Positions 1-64,000 of a stretch of DNA of 64,000 nt are shown in pieces. The DNA lies in assembly GCA_947632175.1 (NCBI GenBank), contig CANROC010000002.1, positions 1 through 64,000 of the forward strand, given 5' to 3'. Below the pieces are notes generated by a model. The model made no database searches, had not been told where the DNA came from, and saw only the letters and a program-made list of their open reading frames with translations. How positions within the stretch are numbered: the first letter of the stretch is position 1; each line of letters begins with the position of its first letter. The stretch comes from an uncultured Oscillospiraceae bacterium. GTDB taxonomy: Bacteria; Bacillota; Clostridia; Oscillospirales; Oscillospiraceae. A program made the translations under genes and the position numbers.

Positions 1-1690
1 AAAAAGGTTTGCGCCGCTTTGCGGCGCAATTTTTTGATTATCCGCGCGGCGGGGACGGAGGAACGAAGAACGGGCGGACACATGGGTCCGCCCCTACATT
101 TTCCAAAATTCCTTCCATCAACACCGTACGGGCCGCCGCCCACGGCGGCCCAGGTTGCAGGGCTTGGATTGCCCCCAATGAACGCCGTAGGGGTCGCCGT
201 CCTCGGCGACCCGCGTTCCGGTGACCTCCCATGTCGGTTGAATGGGATAACATTCCATATCCCCCGTAGGGGCGGACCCATGTGTCCGCCCGTGCAACGT
301 GGCGGGACGGGAATGGTTCCGATAAAACGGAAAATGGTGGCTATCGGAGGGGCGGGTCGCCGGGGACGGCGACCCCTACGGCGGATATTGCAGGCCGGTG
401 GTGCGGCGGCGGGGGCGGGTGGGTGGGAAATATAAGAATGCGGCGAAGCCGCAAACCTTTCCCCGCCGCCGCGAGATAAACGCCCCCACCCTGCCAGTCG
501 CTGCGCTCGGGCACCCCTCCCGGAGGGAGGGGCTTTGGCGGGTGCGTTCATCGGGACCGCCCTGTCATCCCACGCTCGCTGCCCCCCTGCCCCCCTCCTA
601 CGAGGAGGGGGCAAAAAAGGTTGCGCCGCTTTGCGGCGCAATTTTTTTGATTTGCCCGCGCGGCGGGGACGGGGGACGGGCGGACACATGGGTCCGCCCC
701 TACAGTTTCCAAATTACATTCAAACAACGCCGTACGGGCCGCCGCCCAGGTTGGCCCACGTTGCATGGTTTGGATTGCTTCCGATGAACGCCGTAGGGGT
801 CGCCGTCCTCGGCGACCCGCGTTCCGATGATTTCCGGCGTTGGTTGAATGGGATAACCTCCCATATTCCCCGTAGGGGCGGACCCATGTGTCCGCCCGTG
901 CAACGTGGCGGGACGGGAACGGTTCCGACAAAGCGGAAAATGGTGGCTATCGGAGGGGCGGGTCGCCGAGGACGGCGACCCCTACGGCGGATATTGCAGG
1001 CCGGTGGCACGGCGGCGGGGGCGGGTGGGTGGGAAATATAAGAATGCGGCGAAGCCGCAAACCTTTTTACCGCCGCCGCGAGATAGGCGCCCCCACGCTG
1101 AACGGCACTGCGCTCGGGCACCCCTCCCGGAGGGAGGGGCTTTGGCGGGTGCGTTCATCGGAACCGCCCTGTCATCCCACGCTCGCTGCCCCCCTGCCCC
1201 CCTCCTACGAGGAGGGGGCAAAAAAGGTTTGCGCCGCTTTGCGGCGCATTCTTAGATTATCCGCGCGGCGGGGACGGGGGAACGGGCGGGTTTGGAACCC
1301 GCCCCTACAGTTAAAATGCGTTCAATCAACGACGTACGGGTCGCATCTCCGCGCTAAGAGCCGCCGCTGCGCGGAGATGCGGCCCGTACGGTGGGGTTCG
1401 GGGCGGGTCAATAGACGTGGGGCGGGTCGCCGGGGACGGCGAACCCTACGGCGGATATTGCGGGCCGGTGGCGCGGCGGCGGGGGCGGGCGGGTGGGGAA
1501 TATAAGAATGCGGCGAAGCCGCAAACCTTTTTACCGCCGCCGCGAGATAGACGCCCCCACCCTGCCCATCGCTTCGCTCGGGCACCCCTCCCGGAGGGAG
1601 GGGCTTTGGCGCGGCGGGGGACCCTTCCGGCGCTGCGCGCCACCTCCACCAGGGGGGGAGGTTATTGGTGCGAGGTGGAACTCACGTTGT
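1..1690. repeat. Non-coding mosaic of GC-rich hairpin repeats, block 1
   Basis: There is no believable gene here. The stretch is built from short dyad modules that recur in other blocks of the window: a GCGCCGC-TTT-GCGGCGC hairpin followed by T's (about 11, 623 and 1231), a GGGTCGCC...GGCGACCC dyad (about 190, 355, 795, 955), a GGGCGGACCCATGTGTCCGCCC dyad (about 70, 265, 680, 870), a CCCCTCCCGGAGGGAGGGG dyad (about 510, 1115, 1580) and a CCTCCTACGAGGAGG dyad (about 595, 1200). The modules appear in the same order three times with a period of about 610 bp; the third unit is shortened. Open frames across the block translate into the same repeated low-complexity peptides in several frames, as expected of repeats rather than proteins. 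Confidence 0.85.
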
Positions 1691-1711
1691 GCTATTTTTG
1701 CTAAATAATAC

Positions 1712-1740
1712 TTGACAAATAATTAATTTTGTGGTATAAT
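1712..1740 (+). promoter_or_regulatory. Perfect-consensus sigma-A promoter, antisense to the cellulase gene
   Basis: TTGACA at 1712-1717 and TATAAT at 1735-1740 are separated by 17 bp in an AT-rich patch. It points rightward into the 3' end of the leftward GH5 gene, and no plus-strand gene follows. It could drive an antisense RNA or be left over from a deleted gene. Confidence 0.7.
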
Positions 1741-1751
1741 ACGGGGAGCGG

Positions 1752-3479
1752 TCAAGTCAGGAGGCGGAGGATGAGGCCGATGGTCTGGAGGGTGGCGTTG
1801 GGGGCGAGGGTGGCGTTCCAGGGGGCGTTGGTGAGGGTGAGGGTGCGGCCGGAGGCGGTGGCGGCGGCGTTCCAGACGTTGTCGATGGCGAAAGGGGCGT
1901 CCAGGACAATCTGGGCCTGCCAGGACTCCACGGGCGCGCCGGTGGTGTTCGTGACGGTGACGGCGTACTGGCGGTAGGCGCCGTCGGCGGAGGTCCACTC
2001 GTTCACCAGGGTAAGGTCAGCGGTCAGCCATGGAACATTCTCGGCGGTTTCCGAGGGAGGCGTAGTCGGCGGGGCCACGGCCGGGGGATCTGACGGCTCC
2101 GGTTGAGCCGCGGGAGATGTGTCCGACGGCTCCGGCGGGGTCGTGGACGGGGGCTCGGGCGGGGTCGAGGGATCGGATAAGGCCGGGGCGGTGCCGGAGA
2201 GGGTACGGAGGAGCCATTTTCCGGCGGTGGTGAGGTCGGATTCGGTAAGGCCGCTGGTTTTGGCGCAGGAGCTGCGGATGGCGGCGGAATCCTCGGCCTT
2301 GTTGGAGAGGCTCCACATGAGGTAGCTGACGCCGCGCTCGTTCAGGGCCGCCGTCCAGCGGTCGGCCTCGGCCTCGTCGAGGCCGCCGTTGCCGCTGGCG
2401 TCGGTGATGCCGAACTCGCTGACGAAGATGGGAAGGCCCGCGTCCAGGGCGGCGAGCATGGTGTTCCGCAGGTCCGCCCGGTGGGTCCCGGCGTAAAAGT
2501 GGAGGGTGTACATGATGTTGTCAAATTCGGACAGGGGCGCCCTGACGGCCTCGTCCACACGCTGGGACCAGTTGGGGGTGCCCACCAGGATGACGCAGTC
2601 CGGGTCGTTCTGGCGGATGACGGGGATGACCTCCCGGGCGTAGGCGGCGATGTCCTGCCAGGTCGTACCGCCGTTGGGCTCGTTGCAGATCTCGTAGAGG
2701 ACGTGGGTCTTTTGGGCCAAAAGGGCGGAAATCTCCCGGAAAAAGGCGACGGCCTCGGCCTTGTGGGCGTTGGGGTTGCCGTCGGAGAGGATGTGCCAGT
2801 CCACGATGACGTAGAGGCCCGCCCGCTCGGCGTAGTCCACGCCGTCCAGGACCAGCTTTTTCAGGGCCGCCCGGTCGCCGCCCGTACACCAGCCGCCGTA
2901 CTCGGCGGTGTAGAGGGCCAGGCGCACGGCGTTGACGCCCCAGCTTTGCGCCATCTCGGCGAAAAGCGCCTCGTTGACGAACTGCGGGAACCAGGCAAGG
3001 CCGTGGGTGCTGACGCCCCGCAGCTGAACGGGCTCGCCGGCGGCGTTCACGAGCCGCGTGCCGCGCACCGCCAGGGGGCTCAGGCTCCCGCTCCCCTGCT
3101 GGGGACGCGCAGATGGGGCGGTGGGCTCAGAGGGAGGCTGGGTGGGCGGTTTGGTGGGCTCCGTGGGGGGCTCCGTGGGGGGCTCCGTGGACGGATCCGT
3201 AGTAGGTTCGGTGACAGGCCCGGTGGACGGATCCGTCACGGGTTCCGTGGGCGGCTCGGTGACGGGCTGTGAGGGGGGCTCTGTGACGGGCTCCGTGACG
3301 GGTTTCGTGGGAGGCTCCGCGACGGGCCGGGTGGACGGTTCGCCGGAAGGCTCCGTCGCCGGCTGGGTGGGCGGGAGCGTGGGGGCGTCTTGGGTGTCCC
3401 GGTCCTTCGGGAGGACCAGGAGGAGCAGGGCCAAAAGGAAGAGGGCCGCGGCTATGGCGGCCACGGCTCCACGGTTCAT
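1752..3479 (-). CDS. Secreted GH5 endoglucanase with C-terminal CBM2-like module
   Basis: Predicted extracellular beta-1,4-glucanase of 575 residues. An N-terminal hydrophobic segment (about 5-24) acts as signal or membrane anchor. Residues about 30-128 are a Thr/Glu/Pro-rich linker of TEP-type repeats. The GH5 barrel spans about 135-430, with the acid/base Glu in the NEPNG motif (E267) and the nucleophile in VSEFG (E355); HFYAGTH is also typical. A second Pro/Ser/Thr linker (about 435-485) leads to a beta-sandwich resembling CBM2 (about 485-575; VTVTNTTGAPVESWQ region). Its ATG overlaps the stop of the upstream Nudix fusion gene by 4 bp, so it is the last gene of an operon. An anchored cellulase suggests life on plant fibre. 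The GH5 call is strong, the CBM family less so. Confidence 0.9.
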   Translation of the reverse strand: MNRGAVAAIAAALFLLALLLLVLPKDRDTQDAPTLPPTQPATEPSGEPSTRPVAEPPTKPVTEPVTEPPSQPVTEPPTEPVTDPSTGPVTEPTTDPSTEPPTEPPTEPTKPPTQPPSEPTAPSARPQQGSGSLSPLAVRGTRLVNAAGEPVQLRGVSTHGLAWFPQFVNEALFAEMAQSWGVNAVRLALYTAEYGGWCTGGDRAALKKLVLDGVDYAERAGLYVIVDWHILSDGNPNAHKAEAVAFFREISALLAQKTHVLYEICNEPNGGTTWQDIAAYAREVIPVIRQNDPDCVILVGTPNWSQRVDEAVRAPLSEFDNIMYTLHFYAGTHRADLRNTMLAALDAGLPIFVSEFGITDASGNGGLDEAEADRWTAALNERGVSYLMWSLSNKAEDSAAIRSSCAKTSGLTESDLTTAGKWLLRTLSGTAPALSDPSTPPEPPSTTPPEPSDTSPAAQPEPSDPPAVAPPTTPPSETAENVPWLTADLTLVNEWTSADGAYRQYAVTVTNTTGAPVESWQAQIVLDAPFAIDNVWNAAATASGRTLTLTNAPWNATLAPNATLQTIGLILRLLT

Positions 3480-4357
3480 CCGTTCTCCTTTCCGGTGAGG
3501 TGCTCGATGTCCAGGCGCAGGACGGTCATGGCGGCGTACTCGTCGTCGATGGCCTTTTGGCGGTGCTCGTCCGTGTCATGGGGATTATACTTCCGGGCCA
3601 GGGCCTCCGCGGCGCGGCGGCGCTGGGGGTCGTCGGTGACCTCACGGATCCGGCCGAAAGCGATGACGCTGGCGTAGTGGGTGGTGTAGTTGTCCGGGTC
3701 CACGTCGTCCCGGACCACCGCGCAGAAGGAGCAGCGGGGCTCCCGGCGGGCGGCCTCAAGCCTGTGGCCGGTCCTCGCGCCGTGGAACCAGAGGGAATCG
3801 CCGTCATAGGCGAAGCTCACCGGCACGGCGTAGGGGTAGCCGTCGTCCCCGGAAAGGGCCAGGACGCCGGAGGAGGCGGTTTTCAAAATCTCCCGGCATT
3901 TGTCCCCGTCCATCTGCCGCGCCTTCCGGCGCATGGGGCGAAAGGCCGGTGTCCGGGCGTTCAAGAACCGGTCCGCTGCCAGGACGGTCTCCCGGTCGGA
4001 CGGATGGGTGAGGACGGTGAGGGCGTCGGGTAGGGGCAGCCACTGGCAGGACGTCACCTCCTCCGGCTGGGAGACGGTGTCCGTCGTGTCGCTCTCGGCC
4101 AGGAAGAAGACGACCTCCTTGAGGCACCCCTCGTAGGGGCTGTATTCGATGGTATGGCGAAAGCCGTCGAGGAAGCGGACGGTGAGGGCGGTCTCCTCCC
4201 GGATCTCCCGGGCCGCCGTCTCGCGCTCCGTCTCGGCTCCCTCCACGTGGCCCTTGCAGATGGAGGTGTGGCCCTTGACCATGTGCTCCACGAGGTAGAG
4301 GCGCGCGCCATTTCGCACCGTGAAGACCACGGCGCCGCAGCTTTTTTCACGGATCAT
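3476..4357 (-). CDS. Nudix hydrolase fused to a PNPOx-like flavin split-barrel domain
   Basis: A 293-residue fusion. Residues about 1-135 form a Nudix domain with a clear Nudix box (GHVEGAETERETAAREIREE, first residues near 36); its final Gly is replaced by Ala. Residues about 155-290 resemble pyridoxamine 5'-phosphate oxidase-like split-barrel proteins (GVLALSGDDGYPYAVPVSFAY, then HGARTGHRLEA). The first domain would cleave nucleoside-diphosphate-X substrates and the second would bind flavin or act in detoxification; the shared substrate is unknown. The ATG at 4357 is chosen because AAGGAGG lies just upstream. It overlaps the upstream reductase and the downstream cellulase genes by 4 bp each. 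Confidence 0.8.
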   Translation of the reverse strand: MIREKSCGAVVFTVRNGARLYLVEHMVKGHTSICKGHVEGAETERETAAREIREETALTVRFLDGFRHTIEYSPYEGCLKEVVFFLAESDTTDTVSQPEEVTSCQWLPLPDALTVLTHPSDRETVLAADRFLNARTPAFRPMRRKARQMDGDKCREILKTASSGVLALSGDDGYPYAVPVSFAYDGDSLWFHGARTGHRLEAARREPRCSFCAVVRDDVDPDNYTTHYASVIAFGRIREVTDDPQRRRAAEALARKYNPHDTDEHRQKAIDDEYAAMTVLRLDIEHLTGKENG

Positions 4358-4839
4358 GGGGCAAACCTCCTTAAAATTTCGACGCAGGCCGTAAGGCCGG
4401 CCTCGTCCTCCTTGTCGAAGGCGGCGTAGTCGGCGCTGTCCATGTCGAGGACGCCCCAAATGGAGCCGTTTTCGCCCCGGAGGGGGATGACGATCTCGGA
4501 ATGGGAGGCGCAGTCACAGGCGATGTGGCCCTCAAAGCAGGACACATCCTCCACCACCTGGGGCCTCCCCTCCCGCCACGCAGCGCCGCAGACACCGGCG
4601 CCGTAGGGGATGCGGGTCACCGCCGGACGGCCCTGGAAGGGGCCAAGAATGAGCTCCTCCCCCGCCGCCAGGTAAAAGCCGGCCCAATTGGCCCGGGGAA
4701 AGGCGAGCTTCAGCACGGCGGAGGCGTTGGCCAGCGCCGCCGTGCGGTCGCTCTCCCCGCCGGCGTAGAGCGCGAGCTGGTCTTCAAGGAACTTGTAGAA
4801 GTCCCGCTTGTCGGCGGGGTATGAGACGTCGATATACAT
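4354..4839 (-). CDS. GAF-domain free methionine-(R)-sulfoxide reductase-like protein
   Basis: A 161-residue single GAF domain, the usual size for fRMsr, which reduces free methionine-R-sulfoxide in the cytoplasm. Family motifs visible are WAGFYL, RIPYGAGVCGAAW, GHIACDCASHSEIVIPL and GVLDMDS. The GVCG cysteine and the IACD cysteine match the conserved catalytic and resolving set. The third family cysteine, normally just before RIP, reads AVTRIP here, so it is missing, while an extra Cys lies at EDVSC. The ATG at 4839 follows CGGAGG. The stop overlaps the Nudix fusion start (ATGA), which suggests an oxidative-repair operon. Confidence 0.8.
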   Translation of the reverse strand: MYIDVSYPADKRDFYKFLEDQLALYAGGESDRTAALANASAVLKLAFPRANWAGFYLAAGEELILGPFQGRPAVTRIPYGAGVCGAAWREGRPQVVEDVSCFEGHIACDCASHSEIVIPLRGENGSIWGVLDMDSADYAAFDKEDEAGLTACVEILRRFAP

Positions 4840-4856
4840 GGTTTCCTCCGAGGTTG

Positions 4857-5573
4857 TCAGTTGATCTCTGTGTGAAGAGCGGCGATGAGGGCCTGGCAGT
4901 TCTCCTCTAAGACGCTCCAGAACCCGCCGGTCCTGACGAGGGTGATGCCGTTGACGCGGAAATTGAACGTGTCGCCGTCGTATCGGCCGCTGATCTTGAC
5001 CTCCACGGTCATGGCATCGTTGAGGCCGATGGCGATGTCGTTGGTGTCCCGGAAAGATTCGTTGAAGTCGCGGATCTCCTTCGAGGTCCACTTGTCCTGG
5101 TCGCGGATCTCCACGGAGACATTCTCCAACATCCCAGAGTCATAGGACGCGTACTCGTCTCTGAGGCCGTCCAGGACCCCTTGAAGCTCGGCCGCCATCT
5201 CCTCCCTGGCCGACCGGACGGAGATGTTTTTCTCATCGGCACGGGCCCGGACCACCGCCTCGGGCAGGCACTCGACTACCGATTTGGCGTCCATGGCGAG
5301 CGCGGCCCCGACGTACTGCTCCAGTACGTCCTCGGATTCGGTGAAGCCCTCCGTCTCCTCGGCCCGGGAGCCGCCGTCCCGGCTGAGCAGGACGAACACG
5401 AGGGCGACCGAGGCGACGAGAATGGCCGCCACCAGGACGATGAGGGTGATGAGAAGGCCGGTATTCTTTTTGGGCGGCTTGGCGGGCTTCGGCGGCTTGC
5501 CGGCGGCGGAGCCGCAGACGGGGCAGAAGGCGGCGCCGTCGGGAAGCTTCGCGCCGCAGGTTTGACAGAACAT
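4857..5573 (-). CDS. Zinc-ribbon membrane-anchored protein of unknown function (copy 1)
   Basis: 238 residues. An N-terminal double CxxC zinc ribbon (CQTCG...CPVCG, residues 3-22) is followed by a Pro/Lys-rich stretch, one transmembrane helix (about 40-65) and an exported domain of about 170 residues ending in a segment (FNFRVNGITLVRTGGFWSV) also found in the neighbouring 5651-6382 gene. The zinc ribbon should face the cytoplasm and the C-terminal domain the outside. The two proteins share this architecture and are paralogs. It starts at ATG 5573 after an AAAGGAG site and ends 17 bp before the reductase gene. The role is unknown. Confidence 0.75.
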   Translation of the reverse strand: MFCQTCGAKLPDGAAFCPVCGSAAGKPPKPAKPPKKNTGLLITLIVLVAAILVASVALVFVLLSRDGGSRAEETEGFTESEDVLEQYVGAALAMDAKSVVECLPEAVVRARADEKNISVRSAREEMAAELQGVLDGLRDEYASYDSGMLENVSVEIRDQDKWTSKEIRDFNESFRDTNDIAIGLNDAMTVEVKISGRYDGDTFNFRVNGITLVRTGGFWSVLEENCQALIAALHTEIN

Positions 5574-5597
5574 GGCATTTTCTCCTTTTGCCTTTTA

Positions 5598-5628
5598 AAA
5601 ATGGCGCGTGGCAGTGCCGCGCGCCATG
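5598..5628 (-). terminator. Stem-loop between the two zinc-ribbon genes
   Basis: ATGGCGCG and CGCGCCAT arms are followed on the minus strand by TTTTTAAAAGG. It lies in the 77-bp gap between the paralogs and may be a terminator or attenuator that lowers expression of the downstream operon. Confidence 0.5.
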
Positions 5629-5650
5629 GGGGGATATGGGGATGTGGGGG

Positions 5651-6382
5651 TCAGTCTACGTTGGCGTAGAGGGCGGAATAGAGGCTGGAGTATCTGGAAT
5701 AGGCGTTCAGGACGCCGTAGTTCAGGTTGTTCACGTCCCAAATGTACCAGCTGCCGCCGATCTTGATGAGCCAGATGCCGTCCATCTTGAAGTTGAAGGA
5801 GTCGCCGTCGTACTTGCCGGTGACCTTGATCCGGACCTCCTTGACCTCCTTGGCGTTGAGCTTCAGGTCATACCATTCCTCAAAATTCTCGTTGAGCTCC
5901 CGGACCTGCTTCTTGGAGTAGTCGCTGGTCTCCTTGCTGACCTCCACCTTCAGGCTCTTGACCTCGTCGAAGTCGATATCATCGTAATAATCGTCCTGGT
6001 CGTCCATCTGATCGTTGATGTAGTCGATGATCTCCTCCTTGGCCTCGCGATTGCTCAGGTCCTCGTTCTTGGCGTAGAGCTTGACGAACACATCGGGATA
6101 GGCGTTCATCACGTCCTTGGCGTCCAGGTCATAGGCGCCCTTGACATACTGCTTCAGGACAGAGGTTTCGCTGCTGCCGCCGAAGACGAGAATGAGGACC
6201 AGGATGAAAGCTACCAGGACAATGCCGGCGGCGACGCCGAGGCCGATGAGCTTGTTCTTGTCCATGTGCGCCAGGTCGAAGCCGGATTTCTTGGCGGGCT
6301 GTTCCGGGGCGAGCGCCGCGCCGCAGACGGTGCAAATGACCGCCCCATCGGGGTTTTGGGATCCGCAGTTACCGCAAAACAT
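5651..6382 (-). CDS. Zinc-ribbon membrane-anchored protein of unknown function (copy 2)
   Basis: 243 residues: an N-terminal zinc ribbon (CGNCG...CTVCG), a charged linker, one transmembrane helix (about 45-68; LIGLGVAAGIVLVAFILVLI) and an exported, acid-rich domain with many Asp/Lys/Tyr residues and a final FNFKMDGIWLIKIGGSWYIW segment shared with copy 1. ATG 6382 is preferred over longer upstream starts because AAGGAGG lies 8 bp before it and the promoter at 6451-6479 lies just upstream. It is the first gene of the leftward operon. No catalytic motif is visible; sensing or envelope function is only a guess. Confidence 0.75.
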   Translation of the reverse strand: MFCGNCGSQNPDGAVICTVCGAALAPEQPAKKSGFDLAHMDKNKLIGLGVAAGIVLVAFILVLILVFGGSSETSVLKQYVKGAYDLDAKDVMNAYPDVFVKLYAKNEDLSNREAKEEIIDYINDQMDDQDDYYDDIDFDEVKSLKVEVSKETSDYSKKQVRELNENFEEWYDLKLNAKEVKEVRIKVTGKYDGDSFNFKMDGIWLIKIGGSWYIWDVNNLNYGVLNAYSRYSSLYSALYANVD

Positions 6383-6450
6383 GATGTGATTCCTCCTTGA
6401 AAGTGTGAATGGATGGTGAAAACGCGCTGAAAGGGCTATGAACATTTTGT

Positions 6451-6479
6451 ACTTTACCACATTCTCCAAAAAAATTCAA
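6451..6479 (-). promoter_or_regulatory. Sigma-A promoter of the zinc-ribbon/cellulase operon
   Basis: TTGAAT (6474-6479) and TAAAGT (6451-6456) on the minus strand are spaced 17 bp. It sits back to back with the rightward promoter at 6528. Confidence 0.6.
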
Positions 6480-6527
6480 TATGTTTTGCGGGGGGCAATG
6501 GGAAAATTCTTTTTTGTGAGGGAAAAA

Positions 6528-6556
6528 TTGACTTTCCGCGGGGGGTGTGGTAGAAT
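6528..6556 (+). promoter_or_regulatory. Sigma-A promoter of the 6595-7643 operon
   Basis: TTGACT (6528-6533), 17 bp, TAGAAT (6551-6556), about 40 bp before the first ATG. Confidence 0.7.
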
Positions 6557-6594
6557 GATAGGTGAGATTCGGGACAAACTGGGTTTGAGGTGAT

Positions 6595-6915
6595 ATGATG
6601 CCCTGCGGCGGATGCGGACAAGAGCTGATTTTAACGGAAAGCGCCCTGGAGCTTCTGGAGGCGCTGGGGGAAGTTGCCTTTTTGCCCGTGGGCGAACGGG
6701 ACGGGCGGGCCTTCACGGTCCTGCCGGACGGAAAGCGCTTTGAAAGCGCCCTGACGGCGCTGAAGCTCTACGGGCTTATCGACGTGGACCCGGACATGCC
6801 CCTGCAGGGCTATGACTACGGCGCTTTAGGGGAGACTGACCGGCGCGGGAGCATCGCGCTTACAAAGCGCGGGCAAGACGCGCTGGAGGCGCTGAGCGTC
6901 CAGGGGGCGGAGTGA
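6595..6915 (+). CDS. Small hypothetical protein upstream of tcdA
   Basis: 106 residues with no family recognised. The N-terminus has one CxxC pair (CGGCGQ). The middle reads like a small alpha/beta or winged-helix fold (ALTALKLYGLID...ALTKRGQDALEAL), which resembles the end of a winged-helix domain, but this is a guess. Two in-frame ATGs (6595 and 6598) follow GAGGTGAT; either is possible. The stop overlaps the ATG of tcdA (ATGA), and a good promoter lies upstream, so the gene is real and probably co-translated with tcdA. Confidence 0.65.
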   Translation: MMPCGGCGQELILTESALELLEALGEVAFLPVGERDGRAFTVLPDGKRFESALTALKLYGLIDVDPDMPLQGYDYGALGETDRRGSIALTKRGQDALEALSVQGAE

Positions 6916-7643
6916 TGGAGACGTGGCTGTCCCGGACGGGACTTTTGCTGGGGCGCGAGGGCTTGGAGCGCCTGCGCCGCGCCCGCGTGGCCGTCTTCGG
7001 CGTGGGGGGCGTGGGGGGCTACGCCGTGGAGGCGCTGGCCCGCTCCGGCGTGGGGGCGCTGGACCTTACGGACAACGACATAGTGTCCGAGAGCAATTTG
7101 AATCGCCAGCTCCACGCTTTGCGCTCTACTATCGGCATGGCGAAGGTGGATGCCGCCGCGGCGCGGGTCCGGGACATCGACCCGGAGATCCGGGTGCGTA
7201 CATATAAGCTCTTTTTCACCCCGGAGACGGCGGGGCAGTTTGATTTTTCCGTCTACGACTACGTGATAGACGCCATCGATACGGTGACGGGCAAGCTGGA
7301 GCTGGCGGTGCGGTGCTTCGAGTCCGGCACGCCCCTCATCAGCTGTATGGGCGCGGGGAACAAGCTGGACCCCACGGCCTTCGAGGTCACGGACCTCTTT
7401 GAGACGAGCTTCGACCCCCTGGCGCGGATCATGCGCAAGGAGCTGCGGCGGCGGGGCGTGGACAGGCTCACGGTGGTCTACTCCCGGGAGCCGGCGCTGA
7501 CGCCGGACGAGGAGGGCGAGGCCCTGGCGCGGCTTGAAAATCCCGGCCGGCGGGACGTGCCGGGTTCCTCGGCTTTCGTGCCGGGGACGGCGGGGCTCGT
7601 CGCCGCCTCCAAGGTGGTGCGGGATATCGCCGGGGGCAAATGA
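6912..7643 (+). CDS. tcdA: tRNA threonylcarbamoyladenosine dehydratase (TcdA)
   Basis: 243 residues, the expected length for the TcdA/CsdL branch of the E1-like ThiF superfamily. It cyclises t6A at tRNA position 37 to ct6A using ATP. Visible features: the nucleotide-binding loop GVGGVGGYAVEALARSG near residues 29-45, DNDIVSESNLNRQLHAL, the VIDAIDTVTGKLEL segment and the IMRKELRRRGVDRLTVVYS region typical of TcdA. The ATG overlaps the stop of the small upstream gene. No terminator is seen before the lipoprotein genes 100 bp downstream. Confidence 0.9.
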   Translation: MMETWLSRTGLLLGREGLERLRRARVAVFGVGGVGGYAVEALARSGVGALDLTDNDIVSESNLNRQLHALRSTIGMAKVDAAAARVRDIDPEIRVRTYKLFFTPETAGQFDFSVYDYVIDAIDTVTGKLELAVRCFESGTPLISCMGAGNKLDPTAFEVTDLFETSFDPLARIMRKELRRRGVDRLTVVYSREPALTPDEEGEALARLENPGRRDVPGSSAFVPGTAGLVAASKVVRDIAGGK

Positions 7644-7743
7644 TAAAAATTCGGTTTTTGGGGAACTTTTCCGGCCTGCGGCGCGTCTAAAGCGTGGATG
7701 CCGTGATTTTCACGGCGATCAAGCAGAAAGGAAATCGTAGACA

Positions 7744-8484
7744 ATGAAAAAACTTCTGATCGCGCTTTTGACGCTGGCTATGCTCCTGTCCCTGGCCGCC
7801 TGCGGCGGCGGGACCACGGGCCAGCCCACCGACACCAACGCCGGTTCCAACAAGACCGAGCCCTCCGCGACGAATCCTCCCGAGACGCAGCCGGAGGAGA
7901 CGACCCCGCCTGAGACGGAGCCCACCGAAACGGCGCCGTCCATGTCCAGCCCTCCCGTGACGGCGCCTCCCACAACTGAGCCGGAGGAGACGGAGCCCCA
8001 GAGCAGCACGCCCGGACTTGTGGGACCCGGCTTCCAGATCGGGCCCGGCGGCGTTATCACCCCCGGCGGCCAGGGCGGCGACGATCCGGGCGAGGAGATC
8101 CCCGTGGCGAAAGCTGACGACCTGGTGGACAAGCTGGACGCGCTGTGCGCGGACATCGTCGAGGGCTCCTACTGCGCCGCTCCCAGAAGCTCCTCGGAGT
8201 TCAACAACTACTTCAACGGGTCCGTCAAGTACACCGAGGGCCTGCGCGTGGCCATGAACCACCTGCAGATGGCCCCTCCCGCCCACATCGTCATGCTCAT
8301 CGAGGTCCCCGCAGGCGAGGACGCCGAGGCTTACGCCAAGGCTCTGAAGGACGACGCCGACCCCATGTGGCTGGTGTGCGCCAGCGCCAAGAGCGTGCAG
8401 GTCAAGGTCGTGGGGAATCTTGTACTCTTCGTGATGTCCAATGAAGAGACCGCGGACGCGCTCATCGCCGCGTTCAACGGTTGA
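7744..8484 (+). CDS. Lipoprotein with Pro/Thr/Glu linker, paralog of the next gene
   Basis: 246 residues. A lipoprotein signal peptide ends at LSLAACGGG (Cys about 20), followed by a long Pro/Thr/Glu spacer (about 25-95), a Gly/Pro stretch and a C-terminal domain of about 125 residues (ADDLVDKLDAL... to ...NEETADALIAAFNG). That domain is clearly homologous to the end of the next protein: both contain an HIVMLIEVP / HVVLLIQPA strand, an NPNWM/DPMWL segment and LVLFVMS near the end. It resembles the DUF4358 lipoprotein type often found beside MBOAT/DHHW genes, but I could not verify this. It starts at ATG 7744 after AAAGGAAA. It is likely outer-surface anchored. Confidence 0.75.
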   Translation: MKKLLIALLTLAMLLSLAACGGGTTGQPTDTNAGSNKTEPSATNPPETQPEETTPPETEPTETAPSMSSPPVTAPPTTEPEETEPQSSTPGLVGPGFQIGPGGVITPGGQGGDDPGEEIPVAKADDLVDKLDALCADIVEGSYCAAPRSSSEFNNYFNGSVKYTEGLRVAMNHLQMAPPAHIVMLIEVPAGEDAEAYAKALKDDADPMWLVCASAKSVQVKVVGNLVLFVMSNEETADALIAAFNG

Positions 8485-8514
8485 CATACAGCCAAACTAA
8501 AAAAGTAAGGAGAA

Positions 8515-9102
8515 ATGAAAAAGATGAAAAAAGCAATTGCCCTGATTTTGGCCCTGCTGATGGTGCTGGCCCTGGCCGCCTGCGCCCAGGAGAATGCCGA
8601 CGGGTCCGAGCCGCCCAAGACAAACGCCTCTGAGCCTCCCAAGACTGAAGCCTCCGAGCCTCCCGAGACCGACCCTCCTGCCGCCCGTCTGACGGACGAG
8701 GAGCTGGTGGCCAGAATCACCGCCATTTGCGACGGCAAGACCGGCGAGATGCCCGTGGAGAACACCTCCTTTGCCGCGCTGAAGGAAGCCGGCTTTGAGA
8801 CAGAGGGTCTCTGGGCTAACTGGTTTAACGGCATGGCCATCCCCGAGGGCGCCGACATTGCCGTCAACCAGCCCATAATGGGCCAGGCCCACGTGGTCCT
8901 GCTTATCCAGCCCGCTGTGGGCGCTTCCGCCGAGGAGCTCAAGGCCGAGCTTGACAAGAACGCCAACCCCAACTGGATGATCTGCATGACCGCCGACTCC
9001 GTGGCCTCCGCCGTGAAGGACGGGCTGGTCCTCTTCGTGATGACCTCCAAGGAGGAGCTGGGTCTGGACGCCCAGAGCTTCATCGACGCCTTCAACGCCT
9101 GA
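8515..9102 (+). CDS. Lipoprotein preceding the MBOAT gene (DUF4358-like, tentative)
   Basis: 195 residues. The signal peptide with lipobox LALAACAQE is followed by a short spacer of repeated SEPPKT units, then a single domain (about 58-195) homologous to the preceding lipoprotein. TAAGGAG at 8506-8512 is only 2 bp before the ATG at 8515 and 11 bp before the in-frame ATG at 8524; the second start would remove three residues and may be the true one. A gene pair of this kind directly upstream of MBOAT and DHHW genes suggests a part in surface polymer acylation, but that rests on position only. Confidence 0.75.
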   Translation: MKKMKKAIALILALLMVLALAACAQENADGSEPPKTNASEPPKTEASEPPETDPPAARLTDEELVARITAICDGKTGEMPVENTSFAALKEAGFETEGLWANWFNGMAIPEGADIAVNQPIMGQAHVVLLIQPAVGASAEELKAELDKNANPNWMICMTADSVASAVKDGLVLFVMTSKEELGLDAQSFIDAFNA

Positions 9103-9120
9103 CCCTCAAAAAGGAACCTT

Positions 9121-9143
9121 GGGGAGGCCCCAGCGGCCTCCCC
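9121..9143 (+). terminator. GC-rich stem-loop before the MBOAT gene
   Basis: GGGGAGGCC and GGCCTCCCC arms around a 5-base loop, without a clear T tract. It may attenuate read-through from the lipoprotein genes or protect the mRNA end. Confidence 0.4.
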
Positions 9144-9165
9144 ATATTGTAAGGGAGAGACGCCT

Positions 9166-10557
9166 ATGCTTTTTTCGGGAGCTACCTTCCTCTACGCCTT
9201 TTTGCCCATCGTGCTGCTGCTCTACGCCTGCGCGCCGGGGGTAAAGGCGAAGAACTACGTGCTGCTGCTGGCAAGCCTCGTCTTCTACTTCTTCGGCGAG
9301 CCGGTGTATGTACTGCTGCTGATCTTCTCCTCCATCTCCGACTGGCTCCACAGCATCTACATCGAGAAGCACCGGGGCGAGCGGAAAGCGAAAATCGCCC
9401 TCATCTCCAGCATCGTCATCAATCTGGGGATGCTGGGCTTTTTCAAGTATACGGACTTCCTCATCGGGACGGTAAATTCCATCCTCGGCACCGCCATTCC
9501 CAAGACGGGGGTGCCCCTGCCCATCGGCATCAGCTTCTTCACCTTCCAGACCATGAGCTACACCATCGACGTCTACCGGGGCCGGGCCCACGCGCAGCGT
9601 GACCTGTCCACCATGGCGACCTTCGTGTGCCTCTTCCCGCAGCTCATCGCCGGACCCATCGTGCGCTACGTGGACGTGGCGGCGGAGCTGGAGGAGCGGC
9701 ACCACTCCCTGGAGGACGTGGCGCTGGGCATCCGGCGGTTTGCCTTTGGTCTGGGGAAAAAGGTGATGATCGCCAACATCATGGGCGAGTTCACCCAGGT
9801 GTTCCGGGATTCCTCGGACAAGTCCGTGCTCTTTTTCTGGGTCTACGCCATTGCGTACTCTTTGCAGATCTACTTTGACTTCTCCGGCTACTCCGACATG
9901 GCCATTGGCCTCGGGCGCATCTTCGGCTTCAAGTTCCCGGAGAACTTCAATTACCCCTACATCTCCAAGTCCATCACCGAGTTCTGGCGGCGCTGGCACA
10001 TGACCCTGGGCGGCTGGTTCCGGGACTATGTGTACATACCCCTGGGCGGCAACAGGACCACAAAGCTCAAGTGGCTGCGGAACATCGCCATCGTCTGGAT
10101 CCTCACCGGCGCGTGGCACGGGGCGGAATGGAACTTCGTGCTGTGGGGCGTGCTCTTCGGGGTACTGCTCATCATTGAGAAGCTTTGGCTGGGGAAGGTT
10201 CTCGACAAGCTCCCCGGGGTTTTCCGGCACATTTACGTGCTCTTCGTGGTGGTGCTGAGCTTCGTCATCTTCAACGCCCAGGGCCTCCCCGGCGTGGTGA
10301 GCGACATCGGCGGGCTCTTCGGCGCGGGCGGCATCCCGCTCATATCCGCCGACGCTATATACAACCTGCGCAGCTACGGCGTCGCCATTGTCTTCGCGAT
10401 TATCGGCGCCACGCCCCTGCCCAAGTGGCTCTACGGCAAGCTCCATGAAGGCGCCAAGGCGGCGCTGGAGCCCCTGGCCACGGCGGCGCTTCTCATCGTC
10501 TGCACCGCGCTCATCATCAACGGCTCCTTCAACCCCTTCCTGTATTTCAGATTTTAA
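9166..10557 (+). CDS. MBOAT-family O-acyltransferase (AlgI/DltB-like)
   Basis: 463 residues, a multi-pass membrane protein. It transfers acyl groups, usually acetyl, to an exported polymer. The MBOAT hallmarks are present: FFTFQTMSYTIDVYRG (about 124-139), FPQLIAGPIVRY, YFDFSGYSDMAIGLGRIFGF, FWRRWHMTLGGWFRDYVYIPLGGNR and the catalytic His in TGAWHGAEWNF (H318). Length and order match AlgI-type proteins. ATG 9166 follows AAGGGAGAG. The DHHW partner starts 14 bp downstream, the usual arrangement in which the MBOAT protein moves acyl groups across the membrane and the partner finishes the transfer. The acceptor polymer cannot be told from the sequence. Confidence 0.92.
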   Translation: MLFSGATFLYAFLPIVLLLYACAPGVKAKNYVLLLASLVFYFFGEPVYVLLLIFSSISDWLHSIYIEKHRGERKAKIALISSIVINLGMLGFFKYTDFLIGTVNSILGTAIPKTGVPLPIGISFFTFQTMSYTIDVYRGRAHAQRDLSTMATFVCLFPQLIAGPIVRYVDVAAELEERHHSLEDVALGIRRFAFGLGKKVMIANIMGEFTQVFRDSSDKSVLFFWVYAIAYSLQIYFDFSGYSDMAIGLGRIFGFKFPENFNYPYISKSITEFWRRWHMTLGGWFRDYVYIPLGGNRTTKLKWLRNIAIVWILTGAWHGAEWNFVLWGVLFGVLLIIEKLWLGKVLDKLPGVFRHIYVLFVVVLSFVIFNAQGLPGVVSDIGGLFGAGGIPLISADAIYNLRSYGVAIVFAIIGATPLPKWLYGKLHEGAKAALEPLATAALLIVCTALIINGSFNPFLYFRF

Positions 10558-10571
10558 AGGAGGGAACGTAT

Positions 10572-11702
10572 ATGAGCAAGCTTTTAAAGGTAAAATATTG
10601 GTTGACCATCGGTGTGTTCGTGCTGGTCATTTTCGGCCTTGCCGTAGCGGCCATGTTCCTCCCCGACAAGGACGTCAGCGAGTCGGAGCGCCGGGAGCTC
10701 ACGAAAATGCCGGACGTGGTGGCGTATTCCATCTTCGACCGGCAGTTTTCCGAGGAGCTGGAGGCCTATAACCTGGACCAGTTCCCCGGGCGGGAGACCT
10801 TCCGGATGATCAACTCCGTCTTCCGCTTCTACGGCATCGGGCAGATGGACTCCAACGGCCTGTGGATAAAAGACGGCACCGTCTTCAAGACGGAGACGCG
10901 CACGGAGCTCAACCAGATCCACTACGCCGCCCGGTACTATACGAGCCTCATCGACACGTATCTCAAGGACTGCAACGTCTACTTCTCCGTCATCCCCGAC
11001 AAAAACTACTTCGCCGCCGAGGAGAACGGCTACCCGCACTTGGACTACGACGAGATCTACCGCATCATGACCGAGGAGCTGACGGCCGCTCAGTATATCG
11101 ACATCCGGGACACGCTGGACATCGGCAAATACTACCGCACGGACACCCACTGGCGTCAGCCGGAGCTCTTTGAGACCCTCACGCGCCTTGGGGAGGCCAT
11201 GGGCATCCGGGAGGCGCTGACCCCCATGGACGCCTACACGCCCCACACTCTCTCGCCCTTCAAGGGGGTCTATCTCTACCAGGCGGCCCTGCCCATCAAG
11301 GCCGACGAGCTCACCTACCTCACCAGCGCCTACACCGACAGCGCCAAGGTCCGCTGGATCGACACCAAGACCTTCCAGATCGTGGAGAACGGCGACGGCA
11401 TCTACACGCTGGACCGCTTTGCCGGCACCGACGGGTATGAGGTCTTCCTGGGCGGCACACAGCCGGTGATCTACATTGAGAACGAGGACGCGAAGACGGA
11501 CAAGGAGCTCTACATCTTCCGGGATTCCTTCGGCTCCAGCCTCGCTCCCCTCTTCACTGGGGCCTATAAGAAGATCACGGTCATCGACATGCGCTACATC
11601 ACCGGCGCGTTTTTAGGGACCATGGTGGACTTCACCCCGGGCAGCGACGTGCTGATCATCAACTCCACCCTGACCCTGAACTCCGCCACCAATATGAGGT
11701 GA
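10572..11702 (+). CDS. DHHW-family (AlgX/AlgJ-like) surface acylation partner
   Basis: 376 residues. One N-terminal membrane anchor (about 8-30) is followed by an extracytoplasmic SGNH-like domain. The DHHW family motif appears as DTHW at 191-194, and a later RDSFGSSLAP segment carries the expected Ser. FPGRETFR near residue 71 is also typical. The protein would complete O-acylation of a cell-surface polymer with the MBOAT protein. ATG 10572 follows an AAGGAGGG site, 14 bp after the MBOAT stop. The gene order MBOAT-DHHW is conserved in Clostridia. The two lipoprotein pairs flanking it may belong to the same system. Confidence 0.85.
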   Translation: MSKLLKVKYWLTIGVFVLVIFGLAVAAMFLPDKDVSESERRELTKMPDVVAYSIFDRQFSEELEAYNLDQFPGRETFRMINSVFRFYGIGQMDSNGLWIKDGTVFKTETRTELNQIHYAARYYTSLIDTYLKDCNVYFSVIPDKNYFAAEENGYPHLDYDEIYRIMTEELTAAQYIDIRDTLDIGKYYRTDTHWRQPELFETLTRLGEAMGIREALTPMDAYTPHTLSPFKGVYLYQAALPIKADELTYLTSAYTDSAKVRWIDTKTFQIVENGDGIYTLDRFAGTDGYEVFLGGTQPVIYIENEDAKTDKELYIFRDSFGSSLAPLFTGAYKKITVIDMRYITGAFLGTMVDFTPGSDVLIINSTLTLNSATNMR

Positions 11703-11727
11703 CGCGGGACCCGGCTGACAACATGAG

Positions 11728-13095
11728 GTGAATCGTATGTTCAATAAAGGAAAAAGGCTTTTGGCGGCGGTTTTGTGCGCCGTGGCGATGCTCGGCGCGC
11801 TTGCCGGGTGTCAGGAGGACGTGCCCGCGGGGTCGGAGCTCACGGGGCCCGTGGACACCGATCCCGTCAAGCCCGGACCTACGCCGCTCCAGCGCCTCTC
11901 CGCCGCCGTGGACGCGACCATGGCGGACCTGGAGGCGCGGGTGGAGGCCTCTCCCCTGGCGGGCCTCCGGGGCCTTGCGGAGGAGGACGCCGTCACCGCC
12001 CAGGTGACCGTGGGCTTCCCCGACGAGGCCGGAGAGGCGCTGGGGACCCTCTCCGGGACGGCTGTCTTCAACGCCGCCACCGGCGAGGCCCGGGCGGACC
12101 TTGCCATCTCCACGGACAAGATGCCTCTGGACATCTACTACGGCCCGGAGTTTGTGGGGGTGTCCTGCCAAAAGCTCTTCGGGGACGAGACGTTCTACGG
12201 TCTGCGGCCCTATGGGCTTGCGGAACAGCTCCAGGGCTCGGCTCTGGCGGAGCTCGTCGAGCTGGACATGGACGCGGTGGCGGAGCTGGACGCGCTTCTC
12301 GCCTCCGTCCCCCAGGACGTGAACGTGTTCACTCTGCCGGAGAAGGAGCAGCTGGAGAATGCCGTCCGTGAGCTCGTCGCCAAGCTCGACCCCACCGCCG
12401 AGGACGTGACCGTCACGGTAGAGGGCGTGGAGCACCAGGGCGAGCGGTTCGACGCCCTCATCCCCGCCGGGGACATGGCCGACTTCCTGAAGACCCTGGC
12501 CAACGCCCTCCCCGAGTGGGTGCTGGCCTACGGCCTGGGCACCGGAGACGACAGCGCCGCGTCGGTGGACAAGGCCCTGGAGGCCCTGCGGCAAAGCGGC
12601 GCGGAGACGGAAGTCTCCTTCACCGTGGCGGAGGGGAAGCTGCGCCGCATCAGCGCCAAGTACGCCGAAAACGGCTCCACCATTCAGGTGGAGGCGGAGC
12701 TTTACGGCGACAACGGCCAGACGGTGACGGTCACTGTGGAGCCCCGGTTCAGCTTCACGCTTGATCTCGCCGCCGGCGTGGTCATGGAGCTCACCGTCCC
12801 CCAGGGGCAGGCCACGAAGCTCGACTGGGCCAAGGACGGGACGCTCTCTTTCATCACCTACGCCGGGGATTATACCGATTTTGCCCTGGAGGGGACGCTT
12901 ACGGCGGAGGACGGCAAGCTCAACTACGACGGCATCTGGTACGCCGGCGAGCGCGGGGACCGGAATGTCCTCACCGTCGCCACCACTCCCGGCGGCCAGA
13001 TCGAGGCCACGGGAGAGACGCGCAACATAACCGAGCTTTCCGGCCGGCAGATCTACAGCATCCTCATGAAGACCGTCTTCAATCTTTTCAAATGA
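11728..13095 (+). CDS. Large lipoprotein, paralog of 13502-15046
   Basis: 455 residues. The lipobox (LAGCQED) is at about residue 27 after a hydrophobic signal; the rest is an acidic extracytoplasmic protein rich in beta-strand pattern. A segment with VGVSCQKLFGDETFYGLRP and then LAEQLQGSALAEL matches VGVSYPFLTGDDYFYGIKP in the gene at 13502, so the two are paralogs that have diverged strongly. No enzyme motif was found. It starts at ATG 11728, 25 bp after the DHHW gene, probably in the same transcript. Its stop overlaps the ATG of a frameshifted gene remnant (ATGA). Confidence 0.75.
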   Translation: MNRMFNKGKRLLAAVLCAVAMLGALAGCQEDVPAGSELTGPVDTDPVKPGPTPLQRLSAAVDATMADLEARVEASPLAGLRGLAEEDAVTAQVTVGFPDEAGEALGTLSGTAVFNAATGEARADLAISTDKMPLDIYYGPEFVGVSCQKLFGDETFYGLRPYGLAEQLQGSALAELVELDMDAVAELDALLASVPQDVNVFTLPEKEQLENAVRELVAKLDPTAEDVTVTVEGVEHQGERFDALIPAGDMADFLKTLANALPEWVLAYGLGTGDDSAASVDKALEALRQSGAETEVSFTVAEGKLRRISAKYAENGSTIQVEAELYGDNGQTVTVTVEPRFSFTLDLAAGVVMELTVPQGQATKLDWAKDGTLSFITYAGDYTDFALEGTLTAEDGKLNYDGIWYAGERGDRNVLTVATTPGGQIEATGETRNITELSGRQIYSILMKTVFNLFK

Positions 13096-13447
13096 ATGTG
13101 ACCTTTGTGGATCCCGGGGCGGACACGATGATCTCAAGGATCATGGCGTTTCAAACCGAAGCGGGTCCGCCTTTTGGTCAGACCCGTTATTCTATTTCTT
13201 CCCTCGGCTTGACAAGGCCCATGTCGACAGTCTCCCTTTTTCAGAAAGGAGAGACTACATAGAGCATACCTTGCGGGCGGTCTATGCCGAGATCAGGGAA
13301 ACGATCCGCGAAAAAGTATGTCTGTACGCGCAACATTGGGATGTCTGCAAATTTCAGATATCCGCCGCTTTATCCGACGCTTTTGGCGTTGATTGCTCCG
13401 GCCTTTTCAACGTTCGCGGCGGCGGAGACCGGGAACTTTTCACTTGA
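13092..13447 (+). pseudogene. Frameshifted gene remnant between the paralogous lipoproteins
   Basis: An ATG at 13092 overlaps the stop of the upstream lipoprotein (ATGA), as real operon genes here do. That frame (MNVTFVDPGADTMISRIM) runs about 30 codons, then coherent coding sequence continues in another frame from about 13180 (DPLFYFFPRLDKAHVDSLPF, then ERRDYIEHTLRAVYAEIRET) and ends at 13445-13447. The pattern suggests a disabled or truncated gene with a frameshift near 13175. The family was not recognised. A promoter for the next gene overlaps its end. Confidence 0.4.
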
Positions 13448-13471
13448 ATTTGCGGCCCGGAGGCGTATAAT
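13444..13471 (+). promoter_or_regulatory. Sigma-A promoter of the 13502 lipoprotein
   Basis: TTGAAT (13444-13449), 16 bp, TATAAT (13466-13471), about 30 bp before the start codon. Confidence 0.65.
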
Positions 13472-13501
13472 GAGGTTGATCACTTTTTGGGAGGAAAACC
13501 G

Positions 13502-15046
13502 ATGAAACATACGGCAAAACGCATTTTTGCTCTCTGCCTTGCCCTCGTCCTGGCCCTGTCCCTGGCGGCCTGCTCGGACTCCGGGGACGACGGCACGGAG
13601 GACAGCCGCCTGACCCCCGTGGTCAAGTCCCCCAAGGACGACCCGGCGGGGTATCTGGCCATGGCGATGGAGAACACCCTCAACGAGGTGAAGGACCGCT
13701 ACGCCGGCTCTCCCTTGGCCGCCGTTGCCGGCGTGCTGGAGTCCTCCGGCACCGTGTCCGTTTCCGGCGACGTGATGACGGAAAACGGACTTCTTTTCCA
13801 AAGCGCCCCCTACACCGCCATCAACGACCTCTCCTTGGCCTACGACCTGGAGGAGAAAGCGTTCCGCATGAGCTTTGACATGTCCAGCGGCGGGATCAAG
13901 GCCGCCTTTGGGTTGTGCCTCTCCCCGGACTTTGTGGGCGTCTCCTACCCGTTCCTCACCGGCGACGACTACTTCTACGGCATCAAGCCCAGGGATCTGG
14001 CATCACAGCTCCCCGACAGCTACCTGTGGGAGGCGCTCTCGGAGGAGCTGAACGTCCGGGATCTGGAGCGGATAGACGCGATCCTGGACGTCCTGTGGGA
14101 GGCCAAGCTTCTCGATGTGGGCGGGCTCGTAAAGGACGCCCAGACCCTCTCCATGGACTTCATCAAGGACCTGGACGTGGACTATGAACAGCGCACCGTG
14201 GAGCTGGACGGCAAGGACAAGTCCGGCTGGGCCTTCACCGCCACGGTGGACAGCGAGGACCTGGCGCGGATGATGGAGCAGGTCTACGACATCATCCTTG
14301 ACTTGCCCGTGTGGGATACCCTGATCGATCTGCAATCGATCCGGGCCGGCAGTGACAGCGATGTGGACCGGCGCGATTTGTTGGCGCAGATGCTCAACGA
14401 GTCCCTGGACGGGGCCCTGGAGGCGATCCGTGAGGAGGACCTCTCCTATACGATCACCTACTCCGTGGCCGACGGCAAGGTCGTATCCGTCACCGCCTCC
14501 GAGCGCAAGACCCACACGGACATTACCCTCAACTACTTTGACGGCGGGGACATCACCGGTACCTTTTCCGGCCAGCGCGTAGCCGACATGGACAGCATGG
14601 GCGAAGCCTCCGTCGTCCCCACGGAGCTTTCGTTCACCAGCCACGTAAGCACCCGGAACGGGTATTCCCATGAGTTCGCCCTCACCTCGGACGGCGAGGC
14701 CATGACCCTCTTCACTCAGTGGGACGGGACCGACCTTTCCGTGGACATCCACATCCCCCAAGCGGTATCCCTGTCTGTCGCCTGCGGCTTGAAGGTCACG
14801 GAAAACGGCTTTGAGCTCAAGGACCTCTCCTGCCAAAACAACGGCGCCGCCGTGGAGCTTCCCTTTGACCTGACCCTCGCCTACACCGGCGGCGAAATTA
14901 GCGCCAAGCCTGAGGGAACCGTTGACATCCTGACCATGGAGGATGTGGAGCTGCGCGACTTCCTTATGGACGGGATCGTGGGCAGGGTCCTGGAAGAGGT
15001 CCTGGGCGGTGAACGCGATGTGGAGGCGTCGTCTGTAACGCCGTGA
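13502..15046 (+). CDS. Large lipoprotein, paralog of 11728-13095
   Basis: 514 residues from ATG 13502, which follows GGGAGGAAAACC; the in-frame upstream GTG has no ribosome site and lies close to the -10 box. The signal peptide ends at LSLAACSDS. The mature protein is acidic and beta-rich, with the VGVSYPFLTGDDYFYGIKP segment shared with its paralog and a preceding AGSPLAAVAGVLESSGTVSV that matches ASPLAGLRGLAEEDAVTAQV there. It has its own promoter at 13444. No catalytic motif was found. Its stop overlaps the GTG of the GIY-YIG gene (GTGA). Confidence 0.75.
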   Translation: MKHTAKRIFALCLALVLALSLAACSDSGDDGTEDSRLTPVVKSPKDDPAGYLAMAMENTLNEVKDRYAGSPLAAVAGVLESSGTVSVSGDVMTENGLLFQSAPYTAINDLSLAYDLEEKAFRMSFDMSSGGIKAAFGLCLSPDFVGVSYPFLTGDDYFYGIKPRDLASQLPDSYLWEALSEELNVRDLERIDAILDVLWEAKLLDVGGLVKDAQTLSMDFIKDLDVDYEQRTVELDGKDKSGWAFTATVDSEDLARMMEQVYDIILDLPVWDTLIDLQSIRAGSDSDVDRRDLLAQMLNESLDGALEAIREEDLSYTITYSVADGKVVSVTASERKTHTDITLNYFDGGDITGTFSGQRVADMDSMGEASVVPTELSFTSHVSTRNGYSHEFALTSDGEAMTLFTQWDGTDLSVDIHIPQAVSLSVACGLKVTENGFELKDLSCQNNGAAVELPFDLTLAYTGGEISAKPEGTVDILTMEDVELRDFLMDGIVGRVLEEVLGGERDVEASSVTP

Positions 15047-15291
15047 CGGATATGTACACGGTCTACATCCTCCGGTGTGCCGACGGGACGCTCTACACCG
15101 GCATCACCAACGACCTGGCAAAGCGCCTCAGGACCCACAACGCCGGCCGCGGCGCCAAGTATACCCGCTCCCGCCTGCCCGTAGAGCTCATTTACGCCGA
15201 GGAGTCCCCCGACAAGCCCTCCGCCCTCCGCCGGGAGCTGGCTATCAAGTCCCTGACCAGAGAGGAAAAGCTGAAGCTCATCGGACAATAA
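15043..15291 (+). CDS. GIY-YIG nuclease superfamily protein (YhbQ-like)
   Basis: 82 residues, a stand-alone GIY-YIG domain of the YhbQ/UPF0213 type. The motif appears as YTVYILRCADGTLYTGITND (Y-V-Y and Y-T-G), followed by RLRTHNAG, GAKYTRSRLPVELIYAE and the conserved Glu in SALRRELAIKSL. Stand-alone members cut or process nucleic acids, but the in vivo role is poorly defined. The start may be GTG 15043 (overlapping the previous stop) or ATG 15052. A bidirectional terminator follows. Confidence 0.85.
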   Translation: MTDMYTVYILRCADGTLYTGITNDLAKRLRTHNAGRGAKYTRSRLPVELIYAEESPDKPSALRRELAIKSLTREEKLKLIGQ

Positions 15292-15298
15292 AAATTTT

Positions 15299-15333
15299 CT
15301 CCCGGCACTTCAACGGCGCCGGGAGGTTTTTTA
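15299..15333 (+). terminator. Rho-independent terminator, probably shared by convergent genes
   Basis: CTCCCGGC and GCCGGGAG arms followed by TTTTTTAT. On the minus strand the stem is followed by AAAATTTTTATT, so it may also end the leftward pair. Confidence 0.7.
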
Positions 15334-15525
15334 TTCTTCCCAAAAAAGCTCGTCCAGCGTCTTCCCCAATGCCTTGCAGATGGCGATGCACAGGTTGACG
15401 GTGGGGTTATAGTCGCCCTTTTCGATGGCGTTGATGGTCTGGCGGGAGACGCCCACCCTGTCCGCCAGGGCCTGTTGGCTCAGGTCCAGCGCGGCCCGGG
15501 CGGCCTTGAGGCGGAGATTCTTCAT
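15331..15525 (-). CDS. Small XRE-family regulator
   Basis: 64 residues, almost entirely one Cro/CI-type helix-turn-helix: LDLSQQALADRVGVSRQTIN is the HTH core, followed by AIEKGDYNPTVNLCIAICKA and the LDELFWEE tail typical of this small family. ATG 15525 is preceded by GGAGGCACGGGGA and overlaps the stop of the membrane protein gene (ATGA). Such tiny regulators paired with a small membrane protein are common in Firmicutes; the membrane partner may sequester or tune the regulator, which is inference. Confidence 0.85.
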   Translation of the reverse strand: MKNLRLKAARAALDLSQQALADRVGVSRQTINAIEKGDYNPTVNLCIAICKALGKTLDELFWEE

Positions 15526-16040
15526 TCCCCGTGCCTCCGATCCCAAATCATTTTGATGAGCAAGGTGACGGCGATAATCCCGCACACCGCCGCCTGCATG
15601 GCGAAGACCGCGCCGGAGCGGAGCGAGGCCGTCTCCGAAAGCCTCAGCCCGTCGTCGATCCGCACGGCGGCGTTCACGGCAAAGCACGCCGTGAGGATCC
15701 CCATGGCGGCGATCTCCCCCACGGCGCTTTTGCGAATGCTCACGTAGGCGTCCCGGAGAATGCAGTATTCGGCGAAGGCCACAAGCCCCAGGTCCGCGCA
15801 AATCACCAGCGCCACAGAGGTGTCCAGAAGCTCCCGGCCCAAGATCGCCTCGGCGAGGACCACCGCCAGGGCGTACACCAGCATCACCGCAAAGCCCACC
15901 ATAAAGCCCCGGCCCTGGATGATGAGCTGCCGCTCGTCAAACCACTTTTTGTCGTGGCGTTCCCCGGAGAACGCTACCACTCCCACCGTAAAGCCTCCCA
16001 CCAGCATGATCAGCACCACAGGCACGATGACCGACCTCAT
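15522..16040 (-). CDS. Four-helix membrane protein paired with the XRE regulator
   Basis: 172 residues with about four transmembrane helices (about 3-23, 48-70, 78-98, 145-165). It has a charged cytosolic-looking loop GERHDKKWFDERQLIIQGRG between the first two helices. The DERQ...GRG loop resembles small membrane proteins (DUF2178-like) that sit beside XRE regulators, but the family is not certain. ATG 16040 follows AAAGGAGAG; upstream starts lack a ribosome site. It is the first gene of a two-gene operon with a good promoter at 16064. Confidence 0.7.
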   Translation of the reverse strand: MRSVIVPVVLIMLVGGFTVGVVAFSGERHDKKWFDERQLIIQGRGFMVGFAVMLVYALAVVLAEAILGRELLDTSVALVICADLGLVAFAEYCILRDAYVSIRKSAVGEIAAMGILTACFAVNAAVRIDDGLRLSETASLRSGAVFAMQAAVCGIIAVTLLIKMIWDRRHGE

Positions 16041-16063
16041 AAGACAACTCTCCTTTTTTTCTG

Positions 16064-16092
16064 AGTGTAGCACTTACCCGCTAAATTGTCAA
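16064..16092 (-). promoter_or_regulatory. Sigma-A promoter of the membrane protein/XRE pair
   Basis: TTGACA (16087-16092), 17 bp, TACACT (16064-16069) on the minus strand. Confidence 0.65.
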
Positions 16093-16118
16093 GTATATTT
16101 TACAATTTATCCGATAAA

Positions 16119-16145
16119 TTTTCCCCGCCAACATGGCGGGGAAAA
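16119..16145 (-). terminator. Terminator after the flavoprotein gene
   Basis: TTTTCCCCGCC and GGCGGGGAAAA arms around a 5-base loop, followed on the minus strand by TTTATC. Confidence 0.6.
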
Positions 16146-16148
16146 CGC

Positions 16149-16769
16149 TCAGTGGATGAAGTTCGTGTTGACCCGCGGCTCCAGCGCCGGGACGTGAATG
16201 CCGGCGGCCTTTCCGGCCTCGATGCACTTTATAAGCCACGCCAGGTTCCGTCCCAGGTGGCGCATGATTTGGAGGCCCTCCAAATCTTGGGCGACCTCCT
16301 CCGGGGTGTTGCCGTGGACCATGGGCCAGTACTGGCTGGTGGCGATGGGCATCCCGTTGATGTAGAAATACTTATTAAGCTGGTCAAGGGCGGCGGTGGT
16401 GCCGCCCCGGCGGGCGGAGACGACGCCGGCGGCGGGCTTGCCCCGCAGCTTTCCGCCGGCGGAGTAGAAGACGCGGTCCATGAACCCGGTCATGGACCCG
16501 CCCATGGCGGCATAGTGGACCGGGGAGCCGAAGACGAAGCCGTCATACTCACCGCACATCTCCGTAAACTCCGCCACTGGCCCGCCGAAGACGCATTTGC
16601 CCGCCTTGCGGCAGCCGCCGCAGCCGATGCACCCGCCCAAGGGCTTATTGCCGATCCAGAAATTCTCCGCGCCGATGCCCTCCCCCTCCAGGGCCTCGGC
16701 CACTTCCTTAAGCGCCGCGGCGGTACAGCCATACTCATGGGGGGAGCCGTTGACAAGCAGGACCTTCAT
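16149..16769 (-). CDS. NADPH-dependent FMN reductase / iron-sulfur flavoprotein family
   Basis: 206 residues with a flavodoxin-like fold. The N-terminal phosphate-binding loop is KVLLVNGSPHEYGCT. A cysteine cluster CIGCGGCRKAGKC (about 47-59) matches the iron-sulfur flavoprotein type, whose compact Cys motif binds a 4Fe-4S cluster. GFVFGSPVHYAAMGGSMTGF is the usual FMN-binding loop. It moves electrons between a donor and unknown substrates. It starts 24 bp after the aldo/keto reductase stop, so the two form a redox operon. Confidence 0.88.
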   Translation of the reverse strand: MKVLLVNGSPHEYGCTAAALKEVAEALEGEGIGAENFWIGNKPLGGCIGCGGCRKAGKCVFGGPVAEFTEMCGEYDGFVFGSPVHYAAMGGSMTGFMDRVFYSAGGKLRGKPAAGVVSARRGGTTAALDQLNKYFYINGMPIATSQYWPMVHGNTPEEVAQDLEGLQIMRHLGRNLAWLIKCIEAGKAAGIHVPALEPRVNTNFIH

Positions 16770-16793
16770 ACGATCACCTCAAAATCGATATAA

Positions 16794-17915
16794 TCAGTTT
16801 TCAAAGGCCGCGGCGGCGTCCGCCAGGGCCTTCACCACGCCCAGATGCTGGGGACACGCGCCCTCGCACTGGCGGCAGGCGACGCAGTCGGAGGCTTTGG
16901 CGTGGTCTTTCACAAATTCCTGGTACTTCTCCTTGCCCGGGTCGCGCCAGGCACGGAGGAGCTTGGCCTTGGCGCTTTCATTGTACATGGCCAGGATCGT
17001 GGGAATGTCGATGCCCATGGGGCACCCCTCGGTGCAGTAGCGGCAGGCGGTACAGGGCACGGCGGTGTAGTTGTTGATGATATCCGCGCACCGCGCGAGC
17101 ATGGCCCGCTCGTCCTCCGTGAGGGGCTTGAAGTCGGCCATGAAGGTCGTATTGTCCTCCATCTGGGCCATGTTGCTCATGCCGGAGAGGACCACATGGA
17201 CCTCCGGCAGGCTGGCGGCGAAGCGCACGGCCCAGGAGGCGACGGAGGCCTCCGGGTCGGCGGCCTTCAAAAGCGCCTCGGCGTCCGCCGGGAGCTGTGC
17301 CAGGGCCCCGCCCTTCACCGGCTCCATGACGATGACCTTCTTCCCGTGGCGGACGGCGGTCTCATAGCAGAGCCGGGACTGGACGCGCTCGGATTCCCAA
17401 TCCAGATAGTTGAGCTGGAGCTGGACGAACTCCGTCTCCGGGTGCTCCGTCAACAGCTTGTCAAGGAAACCGGCGTTGTCGTGGAAGGAGAAGCCGATGT
17501 GGCGGATCTTCCCCTCCTCCTTGAGCCTCCGGGCAAAGCCAAAGGAATCGAGACGCTCCACCGTCTCATACACGCGCCCGTTCATATTATGCAGGAGGTA
17601 GTAATCGAAAAACTCCACGCCGCACTTTTGGCGCTGTTCCTCAAAAATCCGCTCCTGGTCCCCCTCCTCCTTCAGCGCCATGGTGGGCAGCTTCGTGGTG
17701 AGGGTAAAGGCGTCCCGGGGATGGCGCTTCACCAGCGCCTCCCGGATGGCGATCTCGCTTTGGTGGTCGTGGTACATCCAGGCGGTGTCGAAGTATGTAT
17801 ACCCGCGCTCCAGGAACGTGTCCACCATGCGCTCAAGCTCACGCATATCGATGCTCTTGGGGTCTTGACTGTCCGTCACGGGCAGGCGCATAAGGCCAAA
17901 TCCCAGTTTCTTCAT
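16794..17915 (-). CDS. Aldo/keto reductase with C-terminal ferredoxin-like 4Fe-4S domain
   Basis: 373 residues. Residues 1-270 are an AKR barrel: RLPVTD...MRELERMVDTFLERGYTYFDTAWMY, with Asp and Tyr of the active site in YFDTAWMY and the Lys in LTTKLP. The C-terminal part has two cysteine clusters, CTACRYCTEGCP (about 285-296) and CVACRQCEGACP (about 346-357), typical of the Fe-S AKR subfamily common in anaerobes. Likely an NAD(P)H- or ferredoxin-linked carbonyl reductase. It starts at ATG 17915 after AAGGAGG, with a promoter at 17949. The flavoprotein downstream may be its electron partner (inference). Confidence 0.92.
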   Translation of the reverse strand: MKKLGFGLMRLPVTDSQDPKSIDMRELERMVDTFLERGYTYFDTAWMYHDHQSEIAIREALVKRHPRDAFTLTTKLPTMALKEEGDQERIFEEQRQKCGVEFFDYYLLHNMNGRVYETVERLDSFGFARRLKEEGKIRHIGFSFHDNAGFLDKLLTEHPETEFVQLQLNYLDWESERVQSRLCYETAVRHGKKVIVMEPVKGGALAQLPADAEALLKAADPEASVASWAVRFAASLPEVHVVLSGMSNMAQMEDNTTFMADFKPLTEDERAMLARCADIINNYTAVPCTACRYCTEGCPMGIDIPTILAMYNESAKAKLLRAWRDPGKEKYQEFVKDHAKASDCVACRQCEGACPQHLGVVKALADAAAAFEN

Positions 17916-17948
17916 AACGGTACCTCCTTTTGGGTTTCATTGTTATCT

Positions 17949-17977
17949 ATTATAGCGTTTTCGGCCCGTTTTGGCAA
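17949..17977 (-). promoter_or_regulatory. Sigma-A promoter of the aldo/keto reductase operon
   Basis: TTGCCA (17972-17977), 17 bp, TATAAT (17949-17954) on the minus strand, just upstream of the AAGGAGG site. Confidence 0.7.
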
Positions 17978-18047
17978 GGAAATCGTGAAAAGTCCGCAAT
18001 TTTTTCATGCTTTTTTGAAAATTTCTCTTACATCTGGTCAAGAATTA

Positions 18048-18056
18048 TGATATAAT
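18048..18056 (+). promoter_or_regulatory. Extended -10 promoter of the CarD gene
   Basis: TGATATAAT at 18048-18056 has the TGn extension; no good -35 box is seen. It is about 65 bp upstream of the chosen start. Confidence 0.5.
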
Positions 18057-18122
18057 GCTGTTAGAGGAAAAATATCCGCGTGAAGTTATTTTCCGGCGTG
18101 AGTTTTTGGGAGCGTGCGACAG

Positions 18123-18650
18123 ATGTTTGACATGGGAGATTATATCATATACGGCGGCGAGGGGGTCTGTGTCGTGGAGGACATCGGCTGTCCCAACGTC
18201 TCCGGTGCCAATAAGGACAGGCTCTACTACACCCTGTCCCCCCTCTACCGCACGGGGCGGGTCTTCGCCCCGGTGGATTCCCCTGTGTTCATGCGCCCCG
18301 TCATCTCCCGGGACGAGGCCATCGAGCTCATCCGCTCCATGCCTGGTGTGGAGGGAGAGCTTTACGAAAATTCCAACCTGCGCTTCCTCACGGAGCACTA
18401 CCAGCAGGCCATCCAGACCTACGACTGCACCGGCCTTGTGAAGCTCATCAAGGACGTCTACTTAAAGCGCGCCCACGTCAACGCCCAGGGCAAAAAGCTG
18501 GGCCAGATCGACGAACGCTACATGAAGCGCGCCGAGGATATGCTCTACGGCGAGCTTGCCGTTGCCCTGGACATCGACCGCCGCGAGGTAGACGCCTACA
18601 TCAAAAACGCCCTGGCCCTCATCGAAGCCGGGGAGGAATTTAACGGATAA
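18123..18650 (+). CDS. CarD-family transcription regulator
   Basis: 175 residues from ATG 18123. The N-terminal third is the RNA-polymerase-interacting CarD/TRCF-RID domain (MFDMGDYIIYGGEGVCVVED), followed by the helical C-terminal domain (AEDMLYGELAVALDIDRREV). CarD-type proteins bind RNA polymerase beta and stabilise or tune open complexes at promoters. ATG 18123 has GGGAG about 10 bp upstream; a GTG at 18114 is possible but has no spacing for a ribosome site. Single gene with its own promoter and terminator. Confidence 0.85.
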   Translation: MFDMGDYIIYGGEGVCVVEDIGCPNVSGANKDRLYYTLSPLYRTGRVFAPVDSPVFMRPVISRDEAIELIRSMPGVEGELYENSNLRFLTEHYQQAIQTYDCTGLVKLIKDVYLKRAHVNAQGKKLGQIDERYMKRAEDMLYGELAVALDIDRREVDAYIKNALALIEAGEEFNG

Positions 18651-18654
18651 ACAA

Positions 18655-18683
18655 CGGGCGGGTTCCAAACCCGCCCGCTTTTT
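18655..18683 (+). terminator. Rho-independent terminator of the CarD gene
   Basis: CGGGCGGGT and ACCCGCCCG arms followed by CTTTTTG, directly after the CarD stop. Confidence 0.8.
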
Positions 18684-18689
18684 GCCTCC

Positions 18690-19885
18690 CTTGGGGGAGG
18701 TGGCGCGCAGCGCCGGAAGCGTGGCGCCGGAAAAAAGGTTTGCGGCTTGCGCCGCATTTTTTTATTCCCACCCGCCTCCGCCGCCGCCACCACCGGCTTG
18801 CGTTATCCGCCGTAGGGGTCGCCGTCCACGGCGACCCGCCCGTCGATTATTAACCCGCATCGAACACCGCCGTACGGGCCGCATCTCCACGCTAAGAGCC
18901 GCCGCTTCGCGGCGGTTGCGCTCGTGATGCGCGCCTGCGGGCGCAGGCCCACGGCGGCCCTTTCCGCCTCGATAACCACCAATTTCCGTTTTATCGAAAC
19001 CGCCCCCGTCACGCAACGTAGCCACGGGCGGACACATGGGTCCGCCCCTACGGGGAATGTGGGAGGTTATCCCATTCAACCGACGCCAGAAGTCATCGCA
19101 ACGCGGGTCGCCGAGGACGGCGACCCCTACGGCGTAAATAGGGCGGATTTGTTTTATCGGGACCGTTCTGTCATCCCACGCTCGCTGCCCCCCTGCCCCC
19201 CTCCTACGAGGAGGGGGCACCGAGACGGGGGCGAGTGCGAATTGTCGGAACCGTTTCGACAACACACCAAGTAGGGGCCGCCACTCCTGGCGGCCCGCAC
19301 GCAGTAAGTTTCGTTTACCGGAAACATCAGTTACGCTCCACGGGCTCGAATACCCCGCCGCCGCGGCGGCACCCCTTTTTCCGAAAAAGGGGTCAAGGAG
19401 AATAAGGATGCGGCTTCGCCGCGTTTATATTCAATTGCGCCTCCGGCGCAATAAAATCGAGCCTGCGCCGCAGGCGCAAACCTTTTAAAAAGCCCCCTCC
19501 TCGTAGGAGGGGGGGCAGGGGGCAGCGAGCGTGGGATGACAGACTGGTCCCGATGAATGTACCCGCCAAAGCCCCTCCCTCCGGGAGGGGTGGCCGCGCG
19601 TAGCGCCGGCCAGGGTGGGGGCGTCTATCGAACCGCTCTGAAACCTCAACCTTCGATTCCTCAGTCGCTTCGCGACAGCTCGTCTCCGCGCTAAGAGCCG
19701 CCGCTGCGCGGCGGTTGCGCTCGTGATGCGCGCCTGCGGGCGCAGCCTTTACGAAAGGGAGCCTCAAAAAGGTTGCGGCGCTACGCGCCGCCTTTATAAA
19801 AAACAGCGCCGCAGGCGCAAACCTTTTTCGCTCCCCACCTCGTAGGATGGGAGGACAGCGAGCGTGGGATGCCAGACCGCCCTCT
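18690..19885. repeat. Non-coding mosaic of GC-rich hairpin repeats, block 2
   Basis: About 1.2 kb without a supported gene. It contains the same modules as block 1 in mixed orientation: the GGGTCGCC dyad (about 18815, 19105), the GGGCGGACACATGGGTCCGCCC dyad (19025-19050), the CCTCCTACGAGGAGG dyad (about 19198 plus, about 19495 minus), the CCCCTCCCTCCGGGAGGGG dyad (about 19570, reversed) and degenerate GCGCCGCAGGCGC hairpins (about 19440-19480, 19780-19825). An extra module with GCGCTAAGAGCCGCCGC occurs at about 18890 and 19688. Open frames read through these repeats and are not believable proteins. Confidence 0.8.
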
Positions 19886-19920
19886 CAAAAAACCGGGCGG
19901 GTTTCCTCTCCCGCCCGGGC
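19886..19920 (-). terminator. Rho-independent terminator of the SLOG-family gene
   Basis: CCGGGCGGG and CCCGCCCGG arms followed on the minus strand by TTTTTTGAG, two bases past the stop codon region. Confidence 0.75.
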
Positions 19921-19921
19921 T

Positions 19922-20428
19922 CTATTCCTCCCCCGTCTCCTCAACGGGGATCTCCACGACCTCCTTGCCCATGCTTTTGGCGTAGTGTACCGTCTGCATG
20001 GTGCCGCCGGGCTTGCCATCGAAGACGGCGATGAGGAGCTGCGCGGCGTCCACCATGTACCGGTTGCGCCGGAGCATACATTCGGGCGTATAGTCCCGGG
20101 AGATCACTGTCTGGCGGTCGCACTGGTGGAGGATATAGTAATACCGCTCCCGGTCCTCCCGGCTCCAGCTCCCCGACTGCGTCTCGCAGGGGATCGCCGC
20201 CTCCAGCGTGATGTCCGGGTACTCGTCCCGGAGTGCCAGCACCGCCTCGGCAAAGTACGTGTCGCACCCCTTGGCCATCCCGCAGATAAAGTGCCGCGCC
20301 CCGGCGTTGTAGACCGCCTCCACCGCGTCGCTGATGCGCCTTTTCAGCGCCACGCACCGCTCGTCCCGTTCGTCATACCGCCACGGCAGCTTCTCCGGCC
20401 TGTACCCCGTAAACGCGCAAGCCTCCAT
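19922..20428 (-). CDS. SLOG-family (YpsA/DUF1273-like) nucleotide-sensing protein
   Basis: 168 residues. The N-terminus ACAFTGYRPEKLPW and the ARHFICGMAKGCDTYFAEAV segment (about 47-66) are the marks of the YpsA/DUF1273 branch of the SLOG (SMF/DprA-LOG) superfamily, predicted to bind nucleotide-derived ligands. The rest (ERYYYILHQCD...RRNRYMVDAAQLLIAVFDGK...GTMQTVHYAKSMGKEV) fits the Rossmann-like fold, with an FDG near the end. In other bacteria YpsA affects cell division; here the role is not known. It starts after GGAGGGAGCGGAG and has its own terminator. It lies between a repeat block and the exonuclease gene. Confidence 0.8.
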   Translation of the reverse strand: MEACAFTGYRPEKLPWRYDERDERCVALKRRISDAVEAVYNAGARHFICGMAKGCDTYFAEAVLALRDEYPDITLEAAIPCETQSGSWSREDRERYYYILHQCDRQTVISRDYTPECMLRRNRYMVDAAQLLIAVFDGKPGGTMQTVHYAKSMGKEVVEIPVEETGEE

Positions 20429-20512
20429 CTCCGCTCCCTCCTTTCCTGCTCCCCATTTTAATCCCTCTCCCCCGAAAAATCAACCACCCCGCCACATTCT
20501 CCGCCGCTCGTC

Positions 20513-20570
20513 AAAACATCAGAAGGCCGCCCGAAAGCCATGACGCTTTCCCGGCGGTCTTCCTGATGTT
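20513..20570 (-). terminator. Long-stem terminator of the exonuclease gene
   Basis: A stem of about 24 bp with few mismatches (20515-20538 against 20545-20570), followed on the minus strand by TTTTGACG. Its first arm overlaps the gene's stop codon. Confidence 0.75.
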
Positions 20571-21492
20571 ATTTTCTTCTCCTCTTCCTTCGCTTCCTCA
20601 GGCACGCCACGTGCTCGCCGCGCTGGGCGGCGCGGAGGCGGCCCAGGTTGGAGGGGGTGGCCGGGAGGGTGTCGTTGTACGTCCAAAAGGCGCCGTCCGG
20701 CTGGCGCGTCAGTCGCAGCCGGCGCAAAACGGGACCGTGCTGGGGGCAGCTCGCCTCACCGTAAAAGATGTCTCCTCCGGCGCCGTACCACTCCCCCACC
20801 CGCTCCACATGCCGGCACACCGGACAGACGGCGCGGCGGGAGCCCAGGTTGTTGAGGGCCTGTTCCCTGGTCTTGAAGGGCCCCATGCGGGTCTGGTTCT
20901 TCTTGGCCGGCTTCGGTTTGATGATCGGATGCATGTCCTTATTGGTGATGGCGCACAGGGACTCCCTGACGGCCTCCTGCGTGACGAACCCGGCCACCAG
21001 GCACGTATACGCCGCGTCGTTGAGGGCGTTGTGGAAAGTGAACGTGTCCGGGATGCGGCAATAGTCCACCGCGTGGAAGAGGGGGAAGACGTTTGTCTCC
21101 CCCAGCGTCCTGCCGAAAGCGGCCTGGACGTCCAGATATGTATCGGGCAGCTTGATGTCGATGCCCCAATAGACGGCGTTCCGGACCAGGATCCTGAAGT
21201 CGTCCCGGCCCCACTCGGCAAAGCGCGTCTCCCCGGCGCACCAATCAAGGAACAGCTCCAGCGCCTCGGAAAAGCTCACATGGCTCTTCACGCTGGCCTC
21301 CAGCTCCGGCAGGACCCGCGCCCCCGGCGAAAAGCGCTTTTGCACCTTGGGCCGGATGAAGACGTTGAAAGTGTCCGTGATGGGCCCGCCCAGCCTGTCG
21401 CACCGCACCGCGCCAATCTGCAGGATCTCCTCCAGCTTCTCGCCGTACATGCCGCTGTTAAATTCCAGATCCAAAAAGATAACCGGGCCCAC
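20569..21492 (-). CDS. DEDDh-family 3'-5' exonuclease with basic, Cys-rich tail
   Basis: 307 residues. The exonuclease fold starts directly with the ExoI motif (FLDLEFNSGMYG, Asp8 and Glu10). ExoII Asp is probably in AEWGRDDFRIL, and the ExoIII His/Asp lie in FHNALNDAAYT (about 166-176). Similar stand-alone domains occur in DnaQ/ExoX-like and KapD-like proteins. Residues about 225-307 add a possible zinc ribbon (CPVCRH...CPQHG) and a highly basic end (KRRKRRRK). The GTG start at 21492 follows GGGGGG; no better start is available. The substrate is unknown; trimming of DNA or RNA ends is expected. Confidence 0.75.
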   Translation of the reverse strand: MGPVIFLDLEFNSGMYGEKLEEILQIGAVRCDRLGGPITDTFNVFIRPKVQKRFSPGARVLPELEASVKSHVSFSEALELFLDWCAGETRFAEWGRDDFRILVRNAVYWGIDIKLPDTYLDVQAAFGRTLGETNVFPLFHAVDYCRIPDTFTFHNALNDAAYTCLVAGFVTQEAVRESLCAITNKDMHPIIKPKPAKKNQTRMGPFKTREQALNNLGSRRAVCPVCRHVERVGEWYGAGGDIFYGEASCPQHGPVLRRLRLTRQPDGAFWTYNDTLPATPSNLGRLRAAQRGEHVACLRKRRKRRRK

Positions 21493-21523
21493 CCCCCAGC
21501 CGGCAAAGCGGCCATTTTCGTCA

Positions 21524-21551
21524 CGTTCCCTGCCGTTGCCGGCAGGGAACG
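21524..21551. terminator. Perfect 12-bp stem palindrome between ftsH and the exonuclease
   Basis: CGTTCCCTGCCG and CGGCAGGGAACG arms are exactly complementary around a 4-base loop, but no T tract follows in the direction of transcription. Possibly an mRNA-stabilising or partial terminator structure. Confidence 0.5.
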
Positions 21552-21582
21552 ATCCGTCGATTGCTTTATTTCAGACGGGCCC

Positions 21583-23616
<2,034 letters not shown>

Positions 23617-23655
23617 CGATTCGTCACTTCACTTTCCTGCTGGAAAATAGTTGGT

Positions 23656-24195
23656 TCAGGCGTATATCTCGCTCTTTAGCACGCCTATGTACGGCAGATT
23701 CCGGTACCGCTCGGCGTAATCGAGCCCGTACCCCACGATGAAGGCGTCCGGACACTCAAACCCCACGTAATCGGCGTGGATGTCCGCCCTGCGCCGCGCC
23801 GGCTTATCGAGGAGCGTGCAGATGCGCACGGAGGCGGGCTTGCGCGCCTCGATGTACTTCTTGAGATACGAGAGCGTCACGCCGGAGTCCAGGATGTCCT
23901 CGATGAGGATGATGTGCCGCCCCTCCACGCTGTAGCTCAGGTCCTTGTTGATCTTCACCGCCCCGGTGGTGGTGGTGCCGGACCCGTAAGAGGACACCGC
24001 CATGAAGTCGATGTCGCAGTAAAGGTCCACGGCCCGCATGAGGTCCGCCATAAAGACGAAAGACCCCTTCAGCACCCCCACGAACAGCGGGTCGCGCCCC
24101 TCGTAATCTCTGGTGATCTGCGCCCCGATCTCCCGGACCTTCTGCTGAAGCTCCTCCCCGGAGAAAAAGACGCGGTCGATATCCTTTTCAAGCAT
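23656..24195 (-). CDS. hpt: Hypoxanthine phosphoribosyltransferase
   Basis: 179 residues, the usual length. It salvages hypoxanthine and guanine with PRPP. Motifs: [20 protein letters not shown] (substrate loop), [15 protein letters not shown] (flexible loop) and the PRPP-binding [16 protein letters not shown] (acidic pair ED followed by D-SG-T). [28 protein letters not shown] is the typical purine-binding end. ATG 24195 overlaps the end of tilS by 8 bp, so the two genes are co-translated. Confidence 0.95.
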
Positions 24196-25528
24196 GTTTC
24201 GTTCTCTCCTCTATTTTGATGATGATCGCCGGAGCTCCCTCCTCCGGCCGGTAATCCCGGTCCATCCCCACGCCGTACACGGCGATGACGCCGCGCCCGT
24301 CCGCGATCACCGGCAAAAGCGCCCGCCGCGCCCGTGGGATCTTCCGATCAATGAGAAGCTTCTTGAGGCTTCGGCTCATGCCGCCGAGCCTGATGGCGTC
24401 CCCGGTCCGCCGGGGCCTCACCGTCAGCTTCCCCACAATTTTATCCCATTTGATAGGAAAAGTAGTTAAGGAATTGTAAATCCCGCCTTGAAAAACGGTT
24501 TTTTCGCCGGATACGATCAACTCGGCCTCCTCTATTATAACAGCCTTGTCAAGAGGCGCGTCAAAGGGCTGGAAGGAGCTTTCCTCCTCTCCCCCGTCCA
24601 CGACGATCCGCCCGTACTCCCGCCGGAGCCCCATCCCCGGAAGCGACACCCGCGCCGAGGGGTCCTTCGACCCCGCCAGCGCCAGCACCGCCTCCACATG
24701 GGCCCGCTCCAGCTCACGGTGGCAAAAGCGCCGCACGGCGCGCGCCGCCACGGGCCGGGGAAGCGCCAGCAGCGCCCCGCAGTCCAGCGTCCCCTCCTCC
24801 TGGCCGGCCAGGAACTCTCTCGCCAGCCCCTCCAAAACCGCCTCGTCCTCCCGCAAAAGCGCCGTCATGTCCGTGACCCTCAGCGCCGGGTTGAGCTCCC
24901 GGAGCACCGGGACCACCCGGTGCCGCAGGATGTTCCGCGTACACCCGTCCTCCAGATTCGTGGAGTCCTCCCGGTGGGCCACCCCGTTTTCCTCGTTATA
25001 CGCCTGGATCTCGGCCCTGGTGACGCCGAGAAGCGGCCTTATGAGCTTCCCCCACACCGGCGGGATGCCCCCCAGCCCCCGGAGCCCCGTGCCCCGCGTA
25101 AGGCGCATGAGCACCGTCTCCAGGTCGTCGTCGGCGTTGTGCGCCACCGCCACCTGGCTTAAGCGGAGCTCCCCGGCGGTCCTGAAAAAGAAAGCGTAGC
25201 GCAGCTCCCGCGCCGTCTCCTCGATGCCTTTTTTCCGCCTCGCGGCCTCGGCGGCCACGTCCCCCGCGCCCACGGTCAAGGGCACGCCCAGATGATCGCA
25301 GGCCTCCCGGACGAAGGCCTCGTCCCCGTCGGACTCCGCCCCCCGGAGCCTGTGGTTGAAGTGCGCCGCGTGGAGCGTGAACCCCATGGGACCGGAGAGC
25401 TTATAAAGCGCGTCCAGCAGACACATGGAATCCGTCCCGCCGGAGACGCACACAAGCACGCTCCCGCCCTCGGGGATCATACGGTATTCTTGACAAAAAC
25501 GCCTGATTTCAAAAAGCAGTTCACTCAT
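24188..25528 (-). CDS. tilS: tRNA(Ile)-lysidine synthase
   Basis: 446 residues, full length for TilS. It attaches lysine to C34 of the AUA-reading tRNA(Ile), using ATP. The PP-loop motif is [15 protein letters not shown] (near 28-42), followed by [43 protein letters not shown] and [16 protein letters not shown]. The C-terminal TilS domain ends with [20 protein letters not shown]. It starts at ATG 25528, overlapping the end of dnaB by 8 bp. Confidence 0.96.
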
Positions 25529-26864
25529 CGTGTCTCCGGTCGATGGAGGCGAAGGACGCGAACTCCGGCATCCATCGAAGCTCGATGGTGCCCGTCTCGC
25601 CCCGGCGGTTTTTGAGGATGATGCACTCGGCCACGTTGGGCCGCTCGGATTCCTTGTTGTAGTAGTCGTCCCGGTAGAGCGCCAGCACGATATCCGCGTC
25701 CTGCTCGATAGCGCCGGATTCCCGGAGGTCCGAGAGCATGGGCCGCTTATCGGACCTTGCCTCGTTGGCGCGGGAAAGCTGTGAGGCGCAGATGACGGGG
25801 ACGTTCAGCTCCTTGGCCATGATCTTCATCATGCGGCTGATGTCGGAGACGATCTGCGTCCTGTTCTCCCCGTAAAGCTTGGCGCTCCCGCCGGAGGACT
25901 GCATGAGCTGGAGGTAGTCGATGACCACCAGCCCCAGATTCTTCACCCGCCGGCAGGCGGCGTTGATGTCCGCCACCGTCAGCATGGGGTTGTCGTCCAG
26001 CCTTATGTCCATCCCGCCGATGGAGACGGAGGCGTCGGCGATGCGCCGCCAGTCGTCCTCGGTGAGCGCCCCGGACTGGAGCTTCTTCCGGTCCACCTGG
26101 GCCTCGCTGGAGAGAAGCGACATGCAAAGCTGCTCCCGGCTCATCTCCAATGAGAACACGGCCACCGTCTTTCCGGAGGTCCTGGCCACGTTGAGGGCGA
26201 TGTTCAGGGCGATGGTGGTCTTGCCCATACCGGGCCGCGCCGCCACCAGGATGAGGTCTGATTTATTGAGCCCCATCATGGCGTTGTCCAGGTCGTAAAA
26301 CCCCGTGGACAGCCCCGGGATGCGGTTCCCGCTCTTGGCGGCCTCCTGGAGCTGGTTGTAGACGTCCACCAGCACCTTGGAGACGCTCTCCAGGCCCCCC
26401 ACCGTCCGTCCCTGACGGATGGCGTAGATCTTCTGCTCCGCCAGCTCCAGGATGTCGTCCGCCGACCCCTGGGAGGCCATGGCCAACTCATTGATTTCCC
26501 CGCCGGTGTCCGCCACCCGGCGCAAAAGCGCCTTGTCCCGGACAATGGCGGCGTAGTCCATGACGTTGCGCGCCGTGGGCGTGATCTCCATGAGCTTCAG
26601 GATGTAGTCCTTCGTCCCGTCGGAGTACGCCCCCACCTTCCTCAGCTCATCGATGACCGTCACCGGGTCGATGGTCTGAGAGAAGTTGAACATGGAGTAA
26701 ATGGCCTCGAAGATGCTCCTGTTCACATCGGAAAAGAAGTCCTCGGCCTTCAAAAACCCCACCACGTCCGCCACGCACCGGGCGTCGATGAGCATGGAGC
26801 CCAGCACCGACTGCTCCGCCTCCACGCTCTGCGGCATCTGCCGGGGATCGAGAATGTCGGGCAT
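25521..26864 (-). CDS. dnaB: Replicative DNA helicase DnaB
   Basis: 447 residues. The N-terminal primase-interacting domain (MPQSVEAEQSVLGSMLIDAR) is followed by the RecA-like helicase core: Walker A VAARPGMGKTTIALN (about 205-219), FSLEMSREQL, Walker B LVVIDYLQLM and the SQLSRANEARSDKRPMLSDL and ESGAIEQDADIV motifs. No intein is visible. The ribosome site AAAGGAGGG lies at the very edge of the mobile repeat at 26881, which separates it from rplI. Confidence 0.97.
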   Translation of the reverse strand: MPDILDPRQMPQSVEAEQSVLGSMLIDARCVADVVGFLKAEDFFSDVNRSIFEAIYSMFNFSQTIDPVTVIDELRKVGAYSDGTKDYILKLMEITPTARNVMDYAAIVRDKALLRRVADTGGEINELAMASQGSADDILELAEQKIYAIRQGRTVGGLESVSKVLVDVYNQLQEAAKSGNRIPGLSTGFYDLDNAMMGLNKSDLILVAARPGMGKTTIALNIALNVARTSGKTVAVFSLEMSREQLCMSLLSSEAQVDRKKLQSGALTEDDWRRIADASVSIGGMDIRLDDNPMLTVADINAACRRVKNLGLVVIDYLQLMQSSGGSAKLYGENRTQIVSDISRMMKIMAKELNVPVICASQLSRANEARSDKRPMLSDLRESGAIEQDADIVLALYRDDYYNKESERPNVAECIILKNRRGETGTIELRWMPEFASFASIDRRHDE

Positions 26865-26880
26865 ACAAAGCCCTCCTTTA

Positions 26881-27040
26881 TACTAATATCTAATTAAAAT
26901 AAGCCATTCGCGACGGTCTTTTTCGCGTCATGCGGCGTCAGCCGCCTTGGAAATACCAAAGGGTATTCCCTGCGGCGTCTTCCTTGCCTGACGCGAAAAA
27001 TCCTCGCCGCTCGGTGTCTTCTTTTAAATAGATATTAGTA
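26881..27040. mobile_element. MITE-like 160-bp element with 20-bp terminal inverted repeats
   Basis: Terminal repeats TACTAATATCTAATTAAAAT (26881-26900) and its near-exact complement (27021-27040; 18 of 20 positions pair) bound an element that carries no gene. Inside, TTTTTCGCGTCA and TGACGCGAAAAA form a nested inverted pair. TTA lies on both sides (26878-26880 and 27041-27043), a plausible 3-bp target duplication; the right TTA is the stop codon of rplI read on the minus strand. The left edge stops just before the dnaB ribosome site, so the rplI-dnaB operon structure is kept. A folded-RNA role is possible since it lies within the transcript. Confidence 0.65.
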
Positions 27041-27490
27041 TTACTTCGCTTCCGTAATCAGAAGATGGATGGTCCCGTTGATCTCATAGCCGAACTTGCA
27101 CTTGACGTCCACGGGCCCGAAGGACTTGATGGGCTCGGCCACGACGATGCGGCTTTTTTCGATGCTGATGTCGTGCTGGGCCTTCAGCGCGTCGGAGATG
27201 TCCTTGTTGGTGACGGACCCGAAGAGCTTGCCGTTCTCCCCCGCCCTCGCGGAGATCTGCACCACCACAGCCTCCAGCTTCTTGGAGTTTTCCAGCGCCA
27301 GCGCCTTCTCCTCCTCGATCTTCCGGAGCCTCGCCTTCTCCTGGAGCTTCATGGTGTTCATGGCGTCCGCCGTGGCCGGCACCGCCAGCTTCCTGGGAAA
27401 GAGGAAGTTCCTGGCGTACCCGTCGGACACCTCCACCATCTGCCCCTTCTTCCCCTGATCCCTCACGTCCTGCTGTAAAATGACTTTCAT
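27041..27490 (-). CDS. rplI: 50S ribosomal protein L9
   Basis: 149 residues, the standard length. The N-terminal domain shows the L9 signature [19 protein letters not shown] region (written here as [19 protein letters not shown]), followed by the long central helix ([20 protein letters not shown]) and the C-terminal rRNA-binding domain ([17 protein letters not shown]). It binds 23S rRNA near the L1 stalk. It lies between gdpP and dnaB, a conserved order in Firmicutes, with the mobile repeat inserted at its stop codon. Confidence 0.97.
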
Positions 27491-27552
27491 AACTTTTTTG
27501 ATCCTTTCGATTGGTTTATTCGATCAATGGTCCCACAAGCCCCGTCCGGTCC

Positions 27553-29577
27553 TCACTCCTCCTGGATGGAATAATCCTCCAGGTACTTGTCGATGACCTG
27601 CAAAAGCTCCTCCACCACCTCCCGCTGGGTCTTCCCGGTGATCTGCGCCCCGGCGGTGGACTTGTTGCCGCCGCCGCCCATGCGCTCCACGATGACCTGG
27701 ACGTTGATGTCCCCCAGGGACCTGGCGGAGATGTTGATCTGGTCGCCCATGGGGAAGACCACGAAGGACGCCTGGATGCCGGAGATGTTGAGAAGCTCGT
27801 CGGCGGCCTGGGCGGCCACCACCTTGTTGTCCGCCGTCTCCGGGGCGGCGATGGCGATGCCGGCCTTGTAGATGCGGGCCTTCTGGACCATGGAGTATTT
27901 GGCCAGCGCCGACTTGAGGTCCGACTGCAAAAGATGCTTCACGTCCGAGGTATCCGCCCCGGCCCGCCGCAAAAACGCCGCCGCGTCGAAGGTCCGCCCG
28001 CCGGTGCGCAGAGTGAAGTTCTTGGTGTCCAGCACGATCCCGGCCAAAAGCGCCTCCGCCTCCATGCGCAGGATATCCGACTGCTCCACCATGTACTGCA
28101 AAAGCTCCGTCACCAGCTCCGAGGCCGAGGAGGCGTATGGCTCGTGGAAGGAGAGCGCCACGTTCTGGATGTAGTCCGCCGCCCTGCGGTGGTGGTCGAT
28201 GACCGCCACCCGGTTGCAGGACTGGAGGAGCGACTCGGACTCCACCTGGTCCGGCCGGTTGGTGTCCACGATGATGAGGAGCGTGGAGCCGTCCATGGCC
28301 AAGAGCGCCGCCTGGGGGTCGATGAACACGTCCTTATATTCCGGCAGGGTCAGCACCCGGTCGATAAGCTGCTGGCTCACCTGGGTAGAAAGGTCGATGA
28401 CGATCCGGGCCTGCTTCCCCAGGGACCTGGCGGCACAGCAAAGCCCCACCGCCGCGCCCACGGAGTCCATGTCCGCGTACTTGTGGCCCATGATGAAGAT
28501 CTCCGAGGCCGAGCGCATGAGCTCGGAGAGGGAGCTTGCCATGACCCGGCTTTTGACCTTGGTGCGCTTCTCCGCCTGGCTGGTGCGCCCGCCGTAGAAC
28601 TCAAAGTTGTAGCGGTTCTTGATGACCGCCTGGTCCCCGCCCCGGGAGAGGGACATCTCCAGCGCCAGGGCCGCGAACTGGTAGTTCTCCTCCAGGTTCC
28701 GCCCATCCAGGCCCACGCCGATGCTGATGGTGGGATGCATCCCCTTGGGCGTGGTCAGCTCCCGCACGGCGTCCAGAATGGCGAATTTCGTGTCCACGTA
28801 CCCCTGGAGGTACCGCTCCTCAAAGATGAAGACATACCGGTCCCGGTCCGTGCGGGTAATGTACCCGCCCCGGTCCCTGGCCCAGCCGGTGAGCTTGTCG
28901 TCCACGGTGGAGACGAGCATGGACTTATCCTTCTCGCTCATGCCCGAGGTGAGCTCGTCGTAGTTATCGAGGGCAATGATGGAGAAGACCGGGCGGGTAG
29001 AGACGAATTCGTCCCGGATCTTGGCGTACTCCGTCTCGTCTACCCAATAGGTGGAGGCCACGTAGTTCTTGACTCCCGGCGTGTCCGTGCCCCGCACAAG
29101 GTTCCCGAAGACCCGGTATCTGTGCTCGCCCACGGTGACGAGGTCCGGGTACTCGTTTTTCCCCTCCATGAGCCACCGGGCGGTAAAGCCGGGGACGATG
29201 GAGGAGATGTTAATGGCGAAAAGCCTCTCCCCGCCGCCGATGAGGGCCAGGAACGCCTCGTTGGCGTATATGATCTCGCTCTCCTCCAGCGTAAAGGTCG
29301 CCATGGGGAAAGGGAAATTCTGGAGCGTGTTTTTCGTGGCGTTGTCGATGTTGCTGGTGACGGACTCGATGTACTTGAGCATGTCCCGGCTCCTGCGGCG
29401 GCTGGAAAAGCGGGTGTAGATCATCAAAAGGAGGATGACCGTCAGCTCCGCCAGCGCCAGCTCCAGCTGGAACTGCCCCAGAAAGATGGTGGCAATGGCG
29501 AAGAGCACCAGGGCGGCGAAATAAAGATGTATATTGGAGCTTAAAAGGCTCTTGAGCTTTCTGTTGATGGGAAGCAC
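27553..29577 (-). CDS. gdpP: Cyclic-di-AMP phosphodiesterase GdpP (YybT family)
   Basis: 674 residues, full length. Two N-terminal transmembrane helices (about 17-55) are followed by a PAS-like domain, a degenerate GGDEF domain (about 170-300) and the catalytic DHH/DHHA1 domains (about 340-660). The catalytic signatures are IMGHKYADMDSVGAAVGL and VIDHHRRAADY (DHH). The enzyme hydrolyses c-di-AMP and so controls osmotic balance, wall stress and beta-lactam tolerance. It starts with GTG 29577 after GAGGGG; the promoter at 29615 supports this start. First gene of the gdpP-rplI-dnaB operon. Confidence 0.95.
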   Translation of the reverse strand: MLPINRKLKSLLSSNIHLYFAALVLFAIATIFLGQFQLELALAELTVILLLMIYTRFSSRRRSRDMLKYIESVTSNIDNATKNTLQNFPFPMATFTLEESEIIYANEAFLALIGGGERLFAINISSIVPGFTARWLMEGKNEYPDLVTVGEHRYRVFGNLVRGTDTPGVKNYVASTYWVDETEYAKIRDEFVSTRPVFSIIALDNYDELTSGMSEKDKSMLVSTVDDKLTGWARDRGGYITRTDRDRYVFIFEERYLQGYVDTKFAILDAVRELTTPKGMHPTISIGVGLDGRNLEENYQFAALALEMSLSRGGDQAVIKNRYNFEFYGGRTSQAEKRTKVKSRVMASSLSELMRSASEIFIMGHKYADMDSVGAAVGLCCAARSLGKQARIVIDLSTQVSQQLIDRVLTLPEYKDVFIDPQAALLAMDGSTLLIIVDTNRPDQVESESLLQSCNRVAVIDHHRRAADYIQNVALSFHEPYASSASELVTELLQYMVEQSDILRMEAEALLAGIVLDTKNFTLRTGGRTFDAAAFLRRAGADTSDVKHLLQSDLKSALAKYSMVQKARIYKAGIAIAAPETADNKVVAAQAADELLNISGIQASFVVFPMGDQINISARSLGDINVQVIVERMGGGGNKSTAGAQITGKTQREVVEELLQVIDKYLEDYSIQEE

Positions 29578-29614
29578 CCCCTCTGCCCGCGTTTTGAAAA
29601 CGCTATTCTAAGTC

Positions 29615-29643
29615 ATTATACCAGAACATTCCGCCTGAAACAA
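29615..29643 (-). promoter_or_regulatory. Sigma-A promoter of the gdpP operon
   Basis: TTGTTT (29638-29643), 17 bp, TATAAT (29615-29620) on the minus strand, with a TGG extension before the -10. Confidence 0.7.
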
Positions 29644-29715
29644 GGGATAAACCATAAATTATTTTTTTCCCTGTTGGAAAACTAGTCTTGCAGTAAAAAA
29701 ACAGGGAGAAAAGAT

Positions 29716-32082
29716 ATGAAAGCTATCGTCATGGCCGGCGGGGAGGGGACGCGCCTTCGCCCCCTGACCGCCTCGAAGCCCAAGCCTCTGGTGGAGCTCT
29801 ATGGCCGGAGCGTCCTCTGGCACACCGTGGAGCGCCTCCGGCGTCTGGGCATCCGGGACATCGCCTTCACCGAGCGGTACATGCCCGAAAAGCTCCGGGA
29901 GGCCTTCGGCGACGGGGAGGCCCAGGGCGTGAACATCCGCCACATGGTGGAGCGGGAGCCCCTGGGCACCGCCGGCGGCGTCCGGGCCTGCCGGGACTTC
30001 ATCGGGGGCGAGGACGTGCTGGTCCTCTCCGGGGACGCGGTGTGGGACCTGGACCTTACCGGTGTCCTCCGCGCCCACCGGGAGCGCCGCGCCGACGCCA
30101 CCATCGTCCTCTACGACGCCCCGGACCCCACCCCCTTCGGCCTGGTGCTGACGGACAGCGCCGGCCGCGTCACCGCCTTTTCGGAAAAGCCCTCCTGGGA
30201 CCGGGTAGTGACGGACCGGATCAACACCGGCATCTATGTGCTCAGCCCCCGGGCGGTGGAGGCCATTCCGGAGGGCGCGCCTTACGACTTTGGCCGTGAC
30301 CTCTTCCCCCGCCTTGTGCGGGAGGGATACGATGTCTACGGGCAGGAGGCCCCCGGCTACTGGTGCGACGTGGGCAGCGTCCCGGCTTACCTTGCCTGCT
30401 GTCTCGATATCCTGGCCGGCAAGGCCGACGTGGACGCCGGGGCCAATGAGGCGGAGGCCTTTAAAAAATCCGGCGTCACCGTCCTCGCCCCGGCCTTCAT
30501 CGCCGCCGGCGCGGTCGTCGCCCCCGGCGCGGTCATCGGCCCCAACGCCGTCGTCGGCCCCGGCTCTAAGGTGGAGGCCGGCGCCGTCGTCACGGACAGC
30601 GTCCTCAACGGCGCGCACATCGGCCCGGAGGGCGAGGTGCGCGGCGCGGTCCTGGACCGGGGCGTGAAGCTGGGCCGCCGCGCCCGCGTCCTGGAGGGGG
30701 CGTGCCTCGGGGAGGGCGCCGCGGTGGGCGACGGCGCGGTCATCGCCGCCCATGTGTCCCTTGCCCCCGGCAAGAGCGTCAAGCCCGGCGCGGTGATCGC
30801 CCGCGACCTTATGGACCGCCCCTCCTCGCGGCCCCCGGTCTTTGCCGACGACCGCCGCCTGCGCGCCGATGCCGCCGCCCTCCTGGACGCCGCCCTCCCC
30901 CTGGGAGCCCGTCTGGGCCGCGCCGGCCGCGTGGCGGTGGCCCACACCGGCGGGGCCGCCGCGCGCCTCATCGCCGACGCCCTCTGCTGCGGGGTCATCG
31001 CCTCCGGCGGGGAGGCCGCGCGGGTGGACTGTGACTTCGAGGCGGAGCTTGCCTCCCTCTCCGAGGTCTTCTCTTTCGAAAGGAGCGCCTTTGTGAGGGG
31101 GTCCGAAGGGGTGTCCGTGACCCTTCTGGGACCCTTCGGGACCCCCTTGGACCCCCCTGAGAGGGGGGCCTTAGAGGGGTCTCTCAGGCCCCTTTCCGGG
31201 TCCGATTTCACTCAGATCGGCCTCTCGGACACCATCTCCGGCTCGTCGCGGGCCTATATCTCCGCCGTCTGCGCCGCCGTCCGCGCCCTGGACGCCCCGG
31301 CGGGAAGGCCCGCCCACGCTGCGGACGCCCCGGTGGGAAAGCCCGCCCACGCTGCGGACGCCCCGGCGGGAAGGCCCGTGCGCACTGCGGACGCACCGGC
31401 GGGAAAGCCCGTGCGCGTAGGGGTCACGGGCCGGGGCGCACCGAACCGGGCCCTGCGGTGCGTCCTCGCGGCCCTGGGCCACGAGGTGGTCCGCCCCGCC
31501 CCAGGCGTCCCCCAGCTCTCCGTCACTCCCGGCGGCTTTACTTTCACCGCCAAGGACGAGAAAGGCCGGGAGATCGACGAGGCCCGCGCCGCGCTTTTGG
31601 CCTGTGAGGCCGCCATGCGGCTGGGGCTCAAGGCCCTCGCCGCGACGCCGAAGGAGCCGGAGGCCCTGCGGCGGCTGGCGGTGCGCTACGGCTGTAAGGT
31701 CCTGGAGACCTCCACCCCCGAGGGCCGGGCCCTTTACGCCCGGCAGCGCCTTTTGCGCGACGGCGTCCTGGCCGCCGCCGTGGCCGTCGCCGCCATGGCC
31801 CGGGACGGCGCGGCGCTTTCGGTCCTCCTGGACGCCCTCCCGGACTTTGCTGTGGCGGAAAAAAGCGTCAAGGTGGCCCTCCCCCGGGCCCAGGCCATGC
31901 GGAAGCTCTCCGAGGAGAACGCCGACCTCACCGCCGACGCCGCCCGGGGCCTTCTCTTCACCACGCCCCACGGCGGCGTGAACATCCGCCCGGATGTGAA
32001 GGCCAACGCCCTCGTCTTCCGCGCCGAGGCGGAGACCATGGAGGCCGCCCAAGAGCTCCTGGCCCGCTTCACACCTCAATAA
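29716..32082 (+). CDS. Sugar nucleotidyltransferase fused to a degenerate phosphomannomutase-like domain
   Basis: 788 residues. Residues 1-235 are a nucleotidyltransferase (GGEGTRLRPLT at 8-18; LVLSGDAVWDLDL; INTGIYVLSP), as in mannose-1-phosphate guanylyltransferase. Residues about 245-360 are a left-handed beta-helix of hexapeptide repeats (GAVVAPGAVIGPNAVVG). Residues about 370-788 resemble phosphohexomutases but lack the serine loop (TASHNP) and the DGDGDR metal loop, so mutase activity is doubtful. A low-complexity insert, including four 11-residue repeats, lies at about 526-569. The protein may form NDP-sugars for polysaccharide synthesis. It starts at ATG 29716 after AGGGAGAAAA. Confidence 0.85.
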   Translation: MKAIVMAGGEGTRLRPLTASKPKPLVELYGRSVLWHTVERLRRLGIRDIAFTERYMPEKLREAFGDGEAQGVNIRHMVEREPLGTAGGVRACRDFIGGEDVLVLSGDAVWDLDLTGVLRAHRERRADATIVLYDAPDPTPFGLVLTDSAGRVTAFSEKPSWDRVVTDRINTGIYVLSPRAVEAIPEGAPYDFGRDLFPRLVREGYDVYGQEAPGYWCDVGSVPAYLACCLDILAGKADVDAGANEAEAFKKSGVTVLAPAFIAAGAVVAPGAVIGPNAVVGPGSKVEAGAVVTDSVLNGAHIGPEGEVRGAVLDRGVKLGRRARVLEGACLGEGAAVGDGAVIAAHVSLAPGKSVKPGAVIARDLMDRPSSRPPVFADDRRLRADAAALLDAALPLGARLGRAGRVAVAHTGGAAARLIADALCCGVIASGGEAARVDCDFEAELASLSEVFSFERSAFVRGSEGVSVTLLGPFGTPLDPPERGALEGSLRPLSGSDFTQIGLSDTISGSSRAYISAVCAAVRALDAPAGRPAHAADAPVGKPAHAADAPAGRPVRTADAPAGKPVRVGVTGRGAPNRALRCVLAALGHEVVRPAPGVPQLSVTPGGFTFTAKDEKGREIDEARAALLACEAAMRLGLKALAATPKEPEALRRLAVRYGCKVLETSTPEGRALYARQRLLRDGVLAAAVAVAAMARDGAALSVLLDALPDFAVAEKSVKVALPRAQAMRKLSEENADLTADAARGLLFTTPHGGVNIRPDVKANALVFRAEAETMEAAQELLARFTPQ
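31291..31422 (+). repeat. Four 33-bp tandem repeats inside the nucleotidyltransferase fusion
   Basis: Units at 31291, 31324, 31357 and 31390, each coding DAPAGRPAHAA or close variants. They fall in a loop of the mutase-like domain and keep the frame. Copy number is likely to vary by slippage. Confidence 0.85.
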
Positions 32083-32100
32083 AGCCGGTTTTCCGGCTTT
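32081..32100 (+). terminator. Short stem-loop after the nucleotidyltransferase fusion
   Basis: AAAGCCGG and CCGGCTTT arms around TTTT, ending in only a short T run; a weak terminator at best. Confidence 0.5.
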
Positions 32101-32146
32101 ACATAAGCTGGGTTTTGGGCATCCCTTTAAAATTTTCAAAAACTTC

Positions 32147-32175
32147 TTGTCAACCGGCGGGAAATAGACTAAAAT
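32147..32175 (+). promoter_or_regulatory. Sigma-A promoter of the solute-binding lipoprotein/asnS operon
   Basis: TTGTCA (32147-32152), 17 bp, TAAAAT (32170-32175), about 38 bp before the chosen start codon. Confidence 0.65.
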
Positions 32176-32213
32176 AAGACATTGACCGTGAAACTGACCG
32201 CGTGGGGATGACC

Positions 32214-32948
32214 ATGAAGAAGCTTTTTCCGGCGGCGCTGGCCGCCTTACTGACCGTCGCCCTCGCCGCCTGCGCCTCTTCGGCGGGCATCCGGGGGCGG
32301 GAGGACATTCTGGATAAGAGGGTCGCGGTGATCGGCGGCTCCGTGGCCGAGGGGCTGGTGTCCCACACGGACCCGGACCTGGCCCTGGTGATCTGCGACG
32401 GCGCCGCTTCCCTGAAGGACGCTTTGAAAACGGGTCGGGCCGACTGCGCCGTGGCGGACAAGGCCACGGCGGAGGAGCTCACCGGCTTTCTCTCCGGGCT
32501 TGAGACCGCTGAGGAGCCTTACGCCGCGCCTCAATACGCCATTGCCGTCTCCGAGGATAACCGGCTCATGCTGGAGCGGCTCAACGCCGCCCTTTCGGGC
32601 CTCGAAAGCTCCGGCCGGCTCCGGGCGCTTTTGAACGGCGATTCAGGGAGGACGGGCGCGTCGGGCGTCGAGGTGACCGTGGCGGTGGTGCCGGACTTCT
32701 ATCCCCTCACCTATCTCGACGAGGACGGGGAGCTGCGGGGGATCGAAATCGAGCTTGTCCGGGAGCTGTGCGCCGACTTGGGGCTCGCGCCCCGGTTCAT
32801 GACGGTAGACGCGGACATGCTCCTCTACATGGCCGGGAGCGGCAAATGCGCCTTCGCCATCGGCCGCCTCACCGCCGGAGAGGGCGAGGGGCTCCTCTAC
32901 ACCGCAAACTACTTGGACGCCGCGCAATACATCATTGTGAAGAAATGA
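32214..32948 (+). CDS. Solute-binding-like lipoprotein, family 3 type
   Basis: 244 residues from ATG 32214; in-frame GTG 32202 and ATG 32208 lie within the GGGGA ribosome-site region and are less likely. Lipobox LAACASS near residue 20. The mature part looks like pieces of the SBP_bac_3 (amino-acid-binding) fold: residues about 30-145 match the C-terminal lobe pattern ([20 protein letters not shown]...[20 protein letters not shown]), and residues about 150-244 match the N-terminal lobe ([20 protein letters not shown]...[14 protein letters not shown]). That is a half-lobe followed by another half-lobe, so ligand binding is uncertain. There is no transporter gene nearby. asnS starts 10 bp downstream. 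Confidence 0.7.
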
Positions 32949-32958
32949 GGTCGCACAT

Positions 32959-34353
32959 ATGCAAGCAACAAAAATCGCCAGAATCTTCGCCGACGCCGAG
33001 GCCTTCGGCGGCAAGACCGTCACCGTCAGCGGCTGGGCCCGCACCATCCGGGACATGAAGAATTTCGGCTTCGTGGAGCTCAACGACGGCAGCTGCTTTA
33101 AAAATCTCCAGGTGGTCATGGAACGGGAGACGCTCCAAAATTACGCCGACATCGCCGCCCAGAACGTGGGCGCGGCCCTCACCGTCACGGGCACCGTGGC
33201 CCTCACCCCCGAGGCCAAACAGCCTCTGGAGCTCAAGGCCGCCGAAATCCGCGTCGAGGGCACCAGCACGCCGGACTACCCCCTCCAGAAAAAGCGCCAC
33301 AGCGTAGAGTATCTGCGGACCATCCAGCATCTGCGGCCCCGCACCAACCTCTTTTCCGCCGTCTTTCGCGTCAGAAGCGTGGCGGCCCACGCCGTCCACA
33401 CCTTCTTCCAGGACCGGGGCTTCGTCTACATCCACACCCCCATCATCACCGGCTCCGACTGCGAGGGCGCGGGCGAGATGTTCGAGGTCACCACGCTGGA
33501 TATATCGAACCCGCCGAGGCTTCCCGACGGGAGCGTGGATTATTCCCAGGACTTCTTCGGCAAGCGGGCCAACCTCACCGTCTCCGGCCAGCTGAACGCC
33601 GAGAACTTCGCCATGGCCTTCGGGGACGTCTACACCTTCGGCCCCACCTTCCGGGCGGAGAACTCCAACACCCAGCGCCACGCCGCGGAGTTTTGGATGA
33701 TCGAGCCGGAGATGGCCTTCTGCGACCTGGACGGTGACCTGGAGGTCATGGAGGCCATGGTCAAATTCATCATCAACACCGTTTTGGAAAAATGCCCCGA
33801 CGAGATGGCCTTCTTCAGCTCCTTTGTGGACAAGGGGCTCCTCGACCGGCTCCGGAACGTGGTGGAGAACGACTTTGCCCGGGTTACCTACACCGAGGCG
33901 GTGAAGATCTTGGAGCAGAACAACGACAAATTCGACTACAAGGTCAGCTGGGGCACGGACCTTCAAACCGAGCACGAGCGGTTTTTGACCGAGCAGATCT
34001 ACAAGCGCCCGGTGTTCGTCACCGACTACCCCAAGGAGATCAAGGCCTTTTACATGCGCCTCAACGACGACGGGAAGACCGTGGCCGCCGCCGACTGCCT
34101 GGCCCCCGGCATCGGGGAGATCATCGGCGGGAGCCAGCGCGAGGAGCGGCTGGACATGCTGACGGCCCGTATCCGGGAGCTCGGTATGCGGGAGGAGGAC
34201 TACTGGTGGTACCTGGACCTCCGGCGCTACGGCGGCTGCAAGCACGCCGGCTTCGGCCTGGGCTTTGAACGCATGGTCATGTACCTCACCGGCGTCTCCA
34301 ACATCCGCGACGTGGAGCTCCACCCCCGCACGGTGGGCAACGCGGAGTTTTGA
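32959..34353 (+). CDS. asnS: Asparaginyl-tRNA synthetase
   Basis: 464 residues, a class IIb aminoacyl-tRNA synthetase that charges tRNA(Asn). The N-terminal OB-fold anticodon-binding domain ([20 protein letters not shown]) is followed by motif 1, motif 2 ([20 protein letters not shown]) and motif 3 ([15 protein letters not shown]). The presence of AsnRS shows direct charging of tRNA(Asn). GAGGT lies before the ATG. No T-box leader was found upstream; expression appears to come from the promoter at 32147 through the lipoprotein gene. Confidence 0.97.
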
Positions 34354-34439
34354 ACCACATGGGTATTATACCATAATTCTAAGCAAATGTCAAGTATTGT
34401 TTTTGTATTTTAAAATATTTTCCCGGATGAGGTGAGGGT

Positions 34440-35567
34440 ATGGGGGACAAGAAAACGCCGAGGAGCTATGGGACGAACATTGACTTCAACGCCTACAATC
34501 TGCGGCCGGCGTCGTCGTATCTGGACGACATCAAGCGCTTAAAGGACGAGCTCAACGTCACCCTCACCGGCTTTGGTGGGACGGAGAAAAAGCCGGCGAA
34601 GAAGCCGCGGGAGGCGGACCTTTCCGGGCTCCAGACCTCCATGGACGAGGCCAAGCGGGCCGCCGACGAGCTTTTGCGGGAGATGGAGGCCAAGGGCGGC
34701 GCTATCGGCCCCGAGGCCCCCAAGACCGAGGCGGAGAAGAGCCCGGAGAAGCCGGACCTCGATAAGCTCCTGGCCGAGCTCGACGAGCTGGTGGGGCTGG
34801 AGGAGATTAAGAAGAACGTGCGCAGTCTCATCAACCTGGCCAAGGTCCGCAAGCTCCGGGAGGAGCACGACCTGCCTACCCCGGCCATGAGCCTGCACCT
34901 TGTGTTCATGGGAAACCCCGGCACCGGCAAGACCACGGTGGCGCGGCTCATCGCCCAGCTATACTACGCCATTGGCGTTCTGAGCAAGGGCCAGCTGGTG
35001 GAGGTGGACCGCTCGGGGCTCGTGGCCGGCTTTGTGGGCCAGACGGCCATCAAGACCGACGAGGCTATCAAAAAGGCCATTGGCGGCGTCCTCTTCATCG
35101 ACGAGGCCTACTCCCTGGCGGCCAACACCGGGGAGAACGACTTCGGCCGGGAGGCCATCGAGACGGTTTTGAAAGGAATGGAGGACAACCGAAAGGACCT
35201 GGTGGTCATCGTGGCGGGGTACGAGGACCTGATGGAGCAGTTCATCAGCTCCAACCCGGGCCTGGAGTCCCGCTTCAACCGGTATTTTCTCTTTGAGGAC
35301 TACAACGGGCAGGAGCTTTACGAGATTTTCCTCTCCATGTGCCGGAAGAACAAATATACCCTCACCGTGGAGGCCCAGGAGTACGCCAAGGCGCTTTTTG
35401 AGCGCCTCTACCGGGACCGGGGCGAGAACTTCGGCAACGCCCGGGACGTGCGCAACATCTTCGAAAACGTCATCGGCATCCACGCAGACCGCATCGCCGC
35501 CGACAGCGACATCGACGAGCGGGAGTTGACGCTGGTGATGAGGGAGGACCTTGAGAAGCTGGAGTGA
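34440..35567 (+). CDS. AAA+ ATPase, CbbX/SpoVK-like
   Basis: 375 residues. An N-terminal non-conserved part (about 1-110, rich in Lys/Glu) is followed by a CbbX/SpoVK-type AAA module: LDELVGLEEIKKNVRSLINL, Walker A FMGNPGTGKTTVARL (about 157-171), the pore-loop-like VGQTAIKTDEAIKKA, Walker B GVLFIDEAYSLA and the sensor region VVIVAGYEDLMEQFI. In spore formers SpoVK acts in late sporulation; other members act in type VII-like or CbbX systems. No partner genes flank it. GAGGTGAGGGT precedes the ATG. The leader (34354-34439) is AT-rich. Confidence 0.85.
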   Translation: MGDKKTPRSYGTNIDFNAYNLRPASSYLDDIKRLKDELNVTLTGFGGTEKKPAKKPREADLSGLQTSMDEAKRAADELLREMEAKGGAIGPEAPKTEAEKSPEKPDLDKLLAELDELVGLEEIKKNVRSLINLAKVRKLREEHDLPTPAMSLHLVFMGNPGTGKTTVARLIAQLYYAIGVLSKGQLVEVDRSGLVAGFVGQTAIKTDEAIKKAIGGVLFIDEAYSLAANTGENDFGREAIETVLKGMEDNRKDLVVIVAGYEDLMEQFISSNPGLESRFNRYFLFEDYNGQELYEIFLSMCRKNKYTLTVEAQEYAKALFERLYRDRGENFGNARDVRNIFENVIGIHADRIAADSDIDERELTLVMREDLEKLE

Positions 35568-35604
35568 AAGGGCGATTTTTGGCTTTTCAAGGACAAGGGG
35601 AGAC

Positions 35605-36960
35605 GTGCTTTAGACGCCCCCACCCTGCCCGTCGCTTCGCTCGGGCACCCCTCCCGGAGGGAGGGGCTTTGGTGCAAGGCGGAAGCCGGCACGTTTTGTC
35701 GGGACCGGTCTATTGTCCAACGTTCGCTTCCCCCCTGCCCCCCTCCTACGAGGAGGGGGCTTAAAAAGGTTGCGCCGCGCAGCGGCGCAGCTTTTTATTT
35801 GCCCGCGCGGCGGGGACGGGGGACGAAGGACGGGGGCTCGAATCCCCCCTGCCCCCCTTTCCCGGAAAGGGGGGCAAAAAGGTTTTGCGCCGCTTTGCGG
35901 CGCAATTTTTTATAAAGGCGGCGCGAAGCGCCGCATCCTTATTCCCCCGACCCCTTTTTCGGAAAAAGGGGTGCCGCAGCAGCGGCGGGGTATTCGAGCC
36001 CGTGGGGCGTAACTGGGGCTGTCGGTAAACGAAACTTACTGCGTGCGGGCCGCCAAGACTGCGCCCGCAGGCGCGTTTCGTAGCGCAACCGCCGCAAAGC
36101 GGCGGCTCTTAGCGCGGAGATGTGGCGGCCCCTACAAGGTGTGTTGTCGGAACGGTTCCGATTATTCGCGCCCGCGCCCGTCCCGGAGCCCCCTCCTCGT
36201 AGGAGGGGGGCAGGGGGGGAAGCGAACGTGGGATGACAGAACGGTTCCGATAAAACGAATCCGCCCAAATTACGCCTTACGGGCCGTTGCCCACGGCGGC
36301 CCGCGTTGCAGGGCTTGGATTGCATCCGATCAACGCCGTAGGGGCCGCCGTCCCCGGCGACCCGCGTTGCAAGGTTCGGGTTGCCCCTGATAAACGCCGT
36401 AGGGGCCGCCACTCTTGGCGGCCCGCGTTGCATGGTTTGGATTGCTTCCGATGAACGCCGTAGGGGTCGCCGTCCTCGGCGACCCGCGTTTCGATGATTT
36501 CCAATGTCGGTTGAATGGAATAACCTCCCACATCCCCCGTAGGGGCGGACCCATGTGTCCGCCCCTGCAACGTTGCGGGACGGGAACGGGTCCGATAAAA
36601 CGGTACATGTCGGTCAACGGGGGCATGGGCCGCCGTGGGCGGCGGCCCGTACGGCGTTGTTCGGGGCGGGTCAATAAACGAAAGGCGGGTCGCCGAGGAC
36701 GGCGACCCCTACGGCGGATATCGCAGGCTGGTGGCGCGGCGGCGGGGGCGGGTGGGCGGGAAATATAAGAATGCGGCGCAAGCCGCAAACCTTTCCCGCC
36801 GCCTGGGCAGCGGCCCGTACGGCGTTGTTCGGGGCGGGTCAATTATCGTGGGGCGGGTCGCCGAGGACGGCGACCCCTACGGCGGATATCGCGGGCCGGT
36901 GGCGCGGCGGCGGGCGGGTGGGGAATATAAAAAATGCGGCGCGAGGCGCATAGCTTTTTC
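35605..36960. repeat. Non-coding mosaic of GC-rich hairpin repeats, block 3
   Basis: About 1.35 kb without a supported gene. It has the same modules as blocks 1 and 2: CCCCTCCCGGAGGGAGGGG (about 35650), CCTCCTACGAGGAGG (about 35742; reversed about 36195), the GCGCCGC hairpin with T tract (about 35773 and 35888), the GGGTCGCC dyad (about 36465, 36690, 36860), the GGGCGGACCCATGTGTCCGCCC dyad (about 36543-36565) and the module ending GGGAAATATAAGAATGCGGCG (about 36757 and about 36920). Module copies are 85-95 percent alike by eye. Confidence 0.8.
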
Positions 36961-36976
36961 TCTCCGCAAACTTTTT

Positions 36977-37003
36977 CCCGCCGCCCTTTGGGGGCGGCGG
37001 GGT
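36977..37003. other. Long GC stem-loop at the end of block 3
   Basis: CCCGCCGCCC and GGGGCGGCGGG arms around a short loop, 5 bp past the stop of the MarR-family gene. No T tract follows in that gene's direction. Confidence 0.45.
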
Positions 37004-37007
37004 GGGG

Positions 37008-37448
37008 TCAGTCTTTTTCGGAGGCGAGGATCTTGTAGAGGAGGTTGTAGAGGGTGGTCGCCTCGTCGGGGGTGAGGGGGGCGTAGGTGGACATGCCGAG
37101 GGGGATGGAGAGGGCCTTCTCGCGCAGGGCAAGGCCCCGGTCGGTGACGCGGACGATGAGGTTGCGCTCGTCCTTCTCGGAGCGGGCGCGGGACACAAGG
37201 CCCTTGTGCTCCATCTTCTTCAGCAGCGGCGTGAGAGTGCCGGAGTCCAGGTACAGGCACTCCCCCAGCTCCTTGACATTGACCTGACGGCGCTCCCATA
37301 ACACCATCATGGCAATGTACTGGGTGTAGGTGAGGTCCAATTTGTCGAGGAACGGCTTGTAGCGCTTGATCACCTCACGCGAGCACGCGTACAGGGGAAA
37401 GCACACCTGATTGGACAGCTTGATCGATTCGTATTTCTTGTCTTCCAT
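37008..37448 (-). CDS. MarR-family regulator, OhrR-like
   Basis: 146 residues. The winged-helix core is LDLTYTQYIAMMVLWERRQV followed by VKELGECLYLDSGTLTPLLK, KMEHKGLVSRARSEKDER and VRVTDRGLAL. The N-terminal LSNQVCFPLYACSREVIKRY segment places a Cys (about 16) where OhrR proteins carry their peroxide-sensing cysteine, with a second Cys at about 21. OhrR proteins repress an organic hydroperoxide reductase, but no ohr gene is beside it. A GCCCTT-GTTG-AAGGGC inverted repeat upstream (37481-37496) could be an operator. The gene starts after GGGAGGAGAAAC. Confidence 0.85.
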   Translation of the reverse strand: MEDKKYESIKLSNQVCFPLYACSREVIKRYKPFLDKLDLTYTQYIAMMVLWERRQVNVKELGECLYLDSGTLTPLLKKMEHKGLVSRARSEKDERNLIVRVTDRGLALREKALSIPLGMSTYAPLTPDEATTLYNLLYKILASEKD

Positions 37449-37480
37449 GTTTCTCCTCCCGATGTCGGATCTATATTTTG

Positions 37481-37496
37481 GCCCTTGTTGAAGGGC
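37481..37496. promoter_or_regulatory. Inverted repeat upstream of the OhrR-like gene
   Basis: GCCCTT and AAGGGC arms around a 4-base loop, 33 bp before the regulator's start codon and 45 bp past the chromate transporter stop. It could be an operator or a weak stem for the chromate operon's end. Confidence 0.4.
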
Positions 37497-37540
37497 TTAT
37501 CCGTTATTTTAAGCGCGGGGTCAGGGGATGGCCGCCGAGT

Positions 37541-38134
37541 TTACGCGCCGGCGAATTTGAAAACGGCGCCGACCACGGCGGAAAGGCCGATGAACAGGAT
37601 GGGGTGGAGCTTTTTCGTCCACTTCAGCTGTGTGCAGGCGAAGACCGCCAGGCACAAAAGGAGCGAGGGCCAGCGGACGGCAGAGGCAAAGCCGCCGGCG
37701 GCGCCGAAGTCGAAAAGCACGTTTTTGGCTACGCCCAGGCCGGCCGCGCAGATGAGGGCGGTGGAGGCGGGGCGCAGGCCGCGAAAGGCGGAGTCCACCA
37801 GGCGCGAGGAGCGGAAACGCTCCAGGACCGTGGCGACGATGAGGATGACGATGATGGAGGGGGTGATGAGCCCCAGGGTGGTGATCACCGCGCCGGGGAT
37901 GCCCAGAAATTTGCCCTGGGCGGAGCCGATGTGGAAGCCCACGTAGGTGGCCATGTTGACGCCGATGGGGCCGGGGGTGGATTCGCTCACCGCCAGCATG
38001 GTGGTGAGGTCCGCGTCCGTGAACCAGCCGGTAGCGGCGCCGATGTCCCGGAGGAACGGGATGGTGGCCAGGCCCCCGCCCACGGCGAAGAGGCCGGTCT
38101 TGAAAAACTCAAGAAAGAGGCGCAGGAAGATCAC
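37541..38134 (-). CDS. chrA: Chromate transporter family protein, second half
   Basis: 197 residues from GTG 38134; a longer frame upstream has no ribosome site and lies within the partner gene. It is a short-chain CHR protein (one CHR domain, about six helices), with FLRLFLEFFKTGLFAVGGGL and ESTPGPIGVNMATYVGF, the family's GGG and PGP signatures. CHR proteins export chromate or sulfate-like oxyanions by proton antiport; the physiological substrate here is unknown. Short-chain members usually need a pair, and the partner gene overlaps it by 4 bp (GTGA). Confidence 0.88.
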   Translation of the reverse strand: MIFLRLFLEFFKTGLFAVGGGLATIPFLRDIGAATGWFTDADLTTMLAVSESTPGPIGVNMATYVGFHIGSAQGKFLGIPGAVITTLGLITPSIIVILIVATVLERFRSSRLVDSAFRGLRPASTALICAAGLGVAKNVLFDFGAAGGFASAVRWPSLLLCLAVFACTQLKWTKKLHPILFIGLSAVVGAVFKFAGA

Positions 38135-38730
38135 TTCTTCTCCCCTCCCCTCTTCCCCGCGGGCAGCCAGAGGATGAGCCCGGTGACGCCGGCCAGGACG
38201 ATGAGCACAGCCGGCGAGCAGAGGGTATCCAGCGCCCGGCCCCACCAGGTCTGGGGAAAGGTCACGAAGCTCCCCACGGCGGCCAGCACCGCCACGGCGG
38301 CGAAGATGCAGACGCTGGGGGAATTTTTGAGGGTGGACTTCCCCAGCTTCAAAACGCTGGAGGCGATGAGCGCCACCACGCAGGCGTTGACGCCCGCCAG
38401 GGCGTTTTGCACCAGGGGGATGTCGGCGAAGTTGACGAGGAAGGCGGCGATGAGGGAGATGATCACGAGGGAGGGGAAGACCACGCCTAAAGTGGTGACG
38501 ATCCCGCCTAAAACGCCCTTGTGCTTATAGCCGATGAAGGTGGCGGTGTTCACCGCGATGACCCCCGGCGTACACTGGCCGATGGCGAAGTAGTCGGTGA
38601 GCTCCGATTCCGTGGCCCAGCCGTTTTTTTCCACGATCTCCCGCTGCAGGATGGGGAGCATGGCGTAGCCCCCGCCAAAGGTCATCACGCCGACCTTGGC
38701 GAAGGTGAGAAACATCTTGAAAAGCTCCAT
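38131..38730 (-). CDS. chrA: Chromate transporter family protein, first half
   Basis: 199 residues, the other short-chain CHR domain. The N-terminus LFKMFLTFAKVGVMTFGGGYAM carries the GGGYAM signature and CTPGVIAVNTATFIGY carries the CTPGV loop. Hydrophobic segments predict about six membrane helices, with KKGGE-type charged tail. It is the first gene of the pair and the promoter at 38783 lies upstream. The two halves presumably assemble into a heterodimer in the membrane, as in other Firmicutes. Confidence 0.9.
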   Translation of the reverse strand: MELFKMFLTFAKVGVMTFGGGYAMLPILQREIVEKNGWATESELTDYFAIGQCTPGVIAVNTATFIGYKHKGVLGGIVTTLGVVFPSLVIISLIAAFLVNFADIPLVQNALAGVNACVVALIASSVLKLGKSTLKNSPSVCIFAAVAVLAAVGSFVTFPQTWWGRALDTLCSPAVLIVLAGVTGLILWLPAGKRGGEKK

Positions 38731-38782
38731 GGTATTCTCCGGAGAAACGGCGCGCGCCGTCCATGATTGTTAGTCTTTTAAC

Positions 38783-38811
38783 ATTATATCATCAGTTGAT
38801 GCGGAAAGCAA
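38783..38811 (-). promoter_or_regulatory. Sigma-A promoter of the chromate transporter pair
   Basis: TTGCTT (38806-38811), 17 bp, TATAAT (38783-38788) on the minus strand, with a TGA extension. A GGCGCGCGCC palindrome lies in the leader. Confidence 0.65.
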
Positions 38812-38882
38812 ATTACAAACAATTACAGCTTTAGTCATTCGTTAACAGGATAAAGTAAATCATACCAATTTGATAGGTTGTC

Positions 38883-38911
38883 TTGAATCCCGGGGCTTTT
38901 TGCGGTATCAT
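38883..38911 (+). promoter_or_regulatory. Sigma-A promoter of the SLH peptidase-like gene
   Basis: TTGAAT (38883-38888), 17 bp, TATCAT (38906-38911), about 42 bp before the ATG. Confidence 0.6.
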
Positions 38912-38952
38912 GGGTCACGCGGAAACGCAAAACCTGTGAAAGCGGTGATGGT

Positions 38953-40203
38953 ATGAGAAAGAAACTGCTTGCCCTTGCGCTGGCGCTGGGGCTTTCGGTC
39001 ACGATGGCGGCGACGGCTCAGGCCGGGAGCCGGTATACGACGAGCGGCGGGGCCCTGCGGGGCGGGGATTTTACGGACGACGCGCTTTTAGCCGCGAGGC
39101 TGGACGCGGTCTTCGCCGGGATGCCGGAGCTTTACGAGGACATCCGGTGTACGACCAGGGCGGCGGCGCCCATCGGGAGCCGGAACGTGCCGCTGGGAAA
39201 GACGTATTACGTCAAGGGCGCAAACGGGCAGGTCTACTCCGGGACCTCCTGCTACATATACGCAAACGCCGTGTACGCTACGCTCTTCGGGGACGTGCCC
39301 TACCACGGGGAGGACGCGGGGTGGAAGAACTCCTACACCGCCGCCAGGAACCTCTCCGCCGCGTCTTACAGCGAGTTTCAGCGCCTGGGCATCGGCTTCG
39401 GGGCGCTGGCGCGCACCACGTCCAACGCCGACGGGTCCTACAACGGCAACGCCGGGCACTCGCTCATCGTTTTGAAATACGACGCGGGCGGCATCACGTA
39501 TCTGGAGGGGAACGGCGACGGAAAGGGCCTCATCCGGGTGACGGAGCGCGACTGGGATACCTTCAACAGCACCTCCGTCAGCGGGCGGGGGTATAAGATC
39601 AGCTTCATCGTCCAGCCCAAGACGGCCGCCCAGGGGCGGACCCCGGCGTATGTGGGGCGGATTGGGAAGATCAGAAGCTACGGCGGGCATTTTCAGGATG
39701 TGCGTCCCGGGGACTGGTTTTACACGGCGGTGGCCGGGGCCTACGAGACGGGCTTCGTGGACGGGCGCTCCCCTGTTCTCTATGAGCCGGAGGGAAACGT
39801 CACCGCCGCCGAGGCCGTGACGCTGTGCGCCAGGTTCCTCTCCCTCTACTACGACGACCGATGGGACTTCGGCTCCTCCGGGGCGTGGTATGAGGGGTAT
39901 TACGACTACTTAAGGCGCTGGGGCATCGACACGTCCTTCGCCGGCCCCGAGGAGATCGTCACGCGGGGGGATTTCGCCCGGCTCATGGCCCGGGCGCTTC
40001 CTCAGGAGGCCCGGGGCGGCGACATCGGCACCGTCTTCCCGGACGTGCCCGCCAAATACCTCAGCGCCGTCACGGCGCTCACGCGGTGCGGGGTAATCAC
40101 CGGGTCGGACGGCGGGCTCTTCCTCCCCTACGACCCCCTGACCCGCGCCGAGGCGGCGGCGTTCCTGGGGCGCATGGCAGACAAGTCGCTGCGGGCCAGT
40201 TAA
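38953..40203 (+). CDS. Secreted Cys/His peptidase-like protein with two C-terminal SLH domains
   Basis: 416 residues. A signal peptide ends near TAQA-GS (residues 21-25). Residues about 80-225 resemble a papain-like/CHAP or NlpC-type fold: Cys100 (SGTSCYIYANAVY) followed by His169 (NAGHSLIVLKYD) and a polar residue, Glu185 or Asn187 (YLEGNGDG), would make a Cys-His-Glu/Asn triad. The SLH domains are about 243-290 (FQDVRPGDWFYTAVAGAYET) and about 355-410 (VFPDVPAKYLSAVTALTRCG), with a weaker segment between, so it should bind the cell wall. A role in peptidoglycan or peptide cleavage is inference. It ends with a 4-bp overlap with the convergent dipeptidase gene. Confidence 0.75.
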   Translation: MRKKLLALALALGLSVTMAATAQAGSRYTTSGGALRGGDFTDDALLAARLDAVFAGMPELYEDIRCTTRAAAPIGSRNVPLGKTYYVKGANGQVYSGTSCYIYANAVYATLFGDVPYHGEDAGWKNSYTAARNLSAASYSEFQRLGIGFGALARTTSNADGSYNGNAGHSLIVLKYDAGGITYLEGNGDGKGLIRVTERDWDTFNSTSVSGRGYKISFIVQPKTAAQGRTPAYVGRIGKIRSYGGHFQDVRPGDWFYTAVAGAYETGFVDGRSPVLYEPEGNVTAAEAVTLCARFLSLYYDDRWDFGSSGAWYEGYYDYLRRWGIDTSFAGPEEIVTRGDFARLMARALPQEARGGDIGTVFPDVPAKYLSAVTALTRCGVITGSDGGLFLPYDPLTRAEAAAFLGRMADKSLRAS

Positions 40204-41174
40204 CCGATGATGTCTTTGAGGGCACGGAGGGCGTTTTGGTGGGTGATCTTTTCGGCGGTCCTTTCGCCGAAGGCGGCGGCTACGGCCTCTATGAAGCGCT
40301 GCTGGCCGCCGCAGTCGCCCCACTCCAGCTTCGATTCGATGCCGTCGTAGTCGGAGCCCAGGGCGGCCACGTCCTCGCCGCCCACGACCACAAGGTGACG
40401 GAGGTGACGGAGAAGCTCGGACATGGAGGTGTAGTCGTCCCGGAAGGCGCGGGAGGTGGGATGGAGGAAGGCGTTGCAGTAGTTGAGGCCGACGACGCCG
40501 CCGGCGTCGGCCACGGCGCGGATCTGGTCGTCCGTCAGGTTCCGGCCGATGTCGCACAGGGCGCGGCAGCAGGAGTGGGAGGCGATGAAGGGCTTTTTGG
40601 AATGCTTCGCCACGTCCCAGAAGCCGCCCTCGGAAAGGTGGGACACGTCCACGGCGATGCCAAGCTCGTTCATCCGGCGGACGCACTCGATGCCAAAGGG
40701 CTTGAGGCCCAGGGCGTGCCTTTCGGGGTCGCCGCTCTGGGGGAAGCCCAGGGAGTTTTCGTAATTCCAGGTGAGGGCCACCATGCGCACGCCCTTTTTG
40801 TAATAGTCGTCCACGTTTTCCAGCTTCCCGTCCAGGGTCACGCCGTCCTCCACCGTGAGGATGGCGCTGACCTTGCCGGCTTTTTCGTTTTTTTCGATGT
40901 CGGAGACACAATAAGCCGGGGTGAGGGCACCGGCGTTGAGGGCAAGCTCCCGGAGGTAGGCCGCGTAGGCCCGGTCGAAGTACGCCGCCGGGTCGTCGGG
41001 GATGCCGGAACGGCGGGCAGCGTCGTGGGTGGGCACGAAGATGGCGAAGCACTGGGCCAACGCCTCGCCCTTTTGGAGTTTTTCCAGGCTTAAGTGGGCA
41101 TCCTGAAGGTCCCTGAGGTGCTTGCCCTCGTAAAACAGCATGATCGTGTCGCAGTGGAGGTCAACGGTCTTCAT
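40200..41174 (-). CDS. Membrane dipeptidase family (M19) protein
   Basis: 324 residues from ATG 41174; the in-frame TTG just before it is less likely. It belongs to the renal dipeptidase (M19) family, zinc enzymes that cleave dipeptides. Motifs: VDLHCDTIML (metal-binding H-x-D near 5-8), AILTVEDGVTL (the E bridging the metals), IASHSCCRALCDIGRNLTDD (His ligand and substrate loop) and LGSDYDGIESKLEWG. No signal peptide, so the enzyme is cytoplasmic. AAAGGGGG precedes the start, and a promoter lies at 41206. It converges on the SLH gene. Confidence 0.9.
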   Translation of the reverse strand: MKTVDLHCDTIMLFYEGKHLRDLQDAHLSLEKLQKGEALAQCFAIFVPTHDAARRSGIPDDPAAYFDRAYAAYLRELALNAGALTPAYCVSDIEKNEKAGKVSAILTVEDGVTLDGKLENVDDYYKKGVRMVALTWNYENSLGFPQSGDPERHALGLKPFGIECVRRMNELGIAVDVSHLSEGGFWDVAKHSKKPFIASHSCCRALCDIGRNLTDDQIRAVADAGGVVGLNYCNAFLHPTSRAFRDDYTSMSELLRHLRHLVVVGGEDVAALGSDYDGIESKLEWGDCGGQQRFIEAVAAAFGERTAEKITHQNALRALKDIIG

Positions 41175-41205
41175 CAAAAGTCCCCCTTTTCGGTTCGTTT
41201 TTTCA

Positions 41206-41234
41206 ATTATAAAGGAAACGCCTTTTGTTTACAA
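41206..41234 (-). promoter_or_regulatory. Sigma-A promoter of the dipeptidase gene
   Basis: TTGTAA (41229-41234), 17 bp, TATAAT (41206-41211) on the minus strand. Confidence 0.65.
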
Positions 41235-41329
41235 CCGCAAAATCGGAAAAAGGCGTCCAAAAACCGGCAGAGAATAAAAGCGCCGGGAGGCGGGCATATT
41301 AAGGGCGCGAACAAAAAAGGAGGGATCAT

Positions 41330-41545
41330 ATGATGATCATGGACAGGATCGCCCTTATCCTCTTGATAATCGGCGGCATCAACTGGGGCCTGGTGGGCGT
41401 CTTCAAGTTTGACCTGGTGGCCTACCTCTTCGGCGGACAGACCGCCTCCATCAGCCGCGTCGTCTACACGCTGGTGGCCCTTTCGGCCCTGTGGTGCATC
41501 TCACTCCTCTTTCGGGACAGAGTGGGGTCCAAGGAAAATTCATAA
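41330..41545 (+). CDS. DUF378 small membrane protein
   Basis: 71 residues, two transmembrane helices. The start RIALILLIIGGINWGLVGVF, with the family GGINWGLVG signature, and VVYTLVALSALWCI near the end identify DUF378. Function unknown. Two ATGs (41330 and 41333) follow AAAAGGAGGG; the first is used. The following 155 bp to the next gene hold no visible gene; no promoter was found for this gene. Confidence 0.85.
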   Translation: MMIMDRIALILLIIGGINWGLVGVFKFDLVAYLFGGQTASISRVVYTLVALSALWCISLLFRDRVGSKENS

Positions 41546-41700
41546 CGGGATCACAGGCGGGGCCGTTGCGGCTCCGCCTGCATCCTTTCCCCGGACTGCC
41601 AGTTTCTGCTGGCGTTCTGGGCGTATCAAAGGCGCGGGGGACGCAAATACTAGCTGCGCACCATAAAAAACGGTCAACGACCTTAAACTTGGAGGTTTCA

Positions 41701-42060
41701 ATGAAAAAAGCAGGCATACTGGCTCTGGCGCTGGTCATGGCGCTCTCTCTTGTGAGCTGCGGCAATTCCGACGCGGACCGCTCCGACAACACCAAGGACG
41801 GCGTCATCGGCGACGGGCTGGACGGCATGGGCGACGACCTCAAAAAGGCCGGCGACGATATCCGCGACGCCGTGGACGACGTCACCGGCATGGACCGCGA
41901 CGACAACACCGGCACCGGCAGCGGGACCAACGGAAACGGCACCACCGGCAACGGCGCCATGGGCAGCGGAACGACCGGCAACGGCGCCATGGGCAGCGGC
42001 AGCAACGGCATGAACGGCTCCGCCAGGACCGGCGGCGTGGGAACGGGGATGACCCGGTAA
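41701..42060 (+). CDS. Small lipoprotein with Gly/Asn/Thr repeat tail
   Basis: 119 residues. The lipobox LSLVSCGN is near residue 20. An acidic helical segment (DGVIGDGLDGMGDDLKKAGD) is followed by DIRDAVDDVTG and a low-complexity tail built from NGTTGNGAMGSG-type repeats. No known domain. Small lipoproteins of this kind occur in Clostridia beside membrane proteins; the function is unknown. ATG 41701 follows TTGGAGG. A strong terminator follows at 42074. Confidence 0.75.
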   Translation: MKKAGILALALVMALSLVSCGNSDADRSDNTKDGVIGDGLDGMGDDLKKAGDDIRDAVDDVTGMDRDDNTGTGSGTNGNGTTGNGAMGSGTTGNGAMGSGSNGMNGSARTGGVGTGMTR

Positions 42061-42073
42061 AACGGCGCGCTAA

Positions 42074-42105
42074 AAACCGGCGTCCCCGGACGGGGCGCCG
42101 GTTTT
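42074..42105 (+). terminator. Rho-independent terminator of the small lipoprotein gene
   Basis: AAAACCGGCG(T)CCCC and GGGGCGCCGGTTTT arms around a short loop. Confidence 0.7.
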
Positions 42106-42135
42106 GCGTGCGGGGAGAAACTTCTTTTTCGGGGC

Positions 42136-42164
42136 TTGTCAGCGGGAGGCTTTTGTTGTATGAT
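42136..42164 (+). promoter_or_regulatory. Sigma-A promoter of the second SLH protein gene
   Basis: TTGTCA (42136-42141), 17 bp, TATGAT (42159-42164), about 30 bp before the start. Confidence 0.65.
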
Positions 42165-42193
42165 GGAAACAGCCTTACAAAGGAGGAGACGGT

Positions 42194-43396
42194 ATGCGGG
42201 AAAAGCGGAATGTTCCGGCGGCAAGGCGCCGCCGCGAAAAGAGGGCCAGGAGGTTCGCGGGCGTTCTGCGCGTGGTCCTGGCGGGGGTGATCGTCCTGTC
42301 AGCGGCCCTGCCGGGCGTTGCCGTGAGGGCCGGCGCGGCCGGGACTTCCCATAAGGGCATTTCCTTTTCGGACGTGTCCGCCGACGATTGGTATTACGAG
42401 CCCGTGACGGCTATGACGGAAATGGGGCTTTTCTCGGGGACGACAGCCCTGGTGGACGGCGTTGGGACATTCGACCCGGAGGGGACCATGACAAGGGCGG
42501 AGTTTATCACAACGTGTGTGAGATACTTGCGTCCTGATACGCAGCAGGGCGGCCAGGAATGGTATTCCAATTTTGTTGACGCGGCCCTTGAAGCGGAGCT
42601 TATCCATGGCTATGATTTTTCGGATGGGTACGATACTCCCTGCACCCGTGAGGAAATGGCGTACATAGCGGTCAATATGGCGTTTATAAACGGAGAAAAA
42701 GCCTCTAACCTTGTCGGGCGCCTGGAAATCCCGGACAATTTTGAAATAGACAGCTATTATAGATGGTATGCAAAACAGGCCATGCTCTTCGGTATCATAA
42801 CAGGCACGACAGCGGAGCACCATTTTTCCGCAAAGAGCACCATGACAAGGGCGGAGGGGGCCACGGTCCTGTACAGGCTCCTGTTCCCCGAACAGCGCAT
42901 CCGCGTCGATACAGAACCGATAGATACAAATTATCAGTATTACAACAACTATAAGGCGGATTTGGACCGTGAGCCTGTAACTTGGGTAGAGGGCGAAAGA
43001 CATCCAATACCAATAGCTGGAGATACGGTTATTCGCAAATCAGATGGTAAGCCCATAAGAATTGATGCTACTTGCCTTGGAAAGTTGGAGGTTCTTGCTA
43101 TTTTGCAAGGTGTAGATATATGGAGTGGTACAGAGAGGTATATTCCGCAGACGGGTAAAACATCTGTCACAGCAGAGGGTAGTGTGTCATGGTTTAAAAG
43201 TGAGGCATCTATATTTACATTTAACAAATTGAGAACGGAAATGCATTCTTGTCAAGATTGGGCTGAAATTAGAGTTTTATCCTTCCCAGGCAGAGACAAG
43301 AAGGGAGCATATGACGGTGAAATAACACCAGATGGTATGTGGAGATGGTATAAGCCTAATGATGAATGGGAGTGGATAGGCGGAGATTGTATGTGA
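42194..43396 (+). CDS. SLH-domain surface protein with an AT-rich C-terminal third
   Basis: 400 residues. A basic N-terminus and a hydrophobic segment (about 22-43) form the export signal. Three SLH domains follow: about 55-115 (FSDVSADDWYYEPVTAMTEM, then EGTMTRAEFITTCVRYL), about 120-180 and about 185-235 (STMTRAEGATVLYRLL). The last 150 or so residues (from about 250) have no recognised domain. This part is coded by DNA markedly richer in A and T (from about 42940), with different codon use from the first part, suggesting that a domain was recently exchanged. The chosen ATG follows AAGGAGGAG. Confidence 0.8.
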   Translation: MREKRNVPAARRRREKRARRFAGVLRVVLAGVIVLSAALPGVAVRAGAAGTSHKGISFSDVSADDWYYEPVTAMTEMGLFSGTTALVDGVGTFDPEGTMTRAEFITTCVRYLRPDTQQGGQEWYSNFVDAALEAELIHGYDFSDGYDTPCTREEMAYIAVNMAFINGEKASNLVGRLEIPDNFEIDSYYRWYAKQAMLFGIITGTTAEHHFSAKSTMTRAEGATVLYRLLFPEQRIRVDTEPIDTNYQYYNNYKADLDREPVTWVEGERHPIPIAGDTVIRKSDGKPIRIDATCLGKLEVLAILQGVDIWSGTERYIPQTGKTSVTAEGSVSWFKSEASIFTFNKLRTEMHSCQDWAEIRVLSFPGRDKKGAYDGEITPDGMWRWYKPNDEWEWIGGDCM

Positions 43397-43424
43397 AGCA
43401 TATAAGCTTGCGCCTGTGCCGCGG

Positions 43425-43600
43425 GCTTTGATTTGCCCGCGCGGCGGGGACGGGGGACGGTGCGGGTTTTCGATACCGCTCAGTTCCGCAACCCCCGCTG
43501 CCCCCCTCCTACGAGGAGGGGGCGAAAAAGGTTGCGCCGCTTTGCGGCGCAATTTTTTATAAAGGCGGCGCAAAGCGCCGCAGCCTTTCCGTGACGCCGG
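43425..43600. repeat. Short mosaic repeat block 4
   Basis: About 175 bp with the CGCGGCGGGGACGGGGGACGG module, CCTCCTACGAGGAGG (about 43507) and the GCGCCGC-TTT-GCGGCGC hairpin with T tract (about 43536-43558), then GGCGGCGCAAAGCGCCG. It lies between the SLH gene and the folD promoter and could end transcription of the SLH gene. The 40 bp before it show nothing. Confidence 0.75.
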
Positions 43601-43613
43601 GGAGAACACGCGG

Positions 43614-43642
43614 TTGACAGGGCGGGGAAAAAGAAATATACT
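43614..43642 (+). promoter_or_regulatory. Sigma-A promoter of folD
   Basis: TTGACA (43614-43619), 17 bp, TATACT (43637-43642), 27 bp before the ATG, immediately after repeat block 4. Confidence 0.75.
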
Positions 43643-43668
43643 GGGGGAAATCGATTTGGGAGGTACGT

Positions 43669-44526
43669 ATGGCGGAAATCATGAAGGGGGCGCCGGTGGC
43701 GGCGGGGATCAATGAGGGGACGAGGGCGCGGGCGGCGGCGCTGAGGGAACGCGGCGTCGTGCCTACGCTCGCTATCGTGCGCGTGGGGGAAAAGGACGCG
43801 GACGTGGCGTATGAGCGAGGGGCGATGAAGCGGTGCGCGGCGCTGGGAGTGGAGGCGCGGAACGTGCTTCTGCCGGAGGACGTATCCGAGGAGGCGCTTT
43901 TGGGGGCTGTCCGGGCGCTGAACGAGGACCCGCTGGTCCACGGCGTGCTGATCTTCCGGCCCCTGCCACGGCACATCCGGGACGAGGCGGTGCGCGCCGC
44001 GCTGGCGCCGGAAAAGGACGTGGACGGCATCACGGACGGGTCCCTGACGGGGGTGTTCACCGGGAGCGGGCGGGGCTTTTGCCCCTGCACCGCCCAGAGC
44101 GTTGTGGAGATCCTGGACCACTACGGCGTGGACTGCGCGGGCAAGCGAGCCGTGGTGCTGGGGCGGAGCCTCGTTATCGGAAAGCCCGTCTCCCAGCTCC
44201 TGCTGGCCCGGAACGCCACGGTCACCGTCTGCCACACTCGCACACGGGACCTGGCCTCGGAGACGCGGCGGGCGGATATCTTAGTGGCCGCCGTGGGGCA
44301 CGCAGGGGCTGTTACAGGCGAGCACGTCTCCCCCGGGCAGGTCATCGTGGATGTGGGCATCAACACCGACGGCGAGGGGCGTCTGGTGGGCGACGTGGAC
44401 CTTGCGGCCGTGGAGTCGCTGGTTGCCGCCGTTACCCCTACCCCCGGCGGCGTGGGGGCCGTCACCACCGCCGTGCTGGTGCGGCACACCGTGGAGGCGG
44501 CGGAGCGAATGAATTGCGTTATGTAA
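43669..44526 (+). CDS. folD: Methylenetetrahydrofolate dehydrogenase/cyclohydrolase
   Basis: 285 residues, the normal length. It interconverts 5,10-methylene-, methenyl- and 10-formyl-tetrahydrofolate. Motifs: LAIVRVGEKDADVAYERGAMKRC (Tyr and Lys region), VHGVLIFRPLPRHI (usual signature VQLPLP is RPLP here), KDVDGIT, FCPCTAQSVVEIL and AVVLGRSLVIGKPVSQLLL (Rossmann loop), ending in TPTPGGVGAVTTAVLVRHTV. The Lys that FolD enzymes use after the Tyr is present. It starts after GGGAGGTACGT. Its last codons overlap the first TTATGTNAAC repeat. Confidence 0.93.
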   Translation: MAEIMKGAPVAAGINEGTRARAAALRERGVVPTLAIVRVGEKDADVAYERGAMKRCAALGVEARNVLLPEDVSEEALLGAVRALNEDPLVHGVLIFRPLPRHIRDEAVRAALAPEKDVDGITDGSLTGVFTGSGRGFCPCTAQSVVEILDHYGVDCAGKRAVVLGRSLVIGKPVSQLLLARNATVTVCHTRTRDLASETRRADILVAAVGHAGAVTGEHVSPGQVIVDVGINTDGEGRLVGDVDLAAVESLVAAVTPTPGGVGAVTTAVLVRHTVEAAERMNCVM

Positions 44527-44619
44527 ACTCGTCTTGTTGACATAAGTTTTTACTAGTTTACATAAAGATAATACGACCTGGTCAAACTTATGTTAACAAG
44601 GTCGTATTCTTATGTTAAC
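44519..44619. repeat. Cluster of five TTATGTNAAC motifs around a long hairpin
   Basis: Copies at 44519-44528 (+), 44536-44545 (-), 44556-44565 (-), 44588-44597 (+) and 44610-44619 (+). AATACGACCT (44570-44579) and AGGTCGTATT (44599-44608) form an inverted pair around the fourth. The dense, regular motif in both orientations in 100 bp resembles protein-binding or recombinase sites. No regulator or integrase gene is adjacent. Confidence 0.6.
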
Positions 44620-44630
44620 TTTGTCGTTTT

Positions 44631-45590
44631 TTATGGGATGAAAGTCATGATGATGAGGGCAAGGCAGGAGAGGATGAAGAGGATCATCCCCACGTTGAGG
44701 ACGACGCTGGTGAAGCGCTCACTCCCCTGCAGTTCGTTGGGCTCCGGCTCAAAGGTGGTCTTGCGGAAGCGGACGAAGAACATGACGGCGCCGCAGATGA
44801 CCAGGCCCAGGAGGATGAGGGAGTAGATCATCAGGGGCATGAGGGCCCGGAACTGGCGCATCACGGCCTCCACATCCGTCACGTACACCTGATCCAGGGC
44901 CTCCAGGTCCACCTTCTCCAGGAGCGTGGGGGCCACGTAGCCGCCCAGGAAGTTGATGAGCATGTGGAGGGTGGCGCTGTAGCGCAGGCGGCCGGTCTTC
45001 AAATAGAGGTTGCCGAAGACGAGGCCCAGGGCGAAGGCGTAGAAGAACTGGCTCAGGTTCCCGTGGGCCAGGCCGAAGATCAGGGCCGAGGTCACCACGG
45101 CGACCTTCCCGCCGTAGACGTGCATCCGGTCGATGAGCTGTTTGCGGAAGAGGTACTCCTCGATGAGGGGGGCCAGGATCACCATGACCAGGATGCGCAG
45201 CCAGACGTAGCCGTTCTCCACGTAGGTGTCCAGGGGGTTCTCCGGCGTGGAGCCCACCAGGGCCCCGGTGATACGGATGATGATGGTGCCGATGATGTTC
45301 CCCAGGTACATGAGAAAGAAGCAGATGACGGTGGAGGCGATAAGGTCGCCGGAACGGATGCTGCGCTTCTCCACCGGCGTGGCCGGGGCCTTTTTCATCA
45401 CCAGGATGCCCAGGGGGATGGCCACCAGGTACATGGGGGCGAAGGTGTAGACCCACAAAAGCCAACCCGGCTCCCCACCCTCGGGGTAGAGCCAGGCCAC
45501 GAGGAGCATGGTCAGGAACTGGACGGCGGTGCTGACCACCAGCACCGTGACCATACCCAGGCCAAGCCAGGAAAACTGTTTTTTAGCCAA
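44631..45590 (-). CDS. CPBP-family intramembrane metalloprotease
   Basis: 319 residues with about eight transmembrane helices. The CPBP/CAAX protease motifs are all present: EEYLFRKQLIDR (motif 1, EExxxR), FGLAHGNLSQFFYAFALGL (motif 2, FxxxH) and HMLINFLGG (motif 3, HxxxN). Members cleave prenylated or bacteriocin-related substrates, or act in bacteriocin self-immunity; the substrate here is unknown. TTAGAGGTGACAGCC (GAGGTG) lies before the start. It sits beside the TTATGTNAAC cluster. Confidence 0.88.
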   Translation of the reverse strand: MAKKQFSWLGLGMVTVLVVSTAVQFLTMLLVAWLYPEGGEPGWLLWVYTFAPMYLVAIPLGILVMKKAPATPVEKRSIRSGDLIASTVICFFLMYLGNIIGTIIIRITGALVGSTPENPLDTYVENGYVWLRILVMVILAPLIEEYLFRKQLIDRMHVYGGKVAVVTSALIFGLAHGNLSQFFYAFALGLVFGNLYLKTGRLRYSATLHMLINFLGGYVAPTLLEKVDLEALDQVYVTDVEAVMRQFRALMPLMIYSLILLGLVICGAVMFFVRFRKTTFEPEPNELQGSERFTSVVLNVGMILFILSCLALIIMTFIP

Positions 45591-45641
45591 CGGCTGTCAC
45601 CTCTTTAAAAAGTAACGTTAGAAAGGTCCGGAAAAGCGCTG

Positions 45642-46199
45642 TCATGGAAGGCGGTAGGCGGCGATGCCCTCCTCGAAAATGTCCCCGCCGTGGCAGTCGA
45701 TGCCCACGATGAGGGGCATTTTCGTGACCTCAAGGCGCTTGACGGACTCGCATCCCAGCTCCGGGAAGGCGATCTCCTCCATGGAGCGGATGGACCGGGC
45801 GATGAGGGCTCCCGCGCCGCCCACGGCGCACAGGTAGACCGCGCCGTTGCGTTTGATGGCGTCCTTCACCGCGCGGTTTCTCAGACCCTTGCCGATCATG
45901 CCGGCCAGCCCAAGGTCCAGAAGGCGGGGGGTGAAGCCGTCCATGCGGCTGGAGGTGGTGGGGCCGCAGGCGCCGGTGGGCATCCCGTCGTGCCCCGGCG
46001 TGGGGCCGGCGTAGTAGATGACCGCGCCCTCCAGGGGGAAAGGCGTGGGCTCCCCCGCGTCCAGGAGACGGAAGATGGCCATGTGGGCCTGGTCCCGGGA
46101 GGTGTAGATCGTGCCGGAGAGGAGGACCCGGTCCCCCGCGCGCATCTGGGGGGCGATCCTTTTCAGCTCCCCGGCGTCGATGTCAAAGACTCTCTGCAT
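45642..46199 (-). CDS. Fumarate hydratase class I, beta subunit (C-terminal domain)
   Basis: 185 residues, the size of a stand-alone beta chain. Family signatures: LSGTIYTSRDQAHMAI, YYAGPTPG, CGPTTSSRMDGFTPRLLD, MIGKGLRNRAVKDAI and KMPLIVGIDCHGGDIFEEG. In two-subunit 4Fe-4S fumarases or tartrate dehydratases the beta chain completes the active site. The alpha chain, which holds the Fe-S cluster, is not in the window, so the gene stands alone here. ATG 46199 follows GGAGGCACAGG and overlaps the end of the coiled-coil gene by 17 bp. The longer frame upstream is a shadow. Confidence 0.88.
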   Translation of the reverse strand: MQRVFDIDAGELKRIAPQMRAGDRVLLSGTIYTSRDQAHMAIFRLLDAGEPTPFPLEGAVIYYAGPTPGHDGMPTGACGPTTSSRMDGFTPRLLDLGLAGMIGKGLRNRAVKDAIKRNGAVYLCAVGGAGALIARSIRSMEEIAFPELGCESVKRLEVTKMPLIVGIDCHGGDIFEEGIAAYRLP

Positions 46200-46665
46200 C
46201 CTGTGCCTCCGCGCCAGTGAGGGGCATGATGTCCAGCTCCGTATCCAAGGCCTCGAGGCGCTCCTCCCCCTCCTGCAGGGCCGCCTGCAGCTCGCCGAGC
46301 TTTCCCGCAAGGGACATAAGGCTCGCGGCGGTCTCGCCGGCGCTCTGGCGGACGTCCCCGGCCAGGGCCTGATAGGCGTCCCGGATCTCGGCCAGGGCGG
46401 CGTGGGCGTTCCGGAGGACCTCCTCCACGCGGGCGCGCACCAGTGCCTCCTGGTCGGGAAGCGCGGGGGTCGCGCACGGGGCGTCCTCTCCCCCGGAAAG
46501 CTCCGCCAGGCGGTCCTCCAGGGCCTCCACCTTGCCGCGCAAGGCGCCGTTTTCCCGCTTGAGGTCGTTGCGCTCCTTGGCCAGCGACTCGATGTACCCG
46601 ATGACGTCCTGCCTGTTGAACCCGCCGAAGACACGGCTTTTGAAGTTGCCCTTCTCCTGTTCCAA
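46183..46665 (-). CDS. DivIVA-like coiled-coil protein
   Basis: 160 residues from a TTG at 46665. The N-terminus KSRVFGGFNRQDVIGYIESL matches the DivIVA-type membrane-curvature-binding start, and ERNDLKRENGALRGKVEALE continues as a coiled coil; a second helical stretch spans about 85-150. A possible role in division or cell-pole organisation is inferred. TTG 46665 is preferred because it follows AAAGGACGG; the upstream TTG at 46719 would lie inside the promoter at 46701-46729. The gene is followed directly by the fumarase beta gene, an odd pairing. Confidence 0.75.
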   Translation of the reverse strand: MEQEKGNFKSRVFGGFNRQDVIGYIESLAKERNDLKRENGALRGKVEALEDRLAELSGGEDAPCATPALPDQEALVRARVEEVLRNAHAALAEIRDAYQALAGDVRQSAGETAASLMSLAGKLGELQAALQEGEERLEALDTELDIMPLTGAEAQDAESL

Positions 46666-46700
46666 GCCAAAACACCGTCCTTTGTCCGCATTCTGAGGGT

Positions 46701-46729
46701 ATTTTATCACATTCGTCAAAATAATACAA
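46701..46729 (-). promoter_or_regulatory. Sigma-A promoter of the coiled-coil/fumarase beta pair
   Basis: TTGTAT (46724-46729), 17 bp, TAAAAT (46701-46706) on the minus strand; it supports the downstream TTG start. Confidence 0.6.
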
Positions 46730-46784
46730 CCGGAAGTGTGGGGATGGGGTGAAAAAAGTTCGTAACCATTCTAGACGCATGCGC

Positions 46785-46813
46785 TTGAAAAAATGACGCG
46801 GTTCGGGTATAGT
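46785..46813 (+). promoter_or_regulatory. Sigma-A promoter of the flavin reductase gene
   Basis: TTGAAA (46785-46790), 17 bp, TATAGT (46808-46813). Confidence 0.65.
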
Positions 46814-46863
46814 ATAGCTGACGGGACTTGAAAAAGTCAAGCGGAATGAAAAGGAGTGTTTTT

Positions 46864-47436
46864 ATGAAGAAAGATCTGGGCGTGAAGCCGTATCTTTTCC
46901 CGATGCCCACGTATATGATCGGGACGTACAACGAGGACGGGAGCGTAGACGTGATGATGATGGCCTGGGGCGGGATCTGCGCCGAAGACATGGTGGCGCT
47001 GAACCTGGAGGCCGATCACAAGACGGTGGCCAACCTGAAATCCCGCGGGGCGTTCACGCTGGCCGTGCCGGGGACGGATACGCTGGAGGCGTCGGATTTT
47101 TTGGGCATCGCCTCGTCCAACAAGATGGCGGACAAATTCGCGCGCACCGGGCTCCACGCGGTGAAGAGCGGCCGGGTGGACGCGCCGGTCATCGAGGAGT
47201 ATCCCCTGACGCTGGAATGTACCGTGGAGCGGATGGAGGACGAGCCCTACGGCCTGCGGGTGCTGGGGCGGATCGTAAACGTGCTGGCGGACGAGGACGT
47301 TCTGGACGAGAAAGGCCGCGTGGACGCGGGGAAGCTCCGCGCCTTCGCCTTCGACCAGATGCGCAACGGCTACTACGCCATGGGCGATGAGATTGGAAAG
47401 GCATGGCACGCCGGCGCGGGGATGATGAAAGGGTAA
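46864..47436 (+). CDS. Flavin reductase-like / flavoredoxin protein
   Basis: 190 residues. It belongs to the FMN-binding split-barrel flavin reductase family (flavoredoxin type): PYLFPMPTYMIGTYNEDGSV, NLEADHKTVANLKSRGAFTL and DFLGIASSNKMADKFARTGL are typical. ATG 46864 follows AAAGGAG 8 bp upstream; the in-frame starts before it (46828, 46846) have no ribosome site. It would move electrons to or from free FMN. Single gene with a strong terminator. Confidence 0.88.
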   Translation: MKKDLGVKPYLFPMPTYMIGTYNEDGSVDVMMMAWGGICAEDMVALNLEADHKTVANLKSRGAFTLAVPGTDTLEASDFLGIASSNKMADKFARTGLHAVKSGRVDAPVIEEYPLTLECTVERMEDEPYGLRVLGRIVNVLADEDVLDEKGRVDAGKLRAFAFDQMRNGYYAMGDEIGKAWHAGAGMMKG

Positions 47437-47523
47437 CAGCGCCGGACCTTTGGCCCTGTCCTTCATAAACGGAAAAAAGTGTCCCAATGTGACGTTGTGT
47501 TTCCGGACAAAAGCATGAAAACT

Positions 47524-47572
47524 AGGCCGTTGACTTTTTCACCGGGGAACCGGTGCGTCAACGGTCTTTTTC
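47524..47572 (+). terminator. Rho-independent terminator of the flavin reductase gene
   Basis: GGCCGTTGAC and GTCAACGGTC arms followed by TTTTTCC; an inner CACCGG...CCGGTG pair lengthens the stem. Confidence 0.75.
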
Positions 47573-47611
47573 CGGTGTTCAGTTGTGGCGTGCAGCGCAG
47601 TAAGCAGAAAA

Positions 47612-48082
47612 TTATCGGTCAAAGCGATAATACTTGAAGTCGCCCTTTTCTTCTATGTACTTGAAACCGATTTTTTCAAGAACGTGCTGGCTTCGTGTAT
47701 TCTTGATAACGGTATCCGCATTTACAGCGTTCATTCCCAGCGTGTCAAAAGCATATTTCAACGCCAGCTTTTCTGCCGCCGTTCCATAGCCATGCCCTTT
47801 TACAGAGTCATTTTGCAGGTGAATACTCAACGTACATTCCTTGCGTTCCCGGTCTATCTGCTTTAGTTGAAGTTCACCTATTGGCTTGCTGTCTTTCATA
47901 ATCGCAAACAAAACACGGGACGGGGATTGCCTGGAGTCAAAATATCTATCTACTACCGCCTCGTTGTAGTGATAGGGTTCAAATTTATCCATGTCCATAT
48001 ATATGGCAGGGTCATTTTTCCAGTCCCTATATAATTCTTGACAAAGCTCCCTCGTCATAATGCAGAGAGATATTTCTTCCAT
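47612..48082 (-). CDS. GNAT N-acetyltransferase (RimJ/RimL-like)
   Basis: 156 residues. The acetyl-CoA-binding region is KGHGYGTAAEKLALKYAFDT (R/QxxGxG/A loop written GHGYGTA), followed by NADTVIKNTRSQHVLEKIGF, the usual end of a GNAT fold. IGELQLKQIDRERKECTLSI is the central beta-hairpin. It would acetylate an amine, such as a protein terminus, but the substrate is unknown. The region from 47600 to about 48720 is clearly poorer in G+C than its surroundings, which fits a recent arrival. AGGAGCG lies before the ATG. Confidence 0.85.
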   Translation of the reverse strand: MEEISLCIMTRELCQELYRDWKNDPAIYMDMDKFEPYHYNEAVVDRYFDSRQSPSRVLFAIMKDSKPIGELQLKQIDRERKECTLSIHLQNDSVKGHGYGTAAEKLALKYAFDTLGMNAVNADTVIKNTRSQHVLEKIGFKYIEEKGDFKYYRFDR

Positions 48083-48247
48083 ATAAGGACGCTCCTAACT
48101 TTAAATTTTCTATTTTAGACTTGTCGAAAAGGTAAAGACGCAAAGCACCATTTTCTGTTCGCAAGTACACCGGGGACAGTCGCGCGAGCGTGCGAAAGGC
48201 GCCCTTTAGTTTCTAAAGAGTTTTGCAACGTCTCGATAAACTTGAAT

Positions 48248-48673
48248 TTATTGTGCTGATGAATTTAATATTTCCGACAACCTATCATAATCAAAATCAT
48301 TCATAACAACACAATTTCCCAATTTCGATGTTTCATCGGCTGTTATTATTGTTCCGTCATCCCAAAGCGTGATCCACCACGTTGTGACCGTTTCCTCGCC
48401 TGAGTAAAAGGTCAGCACAAAGCATTCTGGCGCCATCGGGCGGCCTGTTTCCTTTATCTGGATGGTGTTGTGCATCAGCACGATTTCATCAACAGTTTCT
48501 TCATTGGTGATTGTTGCCTCCACATACACACCATCCTCAGTCTCATGTGAAATAGCTACTCGGTCTGCTTCTATCTGCTTGAAGGTGTTTTCTTCTGCGT
48601 TTTCTGATTTGCATGCTGATAACGCCAGACATAGACAGAGCAAAGCGCCAAAAACACATATTTTCTTTTTCAT
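48248..48673 (-). CDS. Small lipoprotein of unknown function
   Basis: 141 residues from ATG 48673. The lipobox LALSACKSE is near residue 20. The remainder is a beta-rich domain (HETEDGVYVEATITNEETVD, then EIVLMHNTIQIKETGR and ETVTTWWITLWDDGTI). GGAGG lies 6 bp before this ATG and only 3 bp before the ATG at 48676, so the second is preferred. It lies in the AT-rich patch with the GNAT gene; 165 bp between the two hold nothing visible. Function unknown. Confidence 0.7.
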   Translation of the reverse strand: MKKKICVFGALLCLCLALSACKSENAEENTFKQIEADRVAISHETEDGVYVEATITNEETVDEIVLMHNTIQIKETGRPMAPECFVLTFYSGEETVTTWWITLWDDGTIITADETSKLGNCVVMNDFDYDRLSEILNSSAQ

Positions 48674-48727
48674 CATAAACCTCCGCAAATCCCGATTAGT
48701 CTTACAGTTGACCACTCAACAATTAAC

Positions 48728-48736
48728 ATTATACCA
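48728..48736 (-). promoter_or_regulatory. Extended -10 promoter of the small lipoprotein
   Basis: TGGTATAAT on the minus strand; no good -35 box. A GTTGA-CCAC-TCAAC inverted repeat (48707-48720) follows in the leader. Confidence 0.5.
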
Positions 48737-48804
48737 CTCAAATGTGAAGAAATCTACCGTCCTTAAAATCGAATTATTCAGAGAAAACTTTGTCTGTGCA
48801 TAAT

Positions 48805-48845
48805 AGGAAACGCTCCGGCGATTTTGTCCTCGTCCGGAGCGTTCC
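48805..48845 (-). terminator. Stem-loop after the alpha/beta hydrolase gene
   Basis: GGAACGCTCCGG and CCGGAGCGTTTCC arms (minus strand) around a 15-base loop; a short T run only. Confidence 0.5.
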
Positions 48846-48895
48846 TATTTGCTGTTCAGGCTTGTCTTCATGACAAGCTCAAACGATATGAGTTC

Positions 48896-49885
48896 TTATT
48901 TGAGATAGGTTTGGAAGAAGTCTGTGAGCCTGTTGAAGGGGATGGCATGCTTCCCTCCGCCGTCGTAGAGGTCGGTGTGGACGGCGTCGGGGATGAGGAG
49001 GAGCTCCTTGTTGGCGGCATACGGGTTGTCCTTGACCATGGCGGCGTAGGCGTCCCTGGAGAAGTAACAGGAGTGGGCCTTTTCGCCGTGGACGATGAGG
49101 ACGGCGGATCTTATTTCGTTGGAGTAGCACAAGATCGGCTGGTTCAGGAAGCTCATACAGCCGATAACGTTCCAGCCGCCGTTGGAGTTGAGGCTGCGGG
49201 GGTGGTAGCCCCGGGGGGTCTTGTAGTAGTCGTAATAGTCCTTCACGAAGAAGGGCGCGTCCTCCGGCAGGGGGTCCACCACTCCCCCGCCCAGGGCATA
49301 GGAGCCGGCCTTGAAGTCCGCGAGGCGCTGGGCGTTCAGGGCCTTTTTCTTCTCAAAACGGGCCTCCTCGGAGTCCTCCGCGTCAAAGTAGCCCTTGGCG
49401 TTGACGCGGGCCATGTCGTACATGGTCATGGCCGCCGTGGCCTTGACGCGGGTATCCAGCGCGGCGGTGTTGAGGGCCAGGCCGCCCCAGCCGCAGATAC
49501 CGATGATGCCGATCTTGTCAGGGTCCACGTTCTCCTGGACCGAGAGGAAGTCCACAGCGGCCTGGAAGTCCTCGGTGTTGATGTCCGGGGAGGCCATATA
49601 GCGGGGCGTGCCGCCGCTCTCGCCGGTGAAGGACGGGTCGAAGGCCAGGGTGAGGAAGCCCCGCTCGGCCATGGTCTGGGCGTAGAGGCCGGACGCCTGC
49701 TCCTTCACCGCGCCGAAGGGGCCGCAGACGGCGATAGCGGCCAGCTTCCCGCTGGCGTCCTTGGGTGTGTACATATCCGCCGCCAGGGTGATGCCGTAGC
49801 GGTTGGGGAAGGTCACCTTTTTGTGCTCCACCGCGCCGCTTTGGGGAAAGGTCTTGTCCCAGGTGTCTTGAAGGTTCATATGCAC
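48896..49885 (-). CDS. Alpha/beta hydrolase (dienelactone hydrolase/YcjY-like)
   Basis: 329 residues. Strand-nucleophile motif IIGICGWGGLALNTAALD (about 136-153) places Cys where most relatives have Ser (GxSxG), as in dienelactone hydrolases. DGGGKHAIPF near the end holds the likely catalytic His, with an acid in the VLIVHGEKAHS region. The N-terminus VTFPNRYGITLAADMYTP is typical of this peptidase/esterase-like group. The substrate is unknown. GGAGCGG precedes ATG 49885. It is transcribed divergently from the LysR regulator, which likely controls it. Confidence 0.8.
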   Translation of the reverse strand: MHMNLQDTWDKTFPQSGAVEHKKVTFPNRYGITLAADMYTPKDASGKLAAIAVCGPFGAVKEQASGLYAQTMAERGFLTLAFDPSFTGESGGTPRYMASPDINTEDFQAAVDFLSVQENVDPDKIGIIGICGWGGLALNTAALDTRVKATAAMTMYDMARVNAKGYFDAEDSEEARFEKKKALNAQRLADFKAGSYALGGGVVDPLPEDAPFFVKDYYDYYKTPRGYHPRSLNSNGGWNVIGCMSFLNQPILCYSNEIRSAVLIVHGEKAHSCYFSRDAYAAMVKDNPYAANKELLLIPDAVHTDLYDGGGKHAIPFNRLTDFFQTYLK

Positions 49886-49919
49886 CGCTCCTTTTTCATA
49901 ATAGTTTCATTATAACGCC

Positions 49920-49948
49920 TTGACGGCCGGGGCGCTAATGGGTATAAT
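49920..49948 (+). promoter_or_regulatory. Sigma-A promoter of the LysR gene, overlapping the divergent hydrolase promoter
   Basis: TTGACG (49920-49925), 17 bp, TATAAT (49943-49948). On the minus strand a TATAAT lies at 49910-49915 for the hydrolase gene. The overlap fits LysR-type cross control. Confidence 0.65.
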
Positions 49949-49992
49949 TTATATCACGCTATTCGATTTTGGCATATCACGGAGGGGCGGCA

Positions 49993-50892
49993 ATGGAGAT
50001 AAGGACGCTTCGCTACTTTCTGGCGGTGGCGCGGGAGGAGAACATGACCCGCGCCGCCGAGACTTTGCACGTCTCACAGCCCACGCTGTCCAAGCAGATC
50101 CAGTCCCTGGAGGAGGAGCTGGGGAAGCGGCTCTTTATCCGGCACAGCTTTCGCATCGAGCTTACGGAGGAGGGGCGGCTTTTGCGCGAGCGCGCGGAGG
50201 ACCTTGTCTCCATGGCGGACAAGATCGCCGGGGAGTTTACGGCGCTGGACGACGTCACCGGCGGGGACGTATACCTGGGGTTAGCGGAATCCTATCAGAT
50301 CCGATATCTGGCGCGGGTCATCAAAGAGTTCAAGGAGATCTGCCCCGGCCTTCGCTGCCATGTCACCAGCGGGGACACGGAACAGGTCACGGAGAAGCTG
50401 GATAAGGGGATCCTGGACTTCGCCGTGCTGGCGGAGACGCCGGACACGGGAAAGTACAACTTCCTGCGCTTCCCCGAGGCGGACGTGTGGGGGCTGGTGG
50501 TCCCTCAAGACTCCCCTCTGGCGGCAAAGGAGGCCGTCAGCGCCGAGGACCTTGCGGGCCTGCCGCTTTTCTGCTCCGAGCAGAGCTGGCGGCGGGACCT
50601 CCCCGGCTGGTGCGGGGAGAAGATGGACGCTCTGCGGCTGGAGGGCTCTTTCCGGCTTTCCTACAACGCCTCGCTCTTCGTGCGGGAGGGGCTGGGGGTT
50701 CTGCTCACTCTGGACAGGCTCATCGACACAAGCCCCGAAAACGGCCTTGTGTTCCGACCCCTGACGCCCAGGCTGGAGGAGCGGCTTTATCTCATTTGGC
50801 GAAAGCGCCAGGTCTTCACTCCCATCGCCGAACGGCTGTTGGCGGCGCTGCGGGAGGGGCTCAAACCATCTTCGGAGGAGGAACAGGCATGA
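49993..50892 (+). CDS. LysR-family transcription regulator
   Basis: 299 residues from ATG 49993, which follows GGAGGGGCGGCA. The winged-helix domain is MEIRTLRYFLAVAREENMTR followed by AAETLHVSQPTLSKQIQSLE and EELGKRLFIRHSFRIELTEE, a textbook LysR start. The C-terminal co-inducer-binding domain begins near GGDVYLGLAESYQIRYLARV. It probably controls the divergent alpha/beta hydrolase and its own operon with the YitT-family gene, whose ATG overlaps the stop (ATGA). The inducer is unknown. Confidence 0.92.
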   Translation: MEIRTLRYFLAVAREENMTRAAETLHVSQPTLSKQIQSLEEELGKRLFIRHSFRIELTEEGRLLRERAEDLVSMADKIAGEFTALDDVTGGDVYLGLAESYQIRYLARVIKEFKEICPGLRCHVTSGDTEQVTEKLDKGILDFAVLAETPDTGKYNFLRFPEADVWGLVVPQDSPLAAKEAVSAEDLAGLPLFCSEQSWRRDLPGWCGEKMDALRLEGSFRLSYNASLFVREGLGVLLTLDRLIDTSPENGLVFRPLTPRLEERLYLIWRKRQVFTPIAERLLAALREGLKPSSEEEQA

Positions 50893-51800
50893 ACAAAACG
50901 ATCCAAAAGGAGCGGAGGAAAAAACGTTTGGAGGGACTGCGGGAGCTGCGGCCGGTGAATTTTCTCCTGCTGACGGCGGCCGGGGCGGTAAACGCTTTCG
51001 GCGTGTCCATGTTCCTCTTCCCGGTGAAGCTCTACGACAGCGGCATCTCGGGGCTGTCCATGCTGCTGGACCAGGTCACGCCGCCGGGGCTCACCTTGTC
51101 CGTGTTCCTGGTCCTGTTGAACTTCCCCATCTTCCTCTTTGGGCTCAAACGCCAGGGACTGCCCTTTACGGTCTACTCCCTCTATGCCGTGGGCATCTAC
51201 TCCCTGGGGTCGTACCTCATCCAGCACGTCCTGCCGGTGGATGTGAACTTCGTCTCTCCCCTGGCGGGCACGGACCTTCTCCTGTGCGCCGTCTTCGGCG
51301 GGGTCATCTCCGGCATCGGCAGCGGCCTCACCATCCGCTTCGGCGGGGCCATCGACGGCGTGGATGTGCTGTCGGTGATCTTCGCCGGGCGTATCGGCGT
51401 CTCCATCGGCACCTTCGTGATGGTCTTCAATACCCTGCTCTACATCGTCTGCGGCATCGTCATCCACAGCTGGATTTTGCCGCTTTACTCCATCGTCACC
51501 TATTTTGTGGGCTCCAAGACCGTGGATTTCCTGGTGGAGGGCTTCGACCGCTCCATGTGCGCCATGATCGTGACCACGAAGTCCAGGCAAATTTCGGCGG
51601 CCCTCAACGAGCAGTTCAAGGCCGGCGGCACCATCGTCAACGCCACTGGCGGCTACTCCGGCCGGGAGCGGCAGATCATCTATTTCATCGTCAACCACTT
51701 CCAGATAAACAAGCTCAAGAAGCTGGTCACCGACATCGACCAGAACGCCTTCATCTCATTGCAAAATGTGGCGGGAATCGTGAGGAGGGCGAGGGAGTGA
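50889..51800 (+). CDS. YitT-family membrane protein with DUF2179 domain
   Basis: 303 residues. Five or so transmembrane helices begin with NFLLLTAAGAVNAFGVSMFL; GISGLSMLLDQ and GGAIDGVDVLSVIFAGRIGV are family signatures. The C-terminal cytoplasmic DUF2179 domain (MIVTTKSRQISAALNEQFKA, then GTIVNATGGYSGRERQIIYF) resembles a ligand-binding module. Function unknown; some members affect envelope or virulence traits. ATG 50889 is 4 bp inside the LysR gene with GGAGGAGGAAC before it. The bidirectional terminator at 51802 ends it. Confidence 0.9.
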   Translation: MNKTIQKERRKKRLEGLRELRPVNFLLLTAAGAVNAFGVSMFLFPVKLYDSGISGLSMLLDQVTPPGLTLSVFLVLLNFPIFLFGLKRQGLPFTVYSLYAVGIYSLGSYLIQHVLPVDVNFVSPLAGTDLLLCAVFGGVISGIGSGLTIRFGGAIDGVDVLSVIFAGRIGVSIGTFVMVFNTLLYIVCGIVIHSWILPLYSIVTYFVGSKTVDFLVEGFDRSMCAMIVTTKSRQISAALNEQFKAGGTIVNATGGYSGRERQIIYFIVNHFQINKLKKLVTDIDQNAFISLQNVAGIVRRARE

Positions 51801-51801
51801 G

Positions 51802-51845
51802 AAAGCGCGTGACTTCCAGGAAACGGGAGGTCACGCGCTTTTTTA
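51802..51845. terminator. Bidirectional rho-independent terminator
   Basis: AAAGCGCGTGAC and GTCACGCGCTTT arms with T's after the second arm; the mirror strand also ends in TTTC. Shared by the convergent YitT and HxlR genes. Confidence 0.75.
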
Positions 51846-52175
51846 CGGTTCAAGGGTCGCCTTGTAGCTCTCGCCCCAGGCCTTCATGGCGTCCAGGATG
51901 GGGCGGAGGGTCTGCCCCAGCTCGGAAAGGGCGTATTCCACTCTTGGCGGGACCTCGGGGTAGACGGTGCGGGTGATGAGGCCGTCGGCCTCCATGGAGC
52001 GGAGGCTGTCGGTGAGCACCTTCTGGCTGACCCCCTCAAGACTGCGCTGGAGCTCGTTGAAGCGCCAGGGACGGTCCAGGAGATTGCGGATGATGAGGAG
52101 CTTCCACTTGTTGCCGATGAGCTGTACCGTAGTCGCCACGGGACACGCGGGCAGAAGCTCGGCCTTCGTTTTCAT
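51843..52175 (-). CDS. HxlR-family regulator facing the ACGX peptide locus
   Basis: 110 residues, the usual length. The winged-helix pattern is CPVATTVQLIGNKWKLLIIR, LLDRPWRFNELQRSLEGVSQ and KVLTDSLRSMEADGLITRTV, ending with PPRVEYALSELGQTLRPILD. An N-terminal Cys (LPACPVA) sits where redox- or thiol-sensing members carry one. It starts after GGGAGGCG with a promoter at 52214. The tandem GTGCGTAC repeats between its promoter and the ACGX promoter are likely binding sites for it (inference). Confidence 0.9.
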   Translation of the reverse strand: MKTKAELLPACPVATTVQLIGNKWKLLIIRNLLDRPWRFNELQRSLEGVSQKVLTDSLRSMEADGLITRTVYPEVPPRVEYALSELGQTLRPILDAMKAWGESYKATLEP

Positions 52176-52213
52176 AAAAACGCCTCCCGGATGAAAAATG
52201 GATGTTACATTCC

Positions 52214-52242
52214 ATTTTAATGTATGGCTTTTCTTCCGTCAA
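52214..52242 (-). promoter_or_regulatory. Sigma-A promoter of the HxlR gene
   Basis: TTGACG (52237-52242), 17 bp, TAAAAT (52214-52219) on the minus strand. Confidence 0.7.
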
Positions 52243-52250
52243 GTAGTTAC

Positions 52251-52283
52251 AAAAAGGTGCGTACCCCACAAAAAAGTGCGTAC
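52251..52283 (+). promoter_or_regulatory. Tandem AAAAA-G-GTGCGTAC repeats, probable HxlR operator
   Basis: Two copies of GTGCGTAC at 52257-52264 and 52276-52283, each preceded by a run of A's, 19 bp apart. The second ends directly at the -35 box of the ACGX promoter, and the first lies 14 bp from the -35 of the HxlR gene. Confidence 0.55.
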
Positions 52284-52312
52284 TTGCGCCTCCTTTCGGG
52301 CCGGTTTAGAAT
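52284..52312 (+). promoter_or_regulatory. Promoter of the ACGX peptide/radical SAM operon
   Basis: TTGCGC (52284-52289), 17 bp, TAGAAT (52307-52312), 45 bp before the peptide start. The weak -35 suggests regulation. Confidence 0.55.
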
Positions 52313-52357
52313 GGCAAATACAGGGGAAGCCCTGAATCCATCAAGGAGGCAAACAGT

Positions 52358-52540
52358 ATGGCGCTTTCCAACCTCTATTCCTGGTCCGAGGACGTCAAGC
52401 CCTGCGCCTGTGGGGCCGCCTGCGGCGCCGCGGACAAGCCCGAGGAAAAGCCCGCGGAGACTCCTGCCGCCTGCGGCGCCGCCGCCCCGGAGGAGAAGCC
52501 CGCCGCCTGCGGGACGGCCTGCGGAGCCGGGGACAAATGA
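52358..52540 (+). CDS. Predicted RiPP precursor, ACGX-repeat peptide
   Basis: 60 residues. A leader-like start (MALSNLYSWSEDVK) is followed by a core with six Cys (16, 18, 22, 39, 51, 55) and five Ala-Cys-Gly-x motifs (ACGA, ACGA, ACGA, ACGT, ACGA), separated by Lys/Pro/Glu spacers. This is the pattern of the ACGX-repeat peptides that occur next to a radical SAM/SPASM enzyme. The enzyme gene is 66 bp downstream and no other gene lies between. AAGGAGG lies 8 bp before the ATG. The modification is not known; thioether links from Cys sulfur to a nearby alpha carbon would be one option by analogy. Confidence 0.8.
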   Translation: MALSNLYSWSEDVKPCACGAACGAADKPEEKPAETPAACGAAAPEEKPAACGTACGAGDK

Positions 52541-52544
52541 AAAC

Positions 52545-52560
52545 GGCCCCTGCGGGGGCC
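52545..52560 (+). terminator. Short stem-loop between the peptide and its enzyme gene
   Basis: GGCCCC and GGGGCC arms around TGCG. In peptide loci, such a stem often lets the precursor be made in excess over the enzyme. Confidence 0.5.
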
Positions 52561-52606
52561 ACGGAAATTCATCGGTTTCGATTTACCATAGATTTGAGGC
52601 GATCTG

Positions 52607-53641
52607 ATGCAGTACTTTTCTTTTCAGTGGCACATCACCGACGAGTGCGACCAGCGGTGCAGGCACTGTTATATATTCTCCGGGGATAAGTGCCACGAGC
52701 TCAAAAGCATGACCTGGGCGCAGATGGAGGACACCTTCTGGAACTGCCTGGACTTCTGCGAGGTGTACGGGCGTCTCCCCTACTTTTATCTCACCGGCGG
52801 GGACCCTATCCTGCACCCGGATTTCTGGCGGCTGCTGGCTTTGTTCAAGGAACACAACGTTCCGTTTACCGTCATGGGCAACCCGTTTCACTTGAACGAC
52901 CGGGTGTGCCGGGAGATGAAATTCTTCGGCTGTGAGAAGTACCAGCTCTCCCTGGACGGCCTCCGGGAGACGCACGACTGGTTCCGCAAGCCCGGCTCCT
53001 TTGACTGCACGATTGAAAAGATTGGCTGTATCAACCGCTCCGGGATGCGAAGCGTGATTATGACGACGGTATCGAAAACAAACCGCATGGAGGTGCCGGG
53101 CATCATCGACGCGGTGGTGGCGGCGGGCGCGAACGTATTTGCCTTTTCCCGCTATGTCCCCAGCGGCGGCGACCTGGACGCCTCCATGACGCCGCAGGAG
53201 TACCGGGAGCTGCTGGCCATTTGCGATCAGAAATTCAAGGCGTATGAGGCGGAGGGCGTTAAGACCTATTTCAACAAAAAAGACCATCTCTGGACGCTCT
53301 ACGAGTATGAAACGGGAGCCTTCAGGATTCCCGCGGACGTCAAAGAGGGTATGATTTACGGCGGGTGCAACTGTGGCAACTGCCACATCACCATCCTGCC
53401 CACCGGCGACGTGTACGCCTGCCGGAGAGTGGCGGAGAGCAAAGTCGGCAATGTGTTCACCGACCGGCTGGCTGACGTGTGGGTGTGCGAGATGGAGGCA
53501 TACCGGGAGTATACAAAATTCGTCAAGTGCGCCAAGTGCGAGCTCCTCCCCTATTGCCGGGGCTGTCCCGCTGTAGCAAAGGGGTCGAACGGGGGCTTTT
53601 ATGAGGCCGACCCGCAATGCTGGAAGGAGGTGTGTGTCTGA
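52607..53641 (+). CDS. Radical SAM/SPASM peptide-modifying enzyme, ACGX system
   Basis: 344 residues. The radical SAM motif CDQRCRHC gives Cys14, Cys18 and Cys21, which bind the 4Fe-4S cluster that cleaves S-adenosylmethionine. A C-terminal SPASM region has seven or more Cys (GCNCGNCHI...YACRRV...CAKCELLPYCRGCP...CWKEVC), which would bind one or two further clusters. Gly-rich YLTGGDPILHPDFW is the GGE-like motif of the family. It should act on the ACGx core of the upstream peptide. GAGGCGAT is a weak ribosome site before ATG 52607. No exporter or protease for the product lies in the window. Confidence 0.85.
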   Translation: MQYFSFQWHITDECDQRCRHCYIFSGDKCHELKSMTWAQMEDTFWNCLDFCEVYGRLPYFYLTGGDPILHPDFWRLLALFKEHNVPFTVMGNPFHLNDRVCREMKFFGCEKYQLSLDGLRETHDWFRKPGSFDCTIEKIGCINRSGMRSVIMTTVSKTNRMEVPGIIDAVVAAGANVFAFSRYVPSGGDLDASMTPQEYRELLAICDQKFKAYEAEGVKTYFNKKDHLWTLYEYETGAFRIPADVKEGMIYGGCNCGNCHITILPTGDVYACRRVAESKVGNVFTDRLADVWVCEMEAYREYTKFVKCAKCELLPYCRGCPAVAKGSNGGFYEADPQCWKEVCV

Positions 53642-53644
53642 GCC

Positions 53645-53794
53645 TCATTCAGGCAAGTCTTCGTGCGGCTTGTCCGGCGGCAAAACGCGAATGGGCGGGT
53701 CCGGCTCGGCGATAACCATTTCCTCACATTCCCTCTGGGCCGCTATCGGGATGTTGACAGCTTTCTCGGAGGCGCGGAACAATTTTAAAACCAT
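53645..53794 (-). CDS. Small hypothetical protein, divergent from an XRE regulator
   Basis: 49 residues if it starts at ATG 53794. The sequence (MVLKLFRASEKAVNI, then AQRECEEMVI and PDPPIRVLPPDKP) reads like a real folded and charged small protein. Its promoter (TTGACA, 17 bp, TACAAT at 53832-53860) is very good, yet the ribosome site is unclear: AAGGAG touches the ATG and an AGGAGG lies 22 bp upstream. A start further upstream with a non-ATG codon is possible. It shares the regulated spacer with the XRE gene. The function is unknown. Confidence 0.5.
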   Translation of the reverse strand: MVLKLFRASEKAVNIPIAAQRECEEMVIAEPDPPIRVLPPDKPHEDLPE

Positions 53795-53831
53795 CTCCTT
53801 ATAATCCGGTATAAGCTCACCTCCTAAGCAA

Positions 53832-53860
53832 ATTGTAGGACATATTGTCCAATTTGTCAA
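53832..53860 (-). promoter_or_regulatory. Promoter with GGACA-TAT-TGTCC operator in its spacer
   Basis: TTGACA (53855-53860), 17 bp, TACAAT (53832-53837) on the minus strand. The dyad GGACATATTGTCC (53838-53850) lies directly against the -10, where repressors of the XRE type commonly bind. The XRE gene begins about 50 bp away. Confidence 0.65.
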
Positions 53861-53902
53861 GCTTTCCCGCTGTTCCGGTGTATAGTGGCATCGGTGATGA
53901 AG

Positions 53903-54115
53903 ATGCGTTTACGGATACGCGATTTGCGGGAGGACGCGGACCTGACACAGCGTCAGGTGGCGGACGAGCTCATGTGCGACCAGTCCCTGTACTCCAAATA
54001 TGAGCGCGGCGAACGACCGCTCCCCCTGGAGGCGGCGGTACGGCTGGCGCTCTTTTACAAGACGAGCCTGGACTATCTGGTCGGCCTCACCGACGACCCC
54101 GCGCCTCGCGGCTGA
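53903..54115 (+). CDS. XRE-family repressor-like protein
   Basis: 70 residues from ATG 53903. A complete Cro/CI helix-turn-helix: IRDLREDADLTQRQVADELM (about 4-23), then CDQSLYSKYERGERPLPLEA, then AVRLALFYKTSLDYLVGLTD at the end. It likely represses the divergent small gene, through the dyad at 53838-53850. Other starts (GTG 53885, ATG 53897) are possible; the ribosome site GGTGA is weak. A terminator follows. Confidence 0.85.
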   Translation: MRLRIRDLREDADLTQRQVADELMCDQSLYSKYERGERPLPLEAAVRLALFYKTSLDYLVGLTDDPAPRG

Positions 54116-54116
54116 C

Positions 54117-54160
54117 AAAGAAAGCGGCAGGAGATGGAGCTCCCGCCGCTTTCTCTTTTG
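54117..54160 (+). terminator. Rho-independent terminator of the XRE gene
   Basis: AGAAAGCGGC and GCCGCTTTCT arms with an inner GGAG/CTCC pair, followed by TTTTG. Confidence 0.75.
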
Positions 54161-54185
54161 ATCATTTTTCGTGGAGGTTTTTTTC

Positions 54186-54803
54186 ATGGACGCACAAACT
54201 TGTCTGAAAAAATTGGAATATGTGGGCGTGCTGGCCTTTGCCACGGTGGGCAGGGACGGCGCGCCGCAGATACGCAATATCTCCGCCATTCACTATGAGC
54301 CGGACAGGATGATCTTCTTCACCGCAAAGGGGAAAGCCTTCTGCGAGGAGCTTCTGCGTGATGGGCGCGTGCAAGTACTGGGGTACACCAAGTATAAAGA
54401 AATGATCCGCCTGTCCGCAAGGGCTGTCCCCGTCCCGGAGAGCGAACAGGAGAAGTGGATCGACACGATCTTCGCGGAACAGCCCTACCTCTCCAACGTC
54501 TATCCTGGCGACACGCGAAAGCTGGCAGGAATCGTTTTTGAAATCAGGGACGGGGAAATCGAGTATTTCAATCTCGGCGTCAATCCCATCTTCCGGGAGA
54601 GCTACACCATCGGTACTGGAAATATCACGCCAAAGGGGTATCGTATTTCCGATGCGTGTATCGGCTGCGGGAAGTGTTTGAAAAACTGTCCCCAGCGGTG
54701 CATCGAGCCGGGGAAGCCCTACCGTATTGCGCAAAACCACTGCTTGCACTGTGGCAACTGCCTTGCGGTCTGCCCGGTAAAGGCGATAGAAAAGCGGGGA
54801 TAA
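54186..54803 (+). CDS. PNPOx-like flavin-barrel protein with C-terminal 2[4Fe-4S] ferredoxin
   Basis: 205 residues from ATG 54186, which follows GTGGAGG. Residues about 1-135 are a pyridoxamine-phosphate-oxidase-like split barrel (YVGVLAFATVGRDGAPQIRN, FFTAKGKAFCEELLRDGRVQ), which should bind FMN. Residues about 155-200 carry two ferredoxin clusters, CIGCGKCLKNCP and CLHCGNCLAVCP. Joining the two suggests an electron carrier or a reductase for a small flavin substrate. Such fusions are common in anaerobes. It lies downstream of the ACGX locus but has no visible promoter of its own after the terminator at 54117. Confidence 0.88.
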   Translation: MDAQTCLKKLEYVGVLAFATVGRDGAPQIRNISAIHYEPDRMIFFTAKGKAFCEELLRDGRVQVLGYTKYKEMIRLSARAVPVPESEQEKWIDTIFAEQPYLSNVYPGDTRKLAGIVFEIRDGEIEYFNLGVNPIFRESYTIGTGNITPKGYRISDACIGCGKCLKNCPQRCIEPGKPYRIAQNHCLHCGNCLAVCPVKAIEKRG

Positions 54804-54812
54804 TGCAACTGC

Positions 54813-55913
54813 TTACTTTTGCGCCATCTTCGCAAATCGAGTCATATCCTCCGCAAACTCCCGTGGCTGTTCCAGGGCGGTGAAATGGCCGCCTCGCGGC
54901 ATGGTGGTGTATTGGACCACGGGATAGTGCTTTTCCACCCACTCCCTTGGCACCGGGAGAACATCGTGGGGAAAGACCGCGATGGCTGTCGGTACGGTGA
55001 TCGGCCCCAGGGGAGGCAATGTAAAGCTGTTCCCGTGGTAGGCGCGGATGGAGGTGTGCGCCGTGTTGGTCATCCAGTAGAGGGTCAGGCAGTCGCAGAG
55101 GTCATCCATCGTCAGCAGAGGCCAGTCGCTCCAGGCGTGGTATTTTTCCACGATCCACGCGGCCATCCCGGCCGGAGAATCACTGAGCATAAACGCCAGA
55201 GTTTGGGGCTTGGTGCTGTTGATGTTGATATAAGCCCCCTCCATCCGTGTCCACTCCTGGGCGCGGCGCTTATAGTCCAGCTCCGCCGGCGAAAGCGATT
55301 CATCCGCCGCCGCCACAATGTCCCCCGCAGAGCCTACATCTGTAAGATAGATTCCTCTCACCTCCTGTGGATAGCGGGCCGCCAGATAGCACGTCACGCC
55401 CCGACCCATATCGCCGCCTGACGCGATGTATTCCCTGTATCCAAGTACCTCGGTCATCAGCTTATGCCAGAGCTCCGCGACTTCGGCGTTATTGAGAAAG
55501 CCTTTCGGCGGCAGCGTTGAAAAGGCAAAGCCCGGCAGGGAGGGCACCACAAGGTCAAATTCGGAGAGAAACGGAAACGCCTTCGCGTAGCGAAGGAAGC
55601 TGTCCGGCCAGCCGTGCGTCAGCAGCAGCGGCAGCGAGCCCTTGCGGGAACCGGGGATATGAAAGAAATGGACCGTCACTCCATCCAGTTCACAGGTAAA
55701 CTGCGGATAATGGTTGAGTTCAGTCTCCTTCCGTTTCCAATCATAGCTGTCCCGCCAGTAGGACAAAAGGGATGAAAGGTACTCAACGTCCGTCCCCAGC
55801 GACCAGTGATCTCCCTCTATCGGCTCCGGCAGCCTTGCCGAGCTTATCCGGCGGCGCAACTCATCAAATTGTTCATCGGCAAAATGGATGTGAAAATCCT
55901 TTTTCACTTTCAA
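54813..55913 (-). CDS. Epoxide hydrolase family protein (EHN domain, alpha/beta hydrolase)
   Basis: 366 residues. The N-terminal EHN domain (FADEQFDELRRRISSARLPE) is followed by the alpha/beta-hydrolase core: LLTHGWPDSFLRYAK (oxyanion loop), IASGGDMGRGVTCYLAARYP (nucleophile Asp in GGDMG, near residue 169), and PRGGHFTALEQPREF with the final His. The pattern fits microsomal-type epoxide hydrolases that open epoxides to diols; the substrate is not known. It starts at ATG 55913 with a strong promoter at 55947. It ends 9 bp from the convergent ferredoxin gene. Confidence 0.92.
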   Translation of the reverse strand: MKVKKDFHIHFADEQFDELRRRISSARLPEPIEGDHWSLGTDVEYLSSLLSYWRDSYDWKRKETELNHYPQFTCELDGVTVHFFHIPGSRKGSLPLLLTHGWPDSFLRYAKAFPFLSEFDLVVPSLPGFAFSTLPPKGFLNNAEVAELWHKLMTEVLGYREYIASGGDMGRGVTCYLAARYPQEVRGIYLTDVGSAGDIVAAADESLSPAELDYKRRAQEWTRMEGAYININSTKPQTLAFMLSDSPAGMAAWIVEKYHAWSDWPLLTMDDLCDCLTLYWMTNTAHTSIRAYHGNSFTLPPLGPITVPTAIAVFPHDVLPVPREWVEKHYPVVQYTTMPRGGHFTALEQPREFAEDMTRFAKMAQK

Positions 55914-55946
55914 ATCCCTTCTTTCAACGCATGGTTCAGTAAGAAT

Positions 55947-55975
55947 TATACCCGTTTCATTTCATGCTGACAAGT
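55947..55975 (-). promoter_or_regulatory. Sigma-A promoter of the epoxide hydrolase gene
   Basis: TTGTCA (55970-55975), 17 bp, TATAAT (55947-55952) on the minus strand. Confidence 0.7.
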
Positions 55976-56003
55976 ATAAAAGTGGTAGAAAGGCAAGGTT
56001 AAC

Positions 56004-56765
56004 ATGACGCAAGAAGAAAGAAGAATATTTCTCATCAGGAAGTTGCTTTTCGAGCAGCACCGCTATCGGGATTTGCAGATTCCGTCCGATGAGGCAGAAC
56101 AGAGAACGCTGCTCCGCGCCCTGATGAACGTCCGCCCGCCGCGGCCGATAGAGGATGATTTTCTGACGGTGCAGGACGCGTATCTGCAAGAAGAAACCGC
56201 CCGAAAAGGCGTTACGGATCTGGCCGGCCTTACGCCTGTTGAGCCGGGTATCTATTTATGGCAGGGGGACATCACCACGCTGAAATGCGGAGCCATTGTC
56301 AACGCCGCCAACTCCGAGCTCACGGGGTGCTACGTGCCCTGCCACAGGTGTATCGACAACGCCATTCACACCTGGGCCGGAGTGCAGCTGCGGCTTGCCT
56401 GCGCCAAGCTTATGGAGGCGCAGGGGCACGAGGAGCCTGTCGGACAGGCCAAGCTCACGCCGGGGTTCAACCTACCCTGCGACTATGTCCTGCACACGGT
56501 GGGTCCCATCGTGTCGGGCCGCGTGACGGAGAGGGACCGGGAGGAACTGGCCTCCTGCTACCGCTCCTGTTTGGAGCTGGCGCGGCGGAACGGCATCGGG
56601 AGCGTGGCTTTCTGCTGTATCTCCACCGGGGAGTTTCATTTCCCGAATGACGAGGCCGCACGGATCGCCGTGGAGACGGTGCGGCGCTTTAGAGGCGAAA
56701 TCGAGGTGATCTTCAATGTGTTCAAGGATGACGATGACCGCATCTACCGGGGCTTACTGGGATAA
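56004..56765 (+). CDS. Zinc-type macrodomain ADP-ribosyl hydrolase
   Basis: 253 residues. After an N-terminal helical part (about 1-75) comes a macrodomain: GDITTLKCGAIVNAANSELT (ADP-ribose loop, NAAN), then CYVPCHRCIDNAIHTWAG with the Cys/His set of zinc-containing macrodomains, and later GQAKLTPGFNLPCDYVLHTV and CCISTGEFHFPNDEAARIAV (diphosphate loop). Such enzymes remove ADP-ribose from proteins. The gene overlaps the SirTM-type sirtuin that follows, so the two form a writer/eraser pair. The chosen start is ATG 56004 after AGAAAGG. Confidence 0.92.
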   Translation: MTQEERRIFLIRKLLFEQHRYRDLQIPSDEAEQRTLLRALMNVRPPRPIEDDFLTVQDAYLQEETARKGVTDLAGLTPVEPGIYLWQGDITTLKCGAIVNAANSELTGCYVPCHRCIDNAIHTWAGVQLRLACAKLMEAQGHEEPVGQAKLTPGFNLPCDYVLHTVGPIVSGRVTERDREELASCYRSCLELARRNGIGSVAFCCISTGEFHFPNDEAARIAVETVRRFRGEIEVIFNVFKDDDDRIYRGLLG

Positions 56766-57582
56766 CCTCCGGCGGCTCCGGGAGGCGTTGGACGCGGCGG
56801 ACGCCGTTGTCATCGGCGCGGGGGCGGGGCTGTCCACGGCGGCGGGGTTCACCTACGCTGGGGAGCGGTTCCGGCGGAATTTTGCCGACTTTGCCGCCAA
56901 ATATGGCTTTTCGGACATGTATTCCGGCGGGTTCTACCCCTACCCCACGCCGGAGGAATTTTGGGCCTATTGGAGCCGGTATATTTATGTAAACCGATAT
57001 CTGGACCCGCCAAAGCCGGTGTATGAAAAGCTCCTGGCGCTGGTGCGGGAGAAGGATTATTTTGTGCTCACCACCAACGTGGACCACTGCTTTCAAAAGG
57101 CGGGGTTCGACAAGGAGCGGCTTTTCTACACTCAGGGGGACTACGGCCTCTTTCAGTGCTCCGGGCCCTGCCGGCAGGAGACCTTTGACAACGAGGACGC
57201 GGTCCGGCGGATGGTGGAAGCGCAACGGGACATGCGCGTCCCCTCCGGGCTTCTTCCCCGCTGTCCCCATTGCGGAAGGCCGATGACCATGAATCTGCGC
57301 TCCGACGACAAATTCGTGGAGGACGCGGGCTGGCATTGGGCGGCGGCGCGGTATGAGGATTTCCTGCGCACGCGGGGCGGCGGTCGGGTCCTCTATTGGG
57401 AGCTGGGCGTCGGCTACAACACCCCGGGGATCGTCAAATTTCCTTTCTGGCGCATGACGGCGGCCAATCCCAAGGCCGTCTACGCCTGCGTCAACGCCGG
57501 CGAGGCCGTTTGCCCCACACAAATCGCGAGACAAGCGATTTTGCTCAAAAACGACATCGGCGGCGTGCTGGAGGAGCTGTGA
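56716..57582 (+). CDS. SirTM-type sirtuin (protein ADP-ribosyltransferase)
   Basis: 288 residues. NAD-binding motifs: VVIGAGAGLSTAAGFTYAGE (GAGxS), FVLTTNVDHCFQKAGFDKER (TTNVDH; TQGD follows in FYTQGDYGLF) and GVGYNTPGIVKFPFWRMTAA. A zinc-binding cysteine set is CSGPC and CPHC. The macro-domain partner upstream and the sequence place it with the SirTM class, which ADP-ribosylates proteins, in other bacteria a lipoylated GcvH-like carrier. Here no gcvH-L or lplA2 gene is in the window. The start may be ATG 56716, 56728 or 56734; GAGGTGAT is 5 bp before the first. It overlaps the macrodomain gene by 50 bp. Confidence 0.9.
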   Translation: MCSRMTMTASTGAYWDNLRRLREALDAADAVVIGAGAGLSTAAGFTYAGERFRRNFADFAAKYGFSDMYSGGFYPYPTPEEFWAYWSRYIYVNRYLDPPKPVYEKLLALVREKDYFVLTTNVDHCFQKAGFDKERLFYTQGDYGLFQCSGPCRQETFDNEDAVRRMVEAQRDMRVPSGLLPRCPHCGRPMTMNLRSDDKFVEDAGWHWAAARYEDFLRTRGGGRVLYWELGVGYNTPGIVKFPFWRMTAANPKAVYACVNAGEAVCPTQIARQAILLKNDIGGVLEEL

Positions 57583-57600
57583 GGCTCCCCGGCGCGCCGC

Positions 57601-58515
57601 TTAACTATGTGTATCGTCGGTCCTGAGCTTTTTCAAAGCTCGATTGGCCCGCCAGATCATATAGATTGCCATGGCGATGACGACGGTGCAGACCCCGCCG
57701 CCCACGGCTCCGGTCATGGTCCGGCGGAAGGTGGGATCGTCGCCTTCGCCGAACCGCGCCAGCATGGCGGTGGTCAGGGAGAGGATGGAGACCAGCGCCG
57801 CCACCAGGTCCACGGCCTTGGCGGCGGACAAAACGGGGCTTTGACGGCGGCGGGTCTTGACGATGTTGATGATGGCGACGGTGACGGCGTAAAAGGAATA
57901 GGCGGCCATGGCATAGATGAGCAGGCCGGGATAGTCGAAGCCCCGGTTTTCATGGACCATAAAGACGACGATGCCCGTGAGGGCCTGGTTCATGAAGAGG
58001 AGCATGATCCCGCAAAGCCGGTAGCGGCGCAGCTCAGAGACCTCGTCCCGGGCGTTCAGGCGCCGGACCAGCAAAAGGCGCATCACCGCCAGAAGAATGT
58101 AGTAAACCGCCAGGGCGATGAACCACATGGAGCGGTACACGATGCCTGACACCAGCTTCAGAACGATATACAGGAGGTTGATGAAAAAGCCCTGATACAG
58201 GGCGACCCCGGCGCGAAAATGTACATCGGTCATGAACCGCTCCCCCACCGCGGTGGAGCGGAATTTTTGCATCAGCGGATGTTCTAAAACAGCTTTCTTG
58301 ACCTTCCCCGCCGCCGGCTTCACATATTTAAGACCCGTGCAGGTGACGACCAGCGCGTAGGCGGAGGCCAGATAGGAGGCGTACCGCGCCACGGGGTCCC
58401 GGATGTCAAACGCCGCCACCGCGATCACAAAGCCGAAGCCGAACAGCGCCGTCAAAACCGTTGACAGCGGTGGCAGGCAGAACAGCTTTTTAAGGATTTT
58501 TTTGCATGTCTCCAT
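57601..58515 (-). CDS. Multi-pass membrane protein downstream of a two-component system
   Basis: 304 residues with about seven or eight transmembrane helices (first two about 18-36 and 43-60; then helices spread over about 105-220 and 235-290). No family recognised. Its start overlaps the end of the histidine kinase gene by 26 bp, so it belongs to the two-component operon and may be the regulated output or a sensor helper. The C-terminus is charged (RALKKLRTDDTHS). Confidence 0.75.
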   Translation of the reverse strand: METCKKILKKLFCLPPLSTVLTALFGFGFVIAVAAFDIRDPVARYASYLASAYALVVTCTGLKYVKPAAGKVKKAVLEHPLMQKFRSTAVGERFMTDVHFRAGVALYQGFFINLLYIVLKLVSGIVYRSMWFIALAVYYILLAVMRLLLVRRLNARDEVSELRRYRLCGIMLLFMNQALTGIVVFMVHENRGFDYPGLLIYAMAAYSFYAVTVAIINIVKTRRRQSPVLSAAKAVDLVAALVSILSLTTAMLARFGEGDDPTFRRTMTGAVGGGVCTVVIAMAIYMIWRANRALKKLRTDDTHS

Positions 58516-59578
58516 CCGCCGCCCTCCTGATCTTTACGGTGAAGGTGCTTCCCTGTCCTGGCTCGCTCGTCACGGCGATATCGCCGCCCACGATGTCCAG
58601 GACCCGCCGGACCAGGGCCAGGCCAAGGCCGTTGCCCTGGGTGGCGTGGGAGGCGTCGCCCTGGTAGAATTTCTCAAAGATGTGCTTTTTCACCTCCGGC
58701 GTCATGCCGCAGCCGGTGTCGGAGACCTTGACGACGGCGCGATCCCCCTCGGTTTTCAGCGACACGGACACCGTCCCGCCGGGTTCGGTGAACTTCAGGG
58801 CATTGGAAAAGAGATTGTTCCAGACGAGGGACAGGAGCTCCGCGTCCGATTCGACGGTCAGCTCCTCCTCAATGTCCGTCTCAAGAGCAATGTCCTTTTT
58901 CTCCCAGGTATCCTCAAAATTTAAGAGGCACTCGGCCAGCTGTTCGCCCAGATCGTACCGCTTCGCGGCGGGGTATATCTGCTGGTTTTCCAGGCGGTTC
59001 AGCTTCAGAATGTTGGTGATGAGGTCCGCAAGGCGGCGGGAGGCGTCGGTGACGGCCTTGGCGTATGCCAGGCGCTGTTCCTCCGTGAGGTCCGGGCTCT
59101 GGAGCATGGTGCCGTAGTTTTGCATCACCGCCAGGGGGGTCTTGAGCTCATGAGAGACGTTGGCGATAAAGTCCGTCCGCAGGGTCTCCACCCCCGCAAG
59201 CTCCGCGGCCATGGTGTTGAAGCAGTCGATGATCTCGTCAAAGCCCTCGGAGGCGCCCACAGCCGCCTTGGGGCTGATGCGGGCGGAAAAGTCCCCCGCC
59301 GTGATTTTTCGGGCGGCCTCCACGATGGCCCGGACAGGCCGTCCCACCATGACCTTCCGCCGCAAAATGTCCACGAGGGTACACAGGACCGCCAGAAACA
59401 CGGCGTTTCCGAAGGTCACCACGGCGGCGGTGAAGAGGTTCTCCCTGGTGAAGGCCACGCCGGCGCTCCGGGCAAAGTAGTTCAGGAATAAGAGCATGGA
59501 GGACGTGATGACAAAGGCCGTCAGCAGGAAAAACGCCAGAAAATAGCTCCCTGTGGAGTGTCCGCGCCGCGTTTTCAT
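58490..59578 (-). CDS. Sensor histidine kinase
   Basis: 362 residues. Two transmembrane helices (about 13-35, 46-68) are joined by a short external loop, so sensing is probably within the membrane. A HAMP-like region (about 70-125) leads to the HisKA box FIANVSHELKTPLAVMQNYG (His about 143) and the HATPase domain with N box WNNLFSNALKFTEPGG, G1 VSDTGCGM and G2 GNGLGLALVRRVLD. It phosphorylates the response regulator encoded just upstream (4-bp overlap). The stimulus is unknown. Confidence 0.93.
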   Translation of the reverse strand: MKTRRGHSTGSYFLAFFLLTAFVITSSMLLFLNYFARSAGVAFTRENLFTAAVVTFGNAVFLAVLCTLVDILRRKVMVGRPVRAIVEAARKITAGDFSARISPKAAVGASEGFDEIIDCFNTMAAELAGVETLRTDFIANVSHELKTPLAVMQNYGTMLQSPDLTEEQRLAYAKAVTDASRRLADLITNILKLNRLENQQIYPAAKRYDLGEQLAECLLNFEDTWEKKDIALETDIEEELTVESDAELLSLVWNNLFSNALKFTEPGGTVSVSLKTEGDRAVVKVSDTGCGMTPEVKKHIFEKFYQGDASHATQGNGLGLALVRRVLDIVGGDIAVTSEPGQGSTFTVKIRRAADGDMQKNP

Positions 59579-60246
59579 GTCACCACCGCCTTGTAGCCCA
59601 ACCCGTGGACGGTCTTCAGCTCGAACTCCGGGCAGCGCTCAAATTTCCCCCGCAGCTTCGTCATATAGACGTCCACCGCCCGGGGCGCGGTGTCGGTATC
59701 CGGGTCCCAGAACTCGTCCATGAGCTGGGTGCGGGTGAAGGTCTTGCCGGGGTAGCTCAGGAGCTTGTAGAGGATGTTGAACTCCCGGGCGGTCAGGGGG
59801 ATCTCCTCCCCGTCGTAGACCGCCGTGCGCTCGTCCATATCGAGGCGCAGTCTGCCGATCTCCAGCTTGTGGGAGGCGGCGATCTTCGCCCGCCGCAAAA
59901 GCGCCCCGATCCGCAGGAAGAGCTCATCCAGGTCGATGGGCTTGACCATGTAGTCGTCGATGCCGATGCGGTAGCCCCTCTGCTTGGAGGCGAAATCGTC
60001 CCGCGCCGTCATGAAGAGAATGGGGATCTCCTCGTTTAAGGACCGTACCGTCCTGGCAAACTCGTACCCGTCGATCCCCGGCATCATGATGTCGGAAATG
60101 ATGAGGTCAAAGGTGTTCTCGTAGAGCGCGTCATAGGCGTCGCTCGCGTTCAAACACCCCACCGCCTGATACCCGCTCCCGTTCAGAAAAGCGCAGACCG
60201 TGCGGTTTAAGTCCCTGTCATCCTCCACCACCAAAAGCTTGAACAT
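59575..60246 (-). CDS. OmpR/PhoB-family response regulator
   Basis: 223 residues from ATG 60246, which follows GGGGGGAC. The receiver domain has the acidic pocket VVEDDRDLNRTV, the phospho-acceptor Asp in LIISDIMMPGIDG and the Lys in MVKPIDLDELF. The winged-helix DNA-binding domain starts near KLEIGRLRLDMDERTAVYDG and ends with DVYMTKLRGKFERCPEFEL. It is the first gene of the three-gene signalling operon with a promoter at 60272. Confidence 0.95.
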   Translation of the reverse strand: MFKLLVVEDDRDLNRTVCAFLNGSGYQAVGCLNASDAYDALYENTFDLIISDIMMPGIDGYEFARTVRSLNEEIPILFMTARDDFASKQRGYRIGIDDYMVKPIDLDELFLRIGALLRRAKIAASHKLEIGRLRLDMDERTAVYDGEEIPLTAREFNILYKLLSYPGKTFTRTQLMDEFWDPDTDTAPRAVDVYMTKLRGKFERCPEFELKTVHGLGYKAVVT

Positions 60247-60271
60247 TGTTCGTCCCCCCGTGTTTTTTCTC

Positions 60272-60280
60272 ATTATACCA
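60272..60280 (-). promoter_or_regulatory. Extended -10 promoter of the two-component operon
   Basis: TGGTATAAT on the minus strand (-10 at 60272-60277); no good -35. Confidence 0.55.
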
Positions 60281-60318
60281 TGGAAATGTTAAAGTTTTGT
60301 TTGCGTTTGGGGAAAATG

Positions 60319-60347
60319 TTGTTTTTTTTGATGGGTGATGGTAAAAT
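60319..60347 (+). promoter_or_regulatory. Sigma-A promoter upstream of the GNAT remnant and GNAT gene
   Basis: TTGTTT (60319-60324), 17 bp, TAAAAT (60342-60347). It is likely the promoter of the gene at 60514, reading through the remnant. Confidence 0.55.
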
Positions 60348-60352
60348 AGACG

Positions 60353-60527
60353 GGCATTATCTGGCAGATTGGAAATAAGCAATTGCGAAGCGAGAACAAT
60401 GTAGAGTACAGGGCCGACGGAAGTGTGGCCCCGGCATCTGTATGAAAAGCACGGCTTCGCACTGTTTCGTGACGCCGGCTGGGTCACGGTCATGCGGCTG
60501 GAATTGGAGGGCTATGGAAATCTTTGA
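60353..60527 (+). pseudogene. Broken C-terminal end of another GNAT acetyltransferase
   Basis: Reading from 60353 gives GIIWQIGNKQLRSENNVEYR, then ADGSVAPA; after one frameshift near 60437 the text continues HLYEKHGFALFRDAGWVTVM and RLELEG, stopping at 60525-60527. The VEYRADGSVAPA/SHLYEKHGF pattern is that of the last helix and strands of GNAT proteins. Only the tail remains, without an N-terminal part, so it is a fossil. Its end overlaps the start of the next GNAT gene. Confidence 0.55.
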
Positions 60528-60996
60528 ATATGCTTCCTGTCGGGAAAAGGATAATTGGATCGGGCAAATCGAGACGTATGAATGGAGCGCCGCGAGGTTT
60601 TTGGCCTCGCTTTTGAGGGAGGGCCGCCTTACAGCGGAGCTGGGCGGCTGGGCAAAGCTCTTTTTGCTTACAGACGGGGACGAGCTCGTCTCTTTTATCA
60701 CGCTCTCCGCTCAGGACTGCATCTCCGATCCCGCCCTCACACCGTGGCTTGGATTTTTCCACACCGCGCCCGCGTACCGGGGACACCGCTATGGGAAGCT
60801 CCTGATGGACCACGCCTGCCGGGTGGCGGAGGAGATGGGCTATAGAACCGTCTATATCGCCACCGACCACGTGAACTTATACGAAAAGTACGGTTTTACC
60901 TACCTTGAAAACCGCCTCGACGTCTGGGGCACAGACAGCCGTATTTATCTAAAAAGGCTGGGGGAGATTTTGAAAATAGCACCACTCAACGATTAA
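60514..60996 (+). CDS. GNAT N-acetyltransferase
   Basis: 160 residues from ATG 60514, which has GGAGG 3 bp upstream; a longer frame reaches into the remnant of another GNAT gene. The acetyl-CoA loop is AYRGHRYGKLLMDHACRVAE (RGHxYG), followed by YIATDHVNLYEKYGFTYLEN. FLLTDGDELVSFITLSAQDC is the central beta part. The substrate is unknown. It follows a fossil GNAT, so duplication or replacement of one acetyltransferase by another is likely. Confidence 0.85.
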   Translation: MEIFEYASCREKDNWIGQIETYEWSAARFLASLLREGRLTAELGGWAKLFLLTDGDELVSFITLSAQDCISDPALTPWLGFFHTAPAYRGHRYGKLLMDHACRVAEEMGYRTVYIATDHVNLYEKYGFTYLENRLDVWGTDSRIYLKRLGEILKIAPLND

Positions 60997-61026
60997 GTTT
61001 TTTTGTTTTGGACATTTTATAGCTTT

Positions 61027-61059
61027 TCGGCCCACATGGCGGTTTGTCATGCGGGCCGA
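61027..61059. other. Stem-loop between the GNAT gene and the 11-mer repeat protein
   Basis: TCGGCCCACATG and CATGCGGGCCGA arms with one mismatch; it may end transcription of the converging genes though no T tract is clear. Confidence 0.45.
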
Positions 61060-61063
61060 TGGT

Positions 61064-61303
61064 TTATTGTTTGTCTTTAGGGGTGGATGCCTCGGAGAGG
61101 CGCTTTTCGGCGGCTTCGACGGTCTCGCCGTCGTGGGTGAGGAATTTTTCGACGAAGCCGTCCTCCACCTTTTTGAACGCGCCGGTGACGCCGGTTTCGA
61201 TCTTCCTATAGCCGCCGACGACGCCCTCCTCGATCTTCTTGTACCCGCCGGCGACGGCGTCGGCGATTTTTTCGTTGGCCTTTACGAGCTTTGACTTTGC
61301 CAT
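61064..61303 (-). CDS. Small amphipathic 11-residue repeat protein
   Basis: 79 residues from ATG 61303, which follows AAGGAGGAAACCCGCC; the longer frame upstream is a shadow of the neighbouring gene. Near-identical 11-residue units (GGYKKIEEGVV, GGYRKIETGVT, GAFKKVEDGFV; about 19-51) give an amphipathic helix with Lys and Glu on one side. EKFLTHDGETVEAAEKRLSE follows. Similar small proteins are common in Clostridia, with no known function; membrane-surface or stress-related binding is a guess. It lies 14 bp after the 61318-61686 gene, in one operon. Confidence 0.75.
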   Translation of the reverse strand: MAKSKLVKANEKIADAVAGGYKKIEEGVVGGYRKIETGVTGAFKKVEDGFVEKFLTHDGETVEAAEKRLSEASTPKDKQ

Positions 61304-61317
61304 GGCGGGTTTCCTCC

Positions 61318-61686
61318 TTATTCCAGCCCCTTGACCACGGGGATGAGGCAGAGGAGCAGGACGATGCCCACAATGCCGACGACGATGCCCCAGACCATCA
61401 TGTCCCACACGAGGACCATGCACATCCCCGCGCCGAAGACGACGGTGCCGAGAAGGCCCAGGAGCGCGGCGGAGACGGCCTTGCCGCTGAGCTTTATGGC
61501 GGGCTTGCCGTCCATTTTCCGGCGGACAAGGACCGTGGCCAGCAGGACCAGGACGCCCACGGCTCCCGCAACGATGCCGGGGATCATGGCGTCCCACTCG
61601 GGGATGAGGGCCATGCACATGCCCAGGGCGAAGAGGAGGCCGCCGACTACGGCCAAAAGCAGCGTCACAAAATTTTTCTTTTTCAT
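61318..61686 (-). CDS. Small four-helix membrane protein
   Basis: 122 residues from ATG 61686, which follows TTTGGAGGGTTTGATT. Four hydrophobic helices are arranged as two similar pairs: LLFALGMCMALIPEWDAMIP followed by GIVAGAVGVLVLLATVLV, then VFGAGMCMVLVWDMMVWGIV and IVGIVLLLCLI. The GMCM signature repeats in both halves, so the gene looks like an internal duplication. Function unknown; paired with the 11-mer repeat protein. Confidence 0.7.
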   Translation of the reverse strand: MKKKNFVTLLLAVVGGLLFALGMCMALIPEWDAMIPGIVAGAVGVLVLLATVLVRRKMDGKPAIKLSGKAVSAALLGLLGTVVFGAGMCMVLVWDMMVWGIVVGIVGIVLLLCLIPVVKGLE

Positions 61687-61831
61687 AATCAAACCCTCCA
61701 AACTTTCAATTCAGGCGATGTCTCGCCTTTTGGAGGGATCATAACGTATGGATATTTCCGAAGCTTTTGCGTTATGTTTGAGAAATATTAAATATGCGTC
61801 ATCAGGCCTTGATTCCCGACATCCGGCTTTT

Positions 61832-63808
61832 TTATCGGGTGCCGGGCTTTCTCCTCTTGCCGCTGGCGTAGTCGGCCTGCTTTTGCTGATACTCCTCGTA
61901 AGCGGCGTCGGGGTTGAGCTGACGCCACATGCGCTTGACGAGCTGCTTGTTGAGCTTGGTGGCCTTTTTGCCGTGGGCGTAGACGTCGGCAAAGGCCTCG
62001 GCGATAGTCTCGGTCACATTTGTCGCTCCATAACTGGAGATCTCGCGCTCGCTAACCAGCGCGTTTCTGTTTGTAGCGCCCTGCGCAAGCCCGCGTATCA
62101 ATTCGGCTTCCTTACCAGGCTGCTGGAGGGGCGAAAAGTCTCTGTTAACGACCTTCCTTACTTTCGCGTCCAGTTCACTGTCATCGGAATGCTGTATCTG
62201 GGAACCGGCATTCTGCTGCCTCAGCACCGGCGCCTCGTTCGACTGCATTGACGCGGCGTTCTCCGGCGCCGGCGCAGTGTTCGTCGGCGCCTGTGCCGCG
62301 TTAGTCAATGCCTGAGCCGCGCCCTGCGGCGGCCCAAAAATCTTATCATAGGCTTCTTTAATTTCCGGGTCGGAGTTGTACAGGGCCGAAGCGCCTTGAG
62401 TTTTCTTGTTTTCAAGTGAATCTGATAATATTTGTTTTTCTCTACCCCGTCCGAAATTCACGGCGTCCTCTTTTTTCCCGGTCCTGTAATTTTTGCGATT
62501 CACCTTTTTTCCGTCTTTTTCTTCCTTAGCCCTGTCCAGAATCTTTGTGTATTTCCTCAACTCCTCCGCCAGGTTCTTTTTTTTCGCCCGCTTTTGCAGG
62601 TGCTTCAGCGACTTGTTGATAAGGTCATTGTTTGTATCGCCGTTCACATAGTCCTTTTGATAAGACAGAGAACTTTTCTTCTTCCACAGCATGATATTCA
62701 GCATATGCCCCAGCTCGTGGTTACCGGTGTATGAATCGTCAGTGAAGTGGTGTTTGTTCGCCAGTCCGAGCCGGTCTACCAGCCAGGTTTTGTTTTCCGC
62801 CTCCCGCTGTTTCTTTTCTTCCGCGGTCTCTCCCGGTTTAGGCTCCGCGTATCCCTTTTTGTTTACGACCTTTTGGGGATTCCAATGGAGGATCCCGGCT
62901 TCCGGGCCGTCGGCTGTCGGCGTCACGGACATCGTGCCGACATTCTCGATATTGTCATTTCCCTTAAAGAATTTTCGAAGCTCCGGGAAGTCGGTGAGCA
63001 TCCTGGTCATGTTCAACATTCTCTCCCGGACGCCATTGGCGGACATCCTCTTGTCCAGTTGTCCTTCGGCCTTCCCGGAGTCAAGGAGTGTGCCGAAATT
63101 CTCCTCGATCGTTCGGAGGTTATATTCGTTGTCCGCGCCCTCGACCCAGCCGCTGTTGAGGATCCAGTTATCCCTTGCCACGTCCATGCTGTTGCCGGGG
63201 TTATACTTATTTCGCTTGAGCTGCTCCGCCGTCATCTTCCACGGGCGGAGCGCCACCTGCTCCTTGACCTTTCTCTTCTGCTCATCGCTCATGGCCTTCC
63301 GGCTGAACCAGCCCTTGAGCCGGCTGAAAATGCCAAGGCCCAGCATGGGCGCGGAGGCGGCGGGGGCGGGCGCGCAGCTTAAGTTGAGGGAACCGGACAT
63401 GGCGCTGTCGGCGATGGCGTCGGCCCCGTGCTCGACGGAGGAATCCAACAGCGGCATCCCCGCGCCGTCCATAGCCTCGCCGCGGCTTTGCTGGACCACG
63501 TGGCCCAGCTCGTGGGCGAGGAGCTTTTCGCCGGACTCGGTGCCCGGTGTATACGCGCCGGGGGCCACGCGGATGGTGTCTCCCTGGGCGAGAGCCTTCG
63601 CGCCCAGCTGGGCGGGCAGGTCGGACTCCACGAAGCGCACCTTGGACGCCACGGGCCCGAAGTGGTCCGCGAACTTTTCCCGCATCCCGGAGTCCAGCTT
63701 AAGGTCGCTGCTGTGCTCGTGAGCGACGGCGGCCCGGAGGGAATCCATGGCCTCCGCCGGGGACGCCTTTGAACCGCCCTGAAAAGTTTTTTGCGGTCTG
63801 AAAAACAC
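61832..63808 (-). CDS. DUF4157-type protein with a second HExxH metallopeptidase-like domain
   Basis: 658 residues from GTG 63808. Residues about 20-135 form a DUF4157-like domain (ALAQGDTIRVAPGAYTPGTE) with HELGHVVQQ at 99-107. After a linker with Ala/Pro, residues about 200-380 hold a second HExxH (GNHELGHMLNIML at 362-374), a Lys-rich region and an Ala/Pro/Gln/Asn-rich stretch (about 500-560); a later ETIAEAFADVYAHG (600-613) may give the Glu ligand for this site. DUF4157 proteins are often eCIS-associated effectors or toxins, but no eCIS gene is in the window. There is no signal peptide. GGGGAATTT precedes the GTG. The upstream GHKL gene ends 28 bp before. Confidence 0.7.
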   Translation of the reverse strand: MFFRPQKTFQGGSKASPAEAMDSLRAAVAHEHSSDLKLDSGMREKFADHFGPVASKVRFVESDLPAQLGAKALAQGDTIRVAPGAYTPGTESGEKLLAHELGHVVQQSRGEAMDGAGMPLLDSSVEHGADAIADSAMSGSLNLSCAPAPAASAPMLGLGIFSRLKGWFSRKAMSDEQKRKVKEQVALRPWKMTAEQLKRNKYNPGNSMDVARDNWILNSGWVEGADNEYNLRTIEENFGTLLDSGKAEGQLDKRMSANGVRERMLNMTRMLTDFPELRKFFKGNDNIENVGTMSVTPTADGPEAGILHWNPQKVVNKKGYAEPKPGETAEEKKQREAENKTWLVDRLGLANKHHFTDDSYTGNHELGHMLNIMLWKKKSSLSYQKDYVNGDTNNDLINKSLKHLQKRAKKKNLAEELRKYTKILDRAKEEKDGKKVNRKNYRTGKKEDAVNFGRGREKQILSDSLENKKTQGASALYNSDPEIKEAYDKIFGPPQGAAQALTNAAQAPTNTAPAPENAASMQSNEAPVLRQQNAGSQIQHSDDSELDAKVRKVVNRDFSPLQQPGKEAELIRGLAQGATNRNALVSEREISSYGATNVTETIAEAFADVYAHGKKATKLNKQLVKRMWRQLNPDAAYEEYQQKQADYASGKRRKPGTR

Positions 63809-63835
63809 AAATTCCCCGGCGAACTGGGGCCGGAG

Positions 63836-64000
63836 TCATTGTTGAGGCCTGTTGAGGAAGACGCAGGCGCGAAACTCCTTGCCGTCAGAGGTGAAAGAGG
63901 CGCTGCCTCCGTACTGGCGGGCGATGTCCGACACGGTGGAAAGGCCAATGCCGGCGCGGCCCTTGGATTTGGTGGAGCGGTAGACGCCGCGGCGGGCCTT
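63836..64000 (-). CDS. C-terminal end of a GHKL-type histidine kinase (cut by the window)
   Basis: Only the last 54 codons are in the window, ending with TGA at 63836-63838. The read sequence (RSTKSKGRAGIGLSTVSDIA, then RQYGGSASFTSDGKEF) is the G2-box end of the GHKL ATPase domain found in AgrC-like or LytS-like kinases. The 5' part lies beyond 64000. It lies directly upstream of the DUF4157 gene, 28 bp apart and in the same direction, so co-transcription is likely. Confidence 0.7.
   Translation of the reverse strand, partial: KARRGVYRSTKSKGRAGIGLSTVSDIARQYGGSASFTSDGKEFRACVFLNRPQQ

Follow-up and report, generated by a model that had tools for sequence, protein, structure and literature searches.

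The locus described here raises the question of what purpose is served by a short peptide built of Ala-Cys-Gly repeats, encoded directly 5' of a radical SAM/SPASM enzyme in an uncultured bacterium of the Oscillospiraceae, and of which genes it acts with. The window (the whole stretch of DNA that was analysed, 64,000 nucleotides) had been the subject of an earlier note, which described the peptide, the enzyme and an HxlR-type regulator as a single locus ending at position 53641. The observation itself was confirmed and the reading of the locus overall was partly supported, its end having been placed too early, as a conserved gene block was found to continue to 57582. The features identified were as follows.

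51843-52175, minus strand: HxlR-family regulator of 110 aa with a single Cys, C11 (Pfam HxlR, 112 bits).
52214-52242, minus strand: promoter-like site of hxlR, TTGACG-17-TAAAAT, found by a consensus scan, with its TTGAC abutting box 1 of the operator.
52246-52283, plus strand: predicted two-box operator with 19-bp boxes at 52246-52264 and 52265-52283, in relatives GTTACAAAAAGGTnnnTA then AtAAAAAaGTGCGTACTTG.
52284-52312, plus strand: promoter-like site of the ACGX operon, TTGCGC-17-TAGAAT, read from the sequence, with its -35 directly after box 2.
52358-52540, plus strand: ACGX-repeat precursor peptide of 60 aa (TIGR04341, 55 bits; relatives in 74/80 loci).
52545-52560, plus strand: hairpin of putative function between the peptide and enzyme genes (z -1.16 here).
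52607-53641, plus strand: radical SAM/SPASM maturase of 344 aa, without N-terminal extension (TIGR04340, 579 bits; Pfam Radical_SAM and SPASM).
54171-54803, plus strand: fusion of a PPOX-type flavoprotein with a 2[4Fe-4S] ferredoxin domain (matches to the PNPOx_N and Fer4 models of Pfam).
56004-56765, plus strand: Zn-macrodomain, a predicted protein-ADP-ribose hydrolase (NF003163, 346 bits against a cut-off of 272).
56716-57582, plus strand: SirTM-type sirtuin, overlapping the macrodomain gene (Zn-macrodomain linkage; Gln140 in YTQGDYG).

Profile searches placed the peptide in target_ACGX (TIGR04341; 55 bits against a cut-off of 28, covering model positions 1-65 of 65) and the enzyme in rSAM_ACGX (TIGR04340; 579.1 bits against a cut-off of 400). 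With both curated cut-offs passed, and with the peptide directly 5' of the enzyme, the two proteins clearly belong to the named ACGX system, as had been proposed, and differ from it in nothing essential. In the literature searched, which consisted of one paper collection, no paper on this system was found by name among the matches listed, and none by phrase or accession. The family is therefore named, yet undescribed in that literature, and what is new here is its genomic setting, namely the operon context and a regulator of a named family.

Related loci for comparison (80 of 583 confirmed) were obtained from a scan of named genomes. A Cys-Gly-repeat peptide was encoded 5' of the enzyme in 74 of these 80, so the pairing of peptide and enzyme is not due to chance; neither the absence of a peptide in front of related enzymes nor a freely changing peptide frame, either of which would have spoken against the earlier reading, was the case. 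Among the six loci without a peptide, five have at most 316 bp of upstream sequence, and the remaining one (L123) has 3346 bp in which none was found. The six Cys and five Ala-Cys-Gly-x motifs reported for the 60-residue peptide were re-read from the sequence and its translation and found to be correct. Across 73 distinct peptides, that of the window included, 474 Cys were counted (2 to 15 per peptide), with Gly following in 469 and an Ala-Cys-Gly context in 461; the sixth Cys of the window peptide, C16, is not a motif Cys and is among the five without an adjoining Gly. A conserved leader-like start, MALSNLxxW, of the kind that the earlier note had thought worth looking for, was identified in relatives, with 69 of the 73 distinct peptides beginning MAL or MGL. 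Among loci with an enzyme at least 88% identical to that of the window, the peptides ranged from 40 to 99 residues and from 3 to 10 Cys-Gly, and such a variable repeat number among close relatives is expected of a carrier, not of a structured antibiotic. Ala, Gly, Lys, Glu, Asp and Pro are abundant in the 73 distinct peptides, a composition suggesting that the ACGX peptide is probably unfolded.

The CxxxCxxC motif and Cys-rich tail ascribed to the enzyme correspond to C14/C18/C21 and to a SPASM tail, with the Pfam Radical_SAM and SPASM models both matched. The three radical SAM Cys and residues C254, C272, C308, C311, C317, C320 and C338 of the SPASM domain were, among others, invariant across 18 relatives. 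The structure predicted with AlphaFold2 (pLDDT 88.8), for which SuiB, SkfB and anSMEcpe were the nearest solved folds, confirms the SPASM fold at the level of a model; it fits any SPASM enzyme and does not separate thiooxazole from thioether chemistry. When nine members were scanned singly, SbtM (TIGR04082) was the second-best NCBIfam model in 9/9. It was clearly second in the seven members above the ACGX cut-off (for example, 151.5 against 102 bits for the next model), while in two agr-linked members its lead was slight (183.3 against 176.5 and 179.6 against 179.4 bits). SbtM is described as converting Cys to thiooxazole with the loss of four hydrogens (PMC11002830, available in part), and this ranking together with the near-invariant Cys-Gly was counted in favour of the same chemistry in the ACGX system. 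A Cys modification would be common to the two systems, but the window enzyme scored far under the SbtM cut-off (151.5 against 350 bits) and aligned to model positions 198-515 of 516, the first 197 being absent; furthermore, the ACGX precursor is repeated and the host group differs. No true SbtM above the TIGR04082 cut-off was found in 299 genomes of the phylum, where a single match at E 1e-50 was an ACGX-type enzyme (G832). Enzymes of the agr-linked loci L062-L064 were considered as a bridge to SbtM and rejected. These adjoin agrB-like genes with no Cys-Gly-repeat peptide seen, and two of them (34-35% identical) are scored nearly alike by the SbtM and heme b synthase models.

The HxlR gene was confirmed to face the peptide and enzyme genes from the minus strand. 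A divergent HxlR gene was found upstream in 65 of the 68 loci with enough sequence and in 22 of the 24 enzyme clusters at 85% identity (a cluster being counted if any member has the gene), with five HxlR-free or odd cases that include L123, L141 and L147. The Cys that had been pointed out near the N-terminus is a single residue, C11, invariant in 54/54 aligned sequences; the protein thus combines the HxlR fold with the conserved N-terminal Cys of HxlR/YodB-type thiol sensors. The nearest models were those of the redox-sensing RrpB and RrpA, with scores under their cut-offs (RrpB NF047364, 121.6 against 175 bits). Two repeats had been reported between the promoters, and these were identified as GTGCGTAC at 52257-52264 and 52276-52283, with a period of 19, the second copy abutting TTGCGC at 52284-52289 and therefore touching the -35 as described. 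Of 53 intergenic regions between HxlR and peptide genes, 49 could be aligned over the two-box layout. The box-2 pattern preceded the start of the peptide gene in 70 of 73 loci, as against five copies in the rest of these loci, which amounts to 1.64 million strand-bases. A scan of the window's own genome for box 1, allowing three mismatches at most, gave this one site, so that no wider regulon was found. The -35 of the ACGX promoter is weak (TTGCGC, 3/6 matches), below the threshold of 4/6 per hexamer of the consensus promoter scan, and lies 17 nt from TAGAAT at 52307-52312, a layout that recurs in the relatives aligned. The position of the boxes between the two -35 regions and the weakness of that of the ACGX operon suggest that the regulator may activate, which fits at least as well as repression; a Bacillus HxlR provides a precedent for an activator of this family.

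A short stem-loop had also been reported 3' of the peptide gene. Folding of the first 110 nt of peptide-enzyme spacers of 20-330 nt gave a z below -2 in 59 of 75, but the copy in the window was no stronger than its shuffles (z -1.16). The hairpin is probably a leaky terminator or an mRNA stabiliser.

Neighbouring genes in the 80 loci and the window were clustered and then sought by translated search with a 50% coverage rule. Downstream of the enzyme and on the same strand, a nitroreductase was present in 41 of 75 loci with enough sequence, a quinone-reductase-like dehydrogenase in 27 of 73, the PPOX-ferredoxin in 40 of 58 (15/21 clusters at 85% enzyme identity), the Zn-macrodomain in 32 of 51 (14/19 clusters) and the SirTM-type sirtuin in 33 of 48 (15/19 clusters), with the relatives falling into 24 such clusters and a cluster being scored positive if any member has the gene. 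At least one of these five genes lay within 6 kb in all 48 loci with 4.7 kb of downstream sequence, and the macrodomain and sirtuin occurred together in 31 of these 48, with macrodomain/sirtuin absent within 6 kb in 15. As a control, the region 1.5-7 kb upstream was examined and contained each of the five genes in 0/44. In 68 of 73 loci an oxidoreductase was the first gene to follow the enzyme, at a distance of no more than about 320 bp. The window is among the five exceptions, its nitroreductase having been lost and two insertions acquired; a weak match at 53551-53631 was rejected as a nitroreductase remnant, as it came from an over-long query that took in the last part of the radical SAM gene. 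Gene order and make-up of the block vary between loci. The earlier statement that no exporter or protease is visible was found to hold for the gene clusters shared near the enzyme (judged by eye, the main ones by Pfam). At the level of gene content, the comparison shows a conserved unit that consists of hxlR, the predicted two-box operator, the peptide, the enzyme and one or two oxidoreductases of the flavin or NAD(P)H type, to which the Zn-macrodomain and SirTM are often added. In the usual case, the ACGX pair heads a conserved operon that is probably a stress operon under redox control.

Residues expected of an ADP-ribosylation system were identified in both proteins encoded at the end of the block. 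The macrodomain carries the motifs Cx4HxC (C109/H114/C116), Dx3H (D118/H122) and NAAN (100-103). In the sirtuin, the catalytic His of other sirtuins is replaced by Gln140, which lies in a YTQGDYG motif and is conserved in 95% or more of 32 aligned sequences; the sirtuin gene overlaps that of the macrodomain (56004-56765 with 56716-57582), which is the adjacency that marks a SirTM. These alignments were filtered by length, retaining 32 of 39 sirtuins and 25 of 33 macrodomains. The window sirtuin had no Pfam match at 1e-4, and a relative (L141) scored 23.5 bits with Pfam SIR2, just under 24. Signature residues of this kind are given as marks of Zn-macrodomains and SirTMs in the available part of PMC11490716.

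An association of these genes with the ACGX system was also found among whole genomes. The Zn-macrodomain was identified in 71 of 391 genomes of the class, including 16/16 with the ACGX enzyme as against 55/375 without it (Fisher 3e-13, ignoring ancestry), and lay within 4 kb of ACGX in 13 of the 16. Counted by genus, the figures were 9/9 against 38/213 (p 4e-7, ignoring ancestry). Within the genus of the window, the PPOX-ferredoxin follows the ACGX peptide (11/14 against 3/20, p 3e-4), the three exceptions being a genome with the enzyme at a contig start (G217), one that ends at a contig end (G220) and one with a 40% paralogue (G213). The sirtuin was not significantly tied to ACGX within this genus (11/14 against 9/20, p 0.08). 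One genome that is 99% complete (G229) has the ACGX peptide and no sirtuin match, and in two others (G524, G559) the ACGX pair is present with the macrodomain not adjoining. The link is therefore strong, but not obligate.

A known arrangement for comparison is that of the extended SirTM/Zn-macrodomain operons of Staphylococcaceae and Lactobacillales. As described in the accessible text of PMC4518038, these operons encode a lipoylated GcvH-L, its ligase, a SirTM, a Zn-macrodomain and two oxidoreductases, function in the oxidative stress response and require the lipoyl group for ADP-ribosylation. The block described here has in common with them the SirTM, the Zn-macrodomain, the oxidoreductases and, on the reading proposed below, the combination of a thiol carrier with a modifying enzyme. 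It differs in its HxlR operator and in that neither GcvH-L nor LplA2 was seen, by eye, among the gene clusters common to at least five loci, the ACGX peptide and radical SAM enzyme being found in their place.

Starting from what the data give directly (family membership, operon, operator and signature residues) and adding by inference the chemistry, the thiol function and the ADP-ribosylation, we tentatively regard the locus as the head of an HxlR-controlled thiol/electrophile stress operon, whose product would be a carrier or scavenger with several thiols, located in the cytosol and carrying its modifications at Cys-Gly, in the place of lipoyl-GcvH-L; this explanation is the best of those considered and falls somewhat short of an even chance. 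The HxlR protein would sense electrophile or disulfide stress via Cys11 and switch the ACGX promoter, with its weak -35 next to the operator. The peptide would be modified by the enzyme at Cys-Gly, most likely with formation of 5-thiooxazole in the manner of SbtM, and the hairpin after the peptide gene would allow for far more peptide than enzyme. Neither cut nor exported, the product would remain intracellular as a carrier with acidic thiols set like beads along a flexible chain, which may take up electrophiles, oxidants or soft metals and could be recharged by the oxidoreductases of the operon. In such a scheme the ACGX product would take the place of the lipoylated GcvH-L of Staphylococcus and Streptococcus SirTM operons and the radical SAM enzyme that of LplA2, while the SirTM and Zn-macrodomain might switch the carrier by ADP-ribosylation. 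The conserved gene block, the genome-level link, the operator (70/73) and the invariant C11 (54/54) were counted in favour of a stress operon. Counted against the explanation were the SbtM score below its cut-off with the first 197 model positions absent, the loci without macrodomain/sirtuin (15/48) and the p of 0.08 for the sirtuin in the genus, the three genomes G229, G524 and G559, and the lost nitroreductase and two insertions of the window. Thiooxazole peptides made by other enzymes are reported to be formed in stress responses and to bind Cu (PMC12668002, in the part available).

The main chemical rival is a ranthipeptide, in which the enzyme would join each Cys to an Asp or Glu at +4 by a thioether, as PapB does, to give a chain of small rings without free thiols. 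The residue at +4 is Asp or Glu for 285 of the 474 Cys, which fits a thioether enzyme just as well, and the divergent precursors L016, L059, L060, L061 and L065 keep ACGxx[DE] even though the leader is absent in L016, L060, L061 and L065. This spacing is also shared with the PapA/PapB ranthipeptide freyrasin, PapB being described as acting on Cys-X3-Asp/Glu with a tolerated spacing of 0-6 (PMC9413430, available in part). However, the PapB model (NF047865) gave the window enzyme 57.1 bits, below its cut-off of 340 and much lower than the 151.5 bits of SbtM, and the Gly after Cys, near invariant in ACGX peptides (469/474), is not needed by PapB. Cys instead of an acid stands at +4 of 169 Cys (the remaining 20 have another residue or lie too near the end), and in the window peptide Asp is found at this position for C22 and C55 only, two of the six Cys. 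A thioether peptide is accordingly considered possible but rather improbable. A similar, somewhat low probability is given to a buffer of Cu or another soft metal, resembling the captophorins and bufferins made by MNIO enzymes, with the ADP-ribosylation genes as mere neighbours in a stress regulon. Captophorins and bufferins are 5-thiooxazole peptides of the same design, stress-made flexible charged chains of Cys-Gly repeats with no protease involved, and thiooxazole peptides are reported to bind Cu (PMC12668002; PMC12538549, both available in part). Their makers are MNIO iron enzymes, which work with a partner protein and belong to other bacteria, unlike the ACGX peptides with their radical SAM enzyme in anaerobes. 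Inspection by eye of the clusters common to at least five loci showed neither a copper pump nor a chaperone or sensor for copper, and a copper-specific role is therefore not preferred; the regulator is an HxlR and not a metal sensor, and the co-occurring genes encode redox enzymes. A soft-metal buffer is nevertheless close to the proposed carrier, from which it differs in purpose.

The remaining two alternatives concern the use of the product and of its neighbours. A secreted natural product, trimmed and exported by distant genes to act as an antimicrobial or a signal, would agree with the short leader-like N-terminus (MALSNLxxW, 69/73) and with the products that radical SAM maturases commonly yield, but the shared block lacks an exporter or protease, the repeat number differs widely between close relatives, and a stress regulator and redox genes accompany the pair, so that such a product is unlikely, and markedly so. 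It may also be that the ACGX, oxidoreductase and SirTM genes merely share an HxlR promoter or an integration hotspot while doing different jobs. The Zn-macrodomain gene occurs without ACGX in 55/375 genomes of the class and is therefore independent of the peptide; on that account the genes may share their regulation but not their function, and the variable order and make-up of the block agree with this. Against this, the macrodomain gene is present in all 16 ACGX genomes of the class and the block is retained across 24 enzyme clusters and six families, and a purely passive synteny is judged to be on the improbable side.

Returning to the proposed thiol carrier, its most specific form would be that of an enzyme-activated ribosomal thiol carrier reversibly ADP-ribosylated by the SirTM and Zn-macrodomain of its own operon, perhaps on the Asp or Glu at +4 of the modified Cys; in GcvH-L the ADP-ribose is attached to Asp27, close to the lipoyl group. 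This is doubtful and is put forward as a long shot, the frequent presence in the operon of a matched pair of genes for adding and removing ADP-ribose suggesting a testable new role for ACGX-type peptides. If true, lipoyl-GcvH-L would have a switchable, genetically encoded substitute in the ACGX product, and ADP-ribosylation signalling would have its first RiPP-like target. The ACGX system would gain a job, and radical SAM peptide modification would reach beyond exported products to the intracellular thiol pool of strict gut anaerobes. It would also provide candidate substrates for SirTM/Zn-macrodomain systems outside GcvH-L operons, the targets of which are stated to be unknown in the available part of PMC11490716. 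No paper treating both SirTM and radical SAM enzymes was found in the one collection searched.

As to distribution, the ACGX enzyme scored above its cut-off in 15 of 200 genomes from the family of the window and in 16 of 391 genomes of the class, and the peptide was identified in 14 of 34 genomes of the genus and, at E 1e-6, in 8 of 398 genomes of the phylum. Gut or rumen anaerobes account for almost all of the 80 loci listed, which include those of the cultured carriers Ruminococcus bromii YE282 (L144) and Butyrivibrio INlla14 (L107), and the loci nearest to that of the window come from rabbit gut assemblies.

The conserved block (hxlR, operator, ACGX peptide, radical SAM/SPASM enzyme, oxidoreductase, Zn-macrodomain and SirTM genes) was found to be broken in the window by two stretches:

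53645-54115, a 71-aa frame and a divergent HTH_3 gene, at the place where a nitroreductase often stands in relatives
54813-55913, an epoxide-hydrolase-like gene, on the strand opposite to the conserved block

The same locus was identified in L109, L138, L143 and L154, under record titles naming Succinivibrio, Schwartzia, Sphaerochaetaceae and Flexilinea, owing to either inter-phylum transfer or the misbinning of contigs. The search of 391 class genomes identified two Zn-macrodomain genes each in genomes G239, G332 and G559. In G332 only one of the pair is situated at the ACGX locus, and in G559 neither is.

Locus L123, on a contig of Candidatus Faecousia (an organism group shared with locus L008), possesses the enzyme and nitroreductase, with neither a Cys-Gly-repeat precursor peptide nor an HxlR gene found in the 3.3 kb upstream of the enzyme. 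Nor was such a peptide found beside the radical SAM/SPASM enzymes of L062, L063 and L064, which are adjoined by agrB-like and sensor-kinase-like genes (gene names assigned by eye). These three loci may represent a radical SAM-modified agr signal peptide system. The enzymes of L063 and L064 share 34-35% identity with that of the window.
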